31,658 bases of DNA. Source: a virus. The notes beneath the pieces are model-generated. The model had not been told where the DNA came from and searched no databases. It worked only from the letters and a program-made list of their open reading frames with translations. The first letter of the stretch is position 1. Each line of letters opens with the position of its first letter. Made by a program: the position numbers and the translations under genes. Positions 1 through 31,658 of the stretch are shown here, in pieces. The stretch is from IMG/VR virus record IMGVR_UViG_3300032322_001322, positions 1 through 31,658 of that record; one strand, given 5' to 3'.

Positions 1-1
1 A

Positions 2-235
2 ATCAAAAAGGGATTGATTCTAGCAAATTGTGAAGGTGTCATTGACTCTGATTATGTCGAGGAGCTAATGATTCCGGTAGTAAATACCAGTGATATTTCT
101 TACGAAATTTCTCATGGAGAAAGAATCGCGCAGATGGAACTCGTAAGAAAGGAACACTTTCTTTACCTCCATCTGACAGAAAGACCACAACAGAAAACAG
201 ATAGAAGCGGTGGCTTCGGGAGTACAGGAGTATGA
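2..235 (+). CDS. dut: dUTP diphosphatase (dUTPase), C-terminal part, cut by window edge
   Basis: This is the C-terminal 77 residues of a trimeric dUTPase, which hydrolyses dUTP to dUMP and pyrophosphate, keeping uracil out of DNA and feeding dTMP synthesis. The frame is open to the left edge, so the true start lies outside the window. Visible family motifs are the beta-hairpin segment GVIDSDYVEEL (motif 3), the GERIAQMEL stretch (motif 4), and the glycine-rich C-terminal arm ending in RSGGFGSTGV (motif 5), which closes over the nucleotide in each subunit. The stop overlaps the ATG of the next gene (ATGA), implying translational coupling. ThyX and a ribonucleotide reductase are encoded downstream, so the enzyme fits a phage dNTP supply pathway. 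Identification is firm; only the missing N-terminus is unknown. Confidence 0.93.
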   Translation: MKKGLILANCEGVIDSDYVEELMIPVVNTSDISYEISHGERIAQMELVRKEHFLYLHLTERPQQKTDRSGGFGSTGV

Positions 236-564
236 ACAGAGAAGAATTATTTAAACATCATGAAGAGCTTTCAAAGATTGCTCTTGACATCATGAAAAAG
301 AAGAATCATGACTATGCTGGCAACAGCGGAGAACAACCATTTGCAAATTTTGAAAGATGTGAAGCAATGGGAATCTGCAATACAGAGCAGGGATTTTTGG
401 TGCGGATCACAGATAAGGTTTCCCGTCTAAGCACATTTGCAAATGCAGGAAAGCTGATTGTAGATAATGAAGGTTATCGGGACGCAATCCTAGACATCAT
501 GAATTATTGCGTTCTGTTCTCGGCTTATGTAAAGTCGAAGGAAGAAACTTGCAAGAAGCAGTAA
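232..564 (+). CDS. DUF1599/Nmad1-like protein (nucleotide modification associated)
   Basis: A 110-residue protein resembling the DUF1599 family, also called nucleotide modification associated domain 1, an all-alpha family thought to be related to MazG-type NTP pyrophosphohydrolases. The recognisable pieces are KKNHDYAG near residues 22-29, the NFERCEAMGI segment, the RITDKVSRL helix near residues 58-66, and the terminal DAILDIMNYCVLFSAYV helix with acidic residues that could bind metal. It overlaps dut by four bases (ATGA). The position between dUTPase and DNA polymerase suggests action on a nucleotide pool, but substrate and activity are not known. The call is by motif recall, without a profile search. 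The small cysteine-containing C-terminal tail is not informative. Confidence 0.7.
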   Translation: MNREELFKHHEELSKIALDIMKKKNHDYAGNSGEQPFANFERCEAMGICNTEQGFLVRITDKVSRLSTFANAGKLIVDNEGYRDAILDIMNYCVLFSAYVKSKEETCKKQ

Positions 565-576
565 TCTCGCTATAAT
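549..576 (+). promoter_or_regulatory. Sigma70-like promoter for DNA polymerase gene, leaderless geometry
   Basis: TTGCAA at 549-554 and a perfect TATAAT at 571-576 are separated by 16 bases. Exactly six bases (577-582) separate the -10 from the ATG at 583, so the canonical +1 is the A of the start codon. No Shine-Dalgarno sequence precedes the gene, consistent with a leaderless message. The -35 overlaps the end of the preceding gene. Start-site position is inferred from geometry, not measured. Confidence 0.6.
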
Positions 577-582
577 CGCCGC

Positions 583-3120
583 ATGTCTTTTTATACTTGC
601 GTAGAAACTCGCGGCAGCAAGATCCTCTATAGAGGGGTGGAAAATGGGATTCGGGTTCAGAGGGAAATTCCCTTTGAACCCGTTCTCTTTGTATCTAGCA
701 ATAAGTCTTCAGAATGGAAGACTCTCTATGGCCAGTCTGTGCATCCTGTCAGTCCTGGCAACATGTATGAGTGCCGTGAGTTCATTGAGAAGTATGATGG
801 CATCTCTGGCTTTGAAGTCTATGGCCAGACAGACTTCATCTACCAATTCATCAGCAAGGAATTTCCAGAAGAAATCTCCTACAACGAACGAGAGATTGTT
901 ACAGCTTTCATCGATATCGAAACGACATGCGAAGACGGCTTTCCCCAGATTTCAAATCCAACCGAAAAGATCATTGCGATTACGGTTCGTCTTGGGGCAA
1001 AGTCCTATGTCTTTGGACTCGGAGAGTTCAATATCGACATTCCGAATGTGAAATGTCAGCAGTACGACGATGAAAGAAAACTTCTGGAAGACTTTCTTAT
1101 CTTCTGGGAATCACATGCCCCAGATATTATCACTGGCTGGAATGTTCGCTTCTTCGATATTCCATACCTTTATAATAGAATCAATTATTTGATGGGAGAA
1201 GAAGATTCCGACCGATTGTCCCCGTTCAACCGTGTGTTTGAGAAGGTGATTCAATCTGCAACCCGTGGACCTCAGAAGTGCTACGACATCGTAGGTATAT
1301 CCACTCTTGACTATTACGAACTATACAACAAGTTCACCTACACAAAGCAAGAATCATATCGACTTGATTACATTGCATCAGTAGAACTAGGAGAGCGTAA
1401 ACTCTCCTATGACGAATACGACAACCTGAAGGAGTTCTACAAGAATGACTTCAACAAGTTTGTTCACTATAATTACCACGATGTTGAACTAGTCTATAAG
1501 CTTGAACAGAAGATGAAGCTTATCGAACTGGTTCTTGCCGTGGCCTATTCAGCCAAGGTGAACTACGAAGATGTCTTCAGCCAGGTTCGTACATGGGATA
1601 CCATTATCTACAACGAACTTCTCAAAGACAAGATCGTAATTCCAAAGAAGAAGTCTGCGGTCAAGGAGCAACAGTACGAAGGCGCGTATGTCAAGGAACC
1701 CATTCTTGGCATGAACGACTGGATCGTTTCATTTGACTTGAACAGCCTCTATCCACACCTCATCATGCAATACAATCTCTCTCCAGAGACTATTTGCAGC
1801 AATTCATATTTCTTCCGTGGTGGTCTGACTCCTATTCGTGTTCTCAATAACACACCGGAAGCACAGACCTACACCAACGAAGCCAAGAAGAAGGGTATTT
1901 GCGTTGCTGCTAATGGCGTTGGTCTGCGTAAGGACATTCAGGGATTTCTTCCTCGGCTAATGGAAAAGATGTATGCCGAACGCAGTCAATACAAGAAGAA
2001 GATGATTGAGTGCCAGAAGAAACTGGAAAGCAAGAAAATTACTGATGAAGAGAGAACTGAGTTGGAGTTCCTGGTTGCTAAGTACAACAACTTTCAGATG
2101 GCCCGTAAGATTCAGCTAAACTCGGCTTACGGTGCAATTGGAAACGAATACTTCCGATACTACGACGAATCAATCGCAGAAGCCATTACGCTATCTGGTC
2201 AACTTTCGATTCGCTGGATTGAAAACAAGATCAACGAGTTCCTAAACAAAATGCTCAAGAGCGAGTTTGATTATGTCGTTGCCAGTGACACAGACTCCAT
2301 TTATATCAACATGGGTCCTCTTGTTGAGAAGTTGGCCAAAGGCAAATCAACCGAAGAGATCGTAAGCTATCTTGACAAGTGCTGCAAGGAGATCATCGAA
2401 CCTTATATCAAGAAGTGTTACGATGAACTTGCAGATTCCATGAATGCTTATGCCAATAAGATGTTCATGAAGCGCGAGTCTATTGCTTCCAAGGGAATCT
2501 GGACTGCCAAGAAGCGTTATATGCTTCTGGTACATGACTCCGAAGGTGTTCGGTATGCCAAGCCCAAGACCAAGATCATGGGCATTGAAACGACCAGATC
2601 ATCCACCCCACAAATCATTCGGGAAGAACTAAAGAAGTGTATCGATATCATTCTTACCAAAGACAACGATACTCTAATCAAGCATATCGATGATTTCAGA
2701 AACAAATTCCAAAAGTTTGAGCCAGAAGATATTGCTTTCCCTCGGTCTGTGAATGGCGTAAAAGATTATACGGACCAAGTAACCATTTACAAGAAGGGTA
2801 CTCCAATCGCGGTCAAGGGTGCTCTTCTCTTCAATCATTATGTCAAGAAGGCGAAACTTGAAAAGAAATATCAATTGATTCGGGATGCAGACAAGATCAA
2901 GTTCTTGTATCTCAAGTCTCCAAACCCCGTAGGCGGAATAACTGGCAAGGATTGTGTTATTTCTTTCATGAATTCTTTGCCAAAAGAGTTTGACTTAAAC
3001 TCATATATTGATTATGATACTCAGTTTGAGAAAGCGTTCCTGGACCCACTCAAGGCTATCGTAGAAGCCATTGGGTGGCAGACAGAACGACGAAATACAT
3101 TGGAGTCCTTATTTGCATAA
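583..3120 (+). CDS. 43: DNA polymerase, family B (T4 gp43-like)
   Basis: This is the replicative DNA polymerase with proofreading 3'-5' exonuclease, 845 residues (T4 gp43 is about 900). Exo I is FIDIETT with D111/E113, Exo II is NVRFFDIPY around residues 187-195, and Exo III is NYHDVEL around D300. Polymerase motif A is DLNSLYP at 385-391, motif B is KIQLNSAYG near 509-517, and motif C is ASDTDSIY with DTDS at 569-572. All catalytic aspartates are present. The extreme C-terminus, LESLFA, resembles the SLF-type sliding-clamp binding tail of T4-like polymerases. The start at 583 gives an N-terminus (FYTCVETRGSKI) aligned with the family and lies right after a TATAAT box, with no ribosome binding site. 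The sliding clamp and loader are not in the window. Confidence 0.97.
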   Translation: MSFYTCVETRGSKILYRGVENGIRVQREIPFEPVLFVSSNKSSEWKTLYGQSVHPVSPGNMYECREFIEKYDGISGFEVYGQTDFIYQFISKEFPEEISYNEREIVTAFIDIETTCEDGFPQISNPTEKIIAITVRLGAKSYVFGLGEFNIDIPNVKCQQYDDERKLLEDFLIFWESHAPDIITGWNVRFFDIPYLYNRINYLMGEEDSDRLSPFNRVFEKVIQSATRGPQKCYDIVGISTLDYYELYNKFTYTKQESYRLDYIASVELGERKLSYDEYDNLKEFYKNDFNKFVHYNYHDVELVYKLEQKMKLIELVLAVAYSAKVNYEDVFSQVRTWDTIIYNELLKDKIVIPKKKSAVKEQQYEGAYVKEPILGMNDWIVSFDLNSLYPHLIMQYNLSPETICSNSYFFRGGLTPIRVLNNTPEAQTYTNEAKKKGICVAANGVGLRKDIQGFLPRLMEKMYAERSQYKKKMIECQKKLESKKITDEERTELEFLVAKYNNFQMARKIQLNSAYGAIGNEYFRYYDESIAEAITLSGQLSIRWIENKINEFLNKMLKSEFDYVVASDTDSIYINMGPLVEKLAKGKSTEEIVSYLDKCCKEIIEPYIKKCYDELADSMNAYANKMFMKRESIASKGIWTAKKRYMLLVHDSEGVRYAKPKTKIMGIETTRSSTPQIIREELKKCIDIILTKDNDTLIKHIDDFRNKFQKFEPEDIAFPRSVNGVKDYTDQVTIYKKGTPIAVKGALLFNHYVKKAKLEKKYQLIRDADKIKFLYLKSPNPVGGITGKDCVISFMNSLPKEFDLNSYIDYDTQFEKAFLDPLKAIVEAIGWQTERRNTLESLFA

Positions 3121-3163
3121 TGTAAACATCAATCAATTTTATTGTTTTCTCAGAAAAGAACAC

Positions 3164-3730
3164 ATGTACCAGCATAAGGATCATATCGGAGAATTCGATA
3201 AGGTCATGGTCTTCGGTGCTCAATCGTGTTCTGGTAGCGCAATGACATTTCATGTCATGACTGACTATGGCCTAGTAAGAAGCAGAGTTCCAATTCATAT
3301 GCTTTGTTGGAAAGAAGATGCTCCTTTGATGCCACTAGATCATTTGCAGCTATGGGATTGTTTCCATGAAAATGTTTCTATTGTTGAATATGATGCTTTG
3401 TTTGATACAAGAGCAAAAGTAGTTCTGAAGGATAAATCAGAACATTGGGGCGAATATGTAATGACATTTGACTGGTACAGAAATTCTTATTCTGATGAGC
3501 CAAGCCAGTATAAGTGTCTTCATATGATTGCTCTAGATAATGGAAACTATACTCTACAACCAAACAATAGAGTCTATTGGAAGAATATGTCTTTTGTGAC
3601 CAAACCTTTCCCAACAAATCCAGACTTCAAGGTTGATAATAAATCTTGGAGATGTGAGGGAGAAAGTGATCGCTGGATCATTGACGGACATGATGACAAC
3701 TACTATTATGATATCAAGGAGAATAAGTAA
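3164..3730 (+). CDS. Conserved phage protein of unknown function, between gp43 and uvsX
   Basis: A 188-residue protein rich in Trp, Tyr, His and acidic residues, with no signal peptide, membrane segment or catalytic motif that I recognise. The frame is open from 3071, inside the polymerase gene. The ATG at 3164 is preferred because it follows the polymerase stop, is preceded by a purine-rich AGAAAAGAA, and starts the conserved-looking [18 protein letters not shown] segment. Patches such as [20 protein letters not shown] and RVYWKNMSF look like a compact folded domain. Its stop overlaps the uvsX start by one base (TAATG), so it is co-translated with the recombinase and probably belongs to the replication/recombination module. 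Function is unassigned. Confidence 0.8.
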
Positions 3731-4740
3731 TGGATTTTTTAAAGGAAATAATTAATGTCTCAGGAAACAAATTCGCAAGTAAAGTCGAAGATGGACTTGA
3801 TGGATCTGATGTTGGCGGCTATATTGATACTGGGTCTTATGTTTTTAATGCTCTGTTATCTGGCAGTCTATTTGATGGTCTACCTGATAACAAAATTACC
3901 TGTCTGGCTGGTGAATCTGCTACTGGCAAGACTTACTTCAGCATTGGTATCGTGGCGCAATTTCTTGCAGCGAACCCGGAAGGCGTAGTTCTTTACTTCG
4001 ATACGGAACAGGCAGTCACCAGTGACATGTTTACTGATCGCGGAGTAGATCCAAAACGAATTGCTGTTTTTCCAGTCGAAACAGTAGAAGACTTTCGCCA
4101 TCAGTGCTTGACCATTGTTGACAAGGTTCTTGCAACAGATGAATCAGAGCGCAAGCCAATGATGATTGTCCTTGACTCACTGGGTATGTTGAGCACTGCC
4201 AAGGAAATGAACGATGTCGCTGAAGGTAAGAATACCCGCGACATGACTCGCGCACAAGTCATCAAGGGAACTTTCCGCGTTCTTACGCTGAAGCTTGGCA
4301 AGGCCAAGATTCCCATGCTCATGACGAATCATACCTACGATGTAGTAGGAGCCTATGTTCCGACAAAGGAACTTGGTGGTGGATCTGGTCTAAAATATGC
4401 GGCTTCTACTATCGTAACTCTATCCAAGAAGAAGGATAAGCAGGATGATGAAGTTGTAGGTAATCTAATTACTTGCAAGCTTTACAAGAGCCGACTAACC
4501 AAGGAAAACAAGATCGTTCAGGTTCAACTGAACTTCGATAGCGGTCTGAATCGTTACTACGGTCTTGTTGACCTTGCCTTGGATTGTGGTATCTTCAAGA
4601 AGAACTCTACTAAGATTGAACTTCCTGATGGTACTAAGGTGTTCGAAAAGCATATCAACGAAGAACCACAAAAGTACTTCACTGATGATATTCTAAAGCA
4701 AATTGATGAAAAGGTTCAAGAGGAATTCAAGTATGGCTAA
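3730..4740 (+). CDS. uvsX: UvsX, RecA-like recombinase
   Basis: A 336-residue strand-exchange ATPase of the RecA/RAD51 superfamily, which in T4 drives recombination-dependent replication and repair. The Walker A loop is GESATGKT at residues 61-68 and the Walker B strand is [11 protein letters not shown] at about 144-154. The catalytic glutamate region [11 protein letters not shown] follows strand 3, and the segment [25 protein letters not shown] resembles the DNA-binding loop L2 region of UvsX. Length is close to T4 UvsX (about 390), slightly shorter at the C-terminus. It follows an unknown gene at TAATG and its end overlaps gmd by eight bases. In T4, uvsX lies near the gp41 helicase, and the same order is kept here apart from the inserted gmd and two small genes. 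Confidence 0.95.
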
Positions 4741-5737
4741 AAAAGCACTTATTATCGGGGCCAATGGCCAGGACGCTTCTTATCTTGCAGAGATGCTTGT
4801 TGAGAAGGGGTATGAAGTTCATGGAACAGTTCGTAGAAACTCTGTTCCAGAATCTCAGACCACTCGCATCAATGATATCTGGGAACAAGGAAAGATTCAG
4901 CTTCACTACGCAGATCTTACCGATCCAATCAGCATTGAAACAAATGTGCAAAAGCTTCAGCCGGATGAACTATACCATCTAGCAGCACAGTCTCATGTTC
5001 AGGTTTCATTCGATCTTCCAAAGTATACCCTTGATGTTAATGGTGGTGGTACTCTGGCGGTACTTGAAGCAATTCGTAGATTCTCGCCAAAGACTAAGGT
5101 TTATCATGCAGCCACTTCTGAGATGTTCGGAAACTCTTGTGATTCTGATGGATACCAGAGAGAAACTACTCACATGAGTCCTGTGAGTCCATATGGCTGT
5201 GCAAAGCTTTATGCACATAATCTTTGCCACAACTATAGAAATGCATATGGCATGTTTATTTGCTCGGGGATTCTATTCAATCACGAATCTCCACGCAGAG
5301 GTATTAACTTTGTAACCAACAAGGTTGCTCTACAGGCAGCAAAGATCAAGTTAGGCTTGGCAAATGATCTTGTTCTAGGAAATCTACGAGCAAAGAGAGA
5401 CTGGGGACATGCAAAGGATTATGTGCGTGGAATGTGGAACATGCTTCAAATGCCAAAGGCAGACGATTATGTTCTTGCTACTGGATATGCATATTCAGTA
5501 GAAGACATGGTTGAATTTGTATTCGAACATCTTGGCATGGATTATCGCAAGTATGTCAAGACTGATAAGAAGTATGAGCGACCAGAAGAATTGCATTATC
5601 TTCGTGGCGATGCTAGTAAGGCAAAGCGTGAAATGGGTTGGGAGCCAACAACTCCATTTGAAGAGATGATGGGAGAGATGGCCGATTACTGGATGCACAA
5701 GCTTCAGAACCCAAAGCTTGAATTTAACACGATTTGA
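4733..5737 (+). CDS. gmd: GDP-mannose 4,6-dehydratase
   Basis: An extended short-chain dehydrogenase/reductase that converts GDP-D-mannose to GDP-4-dehydro-6-deoxy-D-mannose, the precursor of GDP-fucose, rhamnose and related sugars. The 334-residue length matches the core of the family. The dinucleotide loop is GANGQDAS (residues 9-16), followed by the RRNS pair (34-37) that contacts NADP in Gmd proteins. The catalytic residues are T128, E130 and Y154-x3-K158 in [16 protein letters not shown] and the [11 protein letters not shown] segment are also Gmd hallmarks. The start at 4733 has an AGAGGAA ribosome site and overlaps uvsX by eight bases. It has a metabolic role unlike its replication neighbours and probably modifies host or virion glycans, or acts as an auxiliary metabolic gene. 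Confidence 0.95.
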
Positions 5738-5744
5738 GGTAAAC

Positions 5745-6008
5745 ATGGATAATGTACTTTTTTGTGACGGTCATGATAATGCATTCCTTGGTTTCATGTG
5801 GAGATTTGGTGAAAATCAACCAATCGCTGCATATAGCCAGAAGAAGATAATCAACAATCTGATGGAAGAAGGAATGACATTTGATGAAGCTGTTGAATAT
5901 TTTGAATTCAACATCATCGGTGCATGGGTTGGAGCAGGAACCCCATGCTTCATTGAAGATATGTCAATCGAAGAAGCAAAAGAAAGAATTGAAGAATATG
6001 AAGTATAA
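5745..6008 (+). CDS. Conserved small protein of unknown function (87 aa)
   Basis: An 87-residue protein starting at the ATG at 5745, which is preceded by GAGGTAAAC; upstream in-frame codons from 5718 lie inside gmd and have no ribosome site. The sequence is distinctive: an N-terminal LFCDGHDNAFLGFMWRFG, a helix with NNLMEEGMTFDEAVEYFEFN, and a glycine-rich IIGAWVGAGTPCF. I recall very similar proteins as conserved hypotheticals in other large phages and some bacteria. It is globular, with no membrane segment. It overlaps the next gene by 11 bases and probably travels with the helicase-primase operon. No function is assigned. Confidence 0.85.
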   Translation: MDNVLFCDGHDNAFLGFMWRFGENQPIAAYSQKKIINNLMEEGMTFDEAVEYFEFNIIGAWVGAGTPCFIEDMSIEEAKERIEEYEV

Positions 6009-6315
6009 TATCGTAAATAACGACGGAAGCGAACATGCTGCCATTGAAATCGCAGAAGGAAAGTTTTCCGGCATTGCGGTTCAATACGGAATTATCAAGG
6101 TTGAAGAATTGAACGAAAACCTTGTTTTAAATTTCAACTATGATATAGTGAAGGGCGAAGTATCCGATGCCGACAAGGATCAGTTCAATCAAGTTATCGG
6201 AGACATTCTAGTTCAGTTACTAGAAGAGCGTGATGGAACAATCGGTGACGAATTCGACGGAGAGGTAATTGAAGATGATGGAATCAGTTATATTGAAGAA
6301 TCTGGCGACGAATGA
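5998..6315 (+). CDS. Acidic conserved protein of unknown function (105 aa)
   Basis: A 105-residue acidic protein. The start at 5998 (ATG inside the end of the previous gene) is chosen because upstream codons back to 5881 run wholly through the preceding gene and encode an unrelated basic sequence. GAAAGAATTGAAG upstream may act as a weak ribosome site. The N-terminal half looks like a beta-rich fold (YNIVNNDG, IEIAEGKFSGIAVQYGIIKVEE, LVLNFNYDIV), followed by a helix and an acidic tail (DEFDGEVIEDDG). Its 3' end overlaps the helicase gene by about 40 bases. It is expressed within the replication operon; T4 has a small gene (40) in a comparable spot before gp41, but I cannot claim homology. Confidence 0.82.
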   Translation: MKYNIVNNDGSEHAAIEIAEGKFSGIAVQYGIIKVEELNENLVLNFNYDIVKGEVSDADKDQFNQVIGDILVQLLEERDGTIGDEFDGEVIEDDGISYIEESGDE

Positions 6316-7672
6316 AACTTACGCTCGTAAGGTTCATCCATTCCTCAAAGAAGAATACTTTTCAGGAAATGCCAATAAGAAGATCTTCTGTCTGATCTCT
6401 GACTTCATTACCAAGTACAACAGCCTCCCCACAAGGGAGGCTGTTGATATTAGCCTATCAAAGCTTGATCTAGTTTCTGAAGATGAATACACAGAATGCT
6501 CTAAGTGTATTGAAAACATCTTTACCGAAACAGATCTTACAGATATCAATTGGCTTGTTGAGCAAACTGAAAACCATGTAAAGGATAAGGCAGTTTACAA
6601 TGCTATCATGGATTCTATCCACATTCTTGACGGAAAGTCGAAGACTCATACAAAGAATGCAATTCCAACTATTCTTTCGAATGCTCTTTCTGTCTCTTTT
6701 GACAACCACATTGGTCACGACTATATTGACGATGCTGAACGGCGTTTTCAGTTTTATCATCAGGTAGAAAAGCGTATTCCATTCGATCTTGAATTCTTCA
6801 ACGCCATCACTGGTGGTGGTGTTCCTGCCAAGACTCTCAATATCGTCATGGCTGGTACTGGCGTAGGTAAGTCTCTATTCCTTTGCCACCATGCAGCCAA
6901 CTGCCTTGTGCAGAATCTGAATGTTCTTTACATCACCTGTGAGATGGCAGAAGAAAGAATTGCCGAGCGCATTGATGCCAATCTCCTTGACATCACTTTG
7001 GATAGCCTCAAAGAACTTCCAAAGAATATTTACGACAAGAAGATGGAAGCTCTCAAGAGTAAGATTCATGGCAAGTTGATTGTCAAGGAATACCCCACAG
7101 CAAGTGCATCGGTTGCAAACTTCAAGCACCTTCTGGATGAACTCAAGATCAAGAAGCGTTTCATTCCAGATGTCATCTTCGTTGACTATATCAACATCTG
7201 TGCTTCTGCCAGGATCAAGCAGAATGCCAATACCAATAGTTACTTCTACATCAAGTCTGTGGCCGAAGAACTGCGCGGTTTGGCCGTAGAGTACAATGTG
7301 CCGATCTTCTCTGCCACTCAGGTAAATCGTTCAGGATTTGCCAACAGCGATTTCGGTCTTGAAGATACCTCAGAGTCGTTTGGTCTTCCTGCTACAGCAG
7401 ACTTCTTCTGTGCTTTGATCAGTACAGACGATCTTGAAAATCTTGGGCAAATTCTGGTAAAGCAGTTGAAGAATCGCTACAATAGTGCTACCGTGAACAA
7501 GAAGTTCGTGGTTGGTATTGATAGGTCCAAGATGAAACTCTTTGATGTCAAGCGTGACGATCAAGATGGAATCTCCGATTCAAACCAGAACGATCCTCAC
7601 GGATATGGTAATGGATATAGCCCTCGCCAGATTCCCAATCTGGTCAAGGTAAACGATTGGAAGATTGAATGA
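6275..7672 (+). CDS. 41: Replicative DNA helicase, DnaB-like (T4 gp41-like)
   Basis: A hexameric 5'-3' replicative helicase of the RecA/DnaB superfamily, 465 residues (T4 gp41 is about 475). Walker A is AGTGVGKS at about residues 193-200, the H1a-type CEMAEERIAERID follows near 222-234, Walker B is VIFVDYINI near 300-308, and motif H3 is FSATQVNRSGF with the sensor Gln. VKQLKNRYN holds the arginine-finger region near the C-terminus. The N-terminal segment VILKNLATNETYARKVHPFLKEEYF matches the gp41 N-terminal pattern, so ATG at 6275 (AGAGG nine bases upstream) or the next ATG at 6278 is preferred over an upstream TTG. It overlaps primase by four bases (ATGA), consistent with a helicase-primase primosome. 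Confidence 0.95.
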   Translation: MMESVILKNLATNETYARKVHPFLKEEYFSGNANKKIFCLISDFITKYNSLPTREAVDISLSKLDLVSEDEYTECSKCIENIFTETDLTDINWLVEQTENHVKDKAVYNAIMDSIHILDGKSKTHTKNAIPTILSNALSVSFDNHIGHDYIDDAERRFQFYHQVEKRIPFDLEFFNAITGGGVPAKTLNIVMAGTGVGKSLFLCHHAANCLVQNLNVLYITCEMAEERIAERIDANLLDITLDSLKELPKNIYDKKMEALKSKIHGKLIVKEYPTASASVANFKHLLDELKIKKRFIPDVIFVDYINICASARIKQNANTNSYFYIKSVAEELRGLAVEYNVPIFSATQVNRSGFANSDFGLEDTSESFGLPATADFFCALISTDDLENLGQILVKQLKNRYNSATVNKKFVVGIDRSKMKLFDVKRDDQDGISDSNQNDPHGYGNGYSPRQIPNLVKVNDWKIE

Positions 7673-8676
7673 GCGCATACATCGATAAGACCTATATCAA
7701 TATCGTTTCAAGCAATCTGGGAAAGTTCAAATGGAAGAAGGACAATCTGGCAAACTGCCGTTGTCCTTTTTGTGGAGATTCTAAGAAGCGAAAGAATCTT
7801 GCCCGTGGGTATTTCTACCAGAAGGGCAATGACTTCTTTTACCGCTGCCATAACTGTGGTTATGGAACGAATCTTTATGTCTTCCTAGAAGCCATCAATC
7901 CAGATATCGCAAAGGAATATGCATTTAGGAGATTTGCAAATGGAGAAAACGGAAGATCAAACTACAAGAAACCAAAGGCAGAGGAGCTATTCAAGCCCTC
8001 TAGGAAGATCACTACATTCGAAGTTCCGCCGCATTGTGTCAATGTTTGTGACCTTGATGCTGAACATTCAGTCGTGCAATATCTGGGCAAGAGAAACATC
8101 CCTGATGAATCGCTCTGCTACTTTTATTACACCGAAGACTTTGGAAAGACCGCAAAGGAATTCAGCAGCGAATACTCGCTACCAGAAGAACCAAGACTCG
8201 TCATTCCCTTCTACGACGAAAACAAGGAACTCATCGGACTCCAAGGCCGTGCGCTTGAGAGAGATTCCAAGATCCGATATATTACTCTCAAGAAGGATTC
8301 TGTGGAGAAACTATGGTATGGATTATGGAGAGTAAATCCACAAGAAAGAATCCATATCACAGAAGGCCCAATCGACAGCATCTTTCTACCTAACGCAGTT
8401 GCGATGGTTGGTGCTGCTGGAGATATGAAGCTTCCAGAGAAGATTGCAAACAGCGAGGTGGTTTATGTTTTCGATAATGAAAAGCGCAATAAGCAGATTT
8501 GCAGCTTCATGGAAACGGTTATGGAGAAGGGTCATAAGATTCTTATTTGGCCTGATGTTAAGGTCAAGGATATTAACGACTATGTTCTTGCGTTTGGTGA
8601 TCCGATGGATATGATTAGCAAGAACACCTATTCAGGATTAGAAGCAAAATTGAGGTATATGCAATGGAAAAAGTAA
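7669..8676 (+). CDS. 61: DNA primase (T4 gp61-like)
   Basis: A 335-residue primase that makes RNA primers for lagging-strand synthesis with the helicase encoded just upstream. The N-terminal zinc ribbon is CPFCGDS (C32, C35) paired with CHNCGYG (C60, C63), the DnaG-type zinc-binding arrangement. The TOPRIM core shows ITEGPIDSIFLP with catalytic E232, and VVYVFDNEKRNKQ with D269 as the metal-binding DxD-like segment; LIGLQGRAL precedes them as in DnaG-type catalytic domains. The start overlaps the helicase stop by ATGA, and the end overlaps thyX by 13 bases. Length fits T4 gp61 (about 340). All key residues are intact. Confidence 0.95.
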   Translation: MSAYIDKTYINIVSSNLGKFKWKKDNLANCRCPFCGDSKKRKNLARGYFYQKGNDFFYRCHNCGYGTNLYVFLEAINPDIAKEYAFRRFANGENGRSNYKKPKAEELFKPSRKITTFEVPPHCVNVCDLDAEHSVVQYLGKRNIPDESLCYFYYTEDFGKTAKEFSSEYSLPEEPRLVIPFYDENKELIGLQGRALERDSKIRYITLKKDSVEKLWYGLWRVNPQERIHITEGPIDSIFLPNAVAMVGAAGDMKLPEKIANSEVVYVFDNEKRNKQICSFMETVMEKGHKILIWPDVKVKDINDYVLAFGDPMDMISKNTYSGLEAKLRYMQWKK

Positions 8677-9359
8677 ATGTTCTAGACAAGGGTTTTGTTC
8701 GTATGATTGAGTGTATGGGAAGCGATCTAACGGTTGTTAATTCAGCCAGAGTTTCGTTTCACAAGGAAAGCGAATGGGAACATCCAGATAGCCATGTTCC
8801 TGCGAATATTCTTTCAGAAAAAGATAAGAAGCTAATTAAGTACCTTGCCCAGCATAAGCACTGGACTCCCTTTGCCCATCCCCAGATCATGCTTCACATC
8901 AAGGCCCCAATTTCGATTCGAACCCAGCTTTTTAAGCACAAGGTAGGGTTTGTCGAGAATGAAATTTCTCGTCGTTATGTAACCGAAGAACCCGAAATTT
9001 ACATTCCAAAATGGCGGTCTAAGCCCACAAATGGGGCAAAACAGGGGTCAGAAGACTTCATTACCAGCGAAGACACTGTAGCGGCTGCTGAGGCCATGTA
9101 CTTTGGGGTGGCTAGCGATGCCCTAAAGACTTACAACTGGCTCCTAGAGGCTGGCGTAGCCCCGGAACAGGCCCGTTTCGCCCTACCCCAGGGTACATAC
9201 ACCGAATGGTATTGGACGGGTTCTCTGGCCGCTTACGCGCGGGTTTATAAGCAAAGAATCGACCCCCATGCTCAATGGGAAGTCCGGGAATACGCTTCGG
9301 CTATTGGGCAGCTAATTCAGCCTTGTTTTCCTGTCTCTTGGCAGGAACTGACGAAGTAA
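8664..9359 (+). CDS. thyX: Flavin-dependent thymidylate synthase ThyX
   Basis: A 231-residue FAD-dependent enzyme converting dUMP to dTMP using methylenetetrahydrofolate and NAD(P)H. It takes over the product of the dUTPase at the left edge. The fold-diagnostic segments are HWTPFAHPQ (residues 66-74), the ThyX motif region KHKVGFVENEISRRY at 91-105, and the C-terminal RFALPQGTYTEWYWTGSLAAY with RIDPHAQWEVREYA. The canonical motif RHRxxSxNExSxRY is changed at its first, third and sixth positions (Lys, Lys and Phe), while the NExSxRY half is intact. T4 itself uses ThyA-type Td, so this is a non-homologous replacement. The start is the ATG at 8664, with GAGG ten bases upstream, overlapping primase. 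Confidence 0.95.
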   Translation: MEKVNVLDKGFVRMIECMGSDLTVVNSARVSFHKESEWEHPDSHVPANILSEKDKKLIKYLAQHKHWTPFAHPQIMLHIKAPISIRTQLFKHKVGFVENEISRRYVTEEPEIYIPKWRSKPTNGAKQGSEDFITSEDTVAAAEAMYFGVASDALKTYNWLLEAGVAPEQARFALPQGTYTEWYWTGSLAAYARVYKQRIDPHAQWEVREYASAIGQLIQPCFPVSWQELTK

Positions 9360-9362
9360 ACC

Positions 9363-9390
9363 TTGACTAAATACCCAACACGGCTAGAAT
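9363..9390 (+). promoter_or_regulatory. Sigma70-like promoter upstream of the ribonucleotide reductase gene
   Basis: TTGACT at 9363-9368 and TAGAAT at 9385-9390, spaced by 16 bases, lie in the only real gap of this operon (9360-9410). Predicted initiation is near 9397, giving a short leader of about 14 bases that contains AAGGAAAT before the ATG at 9411. It would let the reductase be expressed independently of the upstream replication genes. Confidence 0.65.
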
Positions 9391-9410
9391 GCCACAACTA
9401 AAAAGGAAAT

Positions 9411-11345
9411 ATGTTAATGTCACTACCAACCCCATATCAAACTTTTATTTATTCTTCAAGATATTCACGCTGGATTGAGTCTGAAACTCGCCGCGAATGT
9501 TGGGGAGAGACTGTAAAACGCTATTTTGATTTCTTTGAGGAACATCTGAAGAACACTTGCAACTACAAGCTTTCAAAGGATCTTCGTAAGGAACTTGAAA
9601 CAGCGGTATTGAATTTGGAAGTGATGCCATCCATGCGTTGCCTCATGACCGCAGGCGAGGCACTAGAACGCGACCATGTAGCAGGGTATAACTGCTCCTA
9701 TGTTTCAACGAGCAAGGTTCGCTCGTTTGACGAGATTTTATACATCCTAATGTGCGGAACGGGTGTCGGTTTTTCTGTCGAAAGGGAATTCGTTGAAAAG
9801 CTTCCTACTATTGCTGAAGAATTTACAAATAGCGATACTATTATCGTGGTCGAAGATTCTAAGATTGGTTGGGCTAAAGCCTACCGAGAGCTATTCTCAC
9901 TACTCATTGGTGGTCAGATTCCGCAATGGGACATTTCAAAAGTTCGTCCTGCTGGAGCGAGACTTAAAACCTTCGGTGGACGAGCATCGGGACCTGAACC
10001 TCTGGAAGACCTTTTCAGATTTACCATTGAAACCTTCCGCAAGGCAGCGGGTAGAAAGCTCACTACCGTCGAATGCCACGATATCGTATGCAAAATTGCT
10101 GAGATCGTAGTTGTCGGTGGTGTTCGTCGCTCTGCTCTTATCTCACTCTCGTCACTTGACGATGATCGTATGCGTATGGCAAAGAGTGGTGCATGGTGGG
10201 AGAACAATGCTCAACGCGCACTAGCAAACAACTCAGCCTGCTACAAGGAAAAGCCAGACATGGCTACCTTCATGGACGAATGGGTTTCACTCTACAAGAG
10301 CAAGAGCGGAGAGCGTGGTATCTTCAACCGTAAGGCTGCAAAGAACCAGATCAAGCGTCTTGGAGATCGTCGTGATCCAAACCACGATTTCGGAACCAAT
10401 CCTTGCTCAGAGATCATTCTACGCGACCGCGAGTTCTGCAATCTATCTGAAGTCGTAATTCGTGCAGACGATACTCCAGATACACTTGCTCGTAAGGTTC
10501 GTCTTGCGACTATCCTGGGTACATTCCAGTCTACTCTTACCAACTTCCGCTACCTTTCAAGTGACTGGAAGAAGAATTGTGAAGAAGAACGTCTACTTGG
10601 TGTATCTTTGACTGGTATCATGGATAACGAAATCACCAATGGTCGTGCTGGTGGTGTAGATCTTAAGGATATTCTTGATCATCTTCGTCATGTCGCAGTT
10701 GAAACGAACAAGGAATACGCACATAAGCTAAAGATCAATGAATCTGCTGCCATCACTTGCGTAAAGCCAAGTGGAACGGTCAGTCAGTTGGTTGATGCTG
10801 CTTCGGGTATTCATGCTCGTCATGCCAGCTATTACATTCGTCGTGTTCGTGCAGACCGTAAGGACCCAATCTGCCAGTTCATGATCGACAAGGGATTCGT
10901 TGCCGAGCCATGCGTAATGAAGCCAAACCACACAATGGTTTTCTCATTCCCCATGAAGTCTCCAGATCATTGCGTAACTCGCAATGATATGACCGCAATT
11001 GAACAACTGGAGCTTTGGTTGACCTATCAGCAGTACTGGTGCGAACACAAGCCCAGCATTACTGTAACTGTTCGGGATGAGGAATGGATGGAAGTAGGGG
11101 CATGGGTCTATGCTCACTTCGATGAGATCAGTGGTATTTCATTCCTTCCACACTCAGATCATACCTACCGTCAGGCTCCATACGAAGACTGCACCAAGGA
11201 ACAGTATGAAGCACTACTGGCTAAACTTCCCTCTGATGTTGATTGGTCAGACCTATCCAACTATGAGAAAGAAGATAACACTACCGGAACCCAGACTTTT
11301 AGTTGCACCGCAGGAGCCTGCGAGATTGTGGATTTGACTAAATAA
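9411..11345 (+). CDS. nrdJ: Class II (adenosylcobalamin-dependent) ribonucleoside-triphosphate reductase
   Basis: A 644-residue monomeric class II ribonucleotide reductase, which makes dNTPs from NTPs using a radical generated from adenosylcobalamin rather than an iron subunit. The first active-site cysteine lies in YNCSYV (C95). The radical and redox centre is NPCSEIIL with C332 and E334, followed by FCNLSEV. The finger KPSGTVSQLVDAASGIHARH is typical of class II enzymes, and the C-terminal pair CTAGAC (C632-x4-C637) matches the thioredoxin-accepting tail of the Lactobacillus-type enzyme. It is shorter than that enzyme (about 740). No beta subunit gene is present. Start: AAGGAAAT before the ATG at 9411; a second ATG at 9417 is possible. 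Activity would depend on host or scavenged B12. Confidence 0.93.
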   Translation: MLMSLPTPYQTFIYSSRYSRWIESETRRECWGETVKRYFDFFEEHLKNTCNYKLSKDLRKELETAVLNLEVMPSMRCLMTAGEALERDHVAGYNCSYVSTSKVRSFDEILYILMCGTGVGFSVEREFVEKLPTIAEEFTNSDTIIVVEDSKIGWAKAYRELFSLLIGGQIPQWDISKVRPAGARLKTFGGRASGPEPLEDLFRFTIETFRKAAGRKLTTVECHDIVCKIAEIVVVGGVRRSALISLSSLDDDRMRMAKSGAWWENNAQRALANNSACYKEKPDMATFMDEWVSLYKSKSGERGIFNRKAAKNQIKRLGDRRDPNHDFGTNPCSEIILRDREFCNLSEVVIRADDTPDTLARKVRLATILGTFQSTLTNFRYLSSDWKKNCEEERLLGVSLTGIMDNEITNGRAGGVDLKDILDHLRHVAVETNKEYAHKLKINESAAITCVKPSGTVSQLVDAASGIHARHASYYIRRVRADRKDPICQFMIDKGFVAEPCVMKPNHTMVFSFPMKSPDHCVTRNDMTAIEQLELWLTYQQYWCEHKPSITVTVRDEEWMEVGAWVYAHFDEISGISFLPHSDHTYRQAPYEDCTKEQYEALLAKLPSDVDWSDLSNYEKEDNTTGTQTFSCTAGACEIVDLTK

Positions 11346-11348
11346 GGT

Positions 11349-12212
11349 ATGGATTATAGATTGAAATTGGTAAAGTTGTTGTTAGAAGCCAAGGACAACA
11401 CCCAGCACCTCAATAAACTAAAGGGTAGATATATGGCTTTAGCTGCGGCGCACTATTTGGGGTGGGACGAAGATCATGATACCAACGACAAAGAGGCAGA
11501 TATAACCCATGAGAATGGACACACAGGAGAAGTAAAATGGCACGGAGCAGAGGACGCATTACCAAAGGGAATTCACTATTATTCTCATTCTGATTCAAAG
11601 CATTTTGATGCGTTACCTAAGGATATGGCTCCCGGAGAAGAATTACACGATTATAACGATGACATTACTCATGCCAAGAAAAGTAATGACGGAAAAAGAA
11701 TAACAATTGTTCTAAAAGACGAAAATAGGATGATAATGAAAATGCTGGAGGCTCGTACAGTGCATTTGATCGGCAATCCAACATCAGTACATGTCGTTGT
11801 GCCCAACCCGGAACACCACGGGCATTTTCGCAAAAGGGGGCTTTTCCCCACTATCGACCCATCCACCATAACCAGAGGGGGTAAGACAGCACGAAGAAGT
11901 AGAAGCGATCCCTCTGCCGGAGGGACAACAATTTCTAGAAGAATATCTCTCAATGCGACGGATAGAGAGGCTGTGCCAGAAACAGTGGATCAGGCGAAGG
12001 CCAACGCCGCCAATATGCACAAAAAAGGAAGTTTCAATCATGCTTTAGCCACAATAACTGAAATTGAAAACGAAAGAATAGAGCAACTGATGGGCAGTAA
12101 GGCCACCGTTGAAGAGGCCAAGAAGCGGAAAAAAGCTTTAGATGAATTAACTAAGATCCACCATGAGCACAGCCGAGCACACGAACGAAGAAGTAAAAAA
12201 TCAAATAAATAA
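11349..12212 (+). CDS. Basic protein of unknown function with LLEA N-terminal helix
   Basis: A 287-residue protein without a family I recognise. It starts three bases after nrdJ with TAAGGT upstream. The N-terminus (MDYRLKLVKLLLEAKDN) is an amphipathic helix ending in LLE-A, resembling the capsid-targeting/cleavage pattern of T4 internal proteins. A histidine- and acid-rich middle (residues about 35-110; HYLGWDEDHDTND, HYYSHSDSKH) is followed by HVVVPNPEHHGHF, a basic Ser/Arg/Gly linker near 175-200, and a C-terminal charged coiled coil with an RRSKKSNK tail. The neighbourhood (nrdJ before, RuvC-like after) gives no direct clue. A virion-internal or DNA-associated role is a guess from composition only. 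Confidence 0.75.
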   Translation: MDYRLKLVKLLLEAKDNTQHLNKLKGRYMALAAAHYLGWDEDHDTNDKEADITHENGHTGEVKWHGAEDALPKGIHYYSHSDSKHFDALPKDMAPGEELHDYNDDITHAKKSNDGKRITIVLKDENRMIMKMLEARTVHLIGNPTSVHVVVPNPEHHGHFRKRGLFPTIDPSTITRGGKTARRSRSDPSAGGTTISRRISLNATDREAVPETVDQAKANAANMHKKGSFNHALATITEIENERIEQLMGSKATVEEAKKRKKALDELTKIHHEHSRAHERRSKKSNK

Positions 12213-12215
12213 TAT

Positions 12216-12785
12216 GTGATAATCGCCGGAATTGATTACTCTTTAACCTCCCCTTGCATCTGCATTTTTAATGGCAGATTGCATGGGGAGTTTTCTTATA
12301 AGAACTGCTCCTTTTACTTCTTAACAGATACTAAAAAGAATGCCACAATGTTCAATCACAATATTCGTGGAGAGCTATTCCCCGATTATACAGTTGAGTG
12401 TGGAAGATATGATAGCATATCTGATTGGGCAGTAGAGCTTTTAATAGGAAGCGAACAAGTCGCACTTGAAGACTATGCATATGGAGCCAAAGGAAGAGTC
12501 TTTCATATAGCAGAGAATACTGGAATATTGAAGTATAAGCTTTGGCAGCAGTCAATTCCTCTTGATGTCATTCAGCCAACCAGAGTCAAGAAACTTGCCA
12601 GCGGAAAAGGAAATGCCAGCAAGCAGGAAATGTTTGAGGCATTTGTCAAAGAAACTGGAACTGATTTAAGAATTCACTTTGATCAGATAGGAAAAGAAGT
12701 CAAGAATCCTATTACGGATATCGTTGACTCCTTTTACATCTGCAAAGCTGTTTATGATAATCAAATAAACTTTAGATTATCTTGA
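12216..12785 (+). CDS. RuvC-like Holliday-junction resolvase / RNase H-fold nuclease
   Basis: A 189-residue RNase H-fold endonuclease of the RuvC/YqgF type, expected to cut branched DNA. The acidic catalytic set is visible: D7 in IAGIDYSLTS, E85 in VALEDYAYGAKG, and D168/D171 in ITDIVDSFYICKA. The central stretch IQPTRVKKLASGKGNASKQ, with basic residues between catalytic elements, matches RuvC-like proteins. In T4 this job is done by the unrelated gp49. A GTG at 12216 is the only sensible start, since the ATG at 12214 is followed at once by a stop in its frame; no strong ribosome site is seen. Its stop overlaps the convergent gene's 3' end by nine bases, and there is no terminator between them. 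Confidence 0.88.
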   Translation: MIIAGIDYSLTSPCICIFNGRLHGEFSYKNCSFYFLTDTKKNATMFNHNIRGELFPDYTVECGRYDSISDWAVELLIGSEQVALEDYAYGAKGRVFHIAENTGILKYKLWQQSIPLDVIQPTRVKKLASGKGNASKQEMFEAFVKETGTDLRIHFDQIGKEVKNPITDIVDSFYICKAVYDNQINFRLS

Positions 12786-14639
12786 TTTTAATTTATCTTT
12801 AGCCATTTGAATTTGCTGTTCTAACGATGGCATTTCTCTTAATTTTTTGCTCATTGCTTCTAGATTTCTAGAAGTTTGGGCTGCTTCCGAATCACCGATT
12901 CTAGCATCAGCTAGTTTCTTTTCTGCCGCAGCATTTTTGGCTTTTCTTTCTTCTTCTTTTCTTTGTGCTTGTTGCATTTGTTCATTTTCTTTAGCACGAA
13001 TTCCTTCTACTTCTGCGTCTATTGCTGTTTGTGCAGATTCCTTGGCATTTGGATCTTTTTCAATTGGTCCAGCAGCTTGTTTGAGAAGTTCTGGATCTGG
13101 TTCGTATCCTGCTTCTCTTGCCTGTCTTACAGCATCTTGAGCAGCAAATCTTTGAGCAGCCTGTTCCTGTGATTCGACTTCCTTGATTCTTGCTCGTCCC
13201 TCTGCTGTCTTTGGTGCTTCTTCTGCTTGCTTCTTCAAGGCAGCAACCTGTAGTCTTTGTTCTATATCCTTAAATTCGGCTGGAGTTGCACCGCTGGCTC
13301 TTGCAGTATCCTGTGCTCTTCTCTTCCTTTCATCAGCAACATCACTCTGGAATTGCAGTCCTTTAGTCTGTGGATTATATGTGAAGTTAAAATCTCTCAT
13401 TCCTTCTTGGCTGGCTAATTCAACAGCCTTTTTCTCATCACCAAAAATAGTAGTCATATTTTTGCGTTGTGCTTCCAAATCTCTGGTATATTTTTCCCAT
13501 TGTTCTTTAGCTCCCTTGGGCTGCTTAGACCAATCGGTATTTTGTAAAGTTGATATTGCATTTGTTAGATCTGTTGCAAGTTTATTTTTTTTCTGTTGTT
13601 CAGCATCAATTGCTGCTCTAGAAATTGCACCACCCACTTTAAGCCCCTTTGTTCCCACAAAAGCTGCCAATCCAACTGGACCCCCAGAAAGAGCTAATAA
13701 ATCACCTGGGTCCAGAATAGATTCCAATTCACCACCAACACCCTTATATTGTCTATTGCGTTGATCAGCGACAGTAAAGGCCGTATCTAGAATTGCTCCT
13801 GCTGCCCCTAGACCTTTACCTAAACCCTTCATTCCAGTTTTCATGCCCTCTCTACCAGCTTTAGTCATTAAATCTCTTGCTACTTTAGCACCACCCATCC
13901 ATCCTAAAACACCACCACCAAGTCCTGCTGCGCCTTGAGCCAGTTCACCCCCGCCAAGTGTTTGTGCGAGTCTTGATCCGATTCTTTCCCCTTCCTGACT
14001 ACCAATTACTCCACCAACCACATTTGGTAGAAATCCTTTAGCTGCTGTTGCAAGTGGAGTTCCTAGAGCACCACCAGATAATGTAGATAAACCAGCAGAA
14101 GTTGCGTCCATTCCTCCTTGAAATGCCGCAGTGGATAAGAAATCATCGACTGATAAATTTGTTTCGCCTACCGTATAGTTTGATCTTTGCGCCCAATCTC
14201 TAAATTCTTGGGGAACTAATGTTCCATATGCAAGTGACCCTAGTCCTCCACCAAGTAGACTAGTTGCAGTAGCTGCGCCTCTTGCAACCCTCCCAGCAGG
14301 CTTGGCTTGTTCCGCTGCTTGTTGAGCTGCTTGTTGTGCAGAAGCATCAATTGCTTGTTTTACGGTTGTTGGACCAAAATTTCCAGAAACTGGAGAAACA
14401 GGGCCACCTTTTATTTTTGGTTTAATTTGACCTATTCCAACTCTCTGTGGATTATATTGCACATCAGGAACAAATTTCAGTCTTCTTGGTTTGTAATCCC
14501 CAGTAGGATTAATATCAGGAAAAAGGTTAAGCCTAGTTCCTTCAGGAACTGCGGGTAAATCTCCATATCTTATTCGATCAAGGGGATTTGCAAATACATT
14601 TCCCGATCTACTTCTAGGTAATCTAGTTCTCTCAGCCAT
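12777..14639 (-). CDS. Large Gly/Ala-rich protein, probable virion or ejected protein
   Basis: A 620-residue protein of unknown family. Residues 1-85 are basic and proline-rich, and about 90-115 are Ala/Gln-rich (SAQQAAQQAAEQA). About 117-340 is a glycine-rich, alternating hydrophobic region (LLGGGLGSLAYG, GGVIGSQEGERIGSR, GKGLGAAGAILDTAF) of the kind seen in membrane-interacting or ejected phage proteins. About 350-620 is a long, highly charged Gln/Glu/Lys/Arg helical region that looks like coiled coil. No signal peptide or enzyme motif is visible. Start: AAAAGGTGAATA before the ATG at 14639, overlapping the lipoprotein stop by one base. It is last in the three-gene operon behind the late promoter at 15328-15335, so it is probably expressed late. 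Confidence 0.8.
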   Translation of the reverse strand: MAERTRLPRSRSGNVFANPLDRIRYGDLPAVPEGTRLNLFPDINPTGDYKPRRLKFVPDVQYNPQRVGIGQIKPKIKGGPVSPVSGNFGPTTVKQAIDASAQQAAQQAAEQAKPAGRVARGAATATSLLGGGLGSLAYGTLVPQEFRDWAQRSNYTVGETNLSVDDFLSTAAFQGGMDATSAGLSTLSGGALGTPLATAAKGFLPNVVGGVIGSQEGERIGSRLAQTLGGGELAQGAAGLGGGVLGWMGGAKVARDLMTKAGREGMKTGMKGLGKGLGAAGAILDTAFTVADQRNRQYKGVGGELESILDPGDLLALSGGPVGLAAFVGTKGLKVGGAISRAAIDAEQQKKNKLATDLTNAISTLQNTDWSKQPKGAKEQWEKYTRDLEAQRKNMTTIFGDEKKAVELASQEGMRDFNFTYNPQTKGLQFQSDVADERKRRAQDTARASGATPAEFKDIEQRLQVAALKKQAEEAPKTAEGRARIKEVESQEQAAQRFAAQDAVRQAREAGYEPDPELLKQAAGPIEKDPNAKESAQTAIDAEVEGIRAKENEQMQQAQRKEEERKAKNAAAEKKLADARIGDSEAAQTSRNLEAMSKKLREMPSLEQQIQMAKDKLKSR

Positions 14640-14881
14640 TATTCACCTTTTTTCTTAGTGAAGAATTCCTTGTAGCCCCATGCAACGACCAAGAAAAGAA
14701 TGGGCAAATACCAAATTACCCAGCTATAATCATCCTTAACCATCTTATTGTTTTCAATCTGGCTCTTGATGTCCATCATGATAACATTGTCGCCAGTAAT
14801 GTCTGGAATGATTTCTGGAGTGGTGTCGCATCCTGCAAAGGCAAGTGCTAGAACTAAAACTAATGCCCAGATCTTCTTCAT
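14639..14881 (-). CDS. Small lipoprotein with C-terminal membrane segment, u-spanin-like candidate
   Basis: An 80-residue protein with an N-terminal lipoprotein signal (MKKIWALVLVLALAFAGC), whose lipobox ends at C18. A short polar segment follows, then a second hydrophobic stretch at about 53-70 (SWVIWYLPILFLVVAWGY) and a basic KKKGE tail. Lipobox plus C-terminal membrane helix is the architecture of unimolecular spanins, which link the two membranes at the last step of lysis. Against this, the periplasmic part is only about 35 residues, and the residue after the cysteine is Asp, an inner-membrane retention signal in enterobacteria. Start: GGAGGGAAG lies just upstream. It overlaps the holin-like gene by four bases and the next gene by one. 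It is certainly a membrane lipoprotein; spanin is a hypothesis. Confidence 0.85.
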   Translation of the reverse strand: MKKIWALVLVLALAFAGCDTTPEIIPDITGDNVIMMDIKSQIENNKMVKDDYSWVIWYLPILFLVVAWGYKEFFTKKKGE

Positions 14882-15312
14882 GACTTCCTCCCTGCGGCAG
14901 CAGTGCCAAAGTAGAAACCAACAATCGCTACGAGTATTTGACGATTTTCAGATGTATAAAGGTATCCATTGATTTCAACGAAATACTTCTTTGCAGTCTC
15001 TGGGAATAGGCCAAACAATGCTTCTGGATTTGTTGAATCAACCTCTACAAAGGTAGGAACACCGAAGAATGGTAGAATGAAAGGAGCAGCAATGGTTCCA
15101 AATAGAACTGTTAGAACGATTAGCTGACGAACACCCTTGCCGACATCAAGGGGAACTCGTTGAGCCGCCTTATCCTGATTTTCGGTTGTCTGCTTGTTGG
15201 CAGCAATTAGGCGTTCAAATAGCTCTTTTTGATCCTGACTCTTCTGAGCCATGAATCGAAACAAAAATCCAGTAAGGCTTCCGCCTATCAATGAAATCAA
15301 CTCAGTCGGCAT
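14878..15312 (-). CDS. Three-TM holin-like membrane protein
   Basis: A 144-residue membrane protein with hydrophobic segments at about residues 5-20 (LISLIGGSLTGFLFRFMA), 63-84 (LIVLTVLFGTIAAPFILPF) and 125-141 (ILVAIVGFYFGTAAAG). A charged coiled-coil stretch follows the first (QKSQDQKELFERLIAANKQ). The final GFYFGTAAAGRKS resembles the end of the three-TM holin family first described from gene-transfer agents. In context, a small lipoprotein follows at ATGA, which would make a lysis pair, but no endolysin is in the window. The start at 15312 has GGAGGTTATT upstream. The late promoter lies so close that the predicted transcript begins at this GGAGG. A structural membrane protein is the alternative. 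Confidence 0.78.
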   Translation of the reverse strand: MPTELISLIGGSLTGFLFRFMAQKSQDQKELFERLIAANKQTTENQDKAAQRVPLDVGKGVRQLIVLTVLFGTIAAPFILPFFGVPTFVEVDSTNPEALFGLFPETAKKYFVEINGYLYTSENRQILVAIVGFYFGTAAAGRKS

Positions 15313-15327
15313 AATAACCTCCAGAAT

Positions 15328-15335
15328 TATTTATA
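15328..15335 (-). promoter_or_regulatory. T4-type late promoter (TATAAATA)
   Basis: An exact TATAAATA reads on the - strand. With T4 late geometry (octamer at -13 to -6), +1 is position 15322, the first G of the GGAGG Shine-Dalgarno for the gene at 15312, leaving a ten-base leader. It heads the holin-like/lipoprotein/620-aa operon. Confidence 0.75.
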
Positions 15336-15341
15336 TTATGA

Positions 15342-15875
15342 TTATTCTTCTATTTCGTCTTCAAGAGGCTTTCTTTTGAAAAGCTTCTTTTTCTCGCGGT
15401 ATGGATCTTTAAGATCTTTTTGTTTTGGTCCAATAATATCTGTTATTAGAAGACCAGCAACATCACCACCACCAACGGTCATATCTTCAACTAAAAAGTC
15501 CAATAAGGAAAAGCCTTCTTTTAGGCAATGAGTTTCTAGTAAATATAGAGATTCGTGTGGCTCTATATCATAATTGTACATTTCACTCAAAAACAAATCA
15601 AGAATCGATAATTGATTATTTAATTTTGATCTAACGCTTGGATCTGGAACCATACTTAATAATTTTTTGAGCTTGATTATCAAAACATCAAGAGCATCAA
15701 TTTTTCTTTGCCTCAATAAAGAATCTACATTTTCCTTAAAGTTTCCTCTTGAGTCTATGAATCCTTGCTTAAAAGCGTCAAGGCTTGTATAAGGTGTAGC
15801 TAGAAGGCTAAGAAATTTATAAACAGTAAAACTTCTTACCAGCAAACCAGCGTCGGCTATTCCTTCATTTAGCAT
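15342..15875 (-). CDS. Conserved phage protein of unknown function (177 aa)
   Basis: A 177-residue, mostly helical soluble protein. Its N-terminus (ADAGLLVRSFTVYKFLSLLATPY) and the DAFKQGFIDSRGNF segment remind me of a protein family conserved among marine T4-like phages, always annotated as hypothetical. A central leucine-rich region (IIKLKKLLSMVPDPSVRSKLNNQLSIL, broken by prolines) is followed by a glycine turn (TVGGGDVAG) and a basic C-terminus (KKKLFKRKPLEDEIEE). It overlaps the preceding gene by 11 bases and is last in the operon that begins at 20566. A virion assembly role would fit the late operon, but nothing in the sequence proves it. Confidence 0.8.
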   Translation of the reverse strand: MLNEGIADAGLLVRSFTVYKFLSLLATPYTSLDAFKQGFIDSRGNFKENVDSLLRQRKIDALDVLIIKLKKLLSMVPDPSVRSKLNNQLSILDLFLSEMYNYDIEPHESLYLLETHCLKEGFSLLDFLVEDMTVGGGDVAGLLITDIIGPKQKDLKDPYREKKKLFKRKPLEDEIEE

Positions 15876-16251
15876 TTTTCTTGATTTGCCTTTCTATTCT
15901 ACCATCCAATTGAATTAGATCTAAGTTCACTTCCGGTATGCTTTTTGGAAGTATGTTCATGTGATTCAAAAAAGTCTTTAAGAATCCATGATACTGTTTA
16001 TCTATTCTAAAAAATAGCATTCGAATGCAAGACTCAACACCAAAAACATTACAAAGAATCAAAATATGATTGCAAATAAGTCTATCCTTTAAAACTCTTT
16101 CATTATCAAACTTATGAAAAAGTCTTTTGATATACTTTATTCTTTTCATATCGTCGTTGAATTCATCAATCGACGCACACGAAGGATTATTGTATTTGAG
16201 TTTAGCAAATAACTCAAAATTATCCTCCGTCAACATATCAAATTTACTCAT
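15865..16251 (-). CDS. Conserved phage protein of unknown function (128 aa)
   Basis: A helical protein whose central block is distinctive: DDMKRIKYIKRLFHKF, then a leucine/isoleucine-rich helix (DRLICNHILILCNVFG) and a second helix (VESCIRMLFFRI). I recall this block as strongly conserved among T4-like marine phages, again without known function. Two starts are possible: ATG at 16251 (used here, MSKFDMLTEDNF) or GTG at 16260, which overlaps the previous stop as GTGA. Neither has a clear ribosome site. The protein is basic and soluble. It overlaps the next gene by 11 bases, and always sitting beside the 177-aa gene would suggest a common complex; that pairing is from memory. Confidence 0.8.
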   Translation of the reverse strand: MSKFDMLTEDNFELFAKLKYNNPSCASIDEFNDDMKRIKYIKRLFHKFDNERVLKDRLICNHILILCNVFGVESCIRMLFFRIDKQYHGFLKTFLNHMNILPKSIPEVNLDLIQLDGRIERQIKKNAK

Positions 16252-16256
16252 TAAAT

Positions 16257-16733
16257 TCACTGGACTGTTATATCAAATTTGTATTGATTGGATGGAGTTA
16301 TCTGAACATCGATAACAAGTGTTAATCCCTTACCGTTATTAAATTCTGAAATTCCATCTGTTACTTGGAATCCATCCTTCAATAAGTCATGATCTGGGGT
16401 TGTACCGAAGGTTCCCCCGAATCTGTTCATTGGGAACAAATTTGGACCAGGCATTAATTTTGTTTTTGGAGTAAAATCAAAATCTAATCCCATGATGTTC
16501 ATTTTTGCTCTTAAAAGAGACAACGCGCCACGGGGTTCGATATACTCTCTGGATGTAAATGAAGACAAGAACGCCTTTAATCTGTTTAATTGGGTATCGT
16601 TTTCGATTCTATGAACACCAAAATCGCTAGCTGCGCTTCTAGTGGTTTTTGATGGCTGAAATGGTTCACCAAAGCCTCCACCGTCAGTCGATTCAGATTC
16701 CAATAGGTTAATTATGTCTTTAAATTTCTTCAT
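16257..16733 (-). CDS. Unknown protein with capsid-targeting-like N-terminus (158 aa)
   Basis: A 158-residue protein starting MKKFKDIINLLESES. The N-terminus has the M-K-x-(F/Y) start, amphipathic helix and (L/I)xE end seen in capsid-targeting sequences of T4 internal proteins. After a Gly/Ser linker (TDGGGFGEP) comes a folded-looking domain with SREYIEPRGALSLLRAKMN and a C-terminal beta-rich stretch (GLTLVIDVQITPSNQYKFDITVQ). No enzyme motif is seen. It overlaps the preceding gene by 14 bases and abuts the next one within the overlapping late operon. A virion protein that is processed during head maturation is plausible, but this is inference. Confidence 0.8.
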   Translation of the reverse strand: MKKFKDIINLLESESTDGGGFGEPFQPSKTTRSAASDFGVHRIENDTQLNRLKAFLSSFTSREYIEPRGALSLLRAKMNIMGLDFDFTPKTKLMPGPNLFPMNRFGGTFGTTPDHDLLKDGFQVTDGISEFNNGKGLTLVIDVQITPSNQYKFDITVQ

Positions 16734-17586
16734 TTAGTTCCTTTGCATTATTTAGTAAATTTTTAAAGTATTCCAAACGCAATTTCTTATTATCAAATCT
16801 TCCACCCTTTAAAACTTTCTCTATGGGAAGATCATCTGCTAATTTTTCTGGATTTTTAAGGGAATGGTTCATATCCTCTGCTTCTTCCGGGGTTGAATCT
16901 ACCTCATGGCCAAGATTGTCATAAGGCATTTCATTTTCATTTAGCTTTCTCCAACCCCCACCCTTCTTCTTATACCATTTTGAAGCCCAAGCATTAGCAT
17001 ATGCGCTAGGATAGACATCAAACTTCTGACGAGCAAGTGCCTTTGCTTTTGACCAGAGTTTTTTATTTGTAGGAGCATTCTTTTCAAGAAGCTGAATAGC
17101 TTCTTGAATTTCCTTTGCTTCTCCTATCATTTGCTTCACTGTTTTATTAATTGGCATTTCGATCTCTTTATTATCTATGGCGCATGGAGGAGTCTTGAAT
17201 CTCTTATTGCGCTTATCGATATCCATTTTTTGTCCGGGAGTCGTTGATGGACCCTTCTTATCGACATCGTATTCCTCCCGAATACCAGTATCGACATTGA
17301 TTGGCTTCTTTCCCTTACCTCCAGATCCCTTTTTGCCACGACCAGCCTCTGATTGTGCAGCTCGTTTTCTTTCAACAAAACTTCCTATTTTCTTTTTTCC
17401 GAGTTTGGCAGCTTTTTGCTTTGATAGGCAAGCAGCGTATGGCTCACCCTTCTTGGCATCACCACATTCGCCTACTCGTTCACCTTTGCTGTTATAACGG
17501 TCCCAACCTGGTTTACCGCCAGCAGATTCATCATGAAACCACTTGCCAAGACCAGAATTACGATAGACTTCATTTAGGTCCTTCAT
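16720..17586 (-). CDS. Protein with two phage-conserved cassettes (KWFHDESAGGKPGW and YPSAYANAWASKWY types)
   Basis: A 288-residue basic protein made of two parts that I recall as separate conserved units in large phages and giant viruses. The first (residues about 14-77) has GLGKWFHDESAGGKPGW, RYNSKGERVGECGD, CLSKQKAAKLGKK and ERKRAAQ; the cysteines at 41 and 53 may pair or bind metal. The second (about 171-213) is APTNKKLWSKAKALARQKF with VYPSAYANAWASKWYKKKGGGWR. A Lys/Gly-rich linker separates them, and IQLLEKNAP lies just before the second. The C-terminal 70 residues are acidic then helical. The composition suggests a DNA- or virion-associated protein. Translation begins at TAATG, overlapping the previous stop. 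Function is unknown. Confidence 0.82.
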   Translation of the reverse strand: MKDLNEVYRNSGLGKWFHDESAGGKPGWDRYNSKGERVGECGDAKKGEPYAACLSKQKAAKLGKKKIGSFVERKRAAQSEAGRGKKGSGGKGKKPINVDTGIREEYDVDKKGPSTTPGQKMDIDKRNKRFKTPPCAIDNKEIEMPINKTVKQMIGEAKEIQEAIQLLEKNAPTNKKLWSKAKALARQKFDVYPSAYANAWASKWYKKKGGGWRKLNENEMPYDNLGHEVDSTPEEAEDMNHSLKNPEKLADDLPIEKVLKGGRFDNKKLRLEYFKNLLNNAKELNEEI

Positions 17587-18209
17587 TATTTCTCCAATGT
17601 TATTTGATGGCCTAACTGAACTTCTATTCTATCTTTTGCGTGTCTCATTTCAGTTGCTACAACTTGTTCTTTTACTTGATCCACCTTTTCGTCACTACAC
17701 CAGTGAACGATCAGATAGCCAACATTCATTCCCTTATTGACTATTGGAACAGCCATGTAAGCCACGACATTGCTGGCGAAGAACAGTTGTCTCTGATAAG
17801 ATTCTTTCATCAGAGTAACAATTTCAAACTTGTGCTTTGATTCAAGAATAGAACGAATGAAATCGATATAAGCAGAAATAAGAACATCCTTCTTCTGATG
17901 AACTTCTGCGCTGATTCCAGAGCGAAGAGATTCGTGAGTGAGGCTCATCTTCTTCATAGACACTCCGTCCATGAAATATTCTCCGTTGTGGAATTGAATG
18001 ATTTGTGCTCTGGCTGCGTCTGTGCGAATTCTAAGTTCTGTTAAGATCTCATGAATCTCTGAATGAATGTTCCAATATTGCTTTTGTTCTTTCTTCTTCT
18101 TTTCAGAAAATAGCTTTTCTTTTATTTTCTTAAGACCGTAGAAAGCACCTACAATAAATGTGGCGGTAGCTATACCGTATTCAAACAACTCAGGATTCAG
18201 ATCAAACAT
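17586..18209 (-). CDS. Membrane-anchored protein with GAF-like domain, unknown function
   Basis: A 207-residue protein with a single N-terminal membrane segment (about residues 11-26, YGIATATFIVGAFYGL). A lysine-rich coiled coil (KKIKEKLFSEKKKKEQKQ) follows, then a soluble domain. In that domain, ELRIRTDAARAQIIQFHNGEYFMDG and the late VAYMAVPIVNKGMNVGYLIVHW look like a GAF-type alpha/beta fold, as used for ligand or signal sensing. No catalytic motif is seen. It starts at TAATG, overlapping the stop of the 785-aa gene, and ends overlapping the next gene. A membrane sensor or virion/membrane adaptor are both possible; the GAF assignment is a pattern impression only. Confidence 0.78.
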   Translation of the reverse strand: MFDLNPELFEYGIATATFIVGAFYGLKKIKEKLFSEKKKKEQKQYWNIHSEIHEILTELRIRTDAARAQIIQFHNGEYFMDGVSMKKMSLTHESLRSGISAEVHQKKDVLISAYIDFIRSILESKHKFEIVTLMKESYQRQLFFASNVVAYMAVPIVNKGMNVGYLIVHWCSDEKVDQVKEQVVATEMRHAKDRIEVQLGHQITLEK

Positions 18210-20566
18210 TACTTATCCTTTCCCTTATAGGTATTCGTGATTCCTCGCTTGGCTTTCTTGTAGGGTTCTCCCTTGTGGTGGCCATTGTCAGCTCTATTGT
18301 CACTTGGATTTCTCAAGCGAAGATTGCTGGGCGAATTGTTCATGGGGTTGCCATCTTTGTGGTCCACATCCTTACCTTTGATGGCGGCTTTACCCCATTT
18401 TTCTTCTGCGGCTCTTCTGGCCTTATTTCTGTTTGATCTGTGGTGGCTGGTCTTCTTTGAATAATGTTTTTCGTGGCCTTCTAATTTTTCTAGTATAAGA
18501 TTTTCTATTCTTACTCTAGATTCCTTAATAGTTTTTGTTGACATGTCCCCCTTATCCATGACAACAGGAATTCTTACTTCTTTGTTTTTAATCTTGATTA
18601 TGTTGTATTCGTTTTTCTTCTTTTCTGAAGACGAAGCTTCATTTCCTGGGTTGATTGAAATGTTGATATCAACCTCAAAATTTTCCATAATCTGCTGATA
18701 GACGATGGTATCAATGTTGTTAAGAAGTTCGATGGTGTTTATAACAACCATAGATTCGTCTATTGGTTGTTGTTCCATTTTTTCCTTTACCTCTTCTACT
18801 ATTGTCTTTAAGTTTTCAAAATTCTTAGGTAAATTTGATCCCTTCGATCTTCTTCCTCTACCAGAGCTAGTCTTGATGGGAATTAACTTAACTTCAGCCT
18901 TCTTAGCAAATTCTGCGATCATCTGATCGTTTATTATGAATAGACCGCTGTCTGTTAATAGATGTGTTGCATTTGCTCTAGGATCGATTGTGTTTATGCC
19001 AGAAATAAAATACTTGGTCAATAGATTAATCATGCTCTGGAAAAAGAATGTCTTTTGGAACAAATTCTTATCAGCAGCTATTTGATCTGTGTAGCTCTTG
19101 ATATAATTCATGAAGCTCGATAACTTTGCTTGCTCATAAATCATTCCATTTTGATCAATTATATTGTACTTGGCTAAAATATTAATAACTTCTGGATTTG
19201 CAAGAATTTCTGGATTTTGGTCATCGACCATGTACATCGAAAAACTGTTTAGCCCATTTCTCATTGGAGCTAAGTAAAGATCGACTTGATCATACTGCTT
19301 CATATTAGGATCAGATGGTATTGCTAAAGGAATCAAACTATTGATTACACTCTTCAATTTTATTCCATAATTTGAAGATGTCGTTGATTCCTTTATGTAA
19401 GTTTTACCCACGACAATCTTAAATGTGTTTCCACCACAAATCAATTGGCTTCTTTCAAATCCAGGAGCATCTGGAGCTACACCAAGTTCGTCAATGTGCA
19501 TTAGATTCTGGAAGCAAGATTCTCCAAGTTCCAACAACAGCTTTCTTGCTACATCGAATGCTGCTTCATCAAAATCAAATAGTCTTGCGTTTTGGAATTG
19601 CTGCATATATTGCAACTCTTCAGGAGAAGCACCAGAACAAACTCTAGAAACAGTCAGTATTGCATTTTCAATCTGGAAATTTCTATCGTCTTTATTTTCT
19701 GATTTTACTCCAATTCTCTCGGTCAACATTTTATACGAAATGTTGCTGAGATTTTCAAACACATTCTTTACTTTCGACCGAATTTGTTTGAGCTGTTCAA
19801 AGATGATTGCAGGATCAACAGGTACAGGAACTTCTCCTGTAGCTCCCTCTGGAGCTTGTTCTTGTTCTTCTTGGGGCTGGGAATCTTCAGCGGCTTCTTC
19901 TTCTTGTTCATTAATTAGTCTTGAGGATTGAATAGAGAAATATTCATTCAATCTTCTCTCCTCTCTCTTTCTTAGTTTATCTTTTTCTTTTTCATCACCA
20001 GTCAACGATACTTTGCTGGAAAGTCTTAGATCTTTTCTGAAATCCGATAGACCACGGAACATATCATTTTGTCTTCTGGTTTTTCCAGATTGCAAGTTCT
20101 CAAAAATATTTTCTACCGCTTCGTAGTATGGTTTATGAATGGGTTGTCCTTGCATTTTGTCCATTGCTCTTGCTTCGCCTCTCTCTTCTGCGTGTTGGGC
20201 TATCATCTCTCGTTTGTCAACTTTACCTTGAGCATTTTTTCTTTTTCTTTTAATATTTAATAATGCTCTTTCTGATTTTATTTCAGAAGATGCTCTCTTT
20301 TCAAAATAATCGCCTGTGCCAAGCATTTTGTCTTTATTAGCACCTTCGGCTGTCTCTTCTTTTTGTTTTCTTTTTAACATAGCCGAAAGAAACATACCTT
20401 TACGGTTTTCATTTCTTCTTGATGCGGCTAATTGTTTTCTCTCGTATCTCTGGCCAATTACTGTATCGCGGAGATTTGTTCCTTCATCCAATTTATCTTG
20501 GACAAATGGCAAAACTTCATCATTATAACGCTTTAAAAATTCAGAATCGAACCAGGAATTTGGCAT
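18209..20566 (-). CDS. 785-aa protein with C-terminal HNH nuclease domain, probable virion protein
   Basis: A long multidomain protein of unknown overall family. Residues about 1-220 are highly charged and helical (KKRKNAQGKVDKREM, EKDKLRKREERRLNEYF), and about 215-255 form an acidic Glu/Gln/Pro linker. About 260-560 is a folded helical region (DFDEAAFDVARKLLLELG, YDQVDLYLAPMRNGLNSFSMY). The last 80 residues form an HNH module: RNKARRAAEEKWGK, DVDHKDGNPMNNSPSNLRL and SDNRADN, with the DH and NN residues of HNH nucleases. Such HNH modules are often separate small genes, so this looks like a fusion. The start is fixed by TATAAATA five bases upstream, giving a leaderless message with no Shine-Dalgarno. 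It heads a six-gene overlapping late operon. Confidence 0.82.
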   Translation of the reverse strand: MPNSWFDSEFLKRYNDEVLPFVQDKLDEGTNLRDTVIGQRYERKQLAASRRNENRKGMFLSAMLKRKQKEETAEGANKDKMLGTGDYFEKRASSEIKSERALLNIKRKRKNAQGKVDKREMIAQHAEERGEARAMDKMQGQPIHKPYYEAVENIFENLQSGKTRRQNDMFRGLSDFRKDLRLSSKVSLTGDEKEKDKLRKREERRLNEYFSIQSSRLINEQEEEAAEDSQPQEEQEQAPEGATGEVPVPVDPAIIFEQLKQIRSKVKNVFENLSNISYKMLTERIGVKSENKDDRNFQIENAILTVSRVCSGASPEELQYMQQFQNARLFDFDEAAFDVARKLLLELGESCFQNLMHIDELGVAPDAPGFERSQLICGGNTFKIVVGKTYIKESTTSSNYGIKLKSVINSLIPLAIPSDPNMKQYDQVDLYLAPMRNGLNSFSMYMVDDQNPEILANPEVINILAKYNIIDQNGMIYEQAKLSSFMNYIKSYTDQIAADKNLFQKTFFFQSMINLLTKYFISGINTIDPRANATHLLTDSGLFIINDQMIAEFAKKAEVKLIPIKTSSGRGRRSKGSNLPKNFENLKTIVEEVKEKMEQQPIDESMVVINTIELLNNIDTIVYQQIMENFEVDINISINPGNEASSSEKKKNEYNIIKIKNKEVRIPVVMDKGDMSTKTIKESRVRIENLILEKLEGHEKHYSKKTSHHRSNRNKARRAAEEKWGKAAIKGKDVDHKDGNPMNNSPSNLRLRNPSDNRADNGHHKGEPYKKAKRGITNTYKGKDK

Positions 20567-20571
20567 GTAGT

Positions 20572-20579
20572 TATTTATA
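20572..20579 (-). promoter_or_regulatory. T4-type late promoter (TATAAATA), leaderless geometry
   Basis: An exact TATAAATA on the - strand is followed by five bases (ACTAC) and then the ATG at 20566, so the T4-type +1 is the A of the start codon. It lies directly downstream of a terminator, so the operon behind it is insulated. Confidence 0.78.
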
Positions 20580-20582
20580 AAG

Positions 20583-20608
20583 AAAAAAGGCGGGTCATTT
20601 GACCCGCC
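20583..20608 (-). terminator. Intrinsic terminator
   Basis: GGCGGGTC/GACCCGCC forms an eight-base-pair GC-rich stem (20589-20608) with a four-base loop. On the - strand it is followed by six T and more T-rich sequence. It ends the operon of 22996-20614; the late promoter of the next operon begins only four bases beyond it. Confidence 0.9.
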
Positions 20609-20613
20609 TCAGT

Positions 20614-20742
20614 TCACTTCCGATTCCAGGGGAAGAACTTTGATACCCATGTCCAAAGTCCCTGACCGATGAGCGCACCAGTTACGAAAACTACTACGCT
20701 GTAAAAAATAGTGCCTAAAGATTCGCTGATTACTAATTCCAT
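20614..20742 (-). CDS. Small single-span membrane peptide (42 aa)
   Basis: A 42-residue peptide beginning MELVISESLGTIFYSVVV and ending KFFPWNRK. Residues about 9-31 form one hydrophobic segment (GTIFYSVVVFVTGALIGQGLW), followed by an aromatic and basic tail, so the C-terminus is probably cytoplasmic. The frame is supported by a strong AAGGAGGAATGAC ribosome site upstream of the ATG at 20742, two bases after the stop of the previous gene, and by a terminator just after its stop. The short N-terminus and single span recall small holin, antiholin or inner-membrane accessory peptides, but there is no family signature. Its presence in the exonuclease operon gives no further clue. Confidence 0.78.
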   Translation of the reverse strand: MELVISESLGTIFYSVVVFVTGALIGQGLWTWVSKFFPWNRK

Positions 20743-20743
20743 G

Positions 20744-21145
20744 TCATTCCTCCTTTCTTAAAAACTTATATCCCTTATAGGATTTTCGTTTTCCTGTCAT
20801 TAGGTCATACATGGCTCCGCGAACAAGCTTGTTGTCCATGCAATATTCTAATAAGTTCTTTATGTAAACTTCTTTTCCTTCCTTATTTTGGAAAACATAA
20901 TTTTTGCCTCTTTCGACGCGAATAACTGGTTCTGGGGCTTTAAACTCCTGAATTTTTTTCTCAAAGTCTTCTATTAAAAGCTTCTCAAAATCCATTTCCA
21001 CCCATTTCCAATTACGGCCTTCCTTTATGAATTTTCCGCCGTATTTCTGAATGAACTGATTTCTGAAATAAGGAGCCTTTGCGTCCTCATTCATACGAAC
21101 CCAGGTTCTTGTATTTCTACGATTAACTTGCTCTTTTTCGTTCAT
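20744..21145 (-). CDS. Basic protein with homing-endonuclease-like DNA-binding C-terminus, unknown function
   Basis: A 133-residue basic protein. The ATG at 21145 is preferred over earlier codons, which lie deep in the exonuclease gene; it overlaps that gene by 23 bases. An N-terminal segment (RNTRTWVRMNEDAKAPYF, YGGKFIKEGRNWKWVEMDF) may be one small fold. The C-terminal 45 residues (VYIKNLLEYCMDNKLVRGAMYDLMTGKRKSYKGYKF in overall pattern) look like the helix-turn-helix repeat that follows the nuclease in many phage homing endonucleases, where GxRKSYKGY is a recurring end. No nuclease motif is present here. It may bind DNA together with the adjacent PD-(D/E)XK protein. Confidence 0.72.
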   Translation of the reverse strand: MNEKEQVNRRNTRTWVRMNEDAKAPYFRNQFIQKYGGKFIKEGRNWKWVEMDFEKLLIEDFEKKIQEFKAPEPVIRVERGKNYVFQNKEGKEVYIKNLLEYCMDNKLVRGAMYDLMTGKRKSYKGYKFLRKEE

Positions 21146-21791
21146 TGTGTTCTTTATACTTCTGGATGATATTGTACAAATTTGAGACATAATTCATGGG
21201 ATTATCCTCAAATATTTGAACTGTGCCATCCTCACATGATATTAGAATGACGAAGTTATCTATGCTCTCTCCGGTCATCTCTTTCCATAAAAGAGCATAA
21301 GCAGTAGCCTGCATCATATAATTTTCGATATCTTCTTTTCTTTTAGCTCTCGTACTACCCTTAAAGTCGATTATGCTTAGTTTATCTTTATAATAACCAA
21401 TGCAATCTACTCGACCCGCCAATCCAACTGTATTTCCATACAGAGGAAGTTCAAGGGCTTTGATTTTATCGATATTATCTAATTCCTTTTTGATTTGCAT
21501 AAAAAGATCTAAATCGTTTGGCATTAGATTTAAATCTTCTACACTTTCATTTTTTAGATAAGATTCTATTATAGAGTGTAAGCGATTACCCCTTGAGGTT
21601 ACTCGCTTGGCTTCCTCTGGATTTTGTTTTCTCCAGACTTTAAAGAATTCTTGTTTTTCGAATCCTACAACTGTGGTTACGCTCGGAAATGATCCTGCTT
21701 CGGTAATGTAATACCTTCCACGATCACCTTCGGTCGATTCTACTTCTTTACCCACATTTACGAATTCATGAATGAATGTTTTTTGAATCAT
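21123..21791 (-). CDS. PD-(D/E)XK exonuclease (RecB/Cas4-like nuclease fold)
   Basis: A 222-residue nuclease of the PD-(D/E)XK superfamily. The conserved elements are the GNRLHSIIESYL helix (H72), AGRVDCIGYY with D129, the core IIDFKGS with D142 and K144, and the QATAYAL helix (Q161, Y165), typical of RecB- and Cas4-type exonucleases. It probably degrades or processes DNA ends during recombination, host genome breakdown or packaging. The N-terminus (RYYITEAGSFPSVTTVVG) matches the start of phage exonucleases of this type. There are no cysteines that would form a Cas4 iron-sulfur cluster. It overlaps the previous gene by four bases (ATGA). Confidence 0.87.
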   Translation of the reverse strand: MIQKTFIHEFVNVGKEVESTEGDRGRYYITEAGSFPSVTTVVGFEKQEFFKVWRKQNPEEAKRVTSRGNRLHSIIESYLKNESVEDLNLMPNDLDLFMQIKKELDNIDKIKALELPLYGNTVGLAGRVDCIGYYKDKLSIIDFKGSTRAKRKEDIENYMMQATAYALLWKEMTGESIDNFVILISCEDGTVQIFEDNPMNYVSNLYNIIQKYKEHNERKRAS

Positions 21792-22996
21792 GCGTAATAA
21801 ATCGTTCCACCGACTCCAGTTCTTGCTTGTGTTTCTAGTGTATCATTATACACATCGTATGGATTGCTACCAACACTAAATCCAAGATCTCTACCTTCAC
21901 TGCTTCCGCCACCAAATAGGGCAGCTCTTACCTTTGCTGGAGCTGATCCGGGTGCTCCAGGCTTACCGCTAGTAGAAGGGGGTGTAGGAGCAGTTGTGGC
22001 GGCTTTGGCGGCTGTGGCAGCTGTAGCAGCTGTAGCAGCCGTGGCAGCCGTGGCAGCAGGTGCGGTCTGGGTTGAGGTAGCTTTGACTCCCTCTTTAGCA
22101 GCCTGGGTTGCGGTAGCCTTTACACCTTCTTTTGCTGCTTGTTGTGAGGTAGCTTTAACTGCTTCTTTTGCCGCTTGTTGGGTAGCAGCTTTCACTCCTT
22201 GCTGAACCCCTTGTTTAACTTCTTGGTTTACTGCTTGTTTAGTTCCTGTTTGTACAGCTTGTTTTTCGGCTGTTTTAGCAGCCTGTTGAGTGGCTGTTTT
22301 TACTGTCTGCTGTTCAGCTGCCTTAACAGCTTGTTGAGTTCCTGTTTGCACAGCCTGTTTAGTAGCTGTTTGTGCAGCTTGTTGAGTAGCGGCTTTTACT
22401 CCTTGCTGAACTGCTTGTTTTTCTACTTGAACAACTCCTTGCGCTACGGCTGGAGCAACTGTTCTGGCTGCTGCTCTTTCAGCGGCTGGGGCAAATGAAA
22501 GTAGCGCAGACAAACCAGCAGTAACTAGTTTCTTTTTCCAATTTTCGTTTAGCTTACTTTTTTTTTTAAGTTTCTTACGGAGTTCTACTTGCTTTTCTCT
22601 TTCTTTTACGAAAGTCTTTACCTTGCTAGTGATATCCCTATTATTGGAATCAAGAACTCTAAATGTCTTTGCGCTATGGATTACATCAAGCAAACCTTTT
22701 TGAGATGTTGCTGTGCGAACTACCTTCCCTTGGGGAGTGATAATTTCTATCTTGTAAGATCCCTTCTTAAAGACTGGTCCCTCTTTTTTGTCTTTTTCGT
22801 TTTTTCTTGCTACTGGAGCCTCATCTTCTATAAGAATCTCAGTGAAGGAATAAATTTCACTTTCTGAAAGCGGTCTACCAAGATACTTTTCTGATGCTTC
22901 TAAGATATCAGCTATTTTGCTTATTTGCTTTTTGCTATTAATTTCATTCAATGCAGCTTGGCTGGATTCGGTCAAAATATCTTGGTATTTCTTCAT
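21788..22996 (-). CDS. Repeat-rich protein with capsid-targeting-like N-terminus (402 aa)
   Basis: The N-terminus MKKYQDILTES closely resembles the capsid-targeting peptide of T4 internal proteins (MKTYQEFIAEA) and ends in a similar cleavage-like L-T-E. A small folded region follows (KGSYKIEIITPQGKVVRTA). Next come a lysine-rich stretch, a short hydrophobic Ala-rich segment, about 118 residues of an eight-residue QQAVKAAE-type repeat, a run of Ala-Ala-Thr triplets, and a Gly/Ser/Pro tail. The start at 22996, rather than ATGs at 23020 or 23011, is set by GATAAATA exactly five bases upstream and by the T4-like N-terminus. The body looks like a disordered or LEA-like helical protein. A head-internal, possibly ejected protein is my best inference. 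Confidence 0.78.
   Translation of the reverse strand: MKKYQDILTESSQAALNEINSKKQISKIADILEASEKYLGRPLSESEIYSFTEILIEDEAPVARKNEKDKKEGPVFKKGSYKIEIITPQGKVVRTATSQKGLLDVIHSAKTFRVLDSNNRDITSKVKTFVKEREKQVELRKKLKKKSKLNENWKKKLVTAGLSALLSFAPAAERAAARTVAPAVAQGVVQVEKQAVQQGVKAATQQAAQTATKQAVQTGTQQAVKAAEQQTVKTATQQAAKTAEKQAVQTGTKQAVNQEVKQGVQQGVKAATQQAAKEAVKATSQQAAKEGVKATATQAAKEGVKATSTQTAPAATAATAATAATAATAAKAATTAPTPPSTSGKPGAPGSAPAKVRAALFGGGSSEGRDLGFSVGSNPYDVYNDTLETQARTGVGGTIYYA
21998..22060 (-). repeat. Nine-base tandem repeat encoding Ala-Ala-Thr
   Basis: About seven copies of a nine-base unit (read on + as GCAGCTGTA, GCAGCCGTG and variants) encode AAT triplets in the 402-aa protein. The unit keeps frame, so copy-number changes would lengthen the protein without breaking it. 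Confidence 0.85.
22067..22420 (-). repeat. Degenerate 24-base repeat encoding an octapeptide (QQAVKAAE-like)
   Basis: About 14-15 units of eight residues run through this stretch: QQGVKAAT, QQAAQTAT, KQAVQTGT, QQAVKAAE, QQTVKTAT, KEGVKATS and others. Gln/Lys, Ala/Gly, Val and Thr recur at fixed positions. Divergence between copies indicates old expansion rather than a recent slippage event. Confidence 0.85.
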
Positions 22997-23001
22997 ACTC
23001 T

Positions 23002-23009
23002 TATTTATC
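23002..23009 (-). promoter_or_regulatory. T4-type late promoter, one mismatch (GATAAATA), leaderless geometry
   Basis: GATAAATA on the - strand is followed by AGAGT and then the ATG at 22996, so +1 falls on the start codon exactly as at 20566 and 23871. It overlaps the last codon of the zinc-ribbon gene, whose stop is at 23008. Confidence 0.6.
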
Positions 23010-23307
23010 ATCTTTCCCATCTCGACCCGCTGGTATTTGATGCGCGGTCTATGTTTTTATGGAATCTTTTGGGCATACCCCTTTTCATCTTACTTGTTAG
23101 TTCATTCCATGCCCCACCAGTTGCCTTATTCGGGGTTAAAGTACTATCGGCAGCAAGACCTGGAGTTTGGCCCACCCAGCTCTTTTCTATTCCCATTTCC
23201 TTGCACTTAGGACAAGGCTTTTCGCATGGAGCAGTTCGATTTGCGATTGTTTCTACTTGTTCAAAAAGATGTTTACACTTTGTACATTCGTAATTATAAG
23301 TTGGCAT
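23008..23307 (-). CDS. FmdB-type zinc-ribbon protein (99 aa)
   Basis: A 99-residue protein with an N-terminal zinc ribbon: MPTYNYECTKCKHLFEQ supplies C8 and C11, and PCEKPCPKC supplies the second pair. This matches the short FmdB/CxxC family of putative regulators and is often seen in T4-like phages. The rest (GGAWNELTSKMKRGMPKRFHKNID) is basic and probably helical. The start at 23307 has TAGGATAAAAT upstream, four bases after the HNH gene stop, so the two are cotranscribed. Zinc-binding with a nucleic acid or protein partner is likely; a structural (neck or tail) role has been proposed for similar phage proteins, but I cannot verify it here. Confidence 0.85.
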   Translation of the reverse strand: MPTYNYECTKCKHLFEQVETIANRTAPCEKPCPKCKEMGIEKSWVGQTPGLAADSTLTPNKATGGAWNELTSKMKRGMPKRFHKNIDRASNTSGSRWER

Positions 23308-23310
23308 ATT

Positions 23311-23835
23311 TTATCCTACAAATTTGGACCAGCACTTATTTAGTTCAATAAGTTCTCGTAAACCAAGAACATTTACAAGTGGTGGTCTTGGCTTCTTATT
23401 TAGCTTGAGTCCAACATCCTTTGGATAATTATTTGCCTTTTTCAGATTACATCTGCGGCAACAAGTAACCATGTTTTCCCATGTAGAACCACCACCCTTA
23501 CTTCTTGGGGTGACATGATCAATTGTTGCCGTATCTTCTGTGAGTTTTTCATCACAGTACTGACAACTATATTGATCGCGTAAGAAAATATTTTTGCGAG
23601 TGGGTGTAATTCTTCTATATGGAATACGAATGTAGTTCCGAAGAATAATGATTTTAGGAAGTTGGATTACCTTATCAGGCAATCGTATTTCATAAAACTC
23701 ATCGACTGTATGCTCAAGTGCTTTGCCACTATAAAGCAATTTGACAGCACGATTCCATTCAATAATGTTCACGACTTCTTCGGATGCATTTAAGAGCAAT
23801 ACTCTTTTACTCATCTGCTTATATTTAGGTTTCAT
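23311..23835 (-). CDS. HNH endonuclease (CxxC type)
   Basis: A 174-residue HNH nuclease. The beta-beta-alpha-metal motif is clear: CQYCDEKL, then ATIDHVTPRSKGGG with the catalytic H, then NMVTCCRRCNLKKAN with the second CxxC and the final asparagine. The N-terminal half (VLLLNASEEVVNIIEWNRAVKLLYSGKALE) is the characteristic extension of bacterial and phage HNH proteins of this class, so it is a normal stand-alone nuclease rather than an intron-borne remnant. Two starts are possible: ATG at 23835 (GGAG within the two to eight bases upstream, close to a TATAAT at 23844-23849) or ATG at 23814. Its role may be host DNA cleavage or genome processing. Confidence 0.88.
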   Translation of the reverse strand: MKPKYKQMSKRVLLLNASEEVVNIIEWNRAVKLLYSGKALEHTVDEFYEIRLPDKVIQLPKIIILRNYIRIPYRRITPTRKNIFLRDQYSCQYCDEKLTEDTATIDHVTPRSKGGGSTWENMVTCCRRCNLKKANNYPKDVGLKLNKKPRPPLVNVLGLRELIELNKCWSKFVG

Positions 23836-23843
23836 GCTCCAAA

Positions 23844-23849
23844 ATTATA
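23844..23849 (-). promoter_or_regulatory. TATAAT -10 box upstream of HNH gene
   Basis: A perfect TATAAT on the - strand lies eight bases before the ATG at 23835, so transcription would start within two bases of the start codon. No good -35 hexamer is seen (3/6 at best), so this is tentative. It shares a 35-base intergenic gap with the divergent late promoter at 23858-23865. Confidence 0.4.
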
Positions 23850-23857
23850 CAACACAA

Positions 23858-23865
23858 TATAAATA
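23858..23865 (+). promoter_or_regulatory. T4-type late promoter (TATAAATA), leaderless geometry
   Basis: An exact TATAAATA is followed by five bases (TTTCC) and the ATG at 23871, so the T4-type +1 is the A of the start codon. There is no Shine-Dalgarno. Confidence 0.75.
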
Positions 23866-23870
23866 TTTCC

Positions 23871-24035
23871 ATGAAAAACTTTCAACAATTGATGGAGATG
23901 ATTCGTAAAGTAGGAAACAAATACAAAGTTTTGGATTCCTCTGGTGAGAAAGTTCTAGGAACACATCCAACAAAAGAAAAAGCGGCCAAGCAATTGGCCG
24001 CTATTGAGATTTCGAAAGCAAAAAGGGGAAAATGA
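23871..24035 (+). CDS. Small conserved-type basic phage protein (54 aa)
   Basis: A 54-residue protein (MKNFQQLMEMIRKVGNKYK at the start). It has an amphipathic N-terminal helix followed by NKYKVLDSSGEKVLGTHPTKEKAAKQLAAIEISK. This last block recurs, in my memory, in many phages as a short domain: a two-stranded hairpin, GTHxTKxKAxKQLAAIE, then a basic tail. The frame is supported by an exact late promoter with +1 on the ATG and by this recognisable block. It is the only + strand gene between two - strand genes and ends one base before the stop of the convergent gene. A perfect hairpin inside it serves as the terminator of that neighbour. Confidence 0.8.
   Translation: MKNFQQLMEMIRKVGNKYKVLDSSGEKVLGTHPTKEKAAKQLAAIEISKAKRGK
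23972..24002 (-). terminator. Intrinsic terminator embedded in the convergent coding sequence
   Basis: AGCGGCCAA (23981-23989) and TTGGCCGCT (23994-24002) form a perfect nine-base-pair stem with a four-base loop. Read on the - strand it is followed by TTTTTCTTTT (23980 downward). It lies 35 bases beyond the stop of the - strand gene at 24037, but entirely within the + strand 54-aa gene. Confidence 0.85.
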
Positions 24036-24036
24036 T

Positions 24037-24702
24037 TTAAATAGTCATTCCCATTGCTCTTGCTCTTTCAAGATCCTTATCTCTTCTTTCTTGTGCTAAT
24101 CGTGATCTAGTAGATTGCAAATATCCTGGTTGCTGTTTCTTTCTTTCATTTTCAGCTGCTAATTCTGCCGCAGTTTTAACCCCTTCTCTTTTGAAGACTT
24201 CATCTGCTGCTGTATCAACTGTTTGCTGATCTAGTCTTTCTTGTTCTACTGTTCTATTTGTTACTGGATGTTGGCCAGTATAACCTGGAAGAGTTCGTGT
24301 TGGGCCTTGTCCTGTAGTTGGTTGACTGCTTGTAGAAGAAAAGGATATGGGGCTTTGTTGAAGCATTCTTCCCCCAGTACCTAGACTCAATGAAGGTTTG
24401 GATGGACCGCCATAAAGAGTTGGTTTACCTGATTCGGGATCAATTCCTTGTCTATATCCCATTCTTCCTAAAGTACCAGAAAATGCATCTTCAGTATCTT
24501 CTACCGACCCACCAGGAATCTCTGCTCCCCCCGAAGGTCTTTTATTTTGCCCCATACCCATTAGTCTATCATGAACAGAGCCTTGTGTAGCAAATGCACT
24601 ATTTTGTGTTATTGGACTTCTATTAAAAGAAAATGCCTCATTTAAAACTTTTATTGCTGCTTTTTCTAAAGATTTGTTTCTATTAAATGAGAAATGGAAC
24701 AT
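24037..24702 (-). CDS. Gly/Ser/Pro-rich protein of unknown function with LNEA N-terminal helix
   Basis: A 221-residue low-complexity protein. The N-terminus (FNRNKSLEKAAIKVLNEAFSF) is an amphipathic helix ending in LNE-A, another capsid-targeting-like pattern. Residues about 45-160 are rich in Gly, Ser, Pro, Thr and Gln (GGAEIPGGSVEDTEDAFSG, SFSSTSSQPTTGQGPT) and probably disordered. The C-terminal 60 residues are a charged helix (FKREGVKTAAELAAENERKKQ, RLAQERRDKDLERARAMGM). No catalytic motif or membrane segment is seen. Upstream, a TATAAT (24720-24715) lies 12 bases from the ATG, overlapping the divergent late promoter, without a clear -35. It ends in a strong terminator. A virion component is likely but unproved. 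Confidence 0.75.
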   Translation of the reverse strand: MFHFSFNRNKSLEKAAIKVLNEAFSFNRSPITQNSAFATQGSVHDRLMGMGQNKRPSGGAEIPGGSVEDTEDAFSGTLGRMGYRQGIDPESGKPTLYGGPSKPSLSLGTGGRMLQQSPISFSSTSSQPTTGQGPTRTLPGYTGQHPVTNRTVEQERLDQQTVDTAADEVFKREGVKTAAELAAENERKKQQPGYLQSTRSRLAQERRDKDLERARAMGMTI

Positions 24703-24716
24703 ATTTTATGTATGAT

Positions 24717-24724
24717 TATAAATA
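24717..24724 (+). promoter_or_regulatory. T4-type late promoter (TATAAATA), near-leaderless geometry
   Basis: An exact TATAAATA is followed by six bases (CTCTGA) and the ATG at 24731. The T4-type +1 is the A directly before the start codon, giving a one-base leader and no Shine-Dalgarno. Confidence 0.75.
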
Positions 24725-24730
24725 CTCTGA

Positions 24731-25444
24731 ATGAGTATATTAAATTTAACCATATTGAACAGAATGAAATTTCTAGAAGAAAAAATTTCATTACTTGAAA
24801 ATGAGAATTTAAATTTGAAAATGCTTGTAGAAGCAGTTACTACAGCTACAGTCGCATTACCTACTTCTACGGTTAAAGCCGCAAAAGAATATAGAGAACC
24901 TAATTTAAATCAATCATCAAGAGGACAAATTACTTATAGAGCAGCAGCATCTTCATCTGCTGGTGGTTTAAATCCTGATACTAGTCTTGGTCAACCCCCC
25001 CAACCCCCCCAACTACCAACTGGGCCTGATTACAATGGAGATGGTGTCGTTGATGGCGCAGATCTTGGCATTTATAACGCACTTTATGGCCAACCAGGAT
25101 TTGATGGTGCAGCTTTAGGTGGATTGCTTGCTGGTTGGTCTGATCAAGCACAACCCCCTCAACCTCCCCAATTACCAACTGGACCTGATTACAACGGAGA
25201 TGGTGTAGTTGACGGGGCTGATCTTGGTATTTTTAATTCTTATTATGGTCAACCAGGATTTGATGGTGCAGCTTTAGGTGCATTACTTACAGCAATGGGA
25301 CAGCCAAGTAGTGGTGGTGGAGGTCAAACCCCAGAACCCCCCTCAACAACATTCTCAGAATTTGCCAGATCTTTAAGAGGAACTTCAACTAAAGATATTG
25401 CTTCTCTATCAGGTTCAAGATATGTTCCCACATATATAAATTAA
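24731..25444 (+). CDS. Virion-type protein with coiled-coil N-terminus and two dockerin-like repeats
   Basis: A 237-residue protein. Residues 1-36 form a short coiled coil (ILNRMKFLEEKISLLENEN, then LKMLVEAV) like that of the next gene. After a Ser/Ala-rich linker there are two 53-residue repeats. Each has a proline stretch (QPPQPPQLPTGP) and a dockerin type I-like calcium loop, DYNGDGVVDGADLG, with the D-x-N-x-D-G spacing and the closing D at position 12. Each ends in YGQPGFDGAALG. The tail is Ser/Gly/Pro-rich. Dockerin F-hands bind calcium and usually dock with cohesins; here they probably stabilise a virion surface or internal protein, since no cohesin is seen. The start is fixed by TATAAATA six bases upstream. 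It is probably late expressed. Confidence 0.8.
   Translation: MSILNLTILNRMKFLEEKISLLENENLNLKMLVEAVTTATVALPTSTVKAAKEYREPNLNQSSRGQITYRAAASSSAGGLNPDTSLGQPPQPPQLPTGPDYNGDGVVDGADLGIYNALYGQPGFDGAALGGLLAGWSDQAQPPQPPQLPTGPDYNGDGVVDGADLGIFNSYYGQPGFDGAALGALLTAMGQPSSGGGGQTPEPPSTTFSEFARSLRGTSTKDIASLSGSRYVPTYIN
24992..25309 (+). repeat. Two-copy 159-base direct repeat encoding dockerin-like units
   Basis: Unit 1 (about 24992-25150) and unit 2 (about 25151-25309) align with an offset of 159 bases, conserving the proline linker, the calcium-loop codons and GQPGFDGAALG. Most differences are at third positions, so the protein repeat is under selection. Unit 1 opens with two C7 tracts, which unit 2 has lost. 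Confidence 0.88.
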
Positions 25445-25456
25445 AGGAAACCATAT

Positions 25457-26077
25457 ATGTCTTCAATTTCAGCAGCACTACAATACAAATTACACAAAAT
25501 GCAACAACAAATGGAAGCTCTTACTGAAGAGAACTATAGACTTCGTTCCATGTTAAATGAAGTTTCACAATCACCCGCTCAATTATTCACTCACGGCGCA
25601 CCTCCTTCGCAACCATATTCTGGTGCAGTGCATGGAGCATTGATGGCCGGAAATGTGCCTGATGCAAATGCCTATGTTGGTCAATACGGAGGACCATCCG
25701 TTGCTTCAACGGGAGTCGGTCCACAAACAGGTATATCAACCACAATGAGTGCTGGTCGCCCAGGTGCAATGGCAAAGCCAACCATGCCATTGGGATCAAG
25801 AGGAATGGGTTCTGTTGCTCAAGGAGCACCCGCAACAACAAATATGACTCCAGCCGCTAGATCACTTGCAGTTCAAGCTTCAGGTGCAATGAACACGGGT
25901 GGTCCAGTCACTCCACCAACTGGTGGATTTGATGGTGGATATCACGGCTATCTATTAGCAACAGATCCAAGAGCAGCAGCAGCATATGTGGCGCAATTCC
26001 AAGTACCATCAGTAACTGGTATGCGTACTGGTGCTCCAATGCAATCAGCAATCTCTACCACTCAGAGAAGAAGATAA
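25457..26077 (+). CDS. Low-complexity virion-type protein, coiled-coil N-terminus, internal duplication
   Basis: A 206-residue protein whose N-terminus (LQYKLHKMQQQMEALTEEN, then YRLRSMLNEV) parallels the N-terminal coiled coil of the preceding gene, suggesting a paralogous assembly module. The rest is rich in Gly, Ala, Pro, Met and Ser. Two segments look like a diverged duplication: about residues 54-96 (AVHGALMAGNVPDANAYVG, GGPSVAS, GISTT) and about 158-203 (GYHGYLLATDPRAAAAYVA, FQVPSVT, AISTT). Start: AAAGGAAACC lies seven bases before the ATG at 25457. A TATAAATT at 25435-25442 is a weak late-promoter candidate. The gene ends 21 bases before a strong bidirectional terminator. Function is unknown; it is probably a structural protein. 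Confidence 0.78.
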   Translation: MSSISAALQYKLHKMQQQMEALTEENYRLRSMLNEVSQSPAQLFTHGAPPSQPYSGAVHGALMAGNVPDANAYVGQYGGPSVASTGVGPQTGISTTMSAGRPGAMAKPTMPLGSRGMGSVAQGAPATTNMTPAARSLAVQASGAMNTGGPVTPPTGGFDGGYHGYLLATDPRAAAAYVAQFQVPSVTGMRTGAPMQSAISTTQRRR

Positions 26078-26098
26078 TAAATAACCACGAACTTACGC

Positions 26099-26125
26099 AA
26101 AAAGCCCCAGCAATGGGGCTTTTTT
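26099..26125. terminator. Bidirectional intrinsic terminator between convergent genes
   Basis: AAAAAGCCCC at 26099-26108, a six-base loop, and GGGGCTTTTTT at 26115-26125 form a stem with A and T runs on both sides. It serves the + strand gene ending at 26077 and the - strand gene ending at 26127. Confidence 0.92.
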
Positions 26126-26126
26126 G

Positions 26127-28280
26127 TTATACGGAGATCAGATCGATGAACCGATTCAGAAGAACGCGGGAAGTCATCTTGCGATCATTCATCTTGAGGA
26201 ATGCGGTCTTGAGAGCCGTGAAGTTACCCTTCTTGGACTCAAGAATCTGATCGTCGTTGTCGTTGATATCGATCTCAGTATTGGCCTTCACGACAAACAA
26301 CTCATCAAACCCATTCTTGTTCGTGGCGCAGAAGAAGCCTTCAGCGTCGTACAGCTTCTGCATGGCTTCCTTCTGCTGCACTGTCTCGTTGCCAATGAAC
26401 ACATTGTGGTTGGCATTCTCTGCCTTGCGAATGGTGTCCAGGTGGAACCGAATGGTGTTGCATCCAGTACGAGCCTTGAGCACACGGCTCAGGACCGAAG
26501 TGATCTCGTAAGTGTAGGCATCGTAGTTGAATGATTGACCCGTCTTGTTGTCATACAGAACATAATTCTTTCGATTCTCGTAGCAATCACTCTCATACGA
26601 CACGCTATCCCCTTCACCATCGGTCATGAACACGGTGTTGACAATCTGAAGATTGTACTTCTTTCGGAATTCAGGGACCATGTCAAGAGCACACACAAGA
26701 GCCTGATTCAGAGGAGTCGAAGACATATGGAACTCACGCGGACAGGATGGCATGTAGCCCATCATTCCATACTTCTTGATCTTGTGTCCGCTGTGGCACA
26801 ACGAAACCCAAGTCATAACCTTCATGGCATGATCAAATTCGATGTTTGACATGCGGGAAGAAAGAATGTTCAACATGCAGAAGTCGCCAAGTTCAAAAGA
26901 AAATTCATCGCTCTTTTGGAATTGCTTTTCCCAACCACGATCATTGAACATGCAATTCGTGAAGGTATAGACTTCAAACGGAATTTTGGCCTTGCGGCAG
27001 AAGATGGCAATCTGGAACAACTGAAGAATGACATCGTGGGCAATGTGACTCATCGACCCACTCCAGTCGATGTAGATGATAAAGCCGTGATTCTTGCCAC
27101 TCTTGGTAATCAGACGAGACAGGAAGATATCATCGTTAATCTTGTACTGATGAAGCTTATCCATGTTCAACTTGCCAGTCTTGGCAATACGAGACTTACG
27201 AGCCTCATCAGCAGCCTTCTTGCGATTGAACTGGTTGATCATGGTAGTGACGGAACGAAGGCTATCTGCCTTGATGCGATTGACAATATCAATCAAACGA
27301 GTGTTCACATCAACAAAACGATCAATGCTGCTACCACAGTTGAACTGCAAAACCTTGTCATCAATACGGTTATACAAAGTCTTGTGATCAACAATGATCT
27401 TGTTCAGATCCGGCTTGGGAATGGTGGTGATGATCGTACCACCACGATCAGAGGTCTTTTCCTCAAGGTTGCGCTTGAGTGCCTTGATCGTTTCTCCTGC
27501 CTTGATCGGAGAACTATTGTGCTCAGGACTACCTGAGCCAACACTCTCAGCTTCCTCTTGGCCTTCCTTTCCGCCCTGATCGCCCTGGGACTCGCTCATC
27601 TCCACTTGGATTTGGTTGTTTCCCTCCTGATCATCGCCATCACCATCAAAGTTGATATTGATGGGAGCCTTCTCTTCATTCTGCTCAGACTTCTCAATCT
27701 CCTTGTGCATGAATTCGTAGATATCCTTGCTGAGAATGGTAACATCCTCATGAGTCACAGCAGACTCACAGCGATCAACGAAAACCATCTCTTCCGCAGA
27801 GAACTCAATGTCATTGTGAAGAATGGGACCGATCTTGAAGTGAAGATTCAGACGGTCGATGAACGGAAGATCGTTCATGTTCCTGTTCTTGATCTCAAAG
27901 AGATCCATATCGTAGATCTCCCGGTAGCCGTGATAAAAGTCACGACGCAGACCTGGGTAATCGTTCTTGATCATACGCTCAATACGAGCATCCTCGACTG
28001 TGTTCCAAACCATCAGAGCAAGATCAAAGTTGCTACCGATGGCAAGAACATACTCCTTGAAGGTATCAGGATTCATTCCTGGGGTATGGAGAGCATGGCC
28101 GACCTCATGGCCGATGAGCATGTCGAACAGGCTGCTCGTCATGGACTTCCACACGGGAAGCGTCAGGACTCGGCGGTGCAGATCGAACGAGGCAGTCTTG
28201 GCCTTGGCATCATGGCGAACGATGATGTTTTCAGTGGCAAGAACCTTGGCAAGAACATTCTTTGAAGTGGTGTTGATCAT
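26127..28280 (-). CDS. VWA-domain protein with HEXXH metallopeptidase motif, CobT-like
   Basis: A 717-residue protein with two recognisable parts. Near the N-terminus, LIGHEVGHALHTPGM (HEVGH at 58-62) plus WNTVEDARIE about 30 residues later form a gluzincin-like zinc site. A central acidic, Gln/Gly-rich linker (about 195-260) precedes a von Willebrand A domain near the C-terminus: IYIDWSGSMS carries the DxSxS metal-binding motif (about 404-408), and VFMTDGEGD (about 549-557) the second metal-contact aspartate. This combination resembles CobT of aerobic cobaltochelatase and related MoxR-associated VWA proteins. A MoxR/CobS-like ATPase is encoded upstream at 29724-30641, its expected partner. 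The start at 28280 follows TATACT by six bases and has no Shine-Dalgarno; an upstream TTG at 28313 is less likely. Confidence 0.85.
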   Translation of the reverse strand: MINTTSKNVLAKVLATENIIVRHDAKAKTASFDLHRRVLTLPVWKSMTSSLFDMLIGHEVGHALHTPGMNPDTFKEYVLAIGSNFDLALMVWNTVEDARIERMIKNDYPGLRRDFYHGYREIYDMDLFEIKNRNMNDLPFIDRLNLHFKIGPILHNDIEFSAEEMVFVDRCESAVTHEDVTILSKDIYEFMHKEIEKSEQNEEKAPININFDGDGDDQEGNNQIQVEMSESQGDQGGKEGQEEAESVGSGSPEHNSSPIKAGETIKALKRNLEEKTSDRGGTIITTIPKPDLNKIIVDHKTLYNRIDDKVLQFNCGSSIDRFVDVNTRLIDIVNRIKADSLRSVTTMINQFNRKKAADEARKSRIAKTGKLNMDKLHQYKINDDIFLSRLITKSGKNHGFIIYIDWSGSMSHIAHDVILQLFQIAIFCRKAKIPFEVYTFTNCMFNDRGWEKQFQKSDEFSFELGDFCMLNILSSRMSNIEFDHAMKVMTWVSLCHSGHKIKKYGMMGYMPSCPREFHMSSTPLNQALVCALDMVPEFRKKYNLQIVNTVFMTDGEGDSVSYESDCYENRKNYVLYDNKTGQSFNYDAYTYEITSVLSRVLKARTGCNTIRFHLDTIRKAENANHNVFIGNETVQQKEAMQKLYDAEGFFCATNKNGFDELFVVKANTEIDINDNDDQILESKKGNFTALKTAFLKMNDRKMTSRVLLNRFIDLISV

Positions 28281-28286
28281 GCCCCA

Positions 28287-28313
28287 AGTATACCACAAGG
28301 TTGGTGGTATCAA
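28287..28313 (-). promoter_or_regulatory. Sigma70-like promoter, leaderless geometry, for the VWA gene
   Basis: On the - strand, TTGATA (28313-28308) and TATACT (28292-28287) are separated by 15 bases. Six bases separate the -10 from the ATG at 28280, placing the canonical +1 on the start codon as at the polymerase gene. The 15-base spacer is short, so strength is uncertain. Confidence 0.5.
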
Positions 28314-28336
28314 GGGGTAAAGTGCAGATTTCCATT

Positions 28337-28360
28337 AAAAAACCCCCTTGCGGGGGTTTC
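28337..28360. terminator. Intrinsic terminator, T runs on both strands
   Basis: CCCCC, a short loop and GGGGG, flanked by AAAAAA and by TTTCTTTTTT, form a terminator just after the stop of the - strand gene at 28365. It separates that cassette from the VWA gene. Confidence 0.9.
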
Positions 28361-28364
28361 TTTT

Positions 28365-28673
28365 TTATTTGTCGAAGGCTTGTTGGACTTCATATTCTGT
28401 ATATTTTGGGTCCATTTTCATGAAATTGACTAGATGTCGTAAATCTTCTTGTTGTGCGTTATCTTGCGTAAAATTACTTAATGCTGTTTTTATTTCAGCA
28501 TGTTTCGGTCCATGAACCCAATGCTTTGGATTCCCTAAAGCGAGTTTAGCTGCAAGATGAATATCTTCTCTTTTAAGGCTTTTGCGAACTGAAGTTGGTT
28601 CTTTGATATTCGCTTTGGCTTCATTCAATTGAATGTAAGTCTTTGAGAGTTGTTTTATCCAATTATTGTTCAC
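28365..28673 (-). CDS. Small helical protein of unknown function (102 aa)
   Basis: A 102-residue helical protein beginning at a GTG (28673) that overlaps the previous stop as GTGA. The N-terminus (WIKQLSKTYIQLNEAKANI) is an amphipathic helix with LNE-A, again like a capsid-targeting sequence. The body has KREDIHLAAKLALGNPKHW and a C-terminal charged helix (LVNFMKMDPKYTEYEVQQAF), suggesting a small globular fold. It is the second gene of a late-promoter cassette at 29407-28365 and is followed directly by a terminator. No family is recognised. Confidence 0.78.
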   Translation of the reverse strand: MNNNWIKQLSKTYIQLNEAKANIKEPTSVRKSLKREDIHLAAKLALGNPKHWVHGPKHAEIKTALSNFTQDNAQQEDLRHLVNFMKMDPKYTEYEVQQAFDK

Positions 28674-29407
28674 TGTAATCCCTGTCTCCTAAAGAAATCT
28701 GATTTTTGTGCTGCATCTGTTTGCATATCAATTGCATCTTGATCTGCTTCGTGCTGTTCAAGTGCTTTTTGTGCCGACATTTGAGAATCATGTTTTCTGT
28801 TTAGAGCATCGACAAACATTCCATGTATTTGTTCTCTTGCCTCATCTGATAACCCTTTAGGAAGATGATCTTCTAAATGTGCTCCTGCATCTACTGGAGC
28901 AAATCGTTTTCCTTTAGAACTGCTTAAGGGGTGTGTTATTTCTCTAGGAGCTTGTCCGCTGTGAAATGCATTTGGATTTTGTTCAAATCCATGAAATTCT
29001 CCCTCAATTCCCGGCATATCGTCTTTTCCATAAACCAATTCATGATATGCTGAATCAGCAATTTCGTCAAGGTCAACATTTGGTTTTGAGTGTGATGCCT
29101 TAATAGCGGCAATTTCATCCTTACTTTTTCCTGCTCGTTGAGCCGCTAGAAATGCTAAAGTTCCTTTAGCTGTTAGTCTTGGAGAGGTCAAATCTTCTAC
29201 TTCTCTTTTTACTGCATCTTCAACACTTTGTCTTCTACGATCTTCTGCATCAAATGCATCCTGATAGACATGACCACCGCCATTCATTTCAACAATAGAC
29301 TTTGGCTTCTGCCAAGAGTTCTTTCTAATAGAATTTTGAAAACCAATCATGTCCTGATTGTTTTGTTGCATGTTCTGAATGTATGAAAAGAATAGTTTGC
29401 GATCCAT
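28670..29407 (-). CDS. Charged protein of unknown function (245 aa)
   Basis: A 245-residue hydrophilic protein, first gene of a two-gene late cassette. The start at 29407 is chosen because GGAGAAAAAAAC precedes it and a TATAAATA lies 17 bases upstream; codons further upstream in frame run through the promoter and a terminator. It has helical N-terminal (FFSYIQNMQQNNQDMIGFQN) and central regions (EDRRRQSVEDAVKREVEDL, LTAKGTLAFLAAQRAGKSKDE), a Gly/His-containing middle (EGEFHGFEQNPNAFHSG), and a C-terminal Gln/Ala/Asp helix. There is no catalytic or membrane feature. The late promoter argues for a virion or assembly role. Confidence 0.77.
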   Translation of the reverse strand: MDRKLFFSYIQNMQQNNQDMIGFQNSIRKNSWQKPKSIVEMNGGGHVYQDAFDAEDRRRQSVEDAVKREVEDLTSPRLTAKGTLAFLAAQRAGKSKDEIAAIKASHSKPNVDLDEIADSAYHELVYGKDDMPGIEGEFHGFEQNPNAFHSGQAPREITHPLSSSKGKRFAPVDAGAHLEDHLPKGLSDEAREQIHGMFVDALNRKHDSQMSAQKALEQHEADQDAIDMQTDAAQKSDFFRRQGLQ

Positions 29408-29424
29408 GTTTTTTTCTCCATTTA

Positions 29425-29432
29425 TATTTATA
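29425..29432 (-). promoter_or_regulatory. T4-type late promoter (TATAAATA)
   Basis: An exact TATAAATA reads on the - strand. With T4 late geometry, +1 is position 29419, the first G of the GGAG Shine-Dalgarno for the gene at 29407, leaving a 12-base leader. It sits immediately downstream of the terminator at 29433-29459. Confidence 0.75.
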
Positions 29433-29459
29433 AAAGAAAAACCCTCCCCGAAGGGAGGG
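29433..29459 (-). terminator. Intrinsic terminator with UUCG tetraloop
   Basis: CCCTCCC and GGGAGGG form a seven-base-pair stem; on the - strand the loop is TTCG, an unusually stable tetraloop, and TTTTTCTTTT follows. It ends the ATPase/77-aa operon. Confidence 0.92.
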
Positions 29460-29485
29460 CTGTCTGTCACTTGCAGCGACCAGAA

Positions 29486-29719
29486 TCAGGCATTCGCGGT
29501 CTGATTCATGCTAGCAAGATATGTGGCGAGTTCAGGAACGGAATAGACTCCTCGGCTAACGATACGGTTAGTATCATTAACAATCCATCCCGGAGCAGAC
29601 TTCATACCATGCTTGATGGCCACGGACTTGAGGTAAGCCCGACCGAAATTGACCTCAGCATGATTGGTATGTCCTTCTTCTACGAGCCACTGACAAAACT
29701 TAGATTGAATATCCTTCAT
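29486..29719 (-). CDS. Small protein of unknown function downstream of the AAA+ ATPase (77 aa)
   Basis: A 77-residue soluble protein starting at the ATG at 29719 with AAAAGGAGTAATGTA upstream. In-frame codons further upstream run through the ATPase gene. It looks like a small alpha/beta fold: FCQWLVEEGHTNHAEVNF, GRAYLKSVAIKHGMKSAPGW, VNDTNRIVSRGVYSV, then a PELATYLASM helix. I recall no family. It begins four bases after the ATPase stop, so the two are cotranscribed and probably cotranslated. An adaptor or cofactor of the ATPase is a reasonable guess from linkage only. Confidence 0.8.
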   Translation of the reverse strand: MKDIQSKFCQWLVEEGHTNHAEVNFGRAYLKSVAIKHGMKSAPGWIVNDTNRIVSRGVYSVPELATYLASMNQTANA

Positions 29720-29723
29720 TACA

Positions 29724-30641
29724 TTACTCCTTTTCATTTTGATTCTGATTCTGTGCAGGACCATCCTGCACCATGTTATCATCCAACTTGCTGTAGAGAG
29801 TATAGAACCCTTCAGCAACCGACACATCAAACCGCGCAAGTGCAAGCTTGATGGCAACTTCCTTGTTTCCAAAGATCGAATACCCCTTGACGATATCGAT
29901 CAACCGACGAGTGCTGATTACATCATCAACTGCACCCTCATAGAACGACTTGCGAATGATGTCTGCCCAACGAACCAACTTATCGGCAAACCCTTCATCC
30001 TGGACATTCATCGACTCCATGTACTTCTTCACGATACGCTCTTCCGTAGCGCGAGGAGGGTATTCCTGTTCGATGGTGAAGTTGTAGCGATCAAGGAACG
30101 CTTCATTCAGAATCTTAGTTCCGACGAACCGATCCGAATGATCACCACCACGACCCTTGGTGTTGGCAGTGGCAACCACTGCAAACCCCTTGGCAGGCTG
30201 AACAAACTCATTGATCTTCTTCATGTAGATGCCCTTACCTTCAAGCACAGGCTGAAGGCACATAAGCTTGTCGCTGCCAAGATCGACTTCATCAAGCAGC
30301 AGCACTGAGCCACGACGCATTGCTTCGATGACCGGGCCATAGACGAACTGAGTGTTGCCATCGATTAGACGCATACCACCAAGAAGATCGTCTTCGTCAG
30401 TCTCAGCAGTGATGTTCACGCGGATGCATTCACGCTTGAGATTGGCACAGACCTGTTCAACCATCGTGGTCTTGCCGTTGCCTGACAGACCAGTGATGTA
30501 GGTCACGGTGAAGTGACCGCTCTTGAGGATCTTGGAGATCGTATCAAAGTTACCCCACTTGACATACTCAGCAATCTGAGATGGGATAAGAGTGTTGCGT
30601 TCACCATTCGACATTTCACGGACGAGATTAACGAGAGTCAT
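29724..30641 (-). CDS. MoxR/CobS-like AAA+ ATPase
   Basis: A 305-residue AAA+ ATPase. Walker A is GLSGNGKT at residues 51-58 and Walker B is VLLLDEVD at about 113-120. VVATANTKGRGGDHSDRF (about 156-172) contains sensor 1, and NEAFLDRYNF (about 179-188) the arginine finger; a helical lid follows (RKSFYEGAVDDVISTRRLIDIV). The GGD/GGM loops and ILNEAFLDRY are typical of the MoxR/CobS group, which act as chaperone-like ATPases on VWA-domain partners; CobS is the ATPase of aerobic cobaltochelatase. In T4-like marine phages the homologue is usually labelled cobS. A VWA protein is encoded at 26127-28280. Start: AAAGGAAC before the ATG at 30641, under a near-perfect promoter. Confidence 0.92.
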   Translation of the reverse strand: MTLVNLVREMSNGERNTLIPSQIAEYVKWGNFDTISKILKSGHFTVTYITGLSGNGKTTMVEQVCANLKRECIRVNITAETDEDDLLGGMRLIDGNTQFVYGPVIEAMRRGSVLLLDEVDLGSDKLMCLQPVLEGKGIYMKKINEFVQPAKGFAVVATANTKGRGGDHSDRFVGTKILNEAFLDRYNFTIEQEYPPRATEERIVKKYMESMNVQDEGFADKLVRWADIIRKSFYEGAVDDVISTRRLIDIVKGYSIFGNKEVAIKLALARFDVSVAEGFYTLYSKLDDNMVQDGPAQNQNQNEKE

Positions 30642-30671
30642 TGTGTAAGTTCCTTTCGGTTAGGTGCGTCG

Positions 30672-30699
30672 ATTATACACGAACGAAATTTGGTGTCAA
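30672..30699 (-). promoter_or_regulatory. Consensus sigma70 promoter for the AAA+ ATPase operon
   Basis: TTGACA (30699-30694) and TATAAT (30677-30672) are both perfect, with a 16-base spacer. Predicted +1 is near 30665, giving a leader of about 25 bases that carries AAAGGAAC. This is the strongest early-type promoter in the window. Confidence 0.88.
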
Positions 30700-30728
30700 G
30701 TGGGTGCAAGTAAAATTCATTAAAGAAT

Positions 30729-31058
30729 TTACTTGTAGTAGTTATCGTCATCCAAATAATCAAACCCATCGCCATTATCCCAAATGTTGTTGTTGGGCTT
30801 AGTATCCCATTCAATGTTATCCATGTAACCCCAGGGGTTGTTCTTCTTAAGCTTATTGTATTGGGCATTCAGACGGGCGGCGTGTAAATGTTCAAGCATT
30901 GCAACTTCTTCTTCATGGAACATATACAGATTATGTACCTTGGCATAGTTTACAATGTTATGATAAACTACCTCCACAAGATGTGCATTCTTATGGCCGT
31001 TATCCATCTTAATAAACCGTTCAATCATTGACGACAATAGTACTTTACTTCTATTCAT
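30729..31058 (-). CDS. Small acidic-tailed protein of unknown function (109 aa)
   Basis: A 109-residue protein starting at the ATG at 31058, with AAAAGGAGATTCG upstream. The N-terminal 75 residues are helical (KVLLSSMIERFIKMDNG, HLVEVVYHNIVNYAKVHNL, MLEHLHAARLNAQYNKL). The tail is Asn/Asp/Tyr/Trp-rich (NPWGYMDNIEWD, DNGDGFDYLDDDNYY). No family is recognised. The ribosome site starts only a few bases after the T run of a terminator, and no promoter lies between them, so its expression seems to need read-through from the winged-helix gene upstream. Whether that is regulated is unknown. Confidence 0.77.
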   Translation of the reverse strand: MNRSKVLLSSMIERFIKMDNGHKNAHLVEVVYHNIVNYAKVHNLYMFHEEEVAMLEHLHAARLNAQYNKLKKNNPWGYMDNIEWDTKPNNNIWDNGDGFDYLDDDNYYK

Positions 31059-31072
31059 TCGAATCTCCTTTT

Positions 31073-31110
31073 AAAAAAAACCCTCTTGACCCCGTTAGAG
31101 ATCAAAAGGG
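31073..31110 (-). terminator. Intrinsic terminator, just before a gene's ribosome site
   Basis: CCCTTTTGA and TCAAGAGGG form a nine-base-pair stem with one G-U pair and a 12-base loop. On the - strand it is followed by eight T. The next gene's Shine-Dalgarno begins about four bases after the T run. Confidence 0.82.
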
Positions 31111-31186
31111 GTGGTTCAGGTCTGCCGTTTGAATTGCTTCAGCTGCCGCAAACAAGAACACTATAATATAAAAAGCAATTTGCTTT

Positions 31187-31399
31187 TCAAGCCTTGCGTG
31201 TTGGACGAAGGAAGTAACGGTTGCTACCGGTACGAGTCTCTTCAGTCACCACGCGGCCAATGCGTTCCTGACGAACATCGCTCATGAGCGCACGGAAGTT
31301 GCCGATACCGAAACGAGAACGAGCCTCGTTGACGGTGAGTCCGTTGCCACGGCGCATGTAGTTCAGAACGCGATCCTTCTTGGTCATAGTAGTTGACAT
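31187..31399 (-). CDS. Winged-helix DNA-binding protein (70 aa)
   Basis: A 70-residue basic protein with a winged helix-turn-helix pattern: KKDRVLNYMRRGNGLTVNEA (helices 1-2), SRFGIGNFRALMSDVRQ (recognition helix), then a wing with VVTEETRTGSNRYFLRP. It is small enough to be a stand-alone transcriptional regulator or a host-takeover protein. The ATG at 31399 is used, with AAGG ten bases upstream; an earlier TTG at 31408 is less likely. The message begins about 76 bases upstream at the promoter 31482-31509, and its leader carries an eight-base-pair hairpin. An AT-rich inverted repeat (31171-31187) at its 3' end may be a weak terminator. Its DNA target cannot be inferred. Confidence 0.83.
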   Translation of the reverse strand: MSTTMTKKDRVLNYMRRGNGLTVNEARSRFGIGNFRALMSDVRQERIGRVVTEETRTGSNRYFLRPTRKA

Positions 31400-31441
31400 A
31401 CGATTCAAACCTTATCTTCAGGAAACTTGTTGAAAGGGTTT

Positions 31442-31466
31442 TGAGGCTGTTCCTGAATCAGCCTCA
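31442..31466 (-). promoter_or_regulatory. Hairpin in the leader of the winged-helix gene
   Basis: TGAGGCTG and CAGCCTCA form a perfect eight-base-pair stem with a nine-base loop, starting about ten bases after the predicted +1. No T run follows on the - strand, so it is not a simple terminator. As an inverted repeat it could instead be an operator for the encoded DNA-binding protein, or an mRNA 5' stabiliser. Confidence 0.55.
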
Positions 31467-31481
31467 TGCCCTACGCTTTTC

Positions 31482-31509
31482 AGTATACCGAATTTTTTTG
31501 CTTTGTCAA
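31482..31509 (-). promoter_or_regulatory. Sigma70-like promoter for the winged-helix gene
   Basis: TTGACA (31509-31504) and TATACT (31487-31482) are separated by 16 bases; the -35 overlaps the stop codon of the upstream 44-aa gene. Predicted +1 is near 31475. Confidence 0.8.
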
Positions 31510-31640
31510 TCGTGTTCGTACCACTTTTTGACACAATTTTCGGCATCCTTGTAGTTGGTAAAGGTATAAACAGCGACCTGATTACCATCTTCGTCATACA
31601 GAGTGACGAGGAATTCTTCCATAGTGTTGCGTTCAATCAT
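31506..31640 (-). CDS. Small acidic protein of unknown function (44 aa or longer)
   Basis: A short frame ending EEFLVTLYDEDGNQVAVYTF, then TNYKDAENCVKKWYEHD. The pattern of two beta strands (FLVTLYD, QVAVYTF) followed by an amphipathic helix (YKDAENCVKKWYEH) is that of a small folded domain, seen as tiny hypothetical proteins in many phages. ATGs at 31640 and 31622 are possible starts, but neither has a visible ribosome site and the frame stays open to the right edge, so the gene may extend beyond the window. Coding in this frame gives a globular sequence, while the longer overlapping frame (31418-31636) does not. Confidence 0.65.
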   Translation of the reverse strand: MIERNTMEEFLVTLYDEDGNQVAVYTFTNYKDAENCVKKWYEHD

Positions 31641-31658
31641 TGACGAGCGAATGTGATT

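Follow-up and report, generated by a model that had tools for sequence, protein, structure and literature searches.

The window analysed here, the whole 31,658-base virus record IMGVR_UViG_3300032322_001322 and probably a fragment, carries three [T/G]ATAAATA octamers at exactly 5 nt (N5) before an ATG and one at 6 nt (N6), which raises the question of whether late mRNAs of this phage begin on the start codon itself. In the late promoter of phage T4, roughly one helical turn separates an 8-bp box from the transcription start downstream of it (review PMC2988020). Our analysis favours, with a probability of about 0.85 and with 5′ ends unmapped, the reading that T4-type late promoters are fused to the start codon and give rise to leaderless late mRNAs.

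The window encodes the T4-type replication genes gp43, UvsX, a gp41-like helicase and a primase. Its gp43 is 52% identical to those of marine cyanomyoviruses and 45–47% identical to those of pelagi- and methylophages, and the gp43 tree places the window beside both groups with moderate support (80/89). By this grouping with pelagi- and cyanomyoviruses, the window is a Kyanoviridae-like relative of T4. A near-DNA search of the window against isolate phages gave no match, and an IMG/VR search with its phage peptidase and CTS-like protein gave no useful new relatives. The fragment does not contain gp55, and the phage's own late sigma factor thus remains unseen.

Octamers and start codons in the window

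The octamers, the genes behind them and two late promoters of ordinary spacing are as follows.

20572..20579, minus strand: TATAAATA octamer, N5 = ACTAC, ATG at 20566
18209..20566, minus strand: 785-aa gene, predicted leaderless, the first in a run of overlapping genes that reaches 15342
20587..20610, minus strand: hairpin of an intrinsic terminator, its end separated by 7 nt from the 20579 octamer downstream
23002..23009, minus strand: GATAAATA octamer, N5 = AGAGT, ATG at 22996; shares bases with the stop codon of the preceding gene
21788..22996, minus strand: 402-aa gene, predicted leaderless, N-terminus MKKYQDILTES
23858..23865, plus strand: TATAAATA octamer, N5 = TTTCC, ATG at 23871
23871..24035, plus strand: 54-aa gene, predicted leaderless, PHROG 3684, unknown function
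24717..24724, plus strand: TATAAATA octamer, N6 = CTCTGA, ATG at 24731; predicted leader 0–1 nt
24731..25444, plus strand: 237-aa gene, predicted leaderless or with a 1-nt leader
15328..15335, minus strand: contrasting TATAAATA late promoter, N15 leader with GGAGG Shine–Dalgarno (SD) sequence, ATG at 15312
29425..29432, minus strand: contrasting TATAAATA late promoter, N17 leader with GGAG SD, ATG at 29407; directly after a terminator

No SD lies between octamer and ATG at any of the four short-spaced sites. A preliminary description of the window had reported these four octamers, their spacings and the lack of a convincing SD, and all of this held (three N5, one N6). The pattern KATAAATA-N5-ATG occurs three times against 0.06 expected from dinucleotide shuffles, none of 100 shuffles reaching three, and two of the five TATAAATA sites in the window stand at N5 to a gene ATG, against about 0.008 per occurrence for permuted octamers. 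Since two further octamers precede ordinary SD leaders, the predicted leaderless arrangement is one of two promoter classes. At the 20579 octamer, the terminator (20610–20587; a 40-nt stretch folds at −21.5 kcal/mol) ends so close upstream that it leaves no room for an upstream leader or SD.

Some features of these sites speak against our reading. The 24717 site has the N6 spacing with a purine at −1, which would give a 1-nt leader and not a strict +1 AUG; this too is an inference from sequence alone. In addition, the 23009 site and several sites in the Pelagibacter phage HTVC008M fall where two genes meet, and ribosomes could conceivably reinitiate there on a message that reads through from the upstream gene. 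Late expression of the window genes is itself only presumed, from the octamers, and the view that these octamers require no −35 element rests on the consensus, without experiment.

The 785-aa protein has an HNH_3 domain only at its C-terminus, its first 700 residues being without a match; isolate phages match it in the HNH part only. The N-termini encoded at 22996 (MKKYQDILTES), 16733 (MKKFKDIINLLESE) and 23871 (MKNFQQLMEM) resemble, and we take them to be like, the capsid-targeting sequences of T4, on resemblance only. Protein starts of the MKxFxxF type also occur behind N5 promoters in other IMG/VR contigs (L040 and L062).

Conservation in relatives of the window

One relative, an IMG/VR contig (L003, record G001), has aligned blocks of 72–88% DNA identity to the window and conserves the arrangement. 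It keeps N5, N5 and N6 at three of the window sites (23009, 23858 and 24717), the counterpart of the 23858 site reading CATAAATA-N5-ATG, and at the fourth gene, the counterpart of ATG 20566, it has TATACATA-N5-ATG. The 23009 octamer, its spacer and ATG 22996 are identical between the two, and the 11 nt from the upstream stop codon to this ATG are the same despite differing flanking DNA. An alternative upstream ATG at 23020, offered by the ORF caller for the 402-aa gene, is not conserved in L003, whereas ATG 22996 is.

Two other contigs (L629 and L638) have TATAAATA-N5-ATG before the same type of N-terminus as the 20566 gene, and further contigs of the same clade have it ahead of similar N-termini (MNDSWFD and MRDTWFD). 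At this gene type, seven N5 sites were counted in further relatives against 0.07 expected. In the wider clade, with RNR 70–75% identical, the short spacings are less clean (3, 4, 5, 7 and 8 nt).

An N5 class in isolate phages

Across whole genomes, we determined how far TATAAATA stands from the first in-frame ATG of the called gene behind it. T4 has 22–23 octamer-linked gene starts, all at N13–34, in agreement with the earlier statement that T4 late genes generally have leaders. No N5 gene start was found in T4, RB49, pf16, Cr30, Syn9, S-PM2, DSL-LC03 or Ochrobactrum OC, and the proposition that all T4-like phages use this arrangement is rejected on these eight.

By contrast, N5 starts are present in the Pelagibacter phages HTVC008M (five with TATAAATA and three with [CGA]ATAAATA) and Mosig (two and four) and in the methylophage Melnitz (two and one). 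The remaining promoters of these three phages mostly lie at least 15 nt from the ATG and are accompanied by an SD. All five TATAAATA-N5-ATG sites in the HTVC008M record coincide with annotated CDS starts, the genes being a 2OG oxygenase, CsgF, gp2, gp25 and a baseplate gene. With the broader pattern NATAAATA-N5-ATG, counts against the reversed pattern were 9 to 1 in HTVC008M, 8 to 0 in Mosig and 4 to 0 in Melnitz. In cyanophages the count is near the reversed-pattern control and most lack the N5 class; the Prochlorococcus phage P-SSM4, from a group otherwise without it, has two TATAAATA-N5-ATG gene starts (107303 and 172868).

At HTVC008M 109413, Mosig 89816 and two environmental gp2 loci (L273 and L284), the octamer stands at N8 with GTT directly before the ATG; such promoters could constitute a class with a 3-nt leader.

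Spacing in environmental contigs

In 80 gp23-bearing viral contigs (667 kb), the spacing from TATAAATA to the gene ATG is bimodal. Thirty-eight octamers lie at N5, where 0.29 were expected, and none at N4 or N6; the other short spacings are N-1 (one), N7 (one), N8 (two) and N13 (one). The second class is broad (N15–39) and mostly has an SD, which is found at 0 of the 38 N5 sites. Among 80 gp2 orthologues, 36–64% identical to the query, NATAAATA-N5-ATG precedes 52 (50 scored, with L279 and L281 added by eye), and another 12 have the octamer at N6 and three at N4. No GTG or TTG start was found at N5. The octamers precede late structural genes: gp2, gp25 and the baseplate gene in HTVC008M, and, in environmental contigs, gp2 as well as the gene that follows gp23.

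A trivial account would attribute the pattern to chance or to base composition, as the octamer and the start codon both consist largely of A and T. This account is all but excluded by the controls, in which counts were near zero whether the sequence was dinucleotide-shuffled, the octamer permuted or the pattern reversed.

Predicted transcription start

The base at −1 of the ATG is T at 38 of 38 N5 sites in the gp23 contigs and T or C at 48 of 50 in the gp2 set; in the window it is C, T and C at the N5 sites and A at the N6 site. In leadered promoters, the position at the same distance from the octamer is T or C in only 37–48%. At octamer+6, A is the commonest base in leadered promoters as well (79% in the three isolates, 59% in the gp23 contigs and 52% in T4/RB49, without RNA data). 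That the −1 pyrimidine is confined to N5 sites supports a transcription start at the A of the AUG. The pyrimidine–purine step at the A of the ATG is what would be expected if RNA starts there, although no RNA ends are available. As a feature of the DNA, this initiator signature and its absence from leadered promoters are established; initiation at that base is an inference.

A rival explanation holds that the N5 octamer acts in translation, as an AU-rich site for the ribosome or for S1 that stands where an SD would, the transcripts being longer and made from other promoters. The octamer does occupy the usual SD position, and some N5 sites lie at operon junctions. However, the spacing is exactly 5 nt, without the spread of 4–9 nt, the −1 pyrimidine is a feature of transcription starts, one octamer has a terminator only 7 nt ahead of it, and the more distant octamers are accompanied by an SD. 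We consider this rival very unlikely.

Predicted leaderless and leadered forms of one gene

After gp23, the first gene driven by an octamer differs between parts of the gp23 tree: it is predicted to be leaderless in a large clade that includes HTVC008M and Mosig, and is leadered, with an SD, in the Melnitz clade. This gene is in most cases the RQP gene (~200 aa), which probably encodes the tail tube. In Melnitz (MZ577097, near 129242) and two contigs (L347 and L360), the N5 ATG is kept and is followed by an SD, and the conserved tail-tube-like protein starts 17–20 nt after the N5 ATG, out of frame with it. The retained ATG may be a leftover of the leaderless state, marking a switch of state, or a 5′-terminal upstream AUG. 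For the lineage of the window, descent of the trait with loss in cyanophages and a separate gain are both possible, and the gp43 tree does not decide between them.

These Melnitz-like genes, whose protein begins behind an SD past the N5 ATG, also offer support for a second rival, in which starts are misassigned, translation truly beginning further downstream after an SD and the N5 ATG being there by coincidence. Against it, the N5 ATG is where the conserved N-terminus starts in gp2, in the tail tube and in the window genes, and the N5 ATGs of HTVC008M are the annotated starts. Misassignment is very unlikely as a general explanation, and leaderless initiation at the N5 ATG remains the preferred reading.

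Ribosomal protein bS21 and the host

The preliminary description had suggested that leaderless late mRNAs would imply either a suitable host or a phage factor, and this point is undecided. The ribosomal protein bS21 (PF01165) is encoded by HTVC008M, Mosig and Melnitz and by 0 of 16 other T4-like records. In 13 environmental records with bS21, the N5 pattern matches 33 times against 7 for the reversed control; these longer records were used because loci flanking bS21 have almost no octamer-linked genes and spacing beside bS21 is uninformative. We did not find bS21 in the window, in G001 or in 23 further related contigs, all possibly fragments, and P-SSM4 has its two N5 sites without bS21. Given these cases and the confounding effect of shared ancestry, the bS21 link is no more than a hypothesis, and a strict rule linking N5 starts to bS21 is not established. 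In most of the bS21 loci inspected (L413–L495), a TATAAATA octamer lies about 520–780 nt downstream on the same strand; that it serves as the promoter of bS21 was rejected on account of this position.

According to work cited in PMC9723584, E. coli 70S ribosomes take up the bS21 of HTVC008M, and phage bS21 has been proposed to favour phage mRNAs (PMC9723584). The phage bS21 discussed there resembles our case in being carried by the three N5 isolates, and differs in that we found no published link to leaderless phage mRNAs, the connection being association only. A bolder reading would be a two-tier late translation in pelagic T4-like phages, in which the late sigma sets +1 on the AUG and phage bS21 replaces that of the host in the 30S platform, favouring leaderless over SD-led host mRNAs. 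Taken jointly, these two parts are unlikely to hold; if they did, they would explain why such phages carry bS21.

A sub-question rather than a full rival is whether leaderless initiation rests on the host alone, without a factor from the phage, the host being SAR11, OM43 or, for the phage of the window, an unknown bacterium. SAR11 and OM43 are the hosts of the N5 isolates, and many bacteria need no special factor for leaderless translation, according to the literature. Against this, 592 kb of SAR11 contigs scanned for TATAAT-to-ATG spacing gave no leaderless peak, although these contigs were caught with a 16S oligonucleotide and had crude gene starts, making the test weak. The evidence leaves host-alone initiation as plausible as its opposite.

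Discussion

We propose that a gp55-like late sigma factor would recognize an octamer placed so that +1 is the A of the AUG, that the late polymerase would thereby produce an mRNA with a leader of 0–1 nt, and that the ribosome would start at this 5′-terminal AUG instead of at an SD. The same phages would keep a second class of late promoter, with leader and SD. The RNA start at the AUG, gp55 as the agent and the use of the 5′ AUG by the ribosome are all inferred from sequence alone. By comparison, the position of the octamers, their exact spacing without an SD, the −1 pyrimidine, the conservation, the bimodality and the distribution among clades are shown. A class of late promoters with its own start codon is real and general, occurring both in the clade of the window and in T4-like phages that infect marine heterotrophs; its leaderless use is the inferred part. 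As for the earlier claims, the assignment of +1 to the A of the AUG gained support from the −1 pyrimidine of the N5 class, without mapped 5′ ends. The idea of systematic leaderless late mRNAs was supported at the level of sequence, for a subset of late genes that coexists with the SD class. Randomly spread spacing, named there as a refutation, did not appear in the scan with controls: spacing is sharply bimodal and conserved in orthologues.

The T4-like phages that infect marine heterotrophs are very abundant, and analogy with T4 has so far guided the reading of their late expression. If our reading is true, some of the late regulon can do without a ribosome-binding site and much late protein would come from such mRNAs. 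A promoter carrying its own start codon changes start annotation in these genomes, and the N5 class is a concrete mRNA feature to set against the unexplained bS21 gene of these phages. A cyanophage review describes NATAAATA promoters without an N5 spacing class (PMC2984593). In the open-licence literature searched, we found no report of leaderless mRNAs with T4-like late promoters, in cyanophages or Pelagibacter phages, although this absence is not proof.

The promoters share with the gp55/gp33/gp45-dependent late promoters of T4 (PMC2988020) the 8-bp TATA box, its distance to the start and the lack of a −35 element, and differ in that T4 gene starts lie 13–34 nt downstream, whereas in the present phages a large class has a spacing of exactly 5 nt and no SD. 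Bacterial leaderless mRNAs, to which many mycobacterial genes belong (PMC4633059), likewise have the AUG at most 1 nt from the (here predicted) 5′ end, no SD and AUG only; the difference is that here a phage late regulon is predicted, without experiment, to use one stereotyped promoter that fixes +1 on the AUG. Finally, the Melnitz-like tail-tube gene, with its N5 ATG, SD and out-of-frame start, resembles E. coli mRNAs that carry a 5′-terminal AUG and a downstream SD (PMC4965119), but here the leaderless and leadered states apparently switch within one orthologous gene, which makes both forms of that gene available in nature for comparison.
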